Below are positions 1 through 51,974 of a DNA stretch of 51,974 bases, piece after piece; the stretch's first letter is position 1, and each line of letters begins with the position of its first letter. The position numbers and the translations under genes were made by a program. The DNA comes from Clostridiales bacterium (GTDB lineage Bacteria; Bacillota; Clostridia; Lachnospirales; Lachnospiraceae). The stretch lies in the NCBI GenBank assembly GCA_012839295.1, contig DUNO01000042.1:1-51974 (forward strand). The letters are read 5' to 3'. The notes beneath the pieces are model-generated. The model searched no databases. It worked only from the letters and a program-made list of their open reading frames with translations, and was not told where the DNA came from.

Positions 1-84
1 AGAAAGTGTGAAAGAAAGTCACTTTCAAACTATTTATTAAGGCCTATTCACTTTTTGAATAGGTCATCAAAAAGTGAAAGGCAC
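1..84 (+). repeat. Dispersed structured repeat, copy A
   Basis: One of four related copies in the window; the others are at 14171-14245, 42204-42280 (minus) and 51910-51974. It holds a small GAAAG/CTTTC hairpin (14-26) and a 7-bp hairpin CCTATTC/GAATAGG (43-49/57-63). The loop ACTTTTT (50-56) is complementary to AAAAAGT (69-75), giving either an H-type pseudoknot or two mutually exclusive hairpins. The copy ends in GAAAGGCAC, 10 nt before the ATG at 95, so it supplies the leader and probably the ribosome site of the first gene. Function is not known to me. Confidence 0.8.
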
Positions 85-94
85 GGGCATAGAT

Positions 95-802
95 ATGAGA
101 ATTGCTATTGTTGAAGATGAGCTGGGGGTTCAGAAACAATTAGTAGGCTATATCCATCAGTATGAGAAGGAAATAAAGGAAAAATTTGAAATCACCATAT
201 TTTCAGATGGAGATGAGATCACCTATGATTATCAGGCTGTCTATGATATCATCTTCTTAGATATCCAAATGAAACGCATGGATGGTATGAGGGCGGCGGA
301 AGCGATAAGAAAACTCGATATGGATGTTATCATAGTCTTTATTACCAATATGGCAAATTACGCGATAAAAGGGTATTCTGTTGATGCGATGGACTTTGTA
401 TTAAAGCCGATCTCTTATTTTGCTCTGTCACAGCAACTGCGAAAGGCAATCGAAAGAATTAAATCAAATAAAAAATATTATTTACTTTTACCGGTTGAAA
501 ATGGTGTTGAACGTTTGGAAGCATCCAAGATATTGTATATAGAAAGTGTCAGCCGGCGTTTAATAGTCCACAGTGAGCAGAACGATTATACAATTTACAG
601 TACATTAAAGGAAATGGAAGATAAGCTGAAAGGACAGTATTTTTTCCGGTGCAATAATTGTTATTTGGTAAATTTGTCTTATGTGGAAGGTGTGAAAAAC
701 AGTATAGTGACAGTGAAAGGCCGGCAATTACAAATAAGCAGGCCAAAAAAGAAAGCATTTATGGGTGCTTTAGCTGATTATGTAGGAGGAGTCATAAGAT
801 AA
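95..802 (+). CDS. LytTR-family response regulator (AgrA-like)
   Basis: A DNA-binding response regulator. The N-terminal receiver domain has the acidic pair (IVEDE), phospho-acceptor Asp56 in IFLDIQM, and the lysine in LKPIS. The C-terminal LytTR domain runs from about residue 135 to the end. LytTR domains bind DNA through beta strands, usually at direct repeats upstream of target promoters. An in-frame GTG at 74 would add seven residues, but MRIAIVEDE at 95 is the normal family start. The stop overlaps the next start (TAATG), so it is translationally coupled to the kinase at 802. Its leader is the dispersed repeat at 1-84. No agrB or agrD is visible, so this is AgrA-like by family, not shown to be quorum sensing. 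The GH3 gene downstream is a possible target, by position only. Confidence 0.9.
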   Translation: MRIAIVEDELGVQKQLVGYIHQYEKEIKEKFEITIFSDGDEITYDYQAVYDIIFLDIQMKRMDGMRAAEAIRKLDMDVIIVFITNMANYAIKGYSVDAMDFVLKPISYFALSQQLRKAIERIKSNKKYYLLLPVENGVERLEASKILYIESVSRRLIVHSEQNDYTIYSTLKEMEDKLKGQYFFRCNNCYLVNLSYVEGVKNSIVTVKGRQLQISRPKKKAFMGALADYVGGVIR

Positions 803-2106
803 TGGGTGAAATGTTGCCGGATATTCCGCGCTTTTATACGGCCGTAGCCGAATGGCTGGCTTGTGTGGTATACATCCTGCCACTGAAGAAAAAAATTAAG
901 GGTAAGAAGCTGGCAGCAACATTATTGTTAATGCTAGGCTTTCAATGCATGATACAATACATTGCCGGCTGTTTAGATATCGTATTCTGGCTGCCCGGTA
1001 TGATAGTTGCGGTCCTTGCAATGTTCGTCGGCATTTTTGTGTGCTGTGACCTGTCTGTTTTTGATGCCGGATATTGTTGTGCCAGGGCATTTATTACAGC
1101 AGAGTTCGCCGCTTCTTTCGGATGGCAGCTTTTTTGTTTTATTTTTTTCAAACAAGCTGATGGTCCCAGCTGGATCACCTTTTTCGTGGTAATGGGTGTT
1201 TATGGGATGACCTTTGGAATAATATTTTTCCTTGAGAGCAGACGGCTGCCCAGTGATACCAGATTAAATGTTACTGTGAAGGAATTCACCAGTGCAATTA
1301 TAATAGCAGTAACAGTATTTGCAATCAGTAATATTTATTTTGTAATTGATTTCTCTTTATTCAGGGATCAAACAGGAGCTGCTTTATTTTTTATCAGGAC
1401 ATTAGTGGATTTTAGCGGCCTGACCATGCTCTACGCACAGCAGGAACAAAAAAATGAGATGCATTTACGATATGAATTGGAAGCGATGGACAGTGTATTA
1501 CGGCGTCAATACGAACAATATAAGCAGTCGAGGGATAACATTGAACTATTAAATAGAAAAACCCATGACCTAAAACAGCAGATAGCGGTTATACGTTTAG
1601 AAGATGATCCGGTAAAGAGGGAAAGTTATATAAAGGAAATGGAGCAGGTAATCAAACAATTTGAAGTAAAGGTTGATACAGGAAATAAAATTCTGGATAT
1701 TGTTCTGACTGCAAAAAATATATACTGTTTAAAGCATGATATTACATTAACATGTGTGATTGATGGAAGCCTGATTAGTTTTATGGAGGTAATGGATATA
1801 TGTACAATTTTCGGTAATGCCTTGGATAATGCCATTGAAAGTGTAATGAAATTAAAGGAGAAGGAGAAGCGCTTAATAAGAATGGCGGTTTATTCACAAA
1901 ATAATTTGTTGATGATAAGGTTTGAAAATTACAGTACAGAAATCCTTGATTTTGAAGGCGGGCTGCCAAAGACGACAAAAGCAGACAAGGGTTACCACGG
2001 GTACGGAATGAAGAGCATCAGGCGGGCAATCGAAAAATATGGCGGTAACATGACGGTTCATATGCAAAATGACTGGTTTATTCTAAGAATTTTAATTCCA
2101 ATATAA
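802..2106 (+). CDS. GHKL sensor histidine kinase (AgrC-like)
   Basis: Membrane sensor kinase and partner of the LytTR regulator just upstream (1-bp overlap, SD GGAGG at about 786). Residues 1 to about 210 are strongly hydrophobic with roughly six membrane segments and no large extracellular domain. A coiled segment follows, then the phospho-acceptor region with His255 in KTHDLKQQ. The C-terminal GHKL ATPase domain shows NALDNAIES (N box) and a glycine-rich GYHGYGMKSI segment. The length of 434 residues is normal for the AgrC/CitA-like class. The signal is unknown: a peptide is usual for this family, but no precursor peptide gene is seen nearby. A strong terminator follows at 2149. Confidence 0.88.
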   Translation: MGEMLPDIPRFYTAVAEWLACVVYILPLKKKIKGKKLAATLLLMLGFQCMIQYIAGCLDIVFWLPGMIVAVLAMFVGIFVCCDLSVFDAGYCCARAFITAEFAASFGWQLFCFIFFKQADGPSWITFFVVMGVYGMTFGIIFFLESRRLPSDTRLNVTVKEFTSAIIIAVTVFAISNIYFVIDFSLFRDQTGAALFFIRTLVDFSGLTMLYAQQEQKNEMHLRYELEAMDSVLRRQYEQYKQSRDNIELLNRKTHDLKQQIAVIRLEDDPVKRESYIKEMEQVIKQFEVKVDTGNKILDIVLTAKNIYCLKHDITLTCVIDGSLISFMEVMDICTIFGNALDNAIESVMKLKEKEKRLIRMAVYSQNNLLMIRFENYSTEILDFEGGLPKTTKADKGYHGYGMKSIRRAIEKYGGNMTVHMQNDWFILRILIPI

Positions 2107-2148
2107 AGATTGAATAAATATCATGACAGATTATCCAATAGAAATAAC

Positions 2149-2187
2149 AATCTAGCCAAAAAAAGCACATGGCTAGATTTTTTTTTG
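2149..2187 (+). terminator. Rho-independent terminator after the AgrA/C-like pair
   Basis: Ten-bp stem AATCTAGCCA / TGGCTAGATT with an 11-nt loop, directly followed by a run of T. It closes the two-gene operon 43 bases after the kinase stop. Confidence 0.9.
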
Positions 2188-2208
2188 CTATAATCAATAA
2201 TCATAACA

Positions 2209-2232
2209 GTAACGTGGTGGCCACCTGGTTAC
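2209..2232 (+). promoter_or_regulatory. Imperfect 24-bp dyad, possible operator
   Basis: GTAAC and GTTAC arms flank the perfect palindrome GGTGGCCACC. It lies 92 bases upstream of the GH3 start at 2324 and just before a weak -35-like TTGATA at 2236. It looks like a protein-binding site for regulation of the GH3 gene; which regulator is unknown. Confidence 0.4.
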
Positions 2233-2265
2233 AAGTTGATAAAGGAATTAAGAATAAAATAACTG

Positions 2266-2294
2266 CCCGGAATTTTATCATTTAAAATCCCGGG
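2266..2294 (+). other. Leader hairpin before GH3 gene
   Basis: CCCGG-A-ATTTTA pairs with TAAAAT-C-CCGGG, a nearly perfect stem of about 12 bp ending 19 bases before the AGGAGG at 2313. There is no T run, so it is not an ordinary terminator. It could stabilise the 5' end of the message or be an operator. Confidence 0.4.
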
Positions 2295-2323
2295 AAACTA
2301 TATCAAAGATCTAGGAGGAGAGC

Positions 2324-5254
2324 ATGGAAAAAAGAAAAATGAGTAACAAAAAGTTCAAAGCAATATGGATCCCGATCCTGTCAGTTGTTTTAGTACTTAC
2401 CTTGGTTGTGAATATCCTGATGAATATCTTCGTCGGCTATGTTAACCTGTACCTGGGAAAAGGTGATCTTGTTATTACCAAAACCGAAGGGACGGAGAAT
2501 TGGGACAGCAATTATTATACCATGGATTATGCTTCAGCGGAAGAAGTATCTGCAGCAGCAAATGATACCTGCGCAAGGATTGAAGGCGAAGGTATCGTAC
2601 TTATGAAGAACAATGGGGCACTTCCTTTAACTACCTCGGCCGGAAGCAAAGCCAAGGTCACAGTATTAGGGCGTGATGCGGCAGACCCGGTATACGGCGG
2701 CTCCGGCTCCGGTTCTGTTAAATTAGATACGGTTGTGGATTTTAAGACTGGTCTGGAGAACGCTAATTTTGAAGTGAATCCGACAGTGTATGATCTTTTG
2801 CTGGGATATTCCTCCTTTACCTTAAAGGATAATATGTTTGGCGGACAGGACAGGGTATATGACCATCCAAAGGCTAATATAGTAATGGATGACCCTGAGG
2901 CATCCCAATACCAGATCGGTGAAATGCCGGTAGAAAATTATACATCGGATGCAGTTGCAAGCTTTGCTTCCTATGGTGATGCCGCCATTATTATGTACGG
3001 ACGCGGCGGCGGTGAAGGCGGGGACCTTGCACAGAGCATGGAAGGCTGGGATGAGAATTATGAAGCGGGACAGCACCAGCTGGAATTAAACTATGATGAG
3101 AAGCAGCTATTGGCACTTGCAGAGGCAAATTTTGATAAGGTTATCGTTATCATCAATGCCAGCACCTCAATGGAGCTTGGAATTTTAGAAAATGATGATA
3201 AGGTAGATGCTATCCTCTGGGTTGGTTCTCCCGGGCAGACGGGCTTTAACGCAGTAGGCCAGGTATTAAACGGTACCATTAACCCCTCCGGACGTACGGC
3301 AGATATCTATCCGGCAGATTTTACAAAGGATCCTACCTTCGTAAACTTTGGATTTAACCAGTATAACAATATCAGTGAAGCAAATTCCTTTGGCAATGGA
3401 TATTTCGTGCAGTATGAGGAAGGTATCTATATCGGTTACAGATATTATGAAACAGCAGCGGCAGAAGGCTTTATCAATTATGACGATGCAGTGGTATATC
3501 CCTTCGGATATGGCCTGAGCTACACCAGCTTTGACTGGGAAGTTACAGGCAAGAAGCTTGGTGATACGGAGGGTGAAATCTCTGTAGATGTCAAGGTAAC
3601 CAACACAGGCAATGTAGCCGGTAAGGATGTTGTAGAAATGTATTATTCAGCTCCTTATACCAAGGGAGGGATCGAAAAATCAGAAGTAGTCCTTGGTGAT
3701 TTTGCAAAGACCGGTTTACTGGAGCCAGGCGCTTCTGAAACAGTAACCCTTACCCTTGCGGTAGAGGATATGGCATCCTATGACTATAAGAATGCAAAGG
3801 CATATGTGCTGGAAGCAGGCGATTATGATATTACAATGCAGACGGACTCCCATAATATCAAAGCGGGAACAGAAGCTATTAAATATACCGTGGATAAAAC
3901 CGTCACCTACAGCGGTGATAACCACAGGGCATCCGACCAAACGGCTGTGACCAACCAGTTTGATGATGTAAATGCATTATTCACAGATACACCAAAAGAA
4001 GGCCTGATTACCAATATGTCGAGGGCTGACTTTGCAGGAACCTTTCCAACTGCTCCTACGGATGCAGACAGGACCGCGAATGATGGAATCCTGGCAGGCT
4101 TTGCTAAGTATTCGGCATCAGCCAACGCGGATCCTAATGCAGTAATGCCTACCACGGGTGCGGACAACGGCCTCCAGTTGATTGACCTTCGCGGTGTTGA
4201 TTATGATGATCCTACCTGGGATTTATTATTAGACCAGCTGAATCCGGAGGAGATCCTGAAGGTTGTTATGAGCGGCGCCTATAACTCAGCAGCAATTGAT
4301 TCTATTGGAAAGCCCGCAGCAGTTGACCTGGACGGTCCTGCCGGCATCAGCTCCTTTATGACAGCCATGAGCTGTACTGCATATCCTTCTGCAGTAGTGA
4401 TTGCATCAACCTACAACAAGGATATTGCTTATGAAATGGGCAAAATGCTCGGTAATGAAGCACTTGCAAATAAAGTGAATGGGTGGTATGCCCCCGCCAT
4501 GAATACACACCGCTCTCCTTTTGCAGGACGTAACTTTGAATACTATTCCGAGGATGGTGTCCTTGCCGGTAAGATTGGCGCATCCGTCGTATCAGGTGCG
4601 GCAAGTAAAGGTGTGTATGCATTCATCAAGCATTTTGCATTAAATGACCAGGAGACAAACCGTGTTAATAACGGTATATCCACTTGGGCAAATGAACAGG
4701 CGATTCGTGAGATTTACCTGAAGCCATTTGAGCTCTCAGTAAAGGATGCTACTGCCACACTGAAATACATTGCGGATGAAAATGGTACGGTAGCCGGGAA
4801 GGAAATAGCCGGCTGTACCGCAGTCATGAGCTCCTTCAACCGTATCGGTGCAACCTGGGCCGGCGGCTCTGTTCCTTTGATGCAGAATGTGCTCCGTGAT
4901 GAGTGGGGCTTTGACGGTATCGTTATTACAGACTTCAACCTGTATCCTTACATGGTGGTTGACCAGGGTATCAAAGCAGGCTCAGACTTAATGCTGACCT
5001 TTGAATCCATGAAGACCATAGAGGATTCAAGCAGTGCGACGGCTGTTACAAACCTGAGGAAATCCGCACACAATATCCTGTATGCGGTTGTAAACAGCAA
5101 TGCGATGAACGGCATTGTTCCGGGTACGATCATTTCTTACACAATGGCAACCTGGGAAAAGGTATTAATCGCCGTAGATATCCTGATTGCAATATTCTTA
5201 TTGGCAGGTATCTCCTGGGTTATCATCAGGGTACGCAAAAATAAACAGGCATAA
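2324..5254 (+). CDS. Membrane-anchored, circularly permuted GH3 beta-glycosidase
   Basis: Predicted exo-acting beta-glycosidase (GH3) outside the membrane. Domain order is reversed relative to classical GH3. An N-terminal membrane helix (about 14-38) is followed by the alpha/beta sandwich (GEGIVLMKNNGALPL, then likely acid/base Glu231 in GGEGGDL), an FnIII-like domain (about 410-520), and only then the TIM barrel. The barrel has AGRNFEYYSED, KH 769-770 in IKHFALNDQE, and nucleophile Asp870 in VITDFN. A second membrane helix (about 940-965) with a basic tail ends the protein, so it seems tethered at both ends. Reversed order is known in some rumen beta-glucosidases (Ruminococcus albus, Butyrivibrio fibrisolvens). 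The residue after the nucleophile is Phe where Trp is usual. SD AGGAGG at 2313 fixes the start. Substrate cannot be read from sequence. Confidence 0.88.
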   Translation: MEKRKMSNKKFKAIWIPILSVVLVLTLVVNILMNIFVGYVNLYLGKGDLVITKTEGTENWDSNYYTMDYASAEEVSAAANDTCARIEGEGIVLMKNNGALPLTTSAGSKAKVTVLGRDAADPVYGGSGSGSVKLDTVVDFKTGLENANFEVNPTVYDLLLGYSSFTLKDNMFGGQDRVYDHPKANIVMDDPEASQYQIGEMPVENYTSDAVASFASYGDAAIIMYGRGGGEGGDLAQSMEGWDENYEAGQHQLELNYDEKQLLALAEANFDKVIVIINASTSMELGILENDDKVDAILWVGSPGQTGFNAVGQVLNGTINPSGRTADIYPADFTKDPTFVNFGFNQYNNISEANSFGNGYFVQYEEGIYIGYRYYETAAAEGFINYDDAVVYPFGYGLSYTSFDWEVTGKKLGDTEGEISVDVKVTNTGNVAGKDVVEMYYSAPYTKGGIEKSEVVLGDFAKTGLLEPGASETVTLTLAVEDMASYDYKNAKAYVLEAGDYDITMQTDSHNIKAGTEAIKYTVDKTVTYSGDNHRASDQTAVTNQFDDVNALFTDTPKEGLITNMSRADFAGTFPTAPTDADRTANDGILAGFAKYSASANADPNAVMPTTGADNGLQLIDLRGVDYDDPTWDLLLDQLNPEEILKVVMSGAYNSAAIDSIGKPAAVDLDGPAGISSFMTAMSCTAYPSAVVIASTYNKDIAYEMGKMLGNEALANKVNGWYAPAMNTHRSPFAGRNFEYYSEDGVLAGKIGASVVSGAASKGVYAFIKHFALNDQETNRVNNGISTWANEQAIREIYLKPFELSVKDATATLKYIADENGTVAGKEIAGCTAVMSSFNRIGATWAGGSVPLMQNVLRDEWGFDGIVITDFNLYPYMVVDQGIKAGSDLMLTFESMKTIEDSSSATAVTNLRKSAHNILYAVVNSNAMNGIVPGTIISYTMATWEKVLIAVDILIAIFLLAGISWVIIRVRKNKQA

Positions 5255-5270
5255 TTAAAATTTTAATCCG

Positions 5271-5316
5271 GGGCTGTTGCAAAACTGAACATTGACAAAT
5301 TGCAGCAGCCCTTTTT
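5271..5316 (+). terminator. Terminator after permuted GH3 gene
   Basis: Stem GGGCTGTTGCAA (5271-5282) / TTGCAGCAGCCC (5300-5311), 12 bp with one G-T pair, followed by TTTTT. It separates the anchored GH3 from the cytosolic GH3 downstream. Confidence 0.88.
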
Positions 5317-5375
5317 GAATAATTAATGCGGGTCTGCAGAGAGGGCTATCATTAATGGCGAAAAAGGAAGAGAAA

Positions 5376-7790
5376 ATGAAATATAGAGAATTGATTAGCA
5401 AAATGACCTTAGAGGAAAAGGCCTCACTGATGTCAGGCAAGGATTTCTGGCAGTCACAGGACATTGAACGGCTTGGGATAGGTAATATGTTTTTGGCCGA
5501 TGGTCCCCATGGAATCCGCAAGCAGGCTGCGGCCGCAGACCATCTGGGACTGAACGCCAGCATTCCCGCCACCTGTTTTCCCACTGCTGCGGCCGTAGCT
5601 AACAGCTGGAGTGAGGAGTTAGGGACAATCATCGGGGAAAGTCTTGGGGAAGAGGCAGTATCACAGAAGGTTAATGTATTACTTGGACCCGGCATCAACA
5701 TGAAGAGGAATCCTCTTTGCGGCAGAAATTTTGAGTATTTCAGTGAAGATCCCTATCTTGCCGGTAAAGTGGCTGCGGCGTATATCAGGGGGATCCAGGG
5801 CAAAGGTGTATCTGCCTGCGTGAAGCATTTTTGCGTGAATAACCAGGAAGAGCGGCGCATGGCAATTGACACAATCGTTGATGAGAGAACCCTACGCGAA
5901 ATCTACCTGACAGCCTTTGAAATTGCCGTCAAGGAAGGCATGACCATGTCGGTCATGTCCTCCTATAACAAGTTAAACGGTACTTATACCAATGAGAACC
6001 AGCATCTGCTGAGGGACATTCTCCGTGGAGAATGGGGCTACCAGGGCTGCGTCATCACGGACTGGGGCGGGAACAATGACCGTGTGGCAGGCCTCCTGGC
6101 AGGAAATGAGCTGGAGATGCCCACCAATGGCGGTGAGACGGATGAGGATATCCTTCAGGCTGTCAAGAAGGGAATTATCAAGGAAGAGGCTCTGGATGAA
6201 TGTGTTGACCGTTTGCTGGAGCTGATTTTCGCGACAGAAGAGGTATTCAAAAAGCCCCATAAGGACTTTGATAAGAAGCAGCATCATGAAATTGCACAGA
6301 GGGCCGCGGAAGAATCCATTGTCCTGCTTAAGAATGAAGGGGATATCCTGCCCTTAAAGCAGGGCATCAAAGTGGCAATTATCGGGGATTTTGCGAAACA
6401 GGCAAGGTACCAGGGAGCAGGCTCCTCGATTGTTAACCCGATCTTCCTGGACAATACCCTGGATTGTCTGGGCGCCTCCGGCATTGACAGCATCGGTTTT
6501 GAACCGGGCTATAACCGTTATGGCAAGAAGGGCAAAGGCTTGGTTAACAAGGCCTGTGAGCTGGCGAAGGGGGCAGAGGTTGTCCTTTTATACATCGGCC
6601 TTGATGAAGTGACGGAGGCGGAGGGGCTTGACAGGCAGGATATGAAGCTCCCGCAGAACCAGATTGATTTACTGGAGGCCTTATATCAGGTGAACCCGAA
6701 TATTATTGCAGTGCTTTCCTGCGGTTCAGCAGTGGAGATGCCCTGGATTAACAAGGTTAAGGCCCTGGTACATGCAAGCTTAAGCGGCCAGGCTGGGGCG
6801 AAGGCTGTATTAAGGGTACTGAGGGGTGAAGTGAATCCTTCCGGTAAATTGGCGGAAACCTATCCATTAATATATGAAGATACTCCTTCATATCATAATT
6901 TTCCTGGAAAAGAAGTGAGTGTTGAGTACCGTGAAGGGCCATATATCGGCTACCGTTACTATGACACGGCGGGGGTACCGGTCCTGTATCCCTTCGGTTA
7001 CGGTTTAAGCTATACCTCGTTTGAATATTCCGGGCTTACCGTTGATGACAGGAAGGCAGTCTTCCAGCTTACCAATACGGGGAAGGTTGCAGGAAAGGAA
7101 GTAGTCCAGCTATATGTTGGCTGCAGATCGGATAAGATCTTCCGACCAAAGAAGGAATTAAAGGGCTTCCAAAAAATCGAGCTGCAGCCAGGCGAGACAA
7201 AGACGGTTACGATACCCTTTGACGATAAGACCTTCCGTTATTTTAACGTTCTTACGAATGGCTGGGAGATTGAAACAGCTGATTATGAAATCATGGTAGG
7301 AGCCTCCAGCGCTGACATACGCTTAAGTACGATGGTATCCATCATTGGTACGGAAGCACCGGTTCCATATGACAGAGGCAGGCTGCCCTCCTATTATTCA
7401 GGAAAGGCAAACAATGTAAGCGTGGCTGAATTTGAAGCGCTGCTGGGGACGAAGGTTCCGGTTTCTACCTGGGACCGTACAAAACCCCTGGGCTATAACG
7501 ATACAATTGCACAGTGCCAGTATGCCAAGGGATGGGCTGCCCGGTTCGCATACCATACCATCAGCTTTGCATACCGATTCCTGAAGAAGATTGGAAAACG
7601 CAGTACGGCGAACCTGATTATGATGTCCGTCTACCATATGCCCTTCCGTGGGGTAGCCAGAATGACGGGCGGCATGGTCACCCTGCCGATGGTGGATGGG
7701 CTCTTAATCATGGTGAACGGCCGTTTCTTTAAAGGACTAAGGCATCTATGGAAGGAAAATTCAGCGAAGAAAAAGAGGGCAGGGAAATAA
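5376..7790 (+). CDS. Canonical GH3 beta-glucosidase, cytosolic
   Basis: GH3 enzyme with classical order: TIM barrel first (KMTLEEKASLMSG near the start, CGRNFEYFSEDP, KH 150-151 in VKHFCVNNQEE, nucleophile Asp229 in VITDWGG). The alpha/beta sandwich follows (likely acid/base Glu416 in EAEGLDR), then an FnIII domain with YPFGYGLSYTSF before it. There is no signal peptide, so it probably cleaves imported beta-linked oligosaccharides in the cytoplasm. A basic extension of roughly 100 residues after the FnIII domain carries a hydrophobic patch (LPMVDGLLIMV) and a KKKR tail, hinting at membrane association. I prefer the ATG at 5376 (AAGGAAG 5-6 bases upstream) over the in-frame ATG at 5355. A short gap to the GtrA-like gene suggests co-transcription. 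Confidence 0.9.
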   Translation: MKYRELISKMTLEEKASLMSGKDFWQSQDIERLGIGNMFLADGPHGIRKQAAAADHLGLNASIPATCFPTAAAVANSWSEELGTIIGESLGEEAVSQKVNVLLGPGINMKRNPLCGRNFEYFSEDPYLAGKVAAAYIRGIQGKGVSACVKHFCVNNQEERRMAIDTIVDERTLREIYLTAFEIAVKEGMTMSVMSSYNKLNGTYTNENQHLLRDILRGEWGYQGCVITDWGGNNDRVAGLLAGNELEMPTNGGETDEDILQAVKKGIIKEEALDECVDRLLELIFATEEVFKKPHKDFDKKQHHEIAQRAAEESIVLLKNEGDILPLKQGIKVAIIGDFAKQARYQGAGSSIVNPIFLDNTLDCLGASGIDSIGFEPGYNRYGKKGKGLVNKACELAKGAEVVLLYIGLDEVTEAEGLDRQDMKLPQNQIDLLEALYQVNPNIIAVLSCGSAVEMPWINKVKALVHASLSGQAGAKAVLRVLRGEVNPSGKLAETYPLIYEDTPSYHNFPGKEVSVEYREGPYIGYRYYDTAGVPVLYPFGYGLSYTSFEYSGLTVDDRKAVFQLTNTGKVAGKEVVQLYVGCRSDKIFRPKKELKGFQKIELQPGETKTVTIPFDDKTFRYFNVLTNGWEIETADYEIMVGASSADIRLSTMVSIIGTEAPVPYDRGRLPSYYSGKANNVSVAEFEALLGTKVPVSTWDRTKPLGYNDTIAQCQYAKGWAARFAYHTISFAYRFLKKIGKRSTANLIMMSVYHMPFRGVARMTGGMVTLPMVDGLLIMVNGRFFKGLRHLWKENSAKKKRAGK

Positions 7791-7792
7791 GA

Positions 7793-8428
7793 ATGAGTAA
7801 AACAGATGTAAAAAAGTATGGTATATTTTCCGGGATCGTGAAGCTATGGGGTAACTTTAAGGAAAAGCACCCTAATATTGCCCAATTCCTGGTGTTCTTT
7901 ATGCTGAGCAATGGAGTTACCGTATTGCAAATGGTGATGATGCCCCTGCTGAAGAATATCTTTGAATACACGAATCTGATAAATACCAATTTCCAGGTTT
8001 TCCAGGTGGGCAGGAACTTTGACGGAAGCGATTATTATATATTTAACTATGCAGCAGGCACAATAGCTTCCGGTGGCGGCGGGGGGCTGGCATATTTCCT
8101 GGCAGTCCAGGTTACCCTTGGCATTGCGCAGATCATCAATTTCTTTGCCCAGAGGAATATAACCTTTAAATCCAACAGCAATATCTGGAAGGCGGCATTT
8201 TGGTATGTGGTGGCATACATTGTAATTTCTATCGGAGCGGCAGCCCTGCAGGGACTTTACAAAGCACCGATCTATAATCTGTTAATGAATATCATGGGAA
8301 TGGGGTCCTTTGGTGAGATGTTGGCCGATTTTATTACAATGATTATCAACAGCGCGGTTTCCTTCTGGGTATTCTTCCCGATCTTTAAGATTATATTCAA
8401 GCAGGAGCCGGATACAAAGGAGAGCTAG
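7793..8428 (+). CDS. GtrA-like four-helix membrane protein
   Basis: Predicted integral membrane protein with four helices, roughly at residues 30-55, 88-120, 133-158 and 178-205. The segment between helices 2 and 3 (INFFAQRNITFKS) matches the N-x-x-x-R-x-x-T/V-F pattern of the GtrA/DPMS family. Those proteins act with glycosyltransferases on polyprenyl-linked sugars or simply occur beside carbohydrate enzymes. The ATG at 7793 begins 3 bases after the GH3 stop, with AGGG upstream; a longer reading from 7748 would overlap the GH3 gene and is less likely. No glycosyltransferase is nearby, so the partner is unknown. Confidence 0.65.
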   Translation: MSKTDVKKYGIFSGIVKLWGNFKEKHPNIAQFLVFFMLSNGVTVLQMVMMPLLKNIFEYTNLINTNFQVFQVGRNFDGSDYYIFNYAAGTIASGGGGGLAYFLAVQVTLGIAQIINFFAQRNITFKSNSNIWKAAFWYVVAYIVISIGAAALQGLYKAPIYNLLMNIMGMGSFGEMLADFITMIINSAVSFWVFFPIFKIIFKQEPDTKES

Positions 8429-8492
8429 AGCTGTACAGGATAATGCAGTTAATGGAATAAAGTGCAGCGAGGAGCCGCAGGCTTCGGCTGCC

Positions 8493-8536
8493 CCCGGATA
8501 TCATGGCTAGCCCATGGTATCCGGGAGTGGATTTTT
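8493..8536 (+). terminator. Terminator after GH3/GtrA-like operon
   Basis: Long stem CCCGGATATCATGG (8493-8506) / CCATGGTATCCGGG (8512-8525) with one weak pair, then a T-rich stretch (ATTTTT). A smaller GCAG/CTGC hairpin precedes it. Confidence 0.8.
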
Positions 8537-8625
8537 ATGGGGAAATGCAGGAAGTGTTCAAAAAAGGATGAATCAAGTAATCAATTTTTAGAATTCTATA
8601 ATGTATCGAAAAGGAGAGAAAAGGT

Positions 8626-10140
8626 ATGAGAAAGAAAGCAGCTACAGTATTATTATCCATGTTGTTAGCAGTTACCTTAGCCCTTAATCCGGGGACGAAG
8701 GCTGGGGCGGCGGATGCCGGTGCAGCGGATCCGGGCAAGCAGCAGGAAGCAGGAAAAACAGGCGAAACAGTTAACCTTACCTCGGTAACCTATACCACGG
8801 TGACGGAAGCCTTTGACTGGGGGCCTGCGATTACAAAGGTGATCCTGGACATGGGAACCCCCATTGACAATGTCACCCTGACCATCCATACCTTTCAGGT
8901 ATCATCGGAAAGGATCTATTCCAGCCTCGACTATATGACGGGAAAGATGGTTGACAAGGATGAGATCAAAGAAAGAAAAGTAACCAGGGTATATACCTGT
9001 GACCAGGCGGGAAAGAGAGATTCCGAAGGTAAGTACATTACCTTAGAGCTGCAGGTAGGGCCGGATCTGTCGGAAGGCTCACCCTTTGCCACGGATGCCA
9101 CTGGAGCAAATGCTTATGTAGATACAAGCTATATCATTAAATTAAGTGATACGGCAAATTTAACTACGGCTGACGGCAGGGCAATCTCCATGACGCCGAC
9201 AGATAAAGCCGGTAATAAAGGGAATGTTACCCTGCTTGCGGATAAATTTGACCAGACAGGTTCTTATACAAAGGATGGCATAACCTTAAAATATGCGTCC
9301 TATACTCCGGCCAAGGCATCCAAAAAGCAAGGCTCCAATCCGCTTATTATATGGCTCCACGGTGCAGGTGAAGGAGGCACGGATCCCTCCATTGCACTGA
9401 TCGGCAATAAGGTAGTAAGCTTGGCGGACAAACAGATCCAGTCCTGCTTTGGAACAACGGGGGCATATGTCCTGGTACCCCAGGCTCCAACCATGTGGAT
9501 GGATTACGATGGAAAGGGCACTTATAACAATACGGTACCGGAAAGCGGAGGACGCTCCTATTATACCAAGACATTAAAGGGCTTAATTGACCAGTTTGTA
9601 AAGGAGCATCCGGAAATTGATAAGAACCGGATATACATCGGTGGTTGCTCCAACGGCGGGTACATGACCCTGAATATGCTCTTCTCATACCCGGACTACT
9701 TTGCAGCAGCCTTCCCAATCTGCGAGGCCTATGATGATTCCTTTGTCACGGATGAAAAAATAAATAGCATCAAGGATATTCCAATCTGGCTAACGGCCGC
9801 CAAAAATGATCCGGTTGTGGTTATATACGAAGGCTCCATCGATTACAGCACCTTTACCTATTCATTGAAATTAGATGCTAAGGGCAATCCGGTTCCGCTG
9901 AATAACTTTTCAAATGCTGCCTATAACCGCCTTGTTGCGGCAGGAGCTAAGGATGTTCATTATTCCTTATTTGATAATGTGATAGACACCCCGGGAAAAT
10001 ATTTTAAAGCAGGAACGAAAGAGCCTTATGAGTATATGGGACATTTCTCCTGGATTTATGCCCTGAACAATGAATGCAAGGATGAAATTAACGGAAAGAC
10101 CGTTACCCTTTTTGAGTGGCTGGCAGGGCAGTCGAAATAA
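8626..10140 (+). CDS. Secreted alpha/beta-hydrolase esterase
   Basis: Exported serine hydrolase, probably a carbohydrate esterase of the PHB-depolymerase/feruloyl-esterase-like group. It has a signal peptide (RKK, then a hydrophobic core, cut near residue 29), an N-terminal beta-rich domain of about 190 residues, then an alpha/beta-hydrolase domain. That domain shows the oxyanion segment IIWLHGAGEGG, nucleophile Ser342 in GGCSNGGY, a likely Asp in AAKNDPVV, and a likely His in MGHFSW. SD GGAGAG lies 9 bases upstream. It would remove acetyl or feruloyl groups so that the GH3 enzymes can act; the actual ester is not readable. A monocistronic unit bounded by terminators on both sides is likely. 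Confidence 0.8.
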   Translation: MRKKAATVLLSMLLAVTLALNPGTKAGAADAGAADPGKQQEAGKTGETVNLTSVTYTTVTEAFDWGPAITKVILDMGTPIDNVTLTIHTFQVSSERIYSSLDYMTGKMVDKDEIKERKVTRVYTCDQAGKRDSEGKYITLELQVGPDLSEGSPFATDATGANAYVDTSYIIKLSDTANLTTADGRAISMTPTDKAGNKGNVTLLADKFDQTGSYTKDGITLKYASYTPAKASKKQGSNPLIIWLHGAGEGGTDPSIALIGNKVVSLADKQIQSCFGTTGAYVLVPQAPTMWMDYDGKGTYNNTVPESGGRSYYTKTLKGLIDQFVKEHPEIDKNRIYIGGCSNGGYMTLNMLFSYPDYFAAAFPICEAYDDSFVTDEKINSIKDIPIWLTAAKNDPVVVIYEGSIDYSTFTYSLKLDAKGNPVPLNNFSNAAYNRLVAAGAKDVHYSLFDNVIDTPGKYFKAGTKEPYEYMGHFSWIYALNNECKDEINGKTVTLFEWLAGQSK

Positions 10141-10169
10141 TCTTAATAGGTAGGTTTCTTATAATATAA

Positions 10170-10225
10170 GGGGAAAGCTCCACCACTGTCCATGTAAATA
10201 GAAGTAGGGGGAGCTTTTCATTTAT
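10170..10225. terminator. Bidirectional terminator between convergent genes
   Basis: GGAAAGCTCC-ACC pairs with GG-GGAGCTTTTC across a loop of about 25 nt. T-rich ends on both strands serve the esterase (plus) and the kinase (minus). Confidence 0.7.
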
Positions 10226-10301
10226 ATACCGGTAGTGATGATATAAGACCATAAAAATCAAACAACACAGTAGATACCGGAGGGGTATTGGCTTCGCTAT
10301 C

Positions 10302-11663
10302 TTACGGTAAATGTGCGGGAAATTTCATGAAAAAGCTTACCCCGCATTCTTTGTTGACGGCATATATTTTTCCGTTATAAAATTCCACTATTTTTTTTGA
10401 AATAGTAAGTCCAAGACCGAAATTCCCGGTCTTATCCTTATATAAATTATCAAATATTCTATCAATATTTGTATCATTAATATTTGGCCCGTCGTTATAG
10501 ATTTCTATTAATATGGAACCCTCCTCTATCTTTAAGGATAAACTTATTTTATTCTTTGCATATCGGAGAGCATTATCTAAAATATTTTCAATGGCAACCT
10601 GGATTTTATCTTCACTTCCTTTCATTGAAACCGCATCGATATTTAGATCCCAATGAAGGTTGGTGTTAATAGCTTCAAATCGATTTATTATAGCTTGCAG
10701 CAGTCTGTCCAAATGGATGTCTGTACTGTCATTGTTGTTTTCTAAGGCATAATTTAATGTATTTAAATATAACAATTGTTTAATGTTTTTCTCCAGGCGA
10801 ATTGCTTCCTCTTTAATAATCTCAGCAGTGTTTTCCACTGATTCAATATAAATCCCATCGATTATCCCCTGTGCATGACTCATAATAATTGCGACTGGAG
10901 TTTTTAGTTCATGGGATATACTCTGCAAATACATTTTTTCCTTTTCATCAGCACGTTGCAATTCTCTTTGCATGGAAATCATAGACTTTGCCAAACGTCC
11001 AATCTCATCATCGCTTTCGACTGCAATTGGATTCTTCCAGTCTTTAAGTGCTATTCTTGCTGTGTATTTTTCCAGCTCCTTAAGAGGCTGTGAAAGATGA
11101 TTTGCTACTAGTTTTGCGGCCAGGAAACCTATCCCTATAAATAGGATGCTTATAATAAGTACCGTATACAGGAAAGTATTATCCTGATAATTAGGCATAT
11201 AGGAAATTAAGTAAGATCTTTCCAGGTCGCTGCTCTCAATGGAGCTTATAATAAAAATGTAACTTTTTCTTTGGTAAGATTCTTTAAATAATTTTTCGGA
11301 CATATTGTCGTCCTTTATATAACCTGAAATCCACTTTTCTACACCATAGGTTCTGGGCATCAAATAGATCAGTCTTTTTTTGTCGACGGTTCTTTCCATA
11401 TCTTCAATATTTAACTTAAGAATATAATGGTTGCTGCCTTTCAAATTTTTTAGCTCATCAAATAAATCTTTACTATCCTCTAAGTCATCACTTTGTAACA
11501 GGATATTATGTGCAACTTTTAAGTCGTTAATTTTGGCGTTTTCATTTAAATGGCGGTAGGCAACTACGTATAAACCAGAAATACTGCATATAATAACTAA
11601 TATGACAACAGTAAAGATAGCCCAAATTTTAATAGCTAATGACTTGAATTTAATTTTTTTCAT
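10302..11663 (-). CDS. HAMP-containing sensor histidine kinase
   Basis: Transmembrane kinase of the EnvZ/VanS-type (HisKA) class. TM1 is about 10-32, an extracytoplasmic sensor region 33-163, TM2 about 164-186, HAMP about 187-240. The HisKA helix has His251 in SISHELKTP and is followed by a HATPase_c domain (N box ENILDNALRYA, G boxes NDGPNI and GNFGLGLTISKKI). It overlaps the preceding response-regulator gene by four bases, so the two are translationally coupled. The extracytoplasmic domain is not one I recognise, so the signal is unknown. A function in envelope stress or polysaccharide control is possible because the O-acetylation genes are divergent from it, but that is inference. Confidence 0.88.
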   Translation of the reverse strand: MKKIKFKSLAIKIWAIFTVVILVIICSISGLYVVAYRHLNENAKINDLKVAHNILLQSDDLEDSKDLFDELKNLKGSNHYILKLNIEDMERTVDKKRLIYLMPRTYGVEKWISGYIKDDNMSEKLFKESYQRKSYIFIISSIESSDLERSYLISYMPNYQDNTFLYTVLIISILFIGIGFLAAKLVANHLSQPLKELEKYTARIALKDWKNPIAVESDDEIGRLAKSMISMQRELQRADEKEKMYLQSISHELKTPVAIIMSHAQGIIDGIYIESVENTAEIIKEEAIRLEKNIKQLLYLNTLNYALENNNDSTDIHLDRLLQAIINRFEAINTNLHWDLNIDAVSMKGSEDKIQVAIENILDNALRYAKNKISLSLKIEEGSILIEIYNDGPNINDTNIDRIFDNLYKDKTGNFGLGLTISKKIVEFYNGKIYAVNKECGVSFFMKFPAHLP

Positions 11664-12343
11664 ACCTTCGTCACCAATTTATAACCATATCCGTAGAGAG
11701 TTTCAATATTTAACTTGTCCATCTTTTTCCGGAGTCTTCTTATGGTATTATCAACGACTCTTTCGGAACCATAATAATCGAACCCCCAAATATTCATTAA
11801 GATCTGTTCCCTGGTCACTACGATGTTCTTGTTTTGGGCAATATAAAGCAACAGTTCGAATTCCTTATTTGTTAATTGAATTTCCTTGTTCTGATCGTTA
11901 ACGGTTCGCTGATTTATGCTGATGCTGTAATCTGCAACAATTATTATGTCATCAATCTCCGTATCCTCTTTTCCATACATCCGTTCAAACAGACGGTTCA
12001 CCCGAATCACAAGTTCTCTGGGTAAAAAGGGTTTTGAAAGATAGTCATCGCTTCCGAGCTCTAAGCCTACGACTCTATCCAGTTCTTCATTTCTTGCGGA
12101 CATAAATATTACAGGAGTATCTTCTTTGAATTCTTTAATAGATCTAATTATTTCATATCCATCGATATCAGGAAGCATAATGTCAAGCACCCAAAGATCC
12201 GGTAAATCATGTATTCTGCTTAATGCAGACATGCCATCGCTAAATGTAATGACTTCATATCCTTCTATCTCAAGATATTTTTTCAATAAAAGGTTTAAAC
12301 TTTTTTCATCCTCAACCAGATAGATCTGTTTCAAAATGGTCAC
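11660..12343 (-). CDS. OmpR/PhoB-family response regulator
   Basis: Two-domain regulator of 227 residues. The receiver has EDE near the N-terminus, phospho-acceptor Asp54 in VLDIMLP and Lys in LSKPFLP. The C-terminal winged helix (about 130-227) carries LTNKEFELLLYIA and the recognition-helix region DNTIRRLRKK. It is first in the operon with the HisKA kinase. An AGAGGTGA sequence lies just upstream of the ATG. Targets are unknown; the divergent MBOAT gene is the nearest candidate. Confidence 0.92.
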   Translation of the reverse strand: MTILKQIYLVEDEKSLNLLLKKYLEIEGYEVITFSDGMSALSRIHDLPDLWVLDIMLPDIDGYEIIRSIKEFKEDTPVIFMSARNEELDRVVGLELGSDDYLSKPFLPRELVIRVNRLFERMYGKEDTEIDDIIIVADYSISINQRTVNDQNKEIQLTNKEFELLLYIAQNKNIVVTREQILMNIWGFDYYGSERVVDNTIRRLRKKMDKLNIETLYGYGYKLVTKV

Positions 12344-12661
12344 CTCTTTTGATATAGTTTTAATGCTTCACAATAAATTTAAATATAAAAATATGTTAAA
12401 ATTATGTTTTTATTACTTAATTTGTAATGCCATGCAAAGCATGGGAAGGCACCCAAATTATGAAAGATCTATGATTTGGCACTGGCTAACATAAAAAAGC
12501 AAGTTTTTTCTGGAAGATTCTGAATAGATATACTTTTTTTAGTCTTTATTAATAAAAATAGCATAATTATAACATAATTTCTCGAAAATTATATGACAAT
12601 TTTAGCTTATGCTCATTATAATTGGTTTTTATTAAGTGATACATACAGAAAAGAGGCTATT
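12344..12661. other. Intergenic region between divergent regulator and MBOAT genes
   Basis: 318 bases, strongly AT-rich. It holds two adjacent dyads: CCATGC-aaa-GCATGG (12430-12444) and CCAAAT...ATTTGG (12453-12479). It also holds a plausible plus-strand promoter at 12593-12622. The dyads could be a shared operator or a structured leader; nothing coding is evident. Confidence 0.5.
12593..12622 (+). promoter_or_regulatory. Putative sigma-70 promoter for the MBOAT gene
   Basis: ATGACA, 18-bp spacer, perfect TATAAT at 12617-12622, placing transcription start about 30 bases before the ATG at 12662. Confidence 0.45.
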
Positions 12662-14077
12662 ATGTTATTTACTTCCGTTTCATTTGTATATATGTTTTTA
12701 CCCTTGGTGTTATTATTTTACTATTTTCCGTTTAGAAAATTCAGAAAAGTGCAACACTTTTTTCTTTTTATTGTCAGTTTGTTATTTTACGCTTGGGAAG
12801 TTCCATCCTATGTATTAATTTTACTGTTTTCGATTCTTATGAATTATCTATTTGGAATTCTGGTCGATAAATTTCGAAGCAACGAATTAAAAAGCCGGAT
12901 GATTCTCTCTGTTTCAATCATCTTGAATTTGGGAATTATCTTTTACTTTAAATATTTGGCTTTTGCAGTATCCAATATCAATGCCGTATTTCATAAAAAC
13001 ATTCCTGTTCCTGAAATTATGCTGCCGATTGGTATCTCCTTCTTCACCTTTCAGGCCATCTCTTATGTCATTGATGTTTATCGGAATAATGGCAAGGTTC
13101 AAAAGAATCCTTTGAATGTAGGTCTTTATATTGCATTTTTCCCCCAGCTGGTTGCGGGGCCAATTGTCCGGTATGAATCCTTTTCCAGTCAGTTGGAGAA
13201 TCGTAAAGAATCCTTTGCTACTTTTTCTGATGGGGTGATCCGCTTTATCCGTGGTCTGGCTAAAAAAATATTACTTGCAAATACCTTAGCAGCAGTGGCA
13301 GATAAGGCTTTTTCTGCCTCAAAGGATGAACTATCCGTTAGCTTTGCCTGGCTGGGAATCCTCGCCTATAGCTTTCAAATTCTCTTTGATTTCTCCGGTT
13401 ATTCAGAAATGGCAATTGGTCTTGGGAAAATGTTTGGTTTTGAATTTCACGAAAACTTTAATTATCCATATATTTCAAAGTCAATCTCTGAGTTCTTTCG
13501 AAGGTGGCATATTTCCCTGGGCTCATGGTTTCGTGATTATGTATACTTTCCCCTTGGCGGCAGCCGGGTAAAAACAAAATCGCGTCTTATTCTCAATCTT
13601 TTTGTAGTATGGATATTAACGGGCTTATGGCATGGTGCGAATTGGACCTTTATTATATGGGGGATTTTATATTTTCTGCTTATTTCTTTTGAAAAATTAA
13701 CCGGATTTAATAAATCAAGGCGTTTTAAGTTATTACATCATATATATACTATTTTATTTGTGATGATTGGATGGGTGTTTTTCCGGTCTGCGGACATTTC
13801 ACAGGCACTGTACTATTTAAAGATTATGTTCTTTCAAAGCGGTAATGAAATCTTTGACCAGAATACATATATTTATTTCATGGAAAATAAATTCTTTTTC
13901 ATTGCTGCCTTTTTATGTTCCACCCCAATCTTTCTTACATTATCATCCAAATGGAATTTAAATGAAAAGCGATGGAACGGAGTACTCTATCCTATTCTTT
14001 ATATACTGCTTTTCCTGGTATCCATGAGCTATGTGATAAAAGGCTCTTATAATCCTTTTATTTATTTTAATTTTTAA
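12662..14077 (+). CDS. MBOAT O-acyltransferase (AlgI/DltB-like)
   Basis: Polytopic membrane acyltransferase that moves acyl groups, usually acetyl, across the membrane for polysaccharide O-acetylation. It has about ten hydrophobic segments. The family hallmarks are EFFRRWHISLGSWFRDYVY (His283) and LTGLWHGANW (His324, expected active-site His). At 471 residues it has the usual AlgI length. The start MLFTSVSFVYMFLPL with AAGAGG upstream is typical; the longer reading from 12593 would run through the promoter. The next gene encodes a DHHW protein, the usual partner that completes acetyl transfer outside the cell. The pair probably decorates a surface or exported glycan. Confidence 0.9.
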   Translation: MLFTSVSFVYMFLPLVLLFYYFPFRKFRKVQHFFLFIVSLLFYAWEVPSYVLILLFSILMNYLFGILVDKFRSNELKSRMILSVSIILNLGIIFYFKYLAFAVSNINAVFHKNIPVPEIMLPIGISFFTFQAISYVIDVYRNNGKVQKNPLNVGLYIAFFPQLVAGPIVRYESFSSQLENRKESFATFSDGVIRFIRGLAKKILLANTLAAVADKAFSASKDELSVSFAWLGILAYSFQILFDFSGYSEMAIGLGKMFGFEFHENFNYPYISKSISEFFRRWHISLGSWFRDYVYFPLGGSRVKTKSRLILNLFVVWILTGLWHGANWTFIIWGILYFLLISFEKLTGFNKSRRFKLLHHIYTILFVMIGWVFFRSADISQALYYLKIMFFQSGNEIFDQNTYIYFMENKFFFIAAFLCSTPIFLTLSSKWNLNEKRWNGVLYPILYILLFLVSMSYVIKGSYNPFIYFNF

Positions 14078-14170
14078 ATATATATATAAATTTTGCCTGA
14101 AATCTTTGGCACTAACTATATTTGCGCTGAGAATATGCGCAGGAATAATGAATAGGTTAAAAGATAGAGA

Positions 14171-14245
14171 TTTTTCAACTTACTTTTTTGATCTGTTCCA
14201 TTTTGAATGGATTTCCCAAAATTGAAAGGCCCGGGTGTTGAAATG
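14171..14245 (+). repeat. Diverged copy D of the dispersed structured repeat
   Basis: Aligns with positions about 29-97 of the window with one gap and about 70% identity over the 3' 54 bases. Hairpin TCCATT/AATGGA (14197-14211) takes the place of CCTATTC/GAATAGG. The loop sequence ATTTTG is again complementary to a downstream CAAAAT (14217-14222), although the bases differ. It ends in GAAAGGCCC followed after exactly 10 nt by the ATG at 14243. Confidence 0.6.
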
Positions 14246-15499
14246 ATACAAAAAAAGAAATCAAAAATAAACCGATATTCTGTTACAACAATTTTATTTA
14301 TCCTTCTTGTATACTTTTACTTTATTGGAATGCTAATTCATTCGAAAGCGGTTGAGTCCACCGTCCGTACTTCCATGGAAAAGGTTACAGAAAATGATAG
14401 TAAGGATCCCTTTGATGTAATAGAGACATTCTTTTCCTGCTGTGACGCTGCTTTTGCAGATAACGTGTATGATAAGTTTACCATGATTGATATCAATGGA
14501 TTGTTTCAGAGAATTCTTCAAAGGAAAATAGTGAATGATGTTGACAGCAGACATACCGTATATCAGCTTGATAATGGACAGCTTACCTATTATTATCCGG
14601 GTTTTGGAGTGAATATTGCGCACAAAAATATCAGAGTTTTAAATGAGTATTTAAATTCTGTTGGAACGCAATTGCTTTATGTACAGGCTCCTCTAAAAAT
14701 TAATAAATATGATAATCAGCTGCCTTATGGTTTGACGGATTATCCAAATCAGAATACGGATAACTTTTTGAAAGGGCTGGACAAATTAGAAATAGACTAT
14801 GTGGATTTTAGGGAAGTAATTCAGGGCACATGTTCCGACTATGAAGCCTTGTTTTACGATACGGACCATCACTGGAAAACAGAGACCGGTTTTTGGGCAT
14901 ATACTTATCTCATGGATTATATGAAGCATAACTATGGGTTTTCTTACGATGAAAGAAACGTTAATTCCGATAATTTTACATCCGTTACAATAAAGGACAG
15001 TTTTATAGGTTCATTAGCGAACCGGGTAGGTACCTGGTATGCCGGGGTGGATGATTTCACGTTTATATATCCAAATTTTGATACAAGCTTTACTTATGAT
15101 AAATATTATCCTTATGGAATCGTAAAGGATTATACACGGGTTGGTTCTTTTACGGATACCTTATTTTTTAAAGAACGTATGGAAAATGGGGACAAAGCAT
15201 TGGCTTATCGTGACAACTGCTATTTTAACGGAAATCCGGCCCTTGTTAACATTACCAATAATAATATTCCGGATGGAAAGCTGTTAGTGGTCCAGGATTC
15301 TTTTGGTAAATCAATTACTCCTTTTTTGGCACTCAATTTTCATCAGATAGATGTATTGGATTTAAGGGATTATAAAGGGATGACGCTCCTTGACTATGTA
15401 AAGGAGAATCATTATGACTATGTAATGATTATTTATAGTCCAAGCTGCTTTAGCAAAGGGCTGTATTATCAGCAATTTAAATTTTACGATTATGAGTAA
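14243..15499 (+). CDS. DHHW-family protein (AlgX/AlgJ-like), O-acetylation partner
   Basis: Type II membrane protein with one N-terminal helix (about 13-32) and an extracytoplasmic SGNH-hydrolase-like domain. The motif DHHW lies at 208-211 in YDTDHHWKTE, with a second block VQDSFGKSITPFL, as in AlgJ/AlgX-type proteins that receive acetyl groups from an MBOAT protein. The ATG at 14243 is chosen over 14207, which has no ribosome site. The upstream leader is a diverged copy of the dispersed repeat, with GAAAGG as the nearest SD-like sequence. It is transcribed with the MBOAT gene or from the 165-base gap between them. Confidence 0.82.
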   Translation: MIQKKKSKINRYSVTTILFILLVYFYFIGMLIHSKAVESTVRTSMEKVTENDSKDPFDVIETFFSCCDAAFADNVYDKFTMIDINGLFQRILQRKIVNDVDSRHTVYQLDNGQLTYYYPGFGVNIAHKNIRVLNEYLNSVGTQLLYVQAPLKINKYDNQLPYGLTDYPNQNTDNFLKGLDKLEIDYVDFREVIQGTCSDYEALFYDTDHHWKTETGFWAYTYLMDYMKHNYGFSYDERNVNSDNFTSVTIKDSFIGSLANRVGTWYAGVDDFTFIYPNFDTSFTYDKYYPYGIVKDYTRVGSFTDTLFFKERMENGDKALAYRDNCYFNGNPALVNITNNNIPDGKLLVVQDSFGKSITPFLALNFHQIDVLDLRDYKGMTLLDYVKENHYDYVMIIYSPSCFSKGLYYQQFKFYDYE

Positions 15500-15557
15500 T
15501 GTACCGTACAAAGCGTCTGACAGCATGTCAGGTACCAACGCATAGGCTAAGGGGAAT

Positions 15558-15598
15558 CGTGTTGCAATCTAACCGTAAATGTTAGTTTTTGCAACACG
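15558..15598. terminator. Bidirectional terminator between convergent genes
   Basis: Two-part stem CGTGTTGCA / TGCAACACG with an inner CTAAC/GTTAG pair, between the DHHW gene and the minus-strand YesN gene. T runs are short, so efficiency is uncertain. A smaller TCTGACA/TGTCAGGT dyad lies 30 bases upstream. Confidence 0.55.
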
Positions 15599-15642
15599 CC
15601 CTTTCCTGTTTGGTGACATACGGAGTAGTTTGTTGCTTTCTC

Positions 15643-16872
15643 TTATTTATGTAAATAACGGTATTGATTTGGTGACATATTTGTTTCCTTCTTAAACATT
15701 TGGGAAAAATAAGAGAAATTAGTATATCCCAAATCGGCTGTAATTTCTCCGATACTTTTGTGGGTATTTGTTAATAACCGTTTTGCTTCCTCCACCTTGA
15801 TCCTTGTAATATAATCGGACAAAGCCAGGCCAGTTTCTTTTTTAAACAGCTTCGAAAGATAATCCGGATTTAGGAATATTTCTTTTGCGATCGATTCCCG
15901 GGTTATAATTTGATTTACGTTGTTATGGACGATCTCTTTTATCTTATCTACAACAGTGACTGTGGGGAGCTTGGCATCCCCATTTGCATAACGCAGGGAA
16001 AGGGAGTGCCCTCTAAGCTTTTGCACCTCCTTGGCAAGGTCGGAGAACCGGACAGGGGAACCCTGGTGGGTTTGGGTGGTCATTTTTAAGTGCTTTAGGC
16101 AGGAGGCTTCAAAATGCCTGCAGCGCCTTTGCATCTCATTGATATCCTGCGCCATGCCTAGGGGTATCAGCACCAGGTATTCCCTTTTAGATAATGTGAT
16201 TGTAGGAATACTGTCAAAATTAAATAATATCAGCTCTGATATAACATTTTTTATAGAAAAGGCAAGCAATACGTCGTCCCTGATAAAAGCTTCATAGGAT
16301 AGGATAAAAATTAGGACCGGCAAGTAGGTGATGGGAGGAGTAAGTTCCACTGAGCGAAGGTCCGCAGTCCATTCAATATAGGAATAATCACTATTCTGAT
16401 ACATTCCGGTAACAATATCATGCCAGAACCTTTCTTTAATCAATTCTTTATTTTTGAACCATAAGCGCTCGTACTTAAGCTTTTGGTTGTGGTCCAGATT
16501 TTGTTTAACCTGACCGATCGCCTTTTTTATAATATTTTTTAATTCATCAATATCAACCGGTTTTAGTAAGTACTGGAATACGCCGCTCCTGATCCCTTCC
16601 GTGGCATAAGAAAAATCTGCATGGCAGGTAAGGATGATAGTAACAACAGAATAATTTTCGTTGCGGATCCAGTGCATCAGTTCAAAACCATTTCCCCCGG
16701 GCATTTCAATATCACAGATTAAAATATTAATGTTCCCGGTCTGAATGATTTCTTTTGCATCTGATACGTTAAATGCATAATACAGGTTAATAATTCCGAG
16801 CTTGTCCCAGTCGATGGCTGCTCTCAGGCCATGGATAGAAATCACTTCATCGTCAACTAATAATAGATTCAT
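15643..16872 (-). CDS. YesN-type AraC response regulator
   Basis: Receiver (Asp54 in LICDIEMPGGNG, Lys in LLKPVD), a middle linker of about 180 residues, and a C-terminal AraC double helix-turn-helix (SIAKEIFLNPDYLSKLF and IGEITADLGYTNFSYFSQMF). Such regulators respond to a YesM kinase and switch on sugar-uptake genes. The start at MNLLLVDDE is preferred because AAGGGGA lies 8-9 bases upstream; a longer reading from 16914 has no ribosome site. It follows its kinase by 52 bases. The receiver closely resembles that of the regulator at 49076 (shared IEMPGG and CHADF segments), pointing to paralogous modules. Confidence 0.9.
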   Translation of the reverse strand: MNLLLVDDEVISIHGLRAAIDWDKLGIINLYYAFNVSDAKEIIQTGNINILICDIEMPGGNGFELMHWIRNENYSVVTIILTCHADFSYATEGIRSGVFQYLLKPVDIDELKNIIKKAIGQVKQNLDHNQKLKYERLWFKNKELIKERFWHDIVTGMYQNSDYSYIEWTADLRSVELTPPITYLPVLIFILSYEAFIRDDVLLAFSIKNVISELILFNFDSIPTITLSKREYLVLIPLGMAQDINEMQRRCRHFEASCLKHLKMTTQTHQGSPVRFSDLAKEVQKLRGHSLSLRYANGDAKLPTVTVVDKIKEIVHNNVNQIITRESIAKEIFLNPDYLSKLFKKETGLALSDYITRIKVEEAKRLLTNTHKSIGEITADLGYTNFSYFSQMFKKETNMSPNQYRYLHK

Positions 16873-16924
16873 TTCAATCATCCCCTTGGATAAGTCATAA
16901 TTACACATCATCAAATAGCTTAAT

Positions 16925-18679
16925 TCATGTTAGGGCAAGGGCTGGCCGGCCTGTTTCTAAAGGGATCCGGATGGTTACAACCGCACCCCCGTAATGATTG
17001 TTATTAAACTGGAGGCTTGCTTTATCCTGGTATATCAGGGACAAACGCTGCTTAATATTTAATATGCCCAAATGCTCCTCCCGGACTTCCGTTATAACCA
17101 CGGGGGTGTTCAATTCCTTTAGTTGCTCTTTTGAAAATCCGCATCCATTATCCGATATTACAATTTCTAGATTTGGATCAAAATCATCCTTCCCGCGTGC
17201 TGCCTTAATATCGACTACCAGTAGAGCCTTGCCCGTATATGCATGTTTAATCGAATTCTCAACGAAGGTATGGATGAGAAGGATAGGGATGCAGGTAAAA
17301 TCCAGGCCGGCCTCGATATCCAGATTGGTGTAAAAGCTGGTGGTGTAGCGCAATTCCTGGATATGAAGATAGTTATTAATATGCCTAAGCTCCTCTTGGA
17401 TCAGAACCATTGAGTCACTGCTTTTAAAAATATAGCGGAAGTAGTCAGTCAGGCATTTGGACAGGTGCATGATTAATTTATAATCCCTGGTTAATGCCAG
17501 GCTGTAGATAATGTTCAGCGAATTCAAGAAAAAATGGGGCTTAATTTGTAAATTCAGATAGTGCAGGTGGGTTTTTGTTTTTTCCAGTTGTTCTTCATAA
17601 ACCTTTATTTTCAGGCATTCAATATCCTTTGCCATATCATTAAATACGTCGGTCATCGCCGAAATTTCTGCCGTTTCTTTTGGAACGGCGAGTAAGACAT
17701 TGAAGTTTCCGTTTTTAATTTCCAGCATACCGTTTTTTAAGGCATTCATTGGTTTTATAACCTGGCTTTGGATCTGAAAGAATATAACGGCCAGTAATAG
17801 CAGGGTGAAAAAGTAAACAATTAAGATCAGTTTTTCTATGAATATAGTGTTCTGTATAACAAGATGGTAAGGGATGACCATAAAAAAGCGGAAGTTTCCT
17901 GTGGAGGATGGAATTCCGATAATAATATATTTATGCCTGCTGCCAAACTGGAACTTACTTAATGCGGAATTTGTAATTTTTAAGTTCTCTTCAATCAGCA
18001 GGTTCTGGCCGGAAAGCGGGGAGTTACCGTTATCGGTTATAAAAAAACTCGTACCGGAGGTTGCCTCCAGATTTTTTAGTGGTTCCATAAGGCTGTCTGC
18101 CCATATCCAGGAACCTAAATATACCTCGTCTTTCTTTATTACTTTAATCAGGAGATATTTCCGGTTAATCTGGATCGGATGCCACACTCCCTCCAGCTTA
18201 TCCAGGTAGTCGGAGGATATTATGACATTCTTAATATATTTTTTAAGCTTTGTCCGGTCCTGGATGGATTCCTTTCCACTTGTGCTTTGGATATAATCCT
18301 TCGTTGCAGGTGAAAACAGGAACAGTCCGTCTGCATTATCATAAGCATTAAAGTAGCCTGCCAGGGTTGTCTTTATATTTAAAAGTTCATCGATACGTGC
18401 ATCAGAATCCTTTCCTTGCAGTAACCGGGATATGTTCAAGCTTTGGTAAAGTATCATAAACATGGAACGGGAAAGATTATCTAACTCCGTATCGACTGTC
18501 TCCATATGCAGGGATAAGGTTCCCCTGTTATAATCGGCAGCCTGCTGCAGAAGAATCCGCTGGCAATAATAATTACCTGACAGGGTTACAAGGGTAATTG
18601 GACATAAAACAATTAAGGATATTTTTATTATGATGGAATTGATGCTGCGTTTTTTAATTTTTCGATTGATATGTAACAT
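16925..18679 (-). CDS. YesM-type sensor histidine kinase
   Basis: Membrane kinase of the LytS/YesM class. TM1 is about 15-35, an extracytoplasmic Cache-like region about 36-285, TM2 about 286-308, then HAMP. The His_kinase domain has His382 in LQIKPHFFLNSLNI and is followed by a GHKL ATPase (NSIKHAY, DNGCGF, HLGILNIKQRL). The usual PHFLYNTL is changed to PHFFLNSL. The gene is divergent from the DUF3502 lipoprotein at 19080, the typical arrangement when the binding protein and the sensor serve the same sugar. Confidence 0.88.
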   Translation of the reverse strand: MLHINRKIKKRSINSIIIKISLIVLCPITLVTLSGNYYCQRILLQQAADYNRGTLSLHMETVDTELDNLSRSMFMILYQSLNISRLLQGKDSDARIDELLNIKTTLAGYFNAYDNADGLFLFSPATKDYIQSTSGKESIQDRTKLKKYIKNVIISSDYLDKLEGVWHPIQINRKYLLIKVIKKDEVYLGSWIWADSLMEPLKNLEATSGTSFFITDNGNSPLSGQNLLIEENLKITNSALSKFQFGSRHKYIIIGIPSSTGNFRFFMVIPYHLVIQNTIFIEKLILIVYFFTLLLLAVIFFQIQSQVIKPMNALKNGMLEIKNGNFNVLLAVPKETAEISAMTDVFNDMAKDIECLKIKVYEEQLEKTKTHLHYLNLQIKPHFFLNSLNIIYSLALTRDYKLIMHLSKCLTDYFRYIFKSSDSMVLIQEELRHINNYLHIQELRYTTSFYTNLDIEAGLDFTCIPILLIHTFVENSIKHAYTGKALLVVDIKAARGKDDFDPNLEIVISDNGCGFSKEQLKELNTPVVITEVREEHLGILNIKQRLSLIYQDKASLQFNNNHYGGAVVTIRIPLETGRPALALT

Positions 18680-19079
18680 AGTCTTTTTTTCTAACTTGTA
18701 AAATTTTGGTTTTTATTATATCATGACAATAAACTCTGCCCATGATCATCAGCTCTATCCGGAATATGCAGGCAAGCTTAAAATTTCCTTCCGTACCTAC
18801 ATGAAACCATGGATAAAAGCAGGTTCATGACCTCCGGCTCCGGTGGGGATTTGCAGGCAGGTTGCTGTATAAACTTGTTTGCACTGTCCTCATTAGGCCT
18901 TCATTATATCATGGCTATCATGGATCGGGCAAATAGAAATTTACAAAAAATGGATATTTGTCTGAATAACAATAAAAGATGTCCAAATAGAAATAAAATA
19001 ATAGTTAAAGCATCATATATAATATTAGTTACTATAAAATATCAATTATTATAAAAGCTGATGCAGAAAGGATTTTTCT
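18680..19079. other. Divergent control region, 400 bases
   Basis: Lies between the minus-strand kinase and the plus-strand lipoprotein. A minus-strand -10 (TATAAT as complement of 18715-18720) sits 36 bases before the kinase start without a good -35. The 120 bases before 19080 are very AT-rich and end in GAAAGGA. An 81-codon plus-strand reading frame at 18809 has no ribosome site and no recognisable product. I see no clear YesN operator. Confidence 0.4.
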
Positions 19080-20564
19080 ATGAAATGGAAGCATGTTTAT
19101 GTGGCTGTTTACTTACTGCTTAATTCCATAATATTGACAGGCTGCGGCAATATTAACAGTGGACAGGCACTAGAGCAGGAAACACCGGCTCCGGTAATCC
19201 GGATCGGTGTGGGCAGCTATGGCAAAACAAAAAAAGACATGGATATCGTAAACCAGGAATTAAGCAGCCTGTCAGAAGAAAAAATTGGAGTCCGTATGAT
19301 GCTTGTACCGGTAGGTAAAAACACGTCTATGCTGCTCAACGACATAGAAAATCCGGTAGATATCGTATGCCTTTCCAACGAGGATTACATAGCCCAAAGA
19401 AAATCCCTATGTCCCATCGATGGCCTGTTATATCAATATGGCGTTAATATTATCGATTTAATGGGGGAAGATATGATTGTCCTGGGGAAATATGAGAACA
19501 TTCTTTACGGTATCCCTAAGCCAATGCCGGACGTCCATTGTACCGGTGTTGCCCTGTCAACAAAATATCTGAAAAAGTACCGTATTGATACATCGCAAAT
19601 ACATAGTATGGCGGATTTTGAACCGGTCCTGGAAATGATTAAGGAAAATGAGCCGGATTTAATATCCTTCGTTCCGGAGCGGCCAGGCAGGGGAGCAATA
19701 GGAAGGGAAGTTATCGGGGATGTATTAGCGGAAAATCTGGCGATGGTCTATTATGATGACCCATCCATGACCGTCGTAAATATGTATGGGACACCGGAAT
19801 ATGAGGCTAGGGTCCGTATGGTAAGAGACTGGTATTTAAAGGGATATCTGGGCGATGATATTCTGACAAACATGGAGCTGGGCTTGAACCAGGTATATGC
19901 AGAGCTTGCATTTTCAACAGAATTTGTCGTGCGGCCGGATGAGCAGCAGGCGGCACAGGTAACCTATGGAGATAAGATAACCTACGTCAGCTTTTCTGAA
20001 AGGCCATATCTAAGTACAAGCAGCAATACCGTATATTTTTGGACCATTACAAAACAATGCGGGGATGAAATAGCCGCCATGAAGGCCATGGATCTGCTGT
20101 ACACGGATGAGGATATTATAAGTACCATATTGTACGGAGCAGAGGGTATCCATTATGTTGATAAGGAAGACGGGCATATTACCTATCCGGAAGGGGTCGG
20201 TTCAGATACGGTAGGATATGTTAATTCACAAAAATGGCGTTATAACAGAAACAAGGGAAAAATCTGGGACGGGGTTTCCCTTGATCTATATGATATCATG
20301 AAAGAGTTTAATGCTTCTGCAATAAAATCACCGGCATATGGATTTCAGTTTGACGGGAAGAAATTATCCCTTGATCCTTCCAAGCTATCCCAAACCATAA
20401 ATGATTACAGCCTGAAATTGGGCTGCGGTGTGGTGGATGTGGAAACAGCACTGCCTGAATTCCGGCAAAAGCTCAAGGAACGGGGGGCTGACCTTCTGGT
20501 GGAGGAGGTCCAGGAGCAGGTAGATGCCTGGAAAAGCAAGCGACAAATCCGGATATCGGAATAG
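19080..20564 (+). CDS. Extracellular sugar-binding lipoprotein (DUF3502 type)
   Basis: ABC-importer solute-binding lipoprotein. The signal peptide ends in a lipobox IILTGC with Cys22 as the lipidated residue. A type-I binding-protein fold follows, and the C-terminal region (about 400-494) matches the DUF3502 module of Firmicute oligosaccharide-binding proteins. GAAAGGA lies 7 bases upstream. It sits between a divergent YesN/YesM pair and a secreted GH3, but no permease genes are adjacent. The paralogue at 43789 does have permeases, so this one may share them or act as a sensor subunit. The ligand is unknown. Confidence 0.85.
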   Translation: MKWKHVYVAVYLLLNSIILTGCGNINSGQALEQETPAPVIRIGVGSYGKTKKDMDIVNQELSSLSEEKIGVRMMLVPVGKNTSMLLNDIENPVDIVCLSNEDYIAQRKSLCPIDGLLYQYGVNIIDLMGEDMIVLGKYENILYGIPKPMPDVHCTGVALSTKYLKKYRIDTSQIHSMADFEPVLEMIKENEPDLISFVPERPGRGAIGREVIGDVLAENLAMVYYDDPSMTVVNMYGTPEYEARVRMVRDWYLKGYLGDDILTNMELGLNQVYAELAFSTEFVVRPDEQQAAQVTYGDKITYVSFSERPYLSTSSNTVYFWTITKQCGDEIAAMKAMDLLYTDEDIISTILYGAEGIHYVDKEDGHITYPEGVGSDTVGYVNSQKWRYNRNKGKIWDGVSLDLYDIMKEFNASAIKSPAYGFQFDGKKLSLDPSKLSQTINDYSLKLGCGVVDVETALPEFRQKLKERGADLLVEEVQEQVDAWKSKRQIRISE

Positions 20565-20625
20565 GAACATTTTATGTCTGATATAGGACAGATAAAAAAG
20601 CTCTTCTGGTTTAAAATTTACCTAA

Positions 20626-20658
20626 CGTTAATGGAAGCCTGTCCAGCTGATATTAACG
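20626..20658 (+). other. Leader dyad upstream of secreted GH3
   Basis: CGTTAAT / ATTAACG arms with a 19-base centre, partly inside a wider GGACAG (20587) / CTGTCC (20639) pair. It may be an operator or mRNA hairpin in the 121-base gap after the lipoprotein gene. Confidence 0.35.
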
Positions 20659-20685
20659 AATGCGGTAAAGGAGAGATGATTATCA

Positions 20686-23600
20686 ATGAGCAGATGGAAT
20701 GAAAATTTATTGAAGCATAACCGGTCTCAAAGAAGAAGGCTGAAGACGGTACTGGGAAAATCTATGGCAGTTATGCTGGCTGTAGCAATGGTATTTAATA
20801 TACCAACGGTATCACTGGCAGCGAATAAGACACATACAACGTTAGCCCCGGCAGAGCTTGAGCTGTCAAACGCAGCGCTGTCAAAAACAGCTGCGGAGGA
20901 GGGAATGGTTTTACTGGAGAACAAAAATAATGCCCTTCCTCTGGCAAAAGGCTCCTCCGTTGCACTTTTTGGAGGCGGCACCTATGCAACGATTAAAGGG
21001 GGCACAGGATCCGGTGATGTGAATCAAAGGTATGCGGTATCGGTTTACGATGGTCTGAGGGCAGTATATAAAATATCCAGCGAAGCCTGGATGCAGAATT
21101 ATATCAGGAATTTTGAAGCAGGAAAGGCAGCAAATACGTCCAATGACTATGTCACTGTTGTACGGGGCTCCTTCGGCGGTTCCAATGTATATCTTCCCAA
21201 GGATGTATTATTAACGGCAGAGGATATGGCAGCCGCAAAGGCAGATGGTACTACTACGGCAATCTATACTATCAGTATCGTATCGGGAGAAGGCGCTGAC
21301 AGGAACATTGCCAAGGGTGATTATTATTTAACGGATATCCAAAGGGCCAATATTGAGCTTATGGCGGCTTCCTTTGATAAAAGTGTAGTAATCTTAAATG
21401 TTGGAGGGATAGTAGACACAAAATTCTTTGATGAAATATCAGGACTTGACGGATTGTTTTTAATGTCCCAGGCAGGCATGGAAGGCGGAAATGCCCTTGC
21501 CCGTATTTTTACGGGAGAGGTTAGCCCATCCGGTAAATTAACCGATACCTGGGCAGAAAATTATTCCGATTATCCGGCAAGCCAGACAATCGGAAACAAC
21601 GATGGGGACGGCCTGAATGAAAGCTACTCGGAAGGCATATTCGTCGGTTACCGTTATTTTGATACTTTTGGAATTGCTCCGGCTTATGAATTTGGTTATG
21701 GCCTGTCCTATACCAGCTTCGATATTAAGGCGCTTTCCATTACGGCAGATTATAATAAGGTTACTCTGAAAGCAAAAGTAACCAATACGGGAAAAACCTA
21801 TTCCGGTAAAGAAGTGGTACAGGTTTATTTTTCGGCACCGGAGGGCAGCATCGAAAAGCCGTACCAGGAGCTGGCAGCTTATGCAAAGACCGATATACTG
21901 GCTCCGGGAGAAAGCCAGGAGCTTACGGTTTCCTATAATACAACAGAAATGTCCTCCTATAACACAGCCAGGGCCGCATATGTAATGGAGGCTGGCGATT
22001 ACATAGTACGGGTTGGCAACAGTTCAAGAAATACTCATGTGGCAGGAGTATTAAATGTTGCAAGGGATATCCTCACAGAACAGCTTAGCTCCCAGTTTGT
22101 GACGGCTCTGGCGGAAAAATCCAACTATGGAATCCTGCCCTATACCTATGAAGGGGAGAGGACAGAAATAAATGCCGCACCGCGTATATACCTGGATTTT
22201 ACCGGCTTTATGGCACCTTACAATGCATCCAGGTACGATAATGAGGAGGTCACTACCTATCTCAACTCGGTCAGCGGGTCTGCGGTTTCAGTCAGCGGCG
22301 GTGCCATTACGGTTACCGGGGCAGCAATTACAGGAACTATTATTACGGTAAATCCTGTTCCTGAAGGAACGACATTATATGATGTATATGCGGGAAAGGT
22401 TACTGTCGAGGAGTTCGTTGCAAGTCTGAATGCGACACAGCTTGCGAATATATTAAATGGCAAATCGGGACAGATCGGCACTACTACCAGCACAGGAGCG
22501 CTGGAAAATAGTGTGAATGGAGCTGCCGGTGAAACCACAGGATTATACTATGATGATTTGGGTATTCCTAATATGGTGCTTGCGGATGGGCCTGCAGGTG
22601 TCCGTATTACCCAGAAGAATGCCCTGGGAGTTGACAGCTACTATTATCAATTCTGTACCGCATGGCCAATCGGTACGGCACTGGCCCAGACCTGGAATGA
22701 TGAACTGATCCACCAGGTAGGAACAGCAATCGGCAGGGAAATGGTGGAATATGGTGTGACCTTATGGCTGGCACCGGGCATGAACATCCACAGGGATCCC
22801 CTTTGTGGCCGCAATTTTGAATATTATTCTGAGGATCCGTTCCTGACAGGCTCCATTGGAACAGTGACTACACTGGGCTTACAGTCGAATCCGGGTGTTG
22901 GTGTAACGATTAAGCACTATGCGGGCAACAATCAGGAAACAAACAGAAATACGGTAAACAATACAGTGTCAGAGAGGGCTTTCCGCGAAATCTATTTAAA
23001 GGGCTTTGAAATGGTTGTAAAAGGAGCCCAGCCAATGTCAGTTATGACTTCTTATAATAAGAATAATGGAATTTATGCCATTACAGACTATAATATGGTA
23101 ACGGACCTGCTCCGCGGTGAATGGGGCTTTGACGGAATGGTCATGAGTGACTGGGGTGCCGGCGGCAGGGCTGATGTCCATGAAATTTTTCATGCAGGAA
23201 ATGATATTGTAATGTCCGGCAGCACTCAGACAAGAATTGTAAACTCCTTATCAGGAAATCCCTCCAGGGCAGCAAACTATACGGATTCCATAGCTTCTCT
23301 GGGCGATGTGCAAAAATGTGCAATCCAGATATTAAAAACAATAATGGCAAGCTCCCAGTTTGCGAAACAGTATTCCTCAAGAGGTGTGGTTGCACTGCCG
23401 TATTCCGGTAAATATAATAACCTGGTACAGTATACGGCTGTAAGTAAAGCAAATGTGCAGGCTCCTGTTGTAACTACAGAACCAAGTAACCCAAGTAATC
23501 CGGGCAATCCAAGTACACCGGGCATACCGGGCACGCCAGGTACGCCAAGCACTACGCCAACCCCGGCACCGGTTACGCCAACTCCGGCGCCAACCCCGAC

Positions 23601-24267
23601 GGAAAAACCGGCCATTACTGCAGCTGCTTCCAGTAAGAAGGTAAAGGTAAATGCTTCTGATATTGCTGATACGGATAATTCCACAGTATTAAAAATATTG
23701 AAGGCTGGGCAGAAGGGCAGCGTGGTAACTGTATCAGGGACGGTAACTGTTGCCGGTAAGGTTACGGTGAAAGCAACAGTGGCAAATGCAACAGCAGGCC
23801 AGCTGGTCTATATTTATAAAGTAAATGAAAAAACCAAAAAGCTGGAAACAATCACCGGAGGCTATTCCCAAAAAGTAAATGATGAAAAAATAGTAACCTA
23901 TGGAGTTGCAGCGAAAGGGACTTATATAATATTAACAAGTCCGGCGGCTCCAAACCAGATTACAGCATTAAAAAATCAGGTTACCGTTAAGGCGTCAAGC
24001 ACTACGGTCGCTGTTGGAAAGACTGCAACGATGAAGGTTACACTGCCGCCACACCTGCAGAAGGTATCAGACCTCTCTGCGGCTACACCATCCAAGGCAG
24101 TTGGAAATGTTACAATTACCCATAAGTCATCCAATGCCAAAGTGGCAAGTGTTAATGCTAACGGTAAAATTACTGCAAAGAAAAAAGGCAAGGTTACAAT
24201 CACTACAACCATAAAGCTGTATAATGGAACGGAAAGAGTAGTCAGGACCAAGCTTACGGTAAAGTGA
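20686..24267 (+). CDS. Secreted, circularly permuted GH3 with Pro/Thr linker and Ig-like tail
   Basis: Large extracellular GH3 beta-glycosidase of 1193 residues. A signal peptide (basic RSQRRRLK, core about 25-44, cut near ALA-46) precedes the alpha/beta sandwich (EEGMVLLENKNNALPL, likely acid/base Glu202 in SGEGADR, YEFGYGLSYTSF). An FnIII domain and then the TIM barrel follow (CGRNFEYYSEDP, IKHYAGNNQE, nucleophile Asp822 in VMSDWG). This is the permuted order also seen at 2324. After the barrel comes a linker rich in Pro, Thr and Gly (about 930-975), then beta-rich repeats ending in a Big_2-like domain, which suggests wall or substrate attachment. SD AAAGGAGAG supports the start. It probably works with the lipoprotein just upstream. 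Confidence 0.88.
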   Translation: MSRWNENLLKHNRSQRRRLKTVLGKSMAVMLAVAMVFNIPTVSLAANKTHTTLAPAELELSNAALSKTAAEEGMVLLENKNNALPLAKGSSVALFGGGTYATIKGGTGSGDVNQRYAVSVYDGLRAVYKISSEAWMQNYIRNFEAGKAANTSNDYVTVVRGSFGGSNVYLPKDVLLTAEDMAAAKADGTTTAIYTISIVSGEGADRNIAKGDYYLTDIQRANIELMAASFDKSVVILNVGGIVDTKFFDEISGLDGLFLMSQAGMEGGNALARIFTGEVSPSGKLTDTWAENYSDYPASQTIGNNDGDGLNESYSEGIFVGYRYFDTFGIAPAYEFGYGLSYTSFDIKALSITADYNKVTLKAKVTNTGKTYSGKEVVQVYFSAPEGSIEKPYQELAAYAKTDILAPGESQELTVSYNTTEMSSYNTARAAYVMEAGDYIVRVGNSSRNTHVAGVLNVARDILTEQLSSQFVTALAEKSNYGILPYTYEGERTEINAAPRIYLDFTGFMAPYNASRYDNEEVTTYLNSVSGSAVSVSGGAITVTGAAITGTIITVNPVPEGTTLYDVYAGKVTVEEFVASLNATQLANILNGKSGQIGTTTSTGALENSVNGAAGETTGLYYDDLGIPNMVLADGPAGVRITQKNALGVDSYYYQFCTAWPIGTALAQTWNDELIHQVGTAIGREMVEYGVTLWLAPGMNIHRDPLCGRNFEYYSEDPFLTGSIGTVTTLGLQSNPGVGVTIKHYAGNNQETNRNTVNNTVSERAFREIYLKGFEMVVKGAQPMSVMTSYNKNNGIYAITDYNMVTDLLRGEWGFDGMVMSDWGAGGRADVHEIFHAGNDIVMSGSTQTRIVNSLSGNPSRAANYTDSIASLGDVQKCAIQILKTIMASSQFAKQYSSRGVVALPYSGKYNNLVQYTAVSKANVQAPVVTTEPSNPSNPGNPSTPGIPGTPGTPSTTPTPAPVTPTPAPTPTEKPAITAAASSKKVKVNASDIADTDNSTVLKILKAGQKGSVVTVSGTVTVAGKVTVKATVANATAGQLVYIYKVNEKTKKLETITGGYSQKVNDEKIVTYGVAAKGTYIILTSPAAPNQITALKNQVTVKASSTTVAVGKTATMKVTLPPHLQKVSDLSAATPSKAVGNVTITHKSSNAKVASVNANGKITAKKKGKVTITTTIKLYNGTERVVRTKLTVK

Positions 24268-24393
24268 ACGGATATTTTTTAGGGATTAGGGTACTTCCAG
24301 AAAGAAAGGCGGAAGTTGCACAGGGAAAGGAAAGCAAGGGAAAAACAGCCTGCAAAGCAGAAGCTGTAATATGTAGGTGGTGGGATAAATAGA

Positions 24394-24444
24394 AAAATAG
24401 CTTATTTGGCAGCTTCCATAAGGAGCCGGATAAGCTATTTTTTT
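24394..24444 (+). terminator. Terminator after secreted GH3
   Basis: AAAATAGCTTAT (24394-24405) pairs with ATAAGCTATTTT (24430-24441), with an inner GGC/GCC pair, followed by a T run. Confidence 0.88.
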
Positions 24445-24544
24445 CGTGAAAATAAAGCAGTCTGCCGGCCTGCCTTGCCGGAAACCATTAATTACGGGGG
24501 AGAGGCCCATATACAACAGAAAATATGCCATAAAATTACAAGTA

Positions 24545-24587
24545 ACAACTTTGATAAAAAAATAAGTTGTCATTTAAAATAACTTAT
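24545..24587 (+). promoter_or_regulatory. Three alternating AACTT half-sites, candidate operator
   Basis: AACTT at 24547, AAGTT at 24564 and AACTT at 24581 are spaced exactly 17 bases apart in alternating orientation. They form two overlapping inverted repeats (ACAACTT/AAGTTGT and ATAAGTT/AACTTAT). The last two half-sites overlap or fall between the -35 and -10 of the osmoprotectant promoter, as expected for a repressor. The BusR-like protein encoded at 27471 is the obvious candidate. Confidence 0.5.
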
Positions 24588-24595
24588 GCTATACT
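24567..24595 (+). promoter_or_regulatory. Sigma-70 promoter of the osmoprotectant importer
   Basis: TTGTCA (24567-24572), exactly 17-bp spacer, TATACT (24590-24595), 25 bases before the ATG at 24621. Confidence 0.78.
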
Positions 24596-24620
24596 TTACA
24601 AAATAAGGAGTGAGAATTAT

Positions 24621-25760
24621 ATGATTAAGTTTGAGAACATTAGCAAGAAATATGAAAATGGCCTCGAAGCGGTAAAATCCCTTGACTTAGTAATCAATAG
24701 CGGGGAACTGCTGGTTCTGATCGGGCCAAGCGGCTGTGGCAAAACAACGACAATGAAAATGATTAATCGTCTCATTACCTATTCAGAAGGTAAAATTACG
24801 ATCGACGGTAAGGCTATTGATACCCTTGATCCAGTCATGTTACGTCGCAATATTGGTTATGTAATCCAACAGGTCGGCCTATTTCCCCATTACACAATCG
24901 AAGAAAATATCGCATTGATCCCCAAGTTAAAAAAATGGAAGGAGCCCCAGACCAGGGAACGGGTCAATGAACTGCTCCATACGGTGGGTCTGGAGCCTGA
25001 GGTATATGCCAAAAGGTATCCAAGAGAGCTTTCCGGTGGTCAGCAGCAGCGTGTCGGGGTTGCCCGGGCATTGGCCGCCAACCCGGATATTATCCTGATG
25101 GATGAGCCCTTTGGTGCCCTGGATCCCATAACCCGTGAGCAGCTTCAGGACGAGCTGCTGCGGATACAGGCAAAGATGCATAAAACCATTGTTTTCGTGA
25201 CCCATGATATGGATGAGGCCCTGAAGCTGGGTGACAGAATTGCGGTCATGAAGGATGGGGAGCTGCTGCAGCTGGATACGCCTGACCAATTGCTGAGCAA
25301 TCCCTCCCATGGATTTGTTGAGGAATTTATAGGGAAGAAGCGGATATACCAGAATCCCGACTACATACCCATTACGGATATAATGAGGGATAATCCGGCT
25401 TTGACACTGCCGTCGAGGACACCCGCCGTTGCCATCAGCTACATGAGACAATGCAAAACGGACACATTGATTGTCAGTGACGATTCCGGAAAGCTGTTAG
25501 GGATTGTATCCGGCTATGAGCTTCAGGCAAGTAAGGGAAGTGCCCAGACTGTGGCGGAAATCATGAAGTCCGTAGATACATTCCTGAGTAACACCGCCAC
25601 TGCAAAGGATGCCCTGCAAATGATTACAAAGGCAGCCTACGGGATCATACCCGTCGTGGACGGAAGGGCAAAGGTGGTCGGTGTTGTCACCCGTGGTTCA
25701 CTGCTAAGCTTTTTTGCCAACCAATGGTCTGAGGAAGGAGGGGATTTGTGTGAGGAATGA
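24621..25760 (+). CDS. opuCA: Osmoprotectant ABC importer ATPase with CBS domains
   Basis: Cytoplasmic ATPase powering glycine betaine, carnitine or choline uptake. It shows Walker A GPSGCGKTTT, signature LSGGQQQRVG, Walker B ILMDEPFGALD and the switch His in VTHDMDEA. It is followed by tandem CBS domains (about 260-370) that in OpuA/OpuC-type proteins sense ionic strength or nucleotides. SD AAGGAG lies 10 bases before the ATG; upstream in-frame codons run through the promoter and are rejected. First gene of a three-gene importer operon. Substrate range cannot be set from sequence. Confidence 0.9.
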   Translation: MIKFENISKKYENGLEAVKSLDLVINSGELLVLIGPSGCGKTTTMKMINRLITYSEGKITIDGKAIDTLDPVMLRRNIGYVIQQVGLFPHYTIEENIALIPKLKKWKEPQTRERVNELLHTVGLEPEVYAKRYPRELSGGQQQRVGVARALAANPDIILMDEPFGALDPITREQLQDELLRIQAKMHKTIVFVTHDMDEALKLGDRIAVMKDGELLQLDTPDQLLSNPSHGFVEEFIGKKRIYQNPDYIPITDIMRDNPALTLPSRTPAVAISYMRQCKTDTLIVSDDSGKLLGIVSGYELQASKGSAQTVAEIMKSVDTFLSNTATAKDALQMITKAAYGIIPVVDGRAKVVGVVTRGSLLSFFANQWSEEGGDLCEE

Positions 25761-26406
25761 GTCGCTATGGACACAGATCGTATACCAGCTGGAAATGCGC
25801 TGGCCTGACCTGATGCAGGCACTTCTCCAGCATATCCAGCTAGTCTTCATCTCCATGCTGATAGCAATTGCCATAGGCATACCCCTCGGTATTTTAATTA
25901 CCAGGGTGAAACCCCTTGAGGGTCCTATACTGGGACTGGCTGGTATATTACAGACGATCCCAAGCCTTGCTTTGCTGGGCTTTATGATCCCATTGTTCGG
26001 GATTGGGATCAAGACGGCGGTAGCAGCCCTGTTCCTGTACTCCCTGCTGCCGATCATACGTAATACCTTTACAGGAATTAAGGATGTGGACAAATCAACG
26101 GTTGAGGCTGCCAGGGGAATGGGAATGACAAGCTTCCAGATCCTATTTAAGGTCCAGCTGCCCCTTGCCCTGAGCGTAATCATGGCGGGCATCAGGACGG
26201 CTACGGTAATCAATGTAGGTACCGCTACGCTGGCGGCATTTATTGGTGGGGGAGGCCTGGGTGATTTTATATTCATCGGCATATCAAGGAATATTGATGC
26301 CCTGGTACTAATCGGGGCTTTCCCGGCGGCGCTGCTGGCCCTGCTCTTTGATTGGCTGCTGGGTATACTGGAGAGGACTACGACTCCGAGAGGAATGAAG
26401 GTTTAG
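25750..26406 (+). CDS. opuCB: Osmoprotectant ABC importer permease
   Basis: Inner-membrane channel subunit with about five membrane helices and the ABC-coupling loop EAARGMGMTSFQILFKVQLPL (EAA motif). Start is GTG at 25750, preceded by AAGGAGGGG at the right distance; it overlaps the ATPase gene by 11 bases. OpuC systems normally carry two permeases (CB and CD), but only one is present here, so a homodimer is likely. Confidence 0.88.
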   Translation: MRNESLWTQIVYQLEMRWPDLMQALLQHIQLVFISMLIAIAIGIPLGILITRVKPLEGPILGLAGILQTIPSLALLGFMIPLFGIGIKTAVAALFLYSLLPIIRNTFTGIKDVDKSTVEAARGMGMTSFQILFKVQLPLALSVIMAGIRTATVINVGTATLAAFIGGGGLGDFIFIGISRNIDALVLIGAFPAALLALLFDWLLGILERTTTPRGMKV

Positions 26407-26434
26407 AGAAAGAAAAGGAGAGAGGAGAACTATT

Positions 26435-27334
26435 ATGAAGAAAAGAATATTAACGTTGGGCTTTATTGCTGTATTGGTAATTGCTTTCTATGGATGTGGC
26501 AAAGGCGGAGCTAAGGGCGGTGCAACGATTACCGTCGGCTCCAAGAACTATACCGAAAATATCATCCTTGCACATATGATGGCCGACCTGGTAGAGGAGT
26601 ATACGGATCTGACCGTTGTCAGGAAGGTCAATCTTGGAGGATCAAATGTTGCCTGGACGGCCTTGGAAAATAATGATATTCAGATGCACCCGGATTACAC
26701 CGGCACCATCGTCGCAAGTTATTACCAGGAAGAGACCAGTACATCGGAAGAAACCCTTGCTAGGACCAGGGAGCTGGTTGCAGAGGATAACCTGAAGGCA
26801 TTGGAGCCTCTTGGGTTTAACAATACCTATACTCTGGCCGTAACCCAGGAAACAGCCCAGAAATATAACTTAAATACCTTCAGTGACCTGGTTAAAGTGT
26901 CGGATCAGCTGATCCTGGGCTGTGAGTTCGAATTCAAGGATCGTCCCGACGGATATCCGGGGCTTAAGGCGGCCTATAATATGGAATTCAAGGACGTTAA
27001 GGGGATGGATCACGGCATCATGTACCGCTCCCTGAATGAAGGGGAGGTTGATGTGGTGGATGCCTATGCTACGGATGGGCAGATTAAAGTGTTTGATTTG
27101 AAAATCCTGGAGGATGACCTTGAATTCTTCCCACCCTATGATTGTCTGCCTGTGGTTCGTCAGGATACCCTGGAGAAATATCCCGGGATAGAGGAGGCGT
27201 TAAACCGGCTGGCAGGAAAAATCGATGAACTGACAATGCAGGAGCTGAATGCCAAGGTAGATGACCAGGGGATGAAGGAGGATGTCGTAGCTCATGATTT
27301 TCTTGTGGAGGCAGGCCTGATTAAGGAGAAATAA
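26435..27334 (+). CDS. opuCC: Osmoprotectant-binding lipoprotein
   Basis: Substrate-binding subunit of the importer (OpuAC/ProX family). The N-terminal lipoprotein signal ends in AFYGC. The mature part begins ITVGSKNYTENIILAHMMADLVE, the typical ProX/OpuCC opening, and contains NDIQMHPDYTGT. SD AAAGGAGAGAGG lies before the ATG, 28 bases after the permease. A strong stem-loop follows, so the importer operon ends here. Ligand is a quaternary amine by family. Confidence 0.88.
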   Translation: MKKRILTLGFIAVLVIAFYGCGKGGAKGGATITVGSKNYTENIILAHMMADLVEEYTDLTVVRKVNLGGSNVAWTALENNDIQMHPDYTGTIVASYYQEETSTSEETLARTRELVAEDNLKALEPLGFNNTYTLAVTQETAQKYNLNTFSDLVKVSDQLILGCEFEFKDRPDGYPGLKAAYNMEFKDVKGMDHGIMYRSLNEGEVDVVDAYATDGQIKVFDLKILEDDLEFFPPYDCLPVVRQDTLEKYPGIEEALNRLAGKIDELTMQELNAKVDDQGMKEDVVAHDFLVEAGLIKEK

Positions 27335-27368
27335 TAGCATATACCGGGGAAAGTTACCTGGATTAAAA

Positions 27369-27412
27369 GATTAAAAGCGGCAGGGGCAGATAAGCTCCTG
27401 CCACTTTTAATC
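27369..27412 (+). terminator. Terminator of importer operon
   Basis: A 16-base arm beginning GATTAAAAGCGG (27369) pairs with the arm ending CTTTTAATC (27412) with one mismatch. The 3' arm overlaps the likely -35 of the next gene, whose -10 TATACT is at 27428-27433, 17 bases downstream of TTTTAA. Confidence 0.75.
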
Positions 27413-27470
27413 TGGGCATAATAGTGTTATACTGTGTTGTATGTACAAGATTACCCAGGAGGGACACAAC

Positions 27471-28112
27471 ATGAGTCAGAGGATTGATTCTCCCAGATAT
27501 ATGAAAATCGCATTGGATCTGGCCGGCAGGATCTGTAACGGTGAATTTAAGGAAGGAAACAGGATTTTTGGCCGCTCCATGCTTGCCAGCGAATATAATG
27601 TATCGCCGGAAACGATACGAAGGGCAGTCAACCTGCTCGAGGATATGAAGGTGGTGGTTCCCACCCAGGGCAGCGGGATCCACATAGCTTCCTTAAACAA
27701 TGCATACTCCTTCGTGAAAAAATTCCAGAACAAGGAGACCATACGCTCCTTAAAGAGCGACGTAAAAGCCCTGCTTACCCAGAAAAAAGAGATTGAAAAT
27801 ACCATTAATGATAAAATAGATAAAATTGTGGACTATTCGGACCGCTTAAAGAACCTAAGTATCCTCACTCCCTTAGAAATTGAGATTGAGGACGGTTCCC
27901 AGATCATCGGCCGCACCATAACGGATACGAAGTTCTGGCAGAATACGGGTGCAACAATTATTGCCATCAAAAGGAATGAGTCCCTTATTATCTCCCCCGG
28001 ACCATATGGGGGCTTTGAGAAGGGGGATACTATTTTCGTTGTCGGCGATGTGGATGTCATTGACCGTATCAAAGGCTTTATGAAGGAATTTGTACCGGAG
28101 AAGGAAGCCTGA
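27471..28112 (+). CDS. busR: BusR-like GntR regulator with RCK_C (TrkA_C) domain
   Basis: A winged-helix GntR domain (about 1-70, ASEYNVSPETIRRAVNLLE recognition region) is followed by a coiled-coil (about 80-120) and a C-terminal RCK_C domain (about 125-205, SQIIGRTITD, VDVIDRIKGF). This architecture is that of BusR of lactic streptococci, a c-di-AMP-dependent repressor of betaine uptake. The ATG at 27471 is chosen because AGGAGGG lies 6 bases upstream; an earlier ATG at 27441 is before that site. Its place directly after an osmoprotectant importer supports the assignment. c-di-AMP binding is inferred from the family, not seen. Confidence 0.85.
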   Translation: MSQRIDSPRYMKIALDLAGRICNGEFKEGNRIFGRSMLASEYNVSPETIRRAVNLLEDMKVVVPTQGSGIHIASLNNAYSFVKKFQNKETIRSLKSDVKALLTQKKEIENTINDKIDKIVDYSDRLKNLSILTPLEIEIEDGSQIIGRTITDTKFWQNTGATIIAIKRNESLIISPGPYGGFEKGDTIFVVGDVDVIDRIKGFMKEFVPEKEA

Positions 28113-28252
28113 TTTTATCCGCAGGGGCTATTTGCTGCCATAAAGGGATGGAGCCAGGAAAAGGAGAAGGCAAAGGCATAGAAGGTGCAGCCAGGGGACA
28201 TGTGTTAGAGGCCATGGAAGAAAATATTACACTATTTAAAGAAGATAATCGA

Positions 28253-28281
28253 TTTTGTAAAGTGGTCAAGGCCTTTATAAT
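28253..28281 (+). promoter_or_regulatory. Possible promoter for the YesN/YesM/binding-protein operon
   Basis: TATAAT at 28276-28281 with TTTTGT 17 bases upstream, or TTGTAA at 15 bases. It is 74 bases before the YesN start. The -35 is weak. Confidence 0.4.
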
Positions 28282-28355
28282 AATTATGGGGTAATCCCCG
28301 CATTCCATCTTCCTGAGAAAATAGTGGGAGCTCATGGTAAAAAAGGAGAATGAAC

Positions 28356-29966
28356 ATGTTCAAAGTATTGCTGGTGGATGACGAGATTTTAACCAGGGAG
28401 GCTATTAGCAGGAATATTCCCTGGGAGGACCAGGGGTTCTACCTGGTCGGTGCGGCAGAAAATGGACAGGATGCAATCGGATATATTGAGAAGGAACGGC
28501 CGGATTTAGTCATTACTGATATCTGTATGCCGTATATGGACGGACTTGAGCTGGCCAGCTATGTATACCAGAAGCATCCTGATACAAAGGTGGTAATACT
28601 CAGCGGCCATGATGAATTCGAGTACGCAAGGCATGCCCTGGAATACCGTGTGAAGGAATATATTGTGAAGCCGGTGACCTCCCTTGAGCTGAAGGAGGTT
28701 TTAAAGCGGGTAAAGCTCAGCCTGGAGGAGGATGCCAGGCAGAAGGCCCATATAGAGAGGATCCAGGCAGAATACGAGAAAAATATACCGGTGCTGAGGG
28801 AACGGTTCTTAAGAAAGCTGCTGGAGGAAAAATATTCAAAGCAGGATGTATTTGAACAAATGCGCAACCTCGGGATCCAGCTGCAGGGACAATACTATGC
28901 TGTAGCCCTGCTGGATCTGGAGGATGCGTCAGAATTTTGTATGATTTACCCGGATCAGGAACAGGATCTGGTGGACTTTACCATCGGAAACATAGCGAAT
29001 GAGATTATGGAAGGCAATAAACAGGGAATTATGGTCCATCTATCCGAGCAAAAAACTGCATTATTATTTGCCGCAGATGGGGAAGAGGAATTATTGGGGG
29101 AGGTAAAGCGGGCCTGCGACAGGATTTTGCAGGCTCTTTGGGATTTCGTAAAGATTAAGGTGAGCGTGGTGGTCGGGGAGACCGTAAGGGAGCCTTACGG
29201 CTGGAGGGATTCCTGCCAAAGCGCGAAGGAAGCGCTGGAGTATAAATTCCTGTCAGAGAAGAAGGATTATATCCATGGCACTGATTTAAAGGAGAGGAAG
29301 CATATAAACGGCCATATTCCGGTTCATCACTGGAGCGATAAGCTAAGCCTTTGTATCAAGCTGAACCGTAAGGAGGAATTAGAGCAGGAAATTGAAGCCC
29401 TGTTCTCAGATATCTTAGAGAATTGCTGCCTGAAAAAGGATATCATCCTATATATCCAGAACACGCTGCTCTCCATTATCGTAGCCGTTGAATCTAATGA
29501 AAGGGCAGAAAAGGAATACCTGGAGGAGCGGTCTATGATGAAGAAGCTGCCGGATAATAAATATCTGGAGGATGTAAAAAGCGCATTTATCAATATCTGC
29601 TTTAGCATCATGGATAAGGTGGCGGGACAAAAGGAGGGCGAGGGCAGGAGGCAGTCCGTCCTGGCCATGGATTATATCGAGAAAAACTATATGGATCCCA
29701 ACATGTCCCTGAGCATGGTCTGCTCCTATCTGGGTGTCAGCATAAGTTATTTTAGTGTGATATTTAAGAACCATACGGGAGAGACCTTTGTTGAGGCCCT
29801 TACCAGGATCAGGATAGAGAAATCAAAAAAATTAATGGATACTACGGATTACAGGGCGTATGAGATTGCCGAGCGGGTGGGCTATAAGGATCCCCATTAT
29901 TTCAGCCTGATATTTAAAAAGGTGACAGGGATGACGCCGTCAGAGTATGCCAAGAGCGGGAGATAG
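28356..29966 (+). CDS. YesN-type AraC response regulator
   Basis: Full-length member of 536 residues. The receiver has Asp55 in LVITDICMPYMDG and Lys in IVKPVT. A central region of about 270 residues includes a coiled segment, and the C-terminal AraC domain has LSMVCSYLGVSISYFSVIFK and AYEIAERVGYKDPHYFSLIF. ATG at 28356 has AAGGAG 8 bases upstream; the ATG at 28350 is too close to it. First gene of an operon with a YesM kinase and an anchored sugar-binding protein, upstream of an Rbs-type importer that it probably controls. Confidence 0.92.
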   Translation: MFKVLLVDDEILTREAISRNIPWEDQGFYLVGAAENGQDAIGYIEKERPDLVITDICMPYMDGLELASYVYQKHPDTKVVILSGHDEFEYARHALEYRVKEYIVKPVTSLELKEVLKRVKLSLEEDARQKAHIERIQAEYEKNIPVLRERFLRKLLEEKYSKQDVFEQMRNLGIQLQGQYYAVALLDLEDASEFCMIYPDQEQDLVDFTIGNIANEIMEGNKQGIMVHLSEQKTALLFAADGEEELLGEVKRACDRILQALWDFVKIKVSVVVGETVREPYGWRDSCQSAKEALEYKFLSEKKDYIHGTDLKERKHINGHIPVHHWSDKLSLCIKLNRKEELEQEIEALFSDILENCCLKKDIILYIQNTLLSIIVAVESNERAEKEYLEERSMMKKLPDNKYLEDVKSAFINICFSIMDKVAGQKEGEGRRQSVLAMDYIEKNYMDPNMSLSMVCSYLGVSISYFSVIFKNHTGETFVEALTRIRIEKSKKLMDTTDYRAYEIAERVGYKDPHYFSLIFKKVTGMTPSEYAKSGR

Positions 29967-29978
29967 GGAAAACGGGTG

Positions 29979-31736
29979 ATGGCTGGATTAATGTCAAAAT
30001 TACTTAAATTTAAAAGCATCCGGACAACGATAGTACTGTCCTTTACGGTACTTATCGTTTCTGTCGTGCTTATTTTTGCAACAATATCCTATTCACGGGG
30101 AGAAAAGGTGGTGTTTTCCATTGCCACCGACTATGTGACCCAGTTAAACGAACAGATTAACCGCAATATTGATACCTATATCTCCTACATGGAGAATGTT
30201 GCCCAGCTTGAGATAAACAATGAGGACGTAAAGGAGTATCTCTTCACCTATGCCGACGCCGGCAAAAGGGCGGTAATCGGGGAGACCATAAGCGCCCAGT
30301 TCTCCGTACTCCGCGAGACAAGGCAGGATATCCATAACATCGGTATCATAGGAAGGGATGGAAGTTATCTGATCAATGACCGGTACGTCACCATGAATAA
30401 AAATGTGGACTATCATAGGATGGAATGGTTTCAGGAGGCTTTGAAGGGAAATACGGTGTTAACCACATCCCATGTCCAGAATATCGTGGCAGATGATTAC
30501 CAGTGGGTCGTTACCCTGAGTAATGGGATCACCAACCCGGAAACCGGCAGGGTGGAGGGGGTATTTTTCATTGATTTGAATTACAGCCTTATCAGCAGCC
30601 TGTGTGAGAGCATTGATTTGAGCAACCGGGGCTATGTATTTATCGTGGATGACCAGGGAAATATTATCTATCATCCGAAGCAGCAGTTGATTTACAGCGG
30701 TGTAAGGGAAGAAAATATTGAGGAAATTCTCTCAAATAAGGGGGGAAGCTACCTCGCGGCTGACGGGGATAAGATATATTTTACAGCAAAATCAGAAAAT
30801 ACCGGATGGACCGTGGTTGGAGTCAGCTATAAGAGCGAGATGATGGAGCAGATGAATGAGACCAGGCGGATGTATGTCGTGCTGGCCATCCTCCTGCTGG
30901 TGCTGGCGACGGTGCTGGCGGTCATTTTCTCCAATGCGTTGACAAAGCCGATCAAGGAGCTGCGCAAATCCATGAAGGAGGTGGAGACCGGTAATTTCGA
31001 CATCCACCTGGAGGATTCGGATGCTATGAATGAAATCGGGCATCTGCAAAATTCCTTCCGGATCATGATTTATAAAATACGCCAGCTGATCGAGAACAAC
31101 AAAACGGAGCAGGAGGCGAAGAGGAAGAGTGAGCTTCGCGCGCTGCAGGCGCAGATCAACCCGCATTTCTTATATAATACCCTGGATTCGATCATATGGA
31201 TGGCGGAAAGCAGCAAGACGGAGGAGGTAATCCAGATGACCTCCGCCCTGTCAAAGCTGCTTAGGAAGAGCATCAGCAATGAGGATGAGCTGGTGACCGT
31301 TGAGCGTGAGATTGACTATGTGAAGGAATACCTGACCATCCAGAAGATGCGCTACCAGGACAAGCTGGAGTATGAGATCCATGTGGACGAGGAGGTCTTG
31401 AAAGTTCCAATTGCAAAGCTGGTGCTGCAGCCCCTGGTGGAAAATGCGATCTACCATGGGATTAAGTATAAGGAAGGTAAGGGGCTTATCCAGATTACCG
31501 GTTTTGTCCGCGGGGCTGATGTGGTAATCCAGATTAAGGATAACGGAATGGGCATGGAGGAGGAAAAGCTCCAAAGCATCCTTGTACAGACCGGTCCCGC
31601 CGATTCCAAGAGGGTCGGGGTACAGAATGTCCACAGCCGGCTGCAGTTATACTATGGGAAGGATTACGGCGTACGCTATGAAAGCAAATTAGGGGAAGGA
31701 ACCACGGTAAGCATTACGGTCCCCTATCTGCGATAA
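29979..31736 (+). CDS. YesM-type sensor histidine kinase with Cache domain
   Basis: Sensor kinase with TM1 about 18-38, a dCache_1-like extracytoplasmic domain about 40-290 (IGIIGRDGSYLIND, YVFIVDDQGNIIYHP), TM2 about 295-315 and HAMP. The His_kinase region has the classical QINPHFLYNTLDSI (His396), followed by a HATPase_c domain (NAIYHGIKY, KDNGMGM, VGVQNVHSRLQLYYG). Start is ATG 29979, 12 bases after the regulator stop, with AGGG upstream; GTG 29976 is an alternative. It is the second gene of the regulator/kinase/binding-protein operon. Confidence 0.9.
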   Translation: MAGLMSKLLKFKSIRTTIVLSFTVLIVSVVLIFATISYSRGEKVVFSIATDYVTQLNEQINRNIDTYISYMENVAQLEINNEDVKEYLFTYADAGKRAVIGETISAQFSVLRETRQDIHNIGIIGRDGSYLINDRYVTMNKNVDYHRMEWFQEALKGNTVLTTSHVQNIVADDYQWVVTLSNGITNPETGRVEGVFFIDLNYSLISSLCESIDLSNRGYVFIVDDQGNIIYHPKQQLIYSGVREENIEEILSNKGGSYLAADGDKIYFTAKSENTGWTVVGVSYKSEMMEQMNETRRMYVVLAILLLVLATVLAVIFSNALTKPIKELRKSMKEVETGNFDIHLEDSDAMNEIGHLQNSFRIMIYKIRQLIENNKTEQEAKRKSELRALQAQINPHFLYNTLDSIIWMAESSKTEEVIQMTSALSKLLRKSISNEDELVTVEREIDYVKEYLTIQKMRYQDKLEYEIHVDEEVLKVPIAKLVLQPLVENAIYHGIKYKEGKGLIQITGFVRGADVVIQIKDNGMGMEEEKLQSILVQTGPADSKRVGVQNVHSRLQLYYGKDYGVRYESKLGEGTTVSITVPYLR

Positions 31737-31800
31737 AGTGGCGTTTACAATGGCTGGTGTAAGAGCAATATATGAGAGACCTATTGTATTGGAGGGGAGC

Positions 31801-32775
31801 ATGGAGAAAAGGAAGATACTTATTATTATAGCCGCAGTGCTGATAGCAGCCGCAGGTATAGTATTCTCAGTCAAAATAATTATGGATACGGGAACCGAGA
31901 GGCCCTATATCATATACATTCCGAAACGGAAATCCGGTACGGATTTTTGGGTTTCCCTTGTTGCAGGGGCAGAAATGGCAGCAAAGGAGAATGAGGCAAT
32001 CCTGGAAATAGTGGCGCCGGAGGAGGAGACGGATATTGAGGGGCAAAACAGGCGGATCCTTGAGGCGATTGAGAAAAAACCGGATGTAATCGTGGTTTCA
32101 CCGAATTCCCTGGAAAAGAACCTGGAGGTGCTAAAACAGGTGAAGAAAGCCGGAATCAGGCTGATTTATATCGACTCCGTAACCTCGGAAAATATCCAGG
32201 ATGCAATTGTTGCTACGGATAATTACCAGGCGGGGAGAAAGATGGGGGAATATGCGAAGAAGAATATAGATAAATCCTCTGTCATCGGCATCGTGTCCCA
32301 TGTGAAAAATTCTTCTACGGCAGAGGAGCGGGAGAAGGGGTTCAGGGACGCCCTGGGGGACTATGCATCCCAGATCGTGGAAGTGGTCTACAGCAATTCA
32401 AATTATGACATAGGGTATCAGGAAGCCATGAAATTGCTGGAGAAGTATGATATCGACTGCCTTGCCTGCTTGAATGAGAATTCAGCCGTAGGTGCGGCAA
32501 GGGCCGTGGTGGAAAAGGGACTTGGAGGCGAGATCCTGATGATCGGCTTTGATAATTCCACGGAAGAGATCAAGTTTTTGGAGGAAGGGGTATTTTCTGC
32601 CATTGTAGTGCAAAGAGCCTACAGCATGGGCTATCTTGGGATTGAAACTGCTGTCAAGAGCATCACCCAGGATACCTGGCCTGCGAACATTGATTCCGGC
32701 TCCTTGTTAATCACCAAGGATAATATGTACGACCCGGAAAATCAGGAGGTATTATTCCCGTTCTATGGGAATTGA
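31801..32775 (+). CDS. Membrane-anchored periplasmic-binding-protein-like sugar sensor
   Basis: RbsB-type fold (Peripla_BP_4) with a single uncleaved-looking N-terminal helix (about 5-27) and no lipobox. Ligand-binding segments include YIPKRKSGTDFWVSL, VVSPNS, YIDSV, ATDNYQAG and GFDNS. GGAGGGG sits before ATG 31801; the reading from 31738 overlaps nothing useful. It follows a YesN/YesM pair directly. The arrangement resembles XylFII-LytS-LytR in Clostridium beijerinckii, where an anchored sugar-binding protein activates the kinase. I therefore infer a signalling co-receptor rather than an importer subunit; the importer at 33426-37268 has its own binding lipoprotein. Confidence 0.8.
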   Translation: MEKRKILIIIAAVLIAAAGIVFSVKIIMDTGTERPYIIYIPKRKSGTDFWVSLVAGAEMAAKENEAILEIVAPEEETDIEGQNRRILEAIEKKPDVIVVSPNSLEKNLEVLKQVKKAGIRLIYIDSVTSENIQDAIVATDNYQAGRKMGEYAKKNIDKSSVIGIVSHVKNSSTAEEREKGFRDALGDYASQIVEVVYSNSNYDIGYQEAMKLLEKYDIDCLACLNENSAVGAARAVVEKGLGGEILMIGFDNSTEEIKFLEEGVFSAIVVQRAYSMGYLGIETAVKSITQDTWPANIDSGSLLITKDNMYDPENQEVLFPFYGN

Positions 32776-32782
32776 AAGGGAC

Positions 32783-32858
32783 AGCAGAAAAATAGAGATA
32801 GCAGAAAAAAGATGACGGAAAAAAGATAGCAGAAAAAAGATGGCAGAAAAAAATACAC
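32783..32858 (+). repeat. Degenerate tandem array 1 (AGCAGAAAAAAGATG-like)
   Basis: About five purine-rich units of 13-17 bases built on AGCAGAAAAAAGATG, starting 8 bases after the sugar-sensor stop codon. Units differ by small insertions and substitutions. Confidence 0.65.
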
Positions 32859-32925
32859 GTACAATGGAAAAAATCATACCCGCTGCGGAGATAATCATGC
32901 CTATAACGAGGGAAAATGTTCCTGC

Positions 32926-33008
32926 CATAGAAAAAGTTCACTTGATATAGAAAAAAATACACTTACCATAGAAAAAAATCCACCTGTCATAGAAAAAAAT
33001 ATATATTT
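32926..33008 (+). repeat. Tandem array 2 (CATAGAAAAAAATCCAC-like)
   Basis: Four units of 20, 21, 21 and 21 bases starting at 32926, 32946, 32967 and 32988. Each begins TATAG or CATAG, followed by an A run and then a short variable tail. Confidence 0.75.
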
Positions 33009-33024
33009 GGAAAGAAAGACGACC

Positions 33025-33061
33025 AGTCTGGCAAAGAGTAGCTGCCAGGCTGATTTTTTTT
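33025..33061 (+). terminator. Terminator after the YesN/YesM/sensor operon
   Basis: AGTCTGGCA (33025-33033) pairs with TGCCAGGCT (33043-33051) with one G-T pair, then GA and a run of eight T. It lies between tandem arrays 2 and 3. Confidence 0.82.
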
Positions 33062-33217
33062 GACAATTTGTGAGACGAAGGAGAAGGAACCTGACAGAAT
33101 AATTTGCACCATCCACGGAAAATAATCCATTCAAAACCGGGGGGGATGGCGGCTATAATCGAAAGCGTGATGGAAAGGATGCGCGAGGAGAGCACGCAGG
33201 GAGGGCGTATCTCCAGA

Positions 33218-33372
33218 CTGGATCAAGCAGGCCGGGTCAAACAGCTGGATTAAATAAGCCGGATAAGCAAGCTGGATCAAATAGCTGGATTAAGCAAGCT
33301 GGATTAAGCAAGATGGATAAGCAGGCCGGATAAACAGTTGGATCAAGCCAGGCTGAACCAAACAGCCGGATG
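33218..33372 (+). repeat. Tandem array 3 (CTGGATTAAGCAAG-like)
   Basis: About a dozen units of 11-15 bases, most starting C(T/C)GGAT or a close variant followed by AA and AAGC-like tails, for example CTGGATTAAGCAAG twice in a row. Reading frames through it have many stops. It ends 54 bases before the importer ATPase start. I do not recognise this sequence. Confidence 0.75.
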
Positions 33373-33425
33373 AAAAACAGGTTAGAATGGAAGCTTAATG
33401 AATTGGTAGAATGGAAGGTGACAAA

Positions 33426-34925
33426 GTGGGAGAAGTAATATTAAAGGCAAAGGAAATAGACAAATCATTCCCCGGTGTACATGCCTTGAAAAAAGTCGGC
33501 TTTGAGCTGAGAAAAGGTGAGGTACACGCCCTGCTGGGTGAGAATGGTGCTGGTAAATCCACCCTGATGAAAATATTGACTGGTATTTATACCAAGGACA
33601 GCGGCAGCATCGTCTACGAGGGCAGGGAGGTGGATTTTGCGAATCCAAAGGATGCCCAGACGGCGGGAATTTCTATTGTCCATCAGGAATTGAACCTGAT
33701 TAACCATCTGACGGTAGCCCAGAATATTTTTATTGGACGGGAAATGATGAAGGGAGAATTCATCAATGACAGGCTAATGAATGAAGAAGCAGCCAAGCTA
33801 TTTAAGCTCCTGAACATAGATATTGACCCGGCAGAGACCATGGGCAACCTTACGGTAGGCAAGCAGCAGATGTGTGAGATTGCAAAAGCAATATCAAAGG
33901 ATGCCAAGGTCATCATATTTGACGAGCCGACGGCAGCCCTGACTGATTCGGAGATTGAAAAATTATTCATCATCATACGGGACCTGAAGGCAAAGGACAT
34001 GGGAATTGTCTACATCACCCACCGCATGGACGAAATCAAGGTGATTACCGACAGACTGACCGTAATGAGGGATGGGGAATATGTTGGAACGGCCTATTCC
34101 AATGAATGTACCAAGCAGGAGATCATCAATATGATGGTTGGCCGTGTCATTTACGAGGAGCCGAAGCAAAAGAGCAATGTAGCAAAGGATGCGCCGGTAG
34201 TGCTGGAGGTAAAGAACCTGAATGCAGGGAAGATGGTGAAGGATGTAAGCTTCAAGCTGCATAAGGGTGAAATCCTTGGCTTCGCAGGCCTTATGGGTGC
34301 AGGAAGGACGGAAACGGTCCGGGCGATCTTCGGGGCTGATCCCCTTGACAGCGGGGAAATCTTCATCAACAACCAAAAGGTATCCATAACCAAACCCATT
34401 GATGCGGTCCAATATGGTATCGGATATCTTTCCGAGGATAGAAAACGGTATGGGATTATCCTGGATAAGACCATTTCCGAGAATACCACCATGGCATCCC
34501 TGGAGAAATTCACAAAGGGGATATTCATTGATAAGAAAAAAGAGGATAAGATCACACAGAAATATGTGGATGACCTGAAAACAAAAACTCCTGGAATCAG
34601 CGCCTTTGTAAAGAATCTGTCCGGCGGCAACCAGCAGAAGGTGGTTATTGCAAAATGGCTGGTCAGAAACTGCGATATCCTGATCTTTGATGAGCCAACC
34701 AAGGGTATCGATGTCGGTGCAAAAAGCGAGATCTATCATTTGATGAACGAATTAGCGGCAAGCGGAAAATCAATTATCATGATTTCCTCTGAATTACCGG
34801 AGATCCTCCGTATGAGTGACCGGATTGTGGTAATGAGCGAGGGGCGGATCACTGGTGAGTTAAATATTGAGGATGCGACCCAGGAAGGCATTATGCATGC
34901 CGCTACGATAGTAAATGAAGGATAA
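33426..34925 (+). CDS. Rbs/Mgl-type sugar ABC importer ATPase (two nucleotide-binding domains)
   Basis: RbsA-like ATPase of 499 residues with two fused ABC domains. The first has Walker A LLGENGAGKSTLMK, signature LTVGKQQMCEIAKA and Walker B IIFDEPTAALT. The second has a degenerate Walker A (GLMGAGRTETVRAIFG), signature LSGGNQQKVVIAKW and FDEPTKGIDVGAK, as usual for this family. GTG 33426 is preferred because GGAAGGTGA lies 6 bases upstream; the ATG at 33411 overlaps that site. First gene of a monosaccharide importer with the permease at 34940 and lipoprotein at 36126. Confidence 0.9.
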   Translation: MGEVILKAKEIDKSFPGVHALKKVGFELRKGEVHALLGENGAGKSTLMKILTGIYTKDSGSIVYEGREVDFANPKDAQTAGISIVHQELNLINHLTVAQNIFIGREMMKGEFINDRLMNEEAAKLFKLLNIDIDPAETMGNLTVGKQQMCEIAKAISKDAKVIIFDEPTAALTDSEIEKLFIIIRDLKAKDMGIVYITHRMDEIKVITDRLTVMRDGEYVGTAYSNECTKQEIINMMVGRVIYEEPKQKSNVAKDAPVVLEVKNLNAGKMVKDVSFKLHKGEILGFAGLMGAGRTETVRAIFGADPLDSGEIFINNQKVSITKPIDAVQYGIGYLSEDRKRYGIILDKTISENTTMASLEKFTKGIFIDKKKEDKITQKYVDDLKTKTPGISAFVKNLSGGNQQKVVIAKWLVRNCDILIFDEPTKGIDVGAKSEIYHLMNELAASGKSIIMISSELPEILRMSDRIVVMSEGRITGELNIEDATQEGIMHAATIVNEG

Positions 34926-34939
34926 TGGAGGAGAATGAA

Positions 34940-35995
34940 ATGGAAAAATTAAAAAACAACCCGGTCGTTAAAACGATCGGTACCCAGAGACTGATTGCGC
35001 TATTGGCGCTGATTGTATTGTTTGCGTTCTTTTGCATCGCAAGCCCGTCCTTCCGCCAATATACCACCTTTGTAAGCATCATGGATGCATCCTATTACAT
35101 TGGCTTTATGGCAATCGGTGTATGCTATGCAATTACCACGGGAGGTATTGACCTTTCCATTGGTACGGTCCTTGTCTGCTCGTCCTTAATATCTGGCACC
35201 CTGTTTGTCAGGGACGGAGTTCCCCTGGTGCTATGTTTGATTATCTGTGTCCTGACCGGTACCTTATTCGGCCTTTGCAACGGTCTCATGGTATCGAAGC
35301 TGGGCTTGCCCCCCTTCGTTGCAACCCTGGGCGTCATGCTGGTATCCAAGGGCTTTGGCTCTATCTTCACGAAAGCGCAGAGCGTGTCCTGGCCCCAGGT
35401 CGGGCAAAACGGTGGGTGGTTCCGTTATATCTTCAAAATTAATTATACAGATGTGGCAGGCAACCAGTATCTGGTGCCCACCGGTTTCATCCTCCTGATG
35501 ATAATGGCGGTGATCATGTCGATCGTACTGAATAAGACCCGCACGGGGCGTTACATATTGGCTCTCGGCTCCAACAAGGAGGCAACCAGGCTGTCCGGTG
35601 TAAATGTAGACAAATACCAGACCATCGCATATGTATTCTCCGGAACCTTTGCGGGCATCGCGGGCCTTGCCTATGCGGCAATCTATTCCACCTTATTGCC
35701 CGGAGCCGGCGGCGGTTTTGAGATGGACGCCATCGCCAGCGTAGTGATCGGCGGTACCTCCATGGCCGGTGGTGTAGCAACAATTGCCGGTACCATCATT
35801 GGTGTATATATTATGGCAGTATTAAAGACCGGCCTTCCCTTCATTGGGCTGATGAACTACTGGCAGCAGCTGATAACGGGCGTGGTTCTGGTGATCGCGG
35901 TATTTATGGACGTATATAACAAGCGTCCGAACAAGAGGGTAAAAGCTAAAAAATCCATAAGCCCGGATGGGCTAGGAAAAGGTAAGGAAGCCTAG
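34940..35995 (+). CDS. Rbs-type sugar ABC importer permease
   Basis: BPD_transp_2 permease with about eight to ten membrane helices. Conserved segments are YAITTGGIDLSIGTV near the N-terminus, the NGLMVSKLGLPPFVATLG segment and the coupling region ALGSNKEATRLSGVNVDKY. ATG 34940 has GGAGGAG 5-6 bases upstream; an in-frame ATG at 34925 overlaps the ATPase stop codon and lacks an SD. One permease gene means a homodimer, normal for RbsC. Confidence 0.9.
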   Translation: MEKLKNNPVVKTIGTQRLIALLALIVLFAFFCIASPSFRQYTTFVSIMDASYYIGFMAIGVCYAITTGGIDLSIGTVLVCSSLISGTLFVRDGVPLVLCLIICVLTGTLFGLCNGLMVSKLGLPPFVATLGVMLVSKGFGSIFTKAQSVSWPQVGQNGGWFRYIFKINYTDVAGNQYLVPTGFILLMIMAVIMSIVLNKTRTGRYILALGSNKEATRLSGVNVDKYQTIAYVFSGTFAGIAGLAYAAIYSTLLPGAGGGFEMDAIASVVIGGTSMAGGVATIAGTIIGVYIMAVLKTGLPFIGLMNYWQQLITGVVLVIAVFMDVYNKRPNKRVKAKKSISPDGLGKGKEA

Positions 35996-36125
35996 GCAAA
36001 ATAATTTTAAGGCAAAGCAGTGGCAGGAAGGGCTTTGGCCCGGAGGCTGCGGCATACTACGGTAGAAATGTGGAAACACGTTTTTATAAAAAGACTATTT
36101 ATAATGAATATGGGAGGATTTCAAA

Positions 36126-37268
36126 ATGAAAAGAAAGCTACTTAGTGTAATTCTTGCAACAACCTTACTGGCAACTATGCTGACCGGCTGTAAAACAGGA
36201 ACTACAGCACCGACGAATACGGACACCTTTGCTACGAAAGCAGCGGATAATGCATCCACAGACACTACAGATAATGGGGCTGCAGATAGCAAGGATGATC
36301 CCTTGGCTAAAAAGGGCGGCTTGGTATACCTGGTATCCAAGGGCTTCCAGCACCAATATTGGCAGGCAGTATACCAGGGTGCCCAGAAGGCGGCAGAAGA
36401 GTTCGATGTTGAGCTTAAGATGGAAGGCCCTGCGACGGAATCAGACATTGCGGACCAGGTTCAGATGTTAAACAACGCAGTTAACCAGAAGCCAATTGCA
36501 ATCGGCCTTGCGGCTCTTGATACAGAGGCCTGCCTTGACGGTATCACGGCAGCCATGAACGCAAATATTCCGATCATCGGCTTTGACTCCGGTGTATCCA
36601 ACGCCCCGGAAGGCGCTGTTTATGCAAATGCTTCTACAGATAACTATCAGGCGGGCGTATTAGCTGCCCAGGAAACCTTTAAATTAATCCAGGGTAAATT
36701 AGTAAAAGGAGCTAAAATCGGTGTGCTTTCCCAGGATGCAACGGCAGAATCCATCATCAACCGCGGACAGGGCTTCATTGATGAGATGAAGGCAGAGGTT
36801 GAGGCAGCCGGCTTCACCGTATCCGTTGAAGGACATGCGAAATTTGAAAAGGTAGTAGCAGGTGCGGATATTGTTATCCAGGTTGCAGTTCCTGCCTCCG
36901 TTACCACAGAGCTTTCCGTAATTGACGCCCAGAACATGTTAAATAACTCTGCATTCATCTGCATCTATGGCTCCAACCAGCATTCTGCCGAAGCATTAGT
37001 AACTGCTGACCAGAACCTGGGCAAATTAGGTGCTGACAAGGTAATCGGCGTTGGCTTTGATGCCGGTACCGTAATTAAGGCCGCTGTAGCAAATAAGGTT
37101 TTGGCCGGTGCCGTTACACAGGATCCGATGAATATTGGCTACATGACAGTGAAATTAGCTGTCGCAGCAGCTAATGGCGAAACTGTTGAAAGCGTTGATA
37201 CAGGCTGCCAGTGGTACACCTCTGAAAATATGAACGATGATAACATCGCTCCTAACCTTTACGACTAA
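36126..37268 (+). CDS. Sugar-binding lipoprotein of the Rbs-type importer
   Basis: Peripla_BP_4 binding protein. The signal peptide has lipobox MLTGC (Cys22), then a Thr/Asp/Ala-rich tether to about residue 60. The mature domain begins VYLVSKGFQHQYWQAVYQGAQKAAEEF. Ligand-contact-type segments include GFDSGVSN, ASTDNYQAG and VGFDAGTV. GGGAGGA precedes the ATG. A 130-base gap separates it from the permease. It delivers an aldose-type monosaccharide; the FucU-like gene downstream suggests a sugar with slow pyranose or anomer interconversion. Confidence 0.9.
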   Translation: MKRKLLSVILATTLLATMLTGCKTGTTAPTNTDTFATKAADNASTDTTDNGAADSKDDPLAKKGGLVYLVSKGFQHQYWQAVYQGAQKAAEEFDVELKMEGPATESDIADQVQMLNNAVNQKPIAIGLAALDTEACLDGITAAMNANIPIIGFDSGVSNAPEGAVYANASTDNYQAGVLAAQETFKLIQGKLVKGAKIGVLSQDATAESIINRGQGFIDEMKAEVEAAGFTVSVEGHAKFEKVVAGADIVIQVAVPASVTTELSVIDAQNMLNNSAFICIYGSNQHSAEALVTADQNLGKLGADKVIGVGFDAGTVIKAAVANKVLAGAVTQDPMNIGYMTVKLAVAAANGETVESVDTGCQWYTSENMNDDNIAPNLYD

Positions 37269-37300
37269 TTGACCAAGCTTTTTGGGGAAAATATTTAGCA

Positions 37301-37335
37301 ACCAGAGCCGGAACCCTTGTGGAGCCGGCTCTGGT
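37301..37335 (+). terminator. GC-rich stem-loop after the binding-protein gene
   Basis: Perfect 11-bp stem ACCAGAGCCGG / CCGGCTCTGGT with a 13-base loop, 33 bases after the stop codon. No T run follows, so it may be an mRNA-end stabiliser rather than a strong terminator. Confidence 0.5.
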
Positions 37336-37370
37336 CGGATGTAAACCTGGACAAATAATCTTCATGGGCA

Positions 37371-37399
37371 TTGCGTTACAGGGATTTATGAAATATAAT
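37371..37399 (+). promoter_or_regulatory. Promoter of the FucU-like gene
   Basis: TTGCGT (37371-37376), 17-bp spacer, perfect TATAAT (37394-37399), 42 bases before the ATG at 37441. Confidence 0.65.
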
Positions 37400-37440
37400 G
37401 CTAACATAGATTTATAATCATACCTATGGGAGGAATAGAA

Positions 37441-37881
37441 ATGTTAAAAGGAATACCACAAATTTTATCGCCGGAATTATTAAAGGTATTGTGTGAAATG
37501 GGGCACAGTGACCGTCTGGTAATCTCTGATGGAAATTTTCCGGCAGAATCAATTGGAAAGAACGCAATCGTAATCCGCTGTGACGGACATGGGGTGCCCG
37601 AGCTGTTGGAGGCAATCCTAAAGGTCTTTCCCTTAGATACTTATACAGAAAAGCCGGTTAAGTTAATGGAGGTCGTACCGGGAGATCCGGTGGAGACTCC
37701 GATCTGGGACACCTATAAAGAGATTATTGCAAGATATGATGAGAGGGGTGCCCAGGCGGTGGGCAATACGGAGAGGTTTGCATTCTATGAGGAGGCCAGG
37801 GCTGCTTATGCCATAATTGCAACCAGTGAAAAGGCATTATATGCAAATATTATGCTGCAAAAAGGTGTGGTTACGGAGTGA
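37441..37881 (+). CDS. fucU: RbsD/FucU-family sugar mutarotase
   Basis: Cytoplasmic enzyme that interconverts anomers (and ring forms in RbsD) of an imported aldose. The 146 residues open MLKGIPQILSPELLKVLCEMGHSDRLVI, with the conserved active-site His in MGHSDR and DGNFP following, as in FucU and RbsD. Length fits FucU (about 140-150). ATG 37441 has GGGAGGAA upstream. The gene has its own promoter but lies directly after the importer genes; no kinase, isomerase or aldolase follows, so the sugar could be fucose, ribose or another. Confidence 0.85.
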   Translation: MLKGIPQILSPELLKVLCEMGHSDRLVISDGNFPAESIGKNAIVIRCDGHGVPELLEAILKVFPLDTYTEKPVKLMEVVPGDPVETPIWDTYKEIIARYDERGAQAVGNTERFAFYEEARAAYAIIATSEKALYANIMLQKGVVTE

Positions 37882-37969
37882 TATTGTATAATCATACAGT
37901 TTTCACCGCATTTAGGAGGATTGTTACCGTAAAAATATAAAAAATTTTCAATCATCTGCTTTTAGTCGA

Positions 37970-37998
37970 TTGACATTTTTGTATGATTGTGATAAAGT
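37970..37998 (+). promoter_or_regulatory. Promoter of candidate small RNA
   Basis: Consensus TTGACA (37970-37975), 17-bp spacer, TAAAGT (37993-37998), in the gap after the mutarotase gene, with a fold and a strong terminator but no ORF downstream. Confidence 0.6.
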
Positions 37999-38004
37999 TC
38001 TACT

Positions 38005-38170
38005 GTAATCATTGTGAATAAACACAACGAATCAATCCGCTGTCCATCCTAATTTTCGATTCATGTGTTCGGTGGTACTACCTAATGGTACTGCCGATGG
38101 AAATTAAGGAATACAATATAGAGCAAAGAAAAAGCGCCGGTAGCCGAAAGGTACCGGCACTTTTTCTTTG
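38005..38170 (+). ncRNA. Candidate structured small RNA or orphan leader
   Basis: A unit of about 165 bases bounded by the promoter at 37970 and the terminator at 38125. Folds seen by eye are as follows. Hairpin 1 pairs AACAC...GAATC (about 38021-38034) with GATTC...GTGTT (about 38059-38070). Hairpin 2 is CGGTGGTAC / GTACTGCCG, 9 bp with wobble. The hairpin-1 loop sequence CCTAATTT is complementary to AAATTAAGG after hairpin 2, which would make a pseudoknot. I do not recognise a known riboswitch; no ORF of note lies inside. Confidence 0.45.
38125..38170 (+). terminator. Strong terminator in the 37882-38459 gap
   Basis: AAAGAAAAAG-C-GCCGGTA pairs with TACCGGC-A-CTTTTTCTTT, 17 of 18 positions matching, with a 9-base loop and a T-rich end. 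The A-rich 5' arm would let it work in both directions. Confidence 0.88.
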
Positions 38171-38219
38171 GGGCATGAATAGAGGATGCTCATACAGGAC
38201 TTCCGTCATGGATTAGGCA

Positions 38220-38248
38220 TTGTCCTGTTAATCTGGTTATGGTATGAT
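38220..38248 (+). promoter_or_regulatory. Promoter reading into the foldback element
   Basis: TTGTCC (38220-38225), 17-bp spacer, TATGAT (38243-38248). The predicted start is about 35 bases before the long inverted repeat and over 200 bases before the pentapeptide gene. Confidence 0.6.
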
Positions 38249-38290
38249 AGAGGGCATAGCATTTTAAGGGTTGAAAGGTTTAGGGAGTGA

Positions 38291-38413
38291 GGTGAATATG
38301 AGTGTCTTTATATCCACCTGGGCTTGCCTTTAACATCCCGTGATTGCCAAGTGCGGGCAATCACGGGAGGCCCGGTCTGCGCCCAGATGGATATAAAGAC
38401 ACTCATATTCACC
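38291..38413. repeat. 123-bp foldback element with perfect 26-bp arms
   Basis: Left arm 38291-38316 (starts GGTGAATATGAG) and right arm 38388-38413 are exact reverse complements. After one mismatch the stem continues with CTGGGC/GCCCAG. A second perfect hairpin CCCGTGATTGCC / GGCAATCACGGG (left arm 38337-38348) fills the centre. No T run follows, so it is not a standard terminator. No transposase and no clear target duplication are seen. It could be a MITE-like element, a processed RNA or a cruciform site. Confidence 0.85.
38298..38333 (+). CDS. Possible 11-codon leader peptide inside the foldback
   Basis: ATG at 38298 with GAGGTG 3-8 bases upstream reads MSVFISTWACL then TAA. Because the arms are inverted repeats, the minus strand reads MSVFIS again, there extending to about 32 codons. 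It lies downstream of a good promoter. This may be a translated leader or simply chance in a palindrome. Confidence 0.25.
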   Translation: MSVFISTWACL

Positions 38414-38480
38414 GCGTTAGTGTATAGAGGCTTTTGCGTGTGGATTTTAATAGTATTTTATGTGTAAAGGGGATAAAGGA

Positions 38481-39131
38481 ATGATTAAAATAAATATACC
38501 GCAGATTATGAATATCCGGGAGGCGGGGCCTATGCTAAGCCAGGTTATAGAGCTGCAGGAGCAGGAGCGCGCTGCCCAGGGGCTGTTGTTTTCTTCTGAG
38601 TATCTGACAGGGGAGGATTTGTCTGGGATTGATTATGATCAGGTGGAATTTGAGCAGTGCAGGTTCCTTAACTGCGGCTTCCACAAGGTGGGATTTACTA
38701 ACGTCCGTTTTAAGAATTGTGATCTTTCTAATTGTAACTTTGAAAACGGGTATTTTAGTCAGGTGGAATTTTTGTCCTGTAAAGGCGTTGGGAGCAAGTT
38801 CCAGAATACTACGCTAAAGCAGGTCCGTTTCCTGGATTCTAATTTTTCATATTCCAATTTTGAGCATTCTAAATTGCAGAAGGTGGGGATTACCTCTTCG
38901 GATTTTGGGACGGCATGCCTTGCGGAGGCGGTATTAAAGGAAATAGAGCTAAAGGATGTTTCCCTGACGAAGGTTGATTTTTTTAAAACCCCGTTAAAGG
39001 GGATTGATTTCCGGGAGAGCCGGATTGAAGGAATTACCATATCCGATAACTATAAGGAGTTGACCGGCATGGTGGTGGATACATACCAGGCGGCTGAATT
39101 AGCCAGGCTTCTTGGGGTTGAGGTAAAATAG
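38481..39131 (+). CDS. Pentapeptide-repeat protein
   Basis: 216 residues, no signal or membrane segment. From about residue 35 to 185 the sequence follows the A(D/N)LXX-type pattern, with Phe/Leu at every fifth position (FEQCRF, FTNVRFKNCDLSNCNFENGYF, FLDSNFSYSNFEHSKL). This forms a right-handed quadrilateral beta-helix. Some family members mimic DNA and protect gyrase, but most have no known job. ATG 38481 is chosen for AAGGGG 8 bases upstream over the ATG at 38460. It stands alone downstream of the foldback element. Confidence 0.88.
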   Translation: MIKINIPQIMNIREAGPMLSQVIELQEQERAAQGLLFSSEYLTGEDLSGIDYDQVEFEQCRFLNCGFHKVGFTNVRFKNCDLSNCNFENGYFSQVEFLSCKGVGSKFQNTTLKQVRFLDSNFSYSNFEHSKLQKVGITSSDFGTACLAEAVLKEIELKDVSLTKVDFFKTPLKGIDFRESRIEGITISDNYKELTGMVVDTYQAAELARLLGVEVK

Positions 39132-39218
39132 AAAAAGGGGTCGCAAAACAGGATGAAATGACTTATAATAGATACAACATGTTATTGTTGACATATTATT
39201 TCGTAAGGAGAGTTTATC

Positions 39219-40052
39219 ATGGCGCTGATACAAGTTAATTTTATTTCAAAATCACTTATGAGGACGGTACCGATGAATGTTGTTTTACCGGTTGATAAGA
39301 TGGTATTTCCCGGTATGCCGGCCAGGGAGGACAAGCCTTATAAAACCCTGTACCTGTTGCATGGGGTATTTGGCAACTACACGGACTGGATCTCCGGCAC
39401 GAATGTCCAGAGATGGGCGGAGGAAAGGGATTTGGTGGTGGTTATGCCCTCCGGGGACAACATGTTCTACGTGGACCAGCCGAAGGCAAATAATTTCTAT
39501 GGTGAATTTATCGGTAAGGAGCTGGTGGAAATTACCCGCAAGATGTTTCCCCTTTCCCATAAGAGGGAAGACACTTATATTGCCGGGCTTTCCATGGGAG
39601 GATATGGGGCGATCCGTAACGGGTTAAAATATCATGATACCTTTGGCTGCATTGCGGGGCTGTCCTCCGCCCTGGTCCTGGAGGGTATGGATAAGAGAAC
39701 CGATGATGCTCCATTCTTTATCGAGAAAAGGAGCTATGCGGAAAGCTGCTTTGGTGACTTGTCAAAATTGGCAGAGAGCGATATGAACCCCAAATGGCTT
39801 GCAAAGAAGCTGGCAGGGGAAAACGCCGATATACCGAAGCTTTATATGGCCTGTGGCACAAGTGATACGCTGTTCGGGGCGAATAAGGATTTCTATAGCT
39901 ACCTGCAGGGTCTGGGGATAGAGGCTACCTTTGAGGAAGGGCCGGGCGCCCATGAGTGGGATTTCTGGAATACCTATATTAAAAAAGTCATTGATTGGCT
40001 GCCGTTGGAGCAAAACGGTATGGGCATTAACAGCGGTAATGTTGGGGTATAG
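39219..40052 (+). CDS. Cytosolic carbohydrate esterase (EstA/CE1, esterase-D fold)
   Basis: Alpha/beta hydrolase of 277 residues without a signal peptide. The opening MALIQVNFISKSLMRTVPMNVVLP is typical of the tributyrin-esterase/acetylxylan-esterase family (PF00756). It has LYLLHGVFGNYTDW, nucleophile Ser125 in AGLSMGGYGA, likely Asp in CGTSDTLFG, and likely His in GAHEWDFW. GTAAGGAGAG precedes the ATG. It could deacetylate imported oligosaccharides next to the cytosolic GH3. A terminator follows at 40092. Confidence 0.88.
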   Translation: MALIQVNFISKSLMRTVPMNVVLPVDKMVFPGMPAREDKPYKTLYLLHGVFGNYTDWISGTNVQRWAEERDLVVVMPSGDNMFYVDQPKANNFYGEFIGKELVEITRKMFPLSHKREDTYIAGLSMGGYGAIRNGLKYHDTFGCIAGLSSALVLEGMDKRTDDAPFFIEKRSYAESCFGDLSKLAESDMNPKWLAKKLAGENADIPKLYMACGTSDTLFGANKDFYSYLQGLGIEATFEEGPGAHEWDFWNTYIKKVIDWLPLEQNGMGINSGNVGV

Positions 40053-40091
40053 GTCCGGTCAACGGGCGGGTAGAAATATTTGAAATATGGC

Positions 40092-40133
40092 ATCAGGGCA
40101 TGGCAGAGAAAGGGAGCTGTGTCCTGATTTTTT
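40092..40133 (+). terminator. Terminator after the esterase gene
   Basis: ATCAGG-GCA (from 40092) pairs with TGT-GTCCTGAT (to 40128), followed by TTTTTT. Confidence 0.7.
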
Positions 40134-40202
40134 GTGGGCAGATACTTCTGGTAAAAATCACGGAATTATCTATTAAAAGTTATGGTACAGTAACAAGAGT
40201 TA

Positions 40203-40232
40203 TTATTGATATAATTGAAATTATGGTATAAT
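40203..40232 (+). promoter_or_regulatory. Promoter of the H-NOX chemoreceptor gene
   Basis: Perfect TATAAT at 40227-40232 with TTATTG 18 bases upstream (TTGATA at 15 is an alternative). The predicted transcript starts about 20 bases before the structured element at 40261. Confidence 0.55.
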
Positions 40233-40260
40233 ATAGGTATTGTAGATTATGAGCAGTTGT

Positions 40261-40338
40261 CCTTTTAACTTCTCATAAAAGGCGCCGTACTTGCGCTGTG
40301 CATCTCGATTATAGGAACGTCTTTTTGTTCCTATAATA
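40261..40338 (+). other. Structured leader element E1 (homologue at 45510)
   Basis: Hairpin CCTTTT/AAAAGG (40261-40282), a 25-base linker, then a perfect 11-bp hairpin ATTATAGGAAC / GTTCCTATAAT (40308-40337). The same layout with identical spacing and paired base changes is found at 45510-45586. It is in the 5' untranslated region of the chemoreceptor gene. An alternative pairing TTATGAG/CTCATAA overlaps hairpin 1. It is not a riboswitch class I recognise. Confidence 0.6.
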
Positions 40339-40371
40339 TGGGGTATCAGAACAAAAGAAAAGGAGAGCTTT

Positions 40372-42165
40372 ATGAAGGGAACAGTAGTATCATCCTGGGT
40401 TTTATCCTGCCGGGCGTTATTCGGGAATGAAGTTGTAGATAAAGCATTATTATCCCAGAAATTACATACGGATGTAGTATTTTCCCCCCTGGAGGACGTA
40501 GAGGACAGGGTGGCCCTGGGGATTGTAGATGAAGTAGGCCATTTAATCGGAAAGAACCATGAAGAGATCTGGAAGATCATGGGGGAACAGAACATCAGGA
40601 CCTTTAGCATGAATTATCCGGGGTTCTTCCGGCATGAATCAGCGTATCAGTTTTTGAAGTCAATGAATGATGTCCATATTATTGTCATGAAGCGTTTTAA
40701 AGGGGCAGTGCCTCCGATCCTGGATGTGACGCCGGTATCGAAGAACCAGATACTCTTTACCTACCGTTCCAAGCGGGGGATGCACCATTACCTGCTGGGG
40801 TTAATTAACGGAGTAGCCCATTATTTTAATGAGAATATAGGAATTGAATTTTTAGAGCAGAGGGAGGGAGAGGTCCAGCTTAAATTAACCTTTGATAAGG
40901 AAATACAGTCTATCAAACGTTATGGGCTAAACCGGCTGCTTTCCTTCGGGGTAATTAAGAGGGTATCCATCAAGGCCTCCATCTTTAATACAGCCTTTGT
41001 CCTGCTGGCCGCCTTTCTGCTGCGCACCCAGGTCATAGCAGCGGTATCGCTTGGCGCAGTTGCCTTTGTTGCCTCCATGGTTTCCTCTAGCTTGCTCCAC
41101 CGGCCCCAGAAACTGTTAAAGCAGGAGCTTAAGAGGCTGAGTGAATGTGATTTCATTGAAGACCTTAAGGTGCGTTCGAAGGATGAATACGAGGATATCA
41201 TGAACCTGGTCAATACGGTAAAGGAGAGGGTACAGAAGGATTTTATCGGATTCAATGCCATTGTGGATGAAATGCATACCTTTAACCGTTCTGTCACCGA
41301 CATTGCCGGGACGATGCAGGCTACCTCCAATGATATTACGGCTGTACTGGATGAGGTGGCAATTGCTGCAACAACCCAGGCGGAGGATACGGAACGCTCC
41401 GTAAGCATATTAAGTGACAGCATCAGCCATGTTACCCATATCTCGGAAGAGAGCCAGGATAACGAGCATAAGATTGAAACAGCCATGGAGCGCCTGGAAA
41501 ACAGCTTCCATGACGTGAATAATACGACAAAGGAAATCCGTTCCGTACTTAATAAATTCAATATGATCAAGCAGAACAGCGATGAGCTGCGTAAGAATGC
41601 GGTTGATATGATGCAGATCGTATCTATCGTATCCTCCATTGCAAAGCAGATCAACCTCCTGGCCTTGAATGCATCCATTGAGGCTGCCCGTGCCGGTGAG
41701 GCAGGCAAGGGCTTTGCGGTGGTGGCAGAGGAGGTGAGGAGCCTTTCCGTGGATACCAACCAGGCAGTAGACCAGATTAACCAGAGCCTGACCCAGTTTG
41801 TGGACAGCATTGGCGGAGTGGTCGGTGATATTGATATCCAGTACAATGTCCTGGAAACGGAAAGCGTGAAGCTGACCAATGCGGTAGAGACCTCCAGTGA
41901 TGCGAATTCAAACCTGAAGGCAGTATCGGACCTGATGATCCAGACCTCCCAGGAGCTTAAGGTGGAAGCGGATAATATAGCGGCCTTATTTGATAATATG
42001 CACAGCCTGGCAGCCATTGCGGAAGAAAATTCCGCGGCTACGGAGGAAGCAAGCTCCAATGTTGCAATCTATGTGGATCAGATTAATGAATTGACCAACC
42101 AGATCAATGTATTCAACAAGATGATCGAAAACTTCCAGGAGGATCTGAGTAAATATAAGATTTAA
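40372..42165 (+). CDS. H-NOX methyl-accepting chemotaxis protein (predicted O2 sensor)
   Basis: N-terminal H-NOX (HNOB) haem domain, residues 1 to about 180, aligned residue for residue with Caldanaerobacter Tar4 H-NOX. It has proximal His102 in DVHIIV, Pro115, and the haem-carboxylate motif Y131-x-S133-x-R135. The distal-pocket trio Trp9, Asn74 and Tyr140, known there to hold O2, is also present. Two adjacent membrane helices follow (about 203-243), then an MCP signalling domain with the tip segment [30 protein letters not shown] precedes the ATG. It should bind haem and direct flagellar movement relative to O2 (or NO). Che and flagellar genes are not in the window. Confidence 0.92.
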
Positions 42166-42203
42166 AGAAACGCGGGGCTGTTTCCAAATTCATTGTTATA
42201 CCT

Positions 42204-42280
42204 GTGCCTTTCACTTTTTGATGACCTATTCAAAAAGTGAATAGGCCTTAATAAATAGTATGAAAGTGATTTCCTTTCAA
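42204..42280 (-). repeat. Dispersed structured repeat, copy B (inverted)
   Basis: Reverse complement matches window positions 8-84 with only a few changes; the 55 bases from 42204 are essentially identical to copy A. Read on the minus strand it ends GAAAGGCAC, then 10 bases, then ATG opening a 26-codon frame without recognisable product. It lies 38 bases after the chemoreceptor stop. Confidence 0.85.
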
Positions 42281-42365
42281 TCGTTCTCCATTGTAAATGG
42301 GAGGGATCACGGTATGTGGGATAATTGATGGAAAAATAAGTATTATCTTTGGTGAAAATGACACT

Positions 42366-42393
42366 ATGTAAATAGTTACATGTTTGATATAAT
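42366..42393 (+). promoter_or_regulatory. Putative promoter with operator-like dyad for the esterase
   Basis: Dyad ATGTAA-ATAG-TTACAT (42366-42381) lies just upstream of a perfect TATAAT (42388-42393), covering the position where the -35 would be. It is 70 bases before the start at 42464. Confidence 0.45.
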
Positions 42394-42463
42394 CGATGCA
42401 TGTATGGTTTAGGCGCACTCATGGTCCTGGATCATAATAAAAATGGTTTCAAGGAGGATTCAT

Positions 42464-43435
42464 ATGCATTCAGAGGTTATTAAATTATATGAGGACAGAA
42501 CTGAAGTTACACTAACTACCTATGTAATAGCAGATTCAACGGAAATGGCAAACGGAAAGAAAAGACCGGCGGTATTGATCTGCCCTGGCGGTGCATACCT
42601 TTCCTGCTCAGACCGCGAAGGAGAGCCGGTTGCCCTGAGGTTTGCTTCTATGGGCTACCATGCTTTTGTACTTCGTTATTCTACTTATAATGAAGGAAAG
42701 GGAGGCTTTCCGGATATGTCCAAAAAACCTGAGCCAAAGGAATTCTGCCAGCATCCGAAGCCCATGCAGGAAATCGGTAAGGCCTTCTTAATCATCCGTG
42801 AGCACGCTGAGGAATGGAAGGTGGACATGGATAAGATTGCAATCTGCGGCTTCTCAGCCGGAGCACATAACTGCTCCATGTATTCCACCTACTGGCATTC
42901 ACCCCTGTTGTCAGGGCATTTTAATGAGAAACCGGAGGTATTCAAGCCGGCCGCAGCAATCCTGGGCTATACTCTCAGTGACTATATCTATATGAAGGAG
43001 CAGGCTGGAAAGACGGAGGATCCCATGGGTAAGGTACTGTTTGCCCTATCAAACACGGCATTTCTGGGAACGGATATGCCGGAGGATGCCAAGCTGGATG
43101 AGGTCAGCCCGGCACGTCATGTGACGGAATTAAATCCGCCTACCTTCCTCTGGGCTACTGCAGCGGACAGCTTAGTGCCGGTTCAGCATTCCATCCGTAT
43201 GGCCCATGCGCTGGCAGACAGCAAGGTGCCCTTCGAGATGCATATCTTTGAAGAAGGGGCACATGGCCTAAGCCTTGCAACCCAGGCATCCTCAGGAGCA
43301 AAATCTGAGATGGACAAGGACGCAGCAAAGTGGGTGGACTTAGTGGAGGCATGGCTGGATAAGAGGCTGGCTCTTCCGTTACCAGAAAAGACGGCCTGGC
43401 AGGAGATGATGTCCCAGAGTGGAAGTGTATTTTAA
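42464..43435 (+). CDS. Cytosolic alpha/beta-hydrolase esterase (acetyl-xylan-esterase-like)
   Basis: 323-residue hydrolase, no signal peptide. It has oxyanion loop ICPGGAYLSCSDREGEP, nucleophile Ser131 in CGFSAGAHNC, Asp in ATAADSLVPV and His in EEGAHGLS. The HGG-like opening and GFSAG elbow fit the BD-FAE/esterase-lipase group common beside hemicellulose genes. AAGGAGGA lies 6 bases before ATG 42464; the ATG at 42443 is before that site. It probably removes acetyl groups from imported hemicellulose fragments. Confidence 0.85.
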   Translation: MHSEVIKLYEDRTEVTLTTYVIADSTEMANGKKRPAVLICPGGAYLSCSDREGEPVALRFASMGYHAFVLRYSTYNEGKGGFPDMSKKPEPKEFCQHPKPMQEIGKAFLIIREHAEEWKVDMDKIAICGFSAGAHNCSMYSTYWHSPLLSGHFNEKPEVFKPAAAILGYTLSDYIYMKEQAGKTEDPMGKVLFALSNTAFLGTDMPEDAKLDEVSPARHVTELNPPTFLWATAADSLVPVQHSIRMAHALADSKVPFEMHIFEEGAHGLSLATQASSGAKSEMDKDAAKWVDLVEAWLDKRLALPLPEKTAWQEMMSQSGSVF

Positions 43436-43495
43436 TTAAAAATAAAACATCTAAGAAATAAAACCAATTACAAAATAAACCGAGAACAAATGAGT

Positions 43496-43537
43496 AGCAG
43501 GCAATCCGATATAAAGTGATTGCCTGCTGTTTTTTTG
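43496..43537 (+). terminator. Terminator after the esterase
   Basis: Perfect 11-bp stem AGCAGGCAATC / GATTGCCTGCT, 11-base loop, then a run of seven or eight T. The rest of the 353-base gap (43436-43788) is AT-rich with a weak TATACT at 43736. Confidence 0.92.
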
Positions 43538-43788
43538 TTCTATGAAAGTAAACTATATTGTGACGTGTGGAAAGAACCATAGATGTGGAATATGTACAAG
43601 AAAAGAAGGGGGTATATGTGCATAAGTGATATTTTCGTATGAGTACACAATATAAAGCATACAGAACAACCAAAGAGGTCGTATAATCATAGCTGGAGAT
43701 CGGAAAATAATATAGTAAAAATAAACACATGATTTTATACTAAACTTAGCTGCTGGAAAGCAGAAGTAAAAAAATATGGGAGGTTTTT

Positions 43789-45369
43789 ATGAAAAGAAGA
43801 GTTTTAGCATTAACCATTTCTCTGGTAATGGCCGCCATGGTATTGGTGGGCTGCGGTGGCTCGAAAACTGACAAAACCAGTGACACAACGTCAACCGACA
43901 GCACAGGCAACACTGTTACGGAAGGGGCAAAGGACAATGGATCGGATAATGGAGCGGCGGGGGAACCCTATGAAGTGGTCATGACATTCCCCACACTAGG
44001 AAATACGCCGGCAGACCTGCAATTAGTGGAGGATGCAGTAAATGCAATTACCGTTCCTGAAGTCAATGTAAAGGTAAAGCTTTATCCAATCAGCCTATTT
44101 GATTTGTCCACACAGTCAAACCTGATGATAGCTAATAATGAAAAACTGGACTTGCTTCTGATATTTTCTCCGATCGGCCCCATCAGTGACTATGTGAATA
44201 AAGGTATGCTTCTTCCGATGGATGAGCTGGTAAACCAATATGGTCAGGATATTATTGCGGCGGAAGGGAAAGCGATGGCCGGAGGATATGTGGATGGGGC
44301 TTTATATGCTGTACCGTCGGAAGAGAAGATGGGTCGCCAATACGGCTTTGCTTTCCGAACGGATATACTTCAGAAGTATGGTTATGATTTTGGTAAGGAT
44401 CTGATTACATATGAGCAGTTAGATGAAATGTTTGCTAAAATTAAGGCTGGTGAAGGAAAGGACTTTTATATGCTTGCTTTGCAGGCGGGGAGTACGGGTA
44501 CCTTTGGTGCGATGAACCTGGTGGATGCCTTAGGTGCTTCCACCGCGACGGGAGTACTGATGAATGGCGGCCTTGATAATACAACAGTTGTCAATCTGTA
44601 TGAAACAGAGCAATACAAGGAGCACTTGAAGTGGATGCGTAAATGGTATCAGGCAGGCTACATTAATCCGGATGTATTAACCAATACAGAGGCATCAACT
44701 GTATTAATCCAAAGCGGTAAGTACCTGGGAAACTTATCCTCTACGGAAGCGGACATGAAATTTAACCTCAGCAAGGATTGTGCCCAGGATATGACCATGG
44801 TAAATATAACTTTGCCTGCAGCAAGTACGGGCATGTACCAGACATCCGTATGGAGCATTCCGATTACCTGTGAGAACCCGGAAGCGACGATAAAACTGCT
44901 GAACCTGACCTATAAATCACAGGAATTGATTAACCTGTTGAAATATGGCGTTGAGGGCGCCCATTATGAGAAGACCGATGACCCTGGAATTATTAAATAC
45001 CCTGACGGAATCAATGCAGGAACGGTTGGCTACCTTCAGCCGCTGGGCGTGTTTGGCGACAAATCAAAAATGTATCAGATGCAGCCCGCTACCTCGGCAT
45101 ACTTTGATGAGCTGAAGGCCTTTAATGCATCAATTACAGAGGATAAATCCTCTAAAGCCTTGGGCTACAGCTTTAATACAAAAAATGTTAAAACCGAGAA
45201 AGCAGCAATTGATAGTGTGATCAGCCAGTATACAGCAGCTCTTGAGTTTGGTGCCGTTGACCCGGAGGAGACATTGCCGGAATTCATCAATGCCCTTAAA
45301 GCGGCAGGAATTGACAAAGTCATAGCAGAAAACCAGAAAATGCTTGACGAGTGGCTGGCACAGAAATAA
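43789..45369 (+). CDS. Extracellular oligosaccharide-binding lipoprotein (DUF3502 type)
   Basis: Solute-binding lipoprotein with lipobox VLVGC (Cys22), then a low-complexity Thr/Ser/Asp tether to about residue 55. A type-I binding fold and a C-terminal DUF3502-like module (about 420-526) ending LDEWLAQK follow. GGGAGG precedes the ATG. It is followed by a 19-bp-arm inverted repeat, the E2 element and two permease genes of the LplB/YtcP type. The set lacks its own ATPase, as is common because MsmK-like ATPases are shared. It is paralogous to the protein at 19080. Confidence 0.9.
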   Translation: MKRRVLALTISLVMAAMVLVGCGGSKTDKTSDTTSTDSTGNTVTEGAKDNGSDNGAAGEPYEVVMTFPTLGNTPADLQLVEDAVNAITVPEVNVKVKLYPISLFDLSTQSNLMIANNEKLDLLLIFSPIGPISDYVNKGMLLPMDELVNQYGQDIIAAEGKAMAGGYVDGALYAVPSEEKMGRQYGFAFRTDILQKYGYDFGKDLITYEQLDEMFAKIKAGEGKDFYMLALQAGSTGTFGAMNLVDALGASTATGVLMNGGLDNTTVVNLYETEQYKEHLKWMRKWYQAGYINPDVLTNTEASTVLIQSGKYLGNLSSTEADMKFNLSKDCAQDMTMVNITLPAASTGMYQTSVWSIPITCENPEATIKLLNLTYKSQELINLLKYGVEGAHYEKTDDPGIIKYPDGINAGTVGYLQPLGVFGDKSKMYQMQPATSAYFDELKAFNASITEDKSSKALGYSFNTKNVKTEKAAIDSVISQYTAALEFGAVDPEETLPEFINALKAAGIDKVIAENQKMLDEWLAQK

Positions 45370-45420
45370 ATAAAGTATTAATAGAAATTAATTAACTGGC
45401 CGGCAGAGTGGCCTGCCAAC

Positions 45421-45496
45421 AAATATATGGGATTGCTGCATAGAAAGAAATTAATGTAGATGAAATAGCCAGACACCGCAGCAATCCCATATATTT
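45421..45496. repeat. Inverted repeat with perfect 19-bp arms
   Basis: Left arm 45421-45439 (AAATATATGGGATTGCTGC) and right arm 45478-45496 are exact reverse complements around a 38-base loop, 52 bases after the lipoprotein stop. No T run follows. Placed between a binding-protein gene and its permeases, it could slow decay of the lipoprotein message or attenuate read-through. Confidence 0.8.
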
Positions 45497-45509
45497 AAGA
45501 AGGGCATTA

Positions 45510-45586
45510 CCTTTTGACTTTTGATAAAAGGAGCTGTTCTTACACCATGTATCTTGGTTATCGGAAGCCGGTTTTGTTCTGATAAT
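45510..45586 (+). other. Structured leader element E2 (homologue of 40261)
   Basis: Hairpin CCTTTT/AAAAGG (45510-45531), then a second hairpin TTATCGGAA / TTCTGATAA. The offset from hairpin 1 to hairpin 2 is 50 bases, as in E1. Hairpin-2 bases differ from E1 in a compensatory way (A-T to C-G, G-C to G-T). It lies upstream of the first permease gene. Confidence 0.6.
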
Positions 45587-45624
45587 AGTTACAAGAGAGG
45601 ATGAAAGGAGAAAATTGCATTATA

Positions 45625-46542
45625 ATGAACAAAAAGAAAGTAAAGCTAAAAAAATTCATCCCATTTTATATTATGGCTGCTCCTGCGGTCCTCTATATGA
45701 TAATTAATAATTACCTCCCCATGTTTGGTATCGTGATCGCTTTTAAGAACCTGGATTTTAGGAAGGGTATCCTGGGAAGCGACTGGGCAGGTTTCGACAA
45801 CTTTAAATACCTGTTTGTCACAAAGGATGCATTTATTATGACCAGGAATACGATCCTATATAACCTTGCTTTTATTATCCTTGGCATTATCTTTGGACTG
45901 ACAGTGGCGATTTTGCTGAATGAAATAACGAAAAAGTTTATACTCAGCGCATACCAAAGCCTGATGCTGGTACCTTATCTTATGAGCTGGGTCGTGGTAA
46001 ATTATCTGGTCTATGCTTTTTTGGCCTCAGATACGGGACTTATTAATAACAGCATAATTGAAAAGCTGGGAATGGAATCAATTTCATGGTATTCTACCCC
46101 GAAATATTGGCCTTTCATACTGGTTATAATCAATCTATGGAAGGGGATCGGCTTTAGCATGATCGTATATTATTCAAGCATTGTGGGCATCAGTACGGAC
46201 TATTTTGAAGCCGCCAGGATTGACGGGGCAACAAAATGGCAGCAGATTAAGAATATTACGCTGCCATTACTAAAGCCGACGGTTATAACCTTACTGATCT
46301 TAAGCATTGGCAGGATGTTTTATTCTGACTTCGGCCTGTTTTACCAGATACCGAGGAATTCAGGCATGTTATACAATGTGACGAGAACCATTGACACCTA
46401 TGTCTACAACGCATTAATGAACAATGCGGATTATGCAATGTCCTCTGCAGCCAGTGTCTATCAATCTATTGTTGGTTTTGTCCTGATCATCCTTGCAAAT
46501 ACAGTGATCAAGAAAATCAGCAGTGAAGATGCTTTATTTTAG
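45625..46542 (+). CDS. Oligosaccharide ABC permease (LplB type)
   Basis: First channel subunit, six membrane helices. It opens KKFIPFYIMAAPAVLYMIINNYLPMFGIVIAFKNLDF, the hallmark of LplB/YteP-like permeases, and has the EAA coupling loop FEAARIDGATKWQQIKNITLPLL. Start is set at ATG 45625 with AAGGAG about 14 bases upstream; ATG 45601 has AGAGAGG touching it and is the alternative. It works with the permease at 46554 and the lipoprotein at 43789. Confidence 0.9.
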   Translation: MNKKKVKLKKFIPFYIMAAPAVLYMIINNYLPMFGIVIAFKNLDFRKGILGSDWAGFDNFKYLFVTKDAFIMTRNTILYNLAFIILGIIFGLTVAILLNEITKKFILSAYQSLMLVPYLMSWVVVNYLVYAFLASDTGLINNSIIEKLGMESISWYSTPKYWPFILVIINLWKGIGFSMIVYYSSIVGISTDYFEAARIDGATKWQQIKNITLPLLKPTVITLLILSIGRMFYSDFGLFYQIPRNSGMLYNVTRTIDTYVYNALMNNADYAMSSAASVYQSIVGFVLIILANTVIKKISSEDALF

Positions 46543-46553
46543 GAGGATCCGTT

Positions 46554-47450
46554 ATGAAGACGAAGGAATTTATCACAACCCAGATCATTTCAAATACTAT
46601 ATTGTTGATCCTAAGCTTACTGGCGCTTTTCCCGTTTCTGTTATTAATTATTGGTTCTTTTACGGACAATGCGGCTGCAGTGGCAAATGGTTATACCTAT
46701 TTTCCTGAAAAATGGAGCCTGGGAGCCTACGAATATATATTGACACAGGCGGATTATATCCTTAAGGCCTATCTGAATACCTTTTTCGTTACCATTGCAG
46801 GTACATTGGTTTCCCTGCTCATAACCTCCATGTTTGGTTATGTCCTGAGCGTTTCAGAGCTGCCGGGCAGGCGTTTACTCATGTTTATGTGTATATTTAC
46901 AATGCTGTTTAACGGCGGTATCGTATCAACTTATTTTGTTTACAGCAATGTAATACATATTAAGAACACCATATTCGCCCTTATTGTTCCGGGGCTGCTT
47001 ATGAATGCTTTTACCGTTATGCTATTTAGGAATTATTATGTAAGCAGTGTGTCAACGGCGCTCCAGGAGGCGGCAAGGTTGGATGGCGCAGGGGAATTTT
47101 TCATTTATTTTAAGGTGGTAGTCCCTTTGTCAAAGCCAATCATAGCAACCATTGCGTTAATGTCAGGACTTGGCTATTGGAATGACTGGACAAATGGTTT
47201 ATACTATTTGACAGACAGAGGGGGATCACATCTATATACGATCCAAATTATTATGAATAAGATGAATGAAAATATTGCATTCCTAGCAAACAATGCGTCA
47301 AAGCTAACAGGAGTAAGCGTAGCTGATTTACCCTCCACTACAATCAGGATGGCGATAGCTGTCATTGGAATACTCCCTATTCTGGTTGCGTATCCGTTTT
47401 TCCAAAAATATTTTGTTAAGGGGATAAGCATAGGGGCCGTGAAAGGATGA
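46554..47450 (+). CDS. Oligosaccharide ABC permease (YtcP/LplC type)
   Basis: Second channel subunit of 298 residues with six helices, FLLLIIGSFTDNAAAV after helix 1 and coupling loop LQEAARLDGAGEFFIYFKVVVPL. AGGAGG lies 7 bases before the ATG, 11 bases after the first permease. The kinase gene follows after 7 bases, indicating one transcript for uptake and sensing. Confidence 0.92.
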   Translation: MKTKEFITTQIISNTILLILSLLALFPFLLLIIGSFTDNAAAVANGYTYFPEKWSLGAYEYILTQADYILKAYLNTFFVTIAGTLVSLLITSMFGYVLSVSELPGRRLLMFMCIFTMLFNGGIVSTYFVYSNVIHIKNTIFALIVPGLLMNAFTVMLFRNYYVSSVSTALQEAARLDGAGEFFIYFKVVVPLSKPIIATIALMSGLGYWNDWTNGLYYLTDRGGSHLYTIQIIMNKMNENIAFLANNASKLTGVSVADLPSTTIRMAIAVIGILPILVAYPFFQKYFVKGISIGAVKG

Positions 47451-47457
47451 AAACCGC

Positions 47458-49074
47458 TTGAAAATGAAACAGTTGTTTCAGTCAATTACGACCAGGATTA
47501 TTATCAGCATATTGCTGTTGATACTGCCTGTCAACCTGATAATCATCATGATGACACAGAATTACAGGGATGCTGTTTTAGAGCAGACCCTGTATTCCTG
47601 TGAAGTGATATTAAACCTGTATATGAGTCAGCTGGATAAGGAGATGTATAGTATCGATATGTATTCCAATAACCTCCTGAAGGATGCTGATTTTATTTTG
47701 ATGTCCGAGCAACAGGGAGGCTCCAGGTATATCCTGGCAAAGAATTCGATTTATACGGATTATACGGAAAACATGCTGTTCCATTATCTGTCCGTCGGCT
47801 ACTTCATCTATGCGCCGGAGCTGGAGGATATGACAATATCCGTTTCCTCGGCCAAGAACAGGAAGCGGGATAAGCTGGCCGCTTGCCTTGCAGACACCCG
47901 GGTTCTTGACCAATATGTCAGGTGGAAAATGATCGAGGTTGACGGGGAAAAGTACCTGCTTCATTCTTTTCAGACAGGTGGCCTGTATTATGGCGGCGTA
48001 ATTTTTCTGGATGATGTCACCAATAACGTACTCAACGAGCTGGACTATTCCTTCAAGGAGGTCGTGATTGATAATACGGTGCCAAAGGCTGCGCAGAATA
48101 ATATGATCGTTTCAGTAAAATCACAAAACAAAGGCATTTACCTCCATCTGACAATAGATAAAAATGAAATCTTTTCAAAGCTTCCCCTCTCGAAAAGGAT
48201 ATTATCGGTTCTGGCATATATTTCTTTCATACTGATTCCGGCTCTTTATCTGATATTGCAAAGGACCCTGATCCGTCCCCTAAGGCATATTGACCGTGCC
48301 TTACGTAAGCTGGAAAACGGGGAAAAAGCTTACCGTATCGGCAAGCATAAGTACGCATTGGAATTTCTGCATATCAACCAATCCTTTAATGATATGGCGG
48401 ATCAGATAGAGGGCTTGAAAATAGAAAACCTGGAACAGGAGCTGCAGCAAAAACGTATGGAGCTCCAGAACCTGCAGCTCCAGGTAAGACCCCATTTCCT
48501 GCTGAATATTTTTAACCTGATGTTCAATATGGCGCAGATCAAGGACTACCTGGGAATCCAGAAGATGGCCATATACCTGTCGCAGTATTTCCGCTACCTG
48601 TTCCGGGGCGGCAAGGCGCTGCAGAAATTAAGCAGCGAATTAAATGTAGTTAAAGCATATATAGAGGTGACGGAAATAAAAAATTCAAATTGCTTTACTG
48701 TTAACTATGACATTGAAGAGGACGCCCTGGATGTGGAAATACCGCCTCTGATCATCCATAATTTTATAGAGAATATTATGAAATATGCGCTAAGGGTGGA
48801 CAGGATAACCCATATTACGGTCCGGACCGAATCCACGCCGGAGTGGACCAGGATCATCATTGAGGATGACGGACGGGGAATAGACCAAAAAACCCTGGAA
48901 TGCATCAATTCAGGATTGCCGGTAGAAAAGGACGATGGGGAGCATATCGGTATATGGAATTCCAAATACAGGTTAAAAACCTTCTGCGGAAGCGAAGCGG
49001 ATATTGAGGTGTTTTCCGAATTGGACAGGGGTACAAAAGTAGTTATAAAATTGCCTTGGACAGGGGGATTTTGA
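47458..49074 (+). CDS. YesM-type sensor histidine kinase
   Basis: Kinase with TM1 about 10-30, an extracytoplasmic sensor region about 31-245, TM2 about 246-268 and HAMP (about 269-325). The His_kinase region has LQVRPHFLLNIFNL (His346) and is followed by a GHKL ATPase (NFIENIMKYAL, EDDGRGI, HIGIWNSKYRL). TTG 47458 has AAAGGATG about 10 bases upstream; ATG 47464 is the alternative. It is co-transcribed with the permeases and the following regulator. It resembles the kinase at 16925 in the PHFxLN variant, unlike the classical kinase at 29979. Confidence 0.88.
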   Translation: MKMKQLFQSITTRIIISILLLILPVNLIIIMMTQNYRDAVLEQTLYSCEVILNLYMSQLDKEMYSIDMYSNNLLKDADFILMSEQQGGSRYILAKNSIYTDYTENMLFHYLSVGYFIYAPELEDMTISVSSAKNRKRDKLAACLADTRVLDQYVRWKMIEVDGEKYLLHSFQTGGLYYGGVIFLDDVTNNVLNELDYSFKEVVIDNTVPKAAQNNMIVSVKSQNKGIYLHLTIDKNEIFSKLPLSKRILSVLAYISFILIPALYLILQRTLIRPLRHIDRALRKLENGEKAYRIGKHKYALEFLHINQSFNDMADQIEGLKIENLEQELQQKRMELQNLQLQVRPHFLLNIFNLMFNMAQIKDYLGIQKMAIYLSQYFRYLFRGGKALQKLSSELNVVKAYIEVTEIKNSNCFTVNYDIEEDALDVEIPPLIIHNFIENIMKYALRVDRITHITVRTESTPEWTRIIIEDDGRGIDQKTLECINSGLPVEKDDGEHIGIWNSKYRLKTFCGSEADIEVFSELDRGTKVVIKLPWTGGF

Positions 49075-49075
49075 T

Positions 49076-49861
49076 ATGGTACTGCTTTTAGTTGATGACG
49101 AGAAAATTACAATACAGGGCATGCTTGACGGGATCCGGTGGGAAGCCTGCGGGGTCAGCCAGGTGGTGACTGCTTTCAGTACGGAGCAGGCGCAGGAGGT
49201 TTTATTAGGCAATAAAGCAGATCTCTTGCTCTGTGACATAGAAATGCCCGGTGGGAGCGGAATTGAGCTGCTCCGTTGGATTAGAAACAGGAATGATGAT
49301 ATCCCCTGTGCATTTCTTACCTGCCATGCTGATTTCCTCTATGCAAAAGAAGCCGTGAGGCTGGGATGTGTGGATTATCTTCTAAAACCTCTGGCTTATT
49401 CCGAGATAGAAGAGCTGATAACAAAAATGGTAAGGCAAATCCATCTCCAAAGGGATAAGCAAAGAATTACCCAGTATGGGGAGCAGTGGATTAAGGAAAA
49501 GGCGGAGGAAGGAATATTGCTCCAGGGAAAACAGCTGAATGGGAAAGAAATCATAGATGACACCATCAGCTATATCCTCAGGCATCTTTCGGAGGACATC
49601 ACCGTCAGTTCCCTGGCAGGCAGGGTACATTTAAGCCCGGATTATTTAAACCGGCTTTTTAAAAAGCACAGGGGAGGTTCGATTAACCATTTCATAATCA
49701 GCGAAAGGATGCAGTTGGCGGCGGAGCTTTTGAAAGAGGATAAACTGTCTGCGAATGTCATAGCTTCCATGGTCGGTTATGAAAGCTATCCCAACTTTGT
49801 GTCCATGTTTAAGAAGGTCTATGGCGTGACACCGACACAATTTAAGGAAAATATTATGTGA
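49076..49861 (+). CDS. Short YesN-type AraC response regulator
   Basis: Receiver (Asp54 in LLCDIEMPGGSG, Lys in LLKPLA) joined by only about 35 residues to an AraC domain (ITVSSLAGRVHLSPDYLNRLF, SANVIASMVGYESYPNFVSMF). At 261 residues it lacks the middle region of roughly 150-270 residues present in its relatives at 15643 and 28356. It starts two bases after the kinase stop, so it is translationally coupled. It probably activates the 43789-49861 operon. Confidence 0.9.
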   Translation: MVLLLVDDEKITIQGMLDGIRWEACGVSQVVTAFSTEQAQEVLLGNKADLLLCDIEMPGGSGIELLRWIRNRNDDIPCAFLTCHADFLYAKEAVRLGCVDYLLKPLAYSEIEELITKMVRQIHLQRDKQRITQYGEQWIKEKAEEGILLQGKQLNGKEIIDDTISYILRHLSEDITVSSLAGRVHLSPDYLNRLFKKHRGGSINHFIISERMQLAAELLKEDKLSANVIASMVGYESYPNFVSMFKKVYGVTPTQFKENIM

Positions 49862-49937
49862 TGTAAATATTACGTAATGTGAATGGGAGCTACAGGGATG
49901 TTTTCATGCTCCATTTATGATGATAAAAAAGGCGATT

Positions 49938-49986
49938 AAAAAGGCAATTGGTGAAAGCATATGCTTAGGACCCATTGCTTTTTTAT
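49938..49986 (+). terminator. Terminator of importer/sensor operon
   Basis: AAAAAGGCAATTGGT (49938-49952) pairs with ACCCATTGCTTTTTT (49970-49984), 14 of 15 positions including one G-T. A weaker GGAGC/GCTCC hairpin lies at about 49887-49913. The remaining 290 bases to folE are AT-rich with no clear structure. Confidence 0.82.
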
Positions 49987-50273
49987 TTACCGCTATCGTT
50001 TATTTGCTTTTATATAGGATAAGGAGAAAGCTCTTATCATTCCCCGGATTTTATGATATAGTATACCTTGCATCAGTTTAGGAAGGTATTGCTGTAAAGT
50101 TTCGTGGAAATTCACATGTAATTTTATATGGACAATCGAGGATACTAAGTTTAGAATAGGGTTAACATGAAAGTCCTGTCGATTTGTGGAGATCGTGGTA
50201 TGTAAAAAAATACGGCCAAGGCAACATAAAAAGGCAACATAAAATAGATAGAATCAGCTGAAAGGAGTTTCCC

Positions 50274-50834
50274 ATGGTAGATATTAAAAAAATTGAGGAA
50301 GCTGTAAAAATGATTATAGAGGCAGTTGGAGAGGATCCGGAAAGGGAAGGGCTGAAGGAGACACCGAACCGGATTGCAAGGATGTATGAGGAGATATTCT
50401 CTGGAATGAAGGAGTCCCCGGAAGCACATCTGGCAAAGACCTTCTGTGTGGAAGAGGATAATCTGGTAATTGAAAAGGACATTACCTTTTATTCCATGTG
50501 TGAGCATCACTTCCTGCCCTTCTTTGGACAAGCCCACATTGCATATATTCCGAATGGTAAGGTTGCGGGCTTGAGCAAGCTGGCCAGGACCGTTGATCTT
50601 TATGCAAAGAGACCGCAATTGCAGGAGAATATGACGGAGCAGATTGCGGAAGCCCTGTATCGGCATTTAGATGCTAAGGCGGTTATGGTTGTTGTAGAAG
50701 CGGAGCATTTGTGTATCAGTATGAGGGGAATTAAAAAGCCCGGCACCAGGACAAGAACGGTCAGCACGAAGGGCTTATATTCAGAGGATAGCAGGTTGAG
50801 GGAAGAGACTTATAGAATGATTATGAATGCGTAG
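50274..50834 (+). CDS. folE: GTP cyclohydrolase I
   Basis: Converts GTP to 7,8-dihydroneopterin triphosphate, first step of folate synthesis. It is 186 residues long, as usual for the bacterial enzyme. Zinc ligands are seen in [11 protein letters not shown] (Cys and His) and [11 protein letters not shown] (Cys). Family segments include [20 protein letters not shown] and [20 protein letters not shown] precedes the ATG. It forms an operon with the FolB-FolK fusion 19 bases downstream. Confidence 0.95.
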
Positions 50835-50853
50835 ATAGAAGGAGAGGTGGGGC

Positions 50854-51672
50854 ATGGTGGATCATATTTTTATTGAAGACTTGGAGGTATATGCCTTCCA
50901 TGGGGTGAACCGGGAGGAAAAGATCCTGGGGCAGAAGTTTATCATTTCCTTGGAGCTTTTTCTGGATTTACAAGGTGCGGGCAGTACGGATGATTTGACG
51001 GAAACGATTAATTATGCCGAAGTATGCAATGGTATCTCAGACTTATTTACAGCGAATAAATTTGACCTTATTGAGAAATGTGCGGAAGAGGTAGCCAGGT
51101 ACGTGCTGGTAGGCTACCCCGGGGTAGAAAAAGTAAATGTTGTTATCAAAAAACCGTGGGCTCCGATAGGAAAGAGCGTAAAGTATGCCGGTGTGAGAAT
51201 AGAACGTTCCTGGAATAGAGCCTATATTGCATTGGGCTCTAACCTGGGAGATAAAGAGCAGTACCTGAGGTCGGCGCTGGAAGCCATGGATGACGGCAGT
51301 ATCCAGGTGGTTAAGACGTCAACGTTCCAGGTGACCAAGCCAGTCGGATATGTGGAACAGGACGATTTCCTCAACTGTGTCGCAGAAGTGAGGACGCTGT
51401 TATCCCCGCAGCTCTTATTGGACCGGCTGCATCAGATTGAGAATCAGTATGGGCGTGTCAGGACTGTTAAATGGGGGCCAAGAACCCTGGATTTGGACAT
51501 CATTTTTTATGGGGATGCCATCATAAATACGGAGACGTTGGTCATACCTCATCCAAGAATGCAGGAAAGGCTGTTTGTGCTCTCCCCTCTGGCGGAGATT
51601 GCCCCTCACATAAAGCATCCTGTCTTAAATAAGACAGTAGCGGAGCTGGAAAAAGAAATAGCAGAGCTTTAA
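50854..51672 (+). CDS. folBK: Bifunctional dihydroneopterin aldolase / HPPK
   Basis: Fusion of FolB (residues 1 to about 118, IEDLEVYAFHGVNREEKILGQ, with NYAEVCNGI and KPWAPIG) and FolK (about 122-272). The FolK part has YIALGSNLGDK, the NxxxExxxGRxR region NQYGRVRTVKWGPRTLDLDI and IPHPRMQERLFVL. It performs the aldolase and pyrophosphokinase steps to 6-hydroxymethyl-dihydropterin diphosphate. GGAGAGG precedes the ATG. folP, which often sits between folE and folB, is not present in the window. Confidence 0.94.
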   Translation: MVDHIFIEDLEVYAFHGVNREEKILGQKFIISLELFLDLQGAGSTDDLTETINYAEVCNGISDLFTANKFDLIEKCAEEVARYVLVGYPGVEKVNVVIKKPWAPIGKSVKYAGVRIERSWNRAYIALGSNLGDKEQYLRSALEAMDDGSIQVVKTSTFQVTKPVGYVEQDDFLNCVAEVRTLLSPQLLLDRLHQIENQYGRVRTVKWGPRTLDLDIIFYGDAIINTETLVIPHPRMQERLFVLSPLAEIAPHIKHPVLNKTVAELEKEIAEL

Positions 51673-51909
51673 TAGTGAGATAGTGTGAAATACAGAATAT
51701 TTCACATCCGACATCCGGTGGCCTGACGGCCAAATGTTGTTAATGTGTAAAAGCAGCATGAAATTGTGGATATCATTTCCGGATTTTTATGGATTGTGGA
51801 TATTATTCCATCAGGGCAGAAAAGCTTCCCCTGGAGGAGGAAAAGCTAAGGTGGGAGAAAATCTCTATGGGTGGATTAGGGAGGATATAGATGGTTTGTA
51901 ATAAGGCTG
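51673..51909. other. Intergenic tail after folBK
   Basis: Contains GTGTGAAATA/TATTTCACAT (about 51683-51706), a hairpin without a T run that may end the fol transcript, and a GGCC-tgac-GGCC dyad. Nothing coding is recognised before the repeat at 51910. Confidence 0.4.
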
Positions 51910-51974
51910 GAAAGTTTGAAAGAAAGTCACTTTCAAACTATTTATTAAGGCCTATTCATTTTTTGAATAGATCA
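51910..51974 (+). repeat. Dispersed structured repeat, copy C, cut by window end
   Basis: Matches window positions 2-66 at a constant offset of 51908 with three differences. The 3' part that would carry GAAAGGCAC and the fixed-distance ATG lies beyond the window. Confidence 0.85.

Follow-up and report, generated by a model that had tools for sequence, protein, structure and literature searches.

Our analysis confirms that the genome from which the window, the whole stretch of 51,974 nucleotides analysed here, was taken carries dispersed copies of a structured leader element, inserted at a highly unusual place. The reading that we favour, at a probability of roughly 0.55, is that of a non-autonomous, MITE-like element of ~95 nt that was inserted between native Shine-Dalgarno (SD) sequences and start codons and relays translation via an SD of its own. 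Copy number, position, insertion, covariation and predicted folds are established by the data, whereas translation of a mini-ORF, switching and the mode of transposition are inferred. An earlier interpretation made from the letters of the window (the sequence-only reading) missed what tells most about the element, namely the native SD that remains 5' of it.

The native SD is followed by the P1 hairpin, with NTG-AAA in its 5' arm, an A/T-rich spacer, the P2 hairpin, a linker whose sequence complements that of the P2 loop, the box GAAAGGYAYGGGTRT and, after 4 nt, the start codon; this order recurs with different sequences across subtypes. The features in the window are listed in Table 1. All four copies that the sequence-only reading had claimed there were recovered by the covariance model, and in each of the three complete ones exactly 10 nt separate GAAAGGC(A/C)C from an ATG downstream, as had been described. 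Pfam matches of the downstream proteins bear out the ATG of copy 1 and of the 14 kb copy as starts of real genes, whereas the ATG of copy 3 opens just 26 codons, which reach in antisense orientation into the end of the 40372-42165 ORF. The mini-ORF of copy 1 stops immediately 5' of P2, and in copy 2 the bases of P2 have changed (GATCTGTTC/GAATGGATT) with pairing retained. The proposed complementarity of P2 loop and linker is real (ACTTTTT/AAAAAGT in copy 1, ATTTTG/CAAAAT in the 14 kb copy), and beyond what had been noted it widens to a 16-bp hairpin of 42-58 with 67-82 that includes the SD; the linker is a possible pseudoknot strand or a possible inner part of this SD-hiding hairpin. The pattern GAAAGGCACNGGNNTNNNNATG with at most 2 mismatches was matched 3 times in the window, versus a mean of 0.19 in 100 shuffles, 0 of which reached 3. 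Both ends of the window (1 and 51974) fall inside copies of the element; thus the repeat limits the assembly, and some copies are left without their gene.

Table 1. The element in the window and its parts in copy 1; copy extents are those of the covariance model.
Feature	Position	Strand	Evidence
Copy 1, complete, type i	4..97	+	cmsearch 114.8 bits
P1 hairpin GTGTGAAAG-AAAGTCA-CTTTCAAAC, single G/A mismatch in copy 1	6..30	+	
Candidate mini-ORF GTG AAA GAA AGT CAC TTT CAA ACT ATT TAT TAA	8..40	+	sequence; translation putative
P2 hairpin GGCCTATTC-ACTTTTT-GAATAGGTC	41..65	+	
Linker AAAAAGT, complement of the P2 loop	69..75	+	
Shine-Dalgarno GAAAGG supplied by the element	76..81	+	
3' box GAAAGGCACGGGCATAGATATG, its last bases being the start codon	76..97	+	
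LytTR response regulator gene downstream of copy 1	95..802	+	Pfam PF04397, PF00072
Copy 2, complete, diverged	14153..14245	+	71.6 bits
DHHW/AlgX-like protein gene downstream of copy 2	14243..15499	+	Pfam PF14286, PF16822
Copy 3, complete, intergenic, away from protein gene starts	42191..42284	-	106.7 bits
Copy 4, ended by the contig edge within or just after P2	51912..51974	+	70.1 bits, 3' cut

The host genome (G000) comprises 6.36 Mb in 82 contigs, of which the window is contig 47. A BLAST search of the complete assembly produced 68 matches, of which the 40 strongest represent separate copies and the remainder are short alignments with the opposite arm; since 40 of the 93 first-look candidates were scored, 40 copies are a lower bound. 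The box pattern with at most 1 mismatch occurs at 71 sites, versus 0 for the reversed pattern. A genome-wide covariance-model search, as the sequence-only reading had proposed, was run with R1, a model of P1 and P2 built from 23 copies, and gave 76 hits at E<=0.1 and, in the host stretches around those hits, 77 hits at E<=0.01. Eleven of the 77 end at a contig edge before the start codon, and 48 of the 66 assessable hits lie at an ORF start (an ORF of >=60 aa whose start codon is -3 to +6 nt from the model end); in 43 of these the start codon coincides with the model end. The remaining 18 lie away from ORF starts, and 13 of these still have an ATG in place, a number open to slight bias because R1 contains the ATG columns. 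This bias hardly applies at 90 bits and above, where 26 of 35 hits are at ORF starts and the other nine, without exception, also end in ATG. Among 28 complete copies selected in another way, the ATG stands at the end of 15/19 genic and 7/9 non-genic ones. The element thus occurs as many short, near-identical copies at unrelated sites, as MITEs do. Random placement, absence of the spacing and absence of covariation had been named as evidence that would count against the proposal; the copies are not placed at random with respect to genes, the spacing is mostly kept, and both pairings covary (see below). The alternative wording of a repeat recruited as leader is supported by the fixed distance to the start codon, the many copies, the unrelated genes behind them and the absence of the element from most of the orthologous sites compared in the close relative.

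These genes are often core genes (pgk, era, trmD, argR, argJ, atpF, fliG). Among 20 chosen downstream proteins, 18 matched Pfam families (LytTR regulator, DHHW/AlgX-like, ABC ATPase, TIM barrel, AzlD, binding protein, CCG domain, aldo/keto reductase, DHDPS, PGK, Era-type GTPase with KH domain, TrmD, ArgR, ATP synthase B, ArgJ, CbiQ, aconitase C and FliG) and two had no match. Several copies start a few nucleotides past the stop of a same-strand ORF, which fits a post-transcriptional role. The upstream ORF stop lies -1 to +24 nt from the P2 foot in 7/17 P1-less copies, the foot being placed by a loose pattern that missed it in some decayed copies (an 18th row, xseB, has no P2 and was excluded). 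Coupling to upstream stop codons was nevertheless discarded, as the contrast is weak, since P1 fills that space in P1-bearing copies. Box-only sites (hisH, cysD, xseB, ParA-like and others) were excluded from the element counts, and a site inside a long ORF (L046) was taken as chance. At one locus (L120 1720-2310; C77:153737-153843) the 3' end is inverted and duplicated, with GAAAGGCACGGG boxes on both strands of the palindrome. At another (L031/L072; C2:196012-196105) the P1 arms are intact but the loop between them reads TGACTTT in place of AAAGTCA, an exact inversion that points to template switching or recombination of DNA at this palindrome.

Eight clean orthologue comparisons show the element between the native SD and the start codon and a sister genome without it; they therefore identify an inserted, MITE-like leader with its own SD (GAAAGGYAYGGGTRTNNNNATG). 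The pgk gene was matched in 30 of the 34 genus genomes, and among the 25 pgk leaders compared (host and 24 relatives) the element is found in the host alone, the relatives having an SD-like stretch near the ATG. Typed host gene fragments were located in the close relative G012 (15 of 18) and in G029 (7). Comparison of 16 host genes, pgk included, with G012 gave 12 ordinary leaders, one leader with the full element (ecfT) and three with the 3' box alone (argR, hisH, cysD; hisH and cysD are box-only in the host too). In the reverse comparison, five of six G012 genes with the element were found in the host, and all five are empty there. The cleanest host junctions with the element between SD and start codon are those of atpF, era, argJ and pgk; at atpF the host has AGGAGGGAAAA, the element and ATAATG, and G012 has AGGAGGGGAAATTATG. 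In the reverse comparison, the native SD region is retained before P1 at L259, L269, L274 and L275 and lost at L268, and the flanks of L275/L329, where the start codon is TTG, match the empty site within ~2 nt. Host copies at trmD, queH, glf, rng and pgm are 5'-truncated or lack a recognisable native SD. Among the 28 complete host copies, an SD-like 4-mer occurs in the 18 nt before P1 in 12/19 genic and 4/9 non-genic ones.

Target-site duplication at the cleanest sites amounts to 0-2 nt, with exact boundaries ambiguous, and no terminal inverted repeats were seen by eye in types i and ii. The candidate mobilising enzymes sought were Y1 transposase and reverse transcriptase. The Y1 transposase family (PF01797), expected for a REP/RAYT or IS200/IS605 derivative, gave 0 matches in G000, with 5/14 control genomes positive. 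The reverse transcriptases of the host genome are one 470-aa group II intron enzyme with intron domains and a fragment; a reverse transcriptase as mobilising enzyme was set aside, no link to the element being shown. A phage or plasmid origin was also dropped, as blastn gave just short weak matches (E 0.09-0.9), and nine viral contigs with the 22-nt box were taken as chance because no hairpin leader was seen in the 80 nt upstream. The genus seems to have another repeat, GGCAGAATGGAGG or a variant, which stands immediately 5' of start codons and is sometimes preceded by a small GCCGC..GCGGC-type hairpin. It was seen at G004 pgk (L150), G029 ecfT (L199), argJ (L195), glf (L193) and G012 rng (L194), and in the host at L108 just before 1270; the 'native' SD upstream of some elements may belong to this repeat.

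With R1 at E<=0.01 and stricter filters, the element was found in 5 of 61 genomes (host, G012 with 27 hits, G029 with 10, G016 with 3 and G031 with 1); at E<=0.001, it was found in 4 of the 299 genomes of the family, the host being one of them. The box alone is present in 22 of the 34 genus genomes (host 48, G012 22, G021 8, G016 7, G029 7, others 0-2), versus one match of the reversed box across all 34. A stricter box was found in 8 of the 299 family genomes, host included. Among named genomes the box occurs in nine stretches, seven from two Herbinix MAGs and two from other Lachnospiraceae. In seven genus genomes the box GAAAGGYAYGGGTGT stands, without a clear hairpin leader, before the ATG of one orthologous gene whose proteins start MNQLYAE or a close variant (L212, L215, L216, L217, L219, L220, L230); this is either what remains of an old insertion or the origin of the box. 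Under subtype names coined in this analysis, types i and ii belong to the host, type iii mainly to G012, with an extra hairpin in a P2 loop that is replaced wholesale, type iv to G016 and G329 and type v to UBA7199 and G320, and single divergent forms occur in G221, G230, G164 and G320. An SD-like stretch lies immediately before P1 in several subtypes. The divergent L282 (G230) has a strong hairpin in place of GAAAGG and keeps GCACGGGTATAGTTATG, so that its SD may be lost. At L289 (G329), P1 is followed almost directly by the 3' box before a 198-aa ORF, an internal loss of P2, and L036, L049 and L113 are 5'-truncated, otherwise consensus copies.

P1, P2 and the loop-linker pairing covary. In alignment A2 (60 copies, 54 distinct, filtered from a loose hairpin scan, minus L006 and plus the 14 kb window copy; two such scans gave many chance rows) 95.6% of P2 cells are paired, a percentage inflated since the rows were picked for a P2-like hairpin, and 87.8% of loop-linker cells, a pairing that was unselected. 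Eight of the 16 pairs changed on both sides versus 3.1 in shuffles (0/500 reach 8; the alignment rows being related, these and the following shuffle fractions are not probabilities), and 24 cells did so versus 8.8. Slid controls were 31-56% paired; with partners slid by -1, nine pairs changed on both sides versus eight in register, but only 13 cells versus 24. In A1, 23 rows chosen by similarity, P2 is 99.0% paired, and for the three helices jointly 0/500 shuffles reached the observed values for cells paired, cells changed on both sides and covariation score, 6/500 that for pairs changed on both sides and 139/500 that for further pair types. P1 is 90.5% paired in 14 subtype representatives (A3), a value inflated by their choice by hand, with five pairs changed on both sides (1/500); MAFFT seems to shift subtype iv by one column in this set. 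Loop and linker lengths change together in type ii. In one P2 pair G-U is the commonest form (34/52 in A2), and this common G-U suggests selection on RNA rather than DNA. The SD-hiding hairpin alone is 92.2% paired with five pairs changed on both sides, a number reached by 26/500 shuffles; it shares the loop-linker pairs with the pseudoknot, thus covariation cannot separate the two.

The window leader folds far below its shuffles (z -4.05), into P1 and the SD-hiding hairpin. Its predicted energy is -30.2 kcal/mol with the SD hidden versus -24.8 with P2 forced, a cost of ~5.4 kcal/mol, and forcing P2 lifts the SD unpaired probability from 0.02 to 0.76 when folded without pseudoknots. The models point to two mutually exclusive RNA folds, a long SD-hiding hairpin or P2, possibly with a pseudoknot, and the SD free. 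The SD unpaired probability is <0.3 in 28/36 host sites with the P2 pattern and in 17/36 other box sites. In a shuffle test on 43 named loci, 35 of them scored and each represented by its first box-like site, types i/ii had a mean of 0.11 versus 0.49 in shuffles, with <0.3 in 12/13 copies versus 22% of shuffles. The corresponding means were 0.48 versus 0.50 in type iii (1/6 hidden), 0.65 versus 0.59 in type iv (1/8) and 0.28 versus 0.48 in other genera or species (5/8). Hence the hidden SD is a property of some subtypes, not all. The 'portable translational switch' of the sequence-only reading holds in its first half, the element preceding unrelated genes and being mostly absent from the sites of the relative, whereas the switch is no more than plausible, a fold that hides the SD being predicted for types i/ii and five of eight divergent copies and types iii and iv not differing from shuffled sequence.

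Where the old SD survives, the NTG-AAA of P1 lies a few nucleotides past it, and SD and NTG are well spaced in several copies. In the relay that we propose, the old SD would recruit ribosomes that initiate at this NTG and translate a mini-ORF. In types i and iii this frame ends at the P2 foot; in most copies of type ii and some of type iv it closes immediately ahead of the new SD. By passing or halting there, the ribosomes would keep the anti-SD strand unpaired, so that the new SD could start the gene. The commonest mini-ORF of types i and iii is TTG or GTG AAA GAA AGT CAC TTT CAA ACT ATT TAT TAA. Ungapped copies of these types retain TAA in 41/42 and TTG/GTG in 38/42, a frame kept by construction, as the 42 (27 distinct) were chosen at <=6 mismatches to the consensus. 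In four of six type ii copies the stop codon is a TGA that overlaps the new SD, and three of six type iv copies stop at the base before this SD; the full mini-ORF table, with many chance and duplicate rows, was unused for whole-set counts. The mini-ORF changes in the 42 copies (34 amino-acid, 5 silent, 1 stop) give no sign of selection on the peptide, and a conserved leader peptide was rejected accordingly. Translational attenuators of the ermC/cat type combine an upstream mini-ORF with mutually exclusive hairpins, one of which hides the SD of the gene. In those subtypes in which the SD is predicted to be hidden, the modelled element would resemble them in all three respects, whereas it is portable, precedes unrelated genes and has an unconserved peptide sequence. 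Several observations speak against the relay: amino-acid changes in the mini-ORF outnumber silent ones 34 to 5, its frame is broken in L013, L030, L109 and L114, many copies have lost P1 and therefore the mini-ORF, an obvious SD 4-mer before P1 is present in only 12/19 genic full-length copies, and at L268 the native SD is gone. Against the switch, subtypes iii and iv hide the SD no more than shuffles do.

More tentatively, the element might be a mobile one that targets translation start sites and relays the translational signal of the host gene through a bistable RNA. Insertion would take place a few nucleotides before a start codon (ATG; TTG in L275 and L067; ATG in the intergenic copies), whereby the old SD would gain a start-like codon and the old start codon an SD. 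The fixed 3' end together with the 5'-truncated L036, L049 and L113 would allow RNA-primed, retro-type insertion.

The strongest competitor to the favoured reading, itself rather doubtful, is a constitutive MITE-like repeat with a 3' end that makes a good SD by coincidence; its hairpins would serve transposition, not regulation, and gene-proximal insertions would have been purged unless the spacing was right. Near-identical, dispersed copies, the open SD in subtypes iii and iv, the P1 loop inverted in place at L031/L072, which points to DNA-level rearrangement, and the 18/66 assessable hits away from ORF starts are all consistent with it. Selection on genes, however, gives no explanation for the ATG that ends every non-ORF copy of at least 90 bits (9/9), 7/9 of the other non-genic set and 13/18 of all non-ORF hits, and the frequent G-U pairs in P2 suggest selection on RNA. 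Bacterial small repeats (BOX, RUP and SPRITE of pneumococcus; ERIC, BIME) are described as short, multicopy and hairpin-forming, and sometimes transcribed beside genes (PMC3049150). Like these and like MITEs, the element is short, forms hairpins and has many copies. It differs in that it separates an SD from its start codon and brings an SD of its own, and neither terminal inverted repeats (looked for by eye in types i and ii) nor a clear target duplication were seen. A word search of a MITE review for Shine-Dalgarno, ribosome and start codon gave nothing (PMC10969869). The same review presents Rickettsia palindromic elements as palindromic repeats tolerated where the host gene keeps working (PMC10969869). 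Our element is likewise a palindromic repeat at positions that leave the host gene working, but the Rickettsia elements lie in frame inside ORFs and are translated, whereas this one precedes the ORF and replaces the start signal. Among the literature matches listed, mostly from outside subscription journals, there was no description of such an element.

A conventional cis-regulatory RNA regulon, with a riboswitch or protein-binding leader spread by duplication before a coherent gene set and acting via the SD, is unlikely. That several subtypes are predicted to take either of two exclusive folds around the SD, and that the distance to the start codon is constant, would suit it, but the functions of the targets are unrelated, without the coherence expected behind a riboswitch, most sister-species orthologues compared lack the leader, and the P2 loop of subtype iii is replaced wholesale. 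Rfam searches with the window and eight subtype loci gave no match at the gathering threshold and, at E<=10, only scores far below it, in agreement with the earlier statement that the leader matches no known riboswitch. In the H-type pseudoknot translational riboswitches preQ1-I, SAM-II and SAM-V, a hairpin loop pairs beside the SD. The loop of the element also pairs with a segment adjoining the SD, but in contrast to these riboswitches its sequence varies between subtypes, there is no Rfam match and the targets have no common function.

An RNA thermometer, in which the A/U-rich SD-hiding hairpin melts with temperature, is very improbable: for the 36 P2-bearing copies the median SD unpaired probability is 0.075 at 37 C and increases to 0.22 at 55 C, and Herbinix relatives are reported from thermophilic biogas reactors and digesters, but 22/36 copies are still <0.3 at 55 C, and subtypes iii and iv leave the SD unhidden at 37 C. 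That the 3' box is an N-terminal extension read as GTG/TTG-AAA-GGC-ACG-GGT-RTN-NNN-ATG is hardly credible, as the frame is lost in copies whose start codon stands at offset 18, 20 or 23, L215 has a stop immediately before the box and the orthologues compared align from the ATG, even though many copies have an open frame that begins with GTG or TTG and the ORF list begins argR at that GTG.

Translational switching and start-site targeting are thus put forward as hypotheses on an element whose structure, dispersal and position are confirmed. If the reading is true, a mobile RNA element has taken the place of the ribosome-binding region of tens of genes in one lineage, some of them core genes, and the genes have survived; this would show how a selfish repeat can enter one of the most constrained positions of a bacterial genome. 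One RNA control device could then be placed before many unrelated genes at once. Furthermore, two questions would become testable, the targeting of translation starts and the relay of translation signals through an inserted leader.
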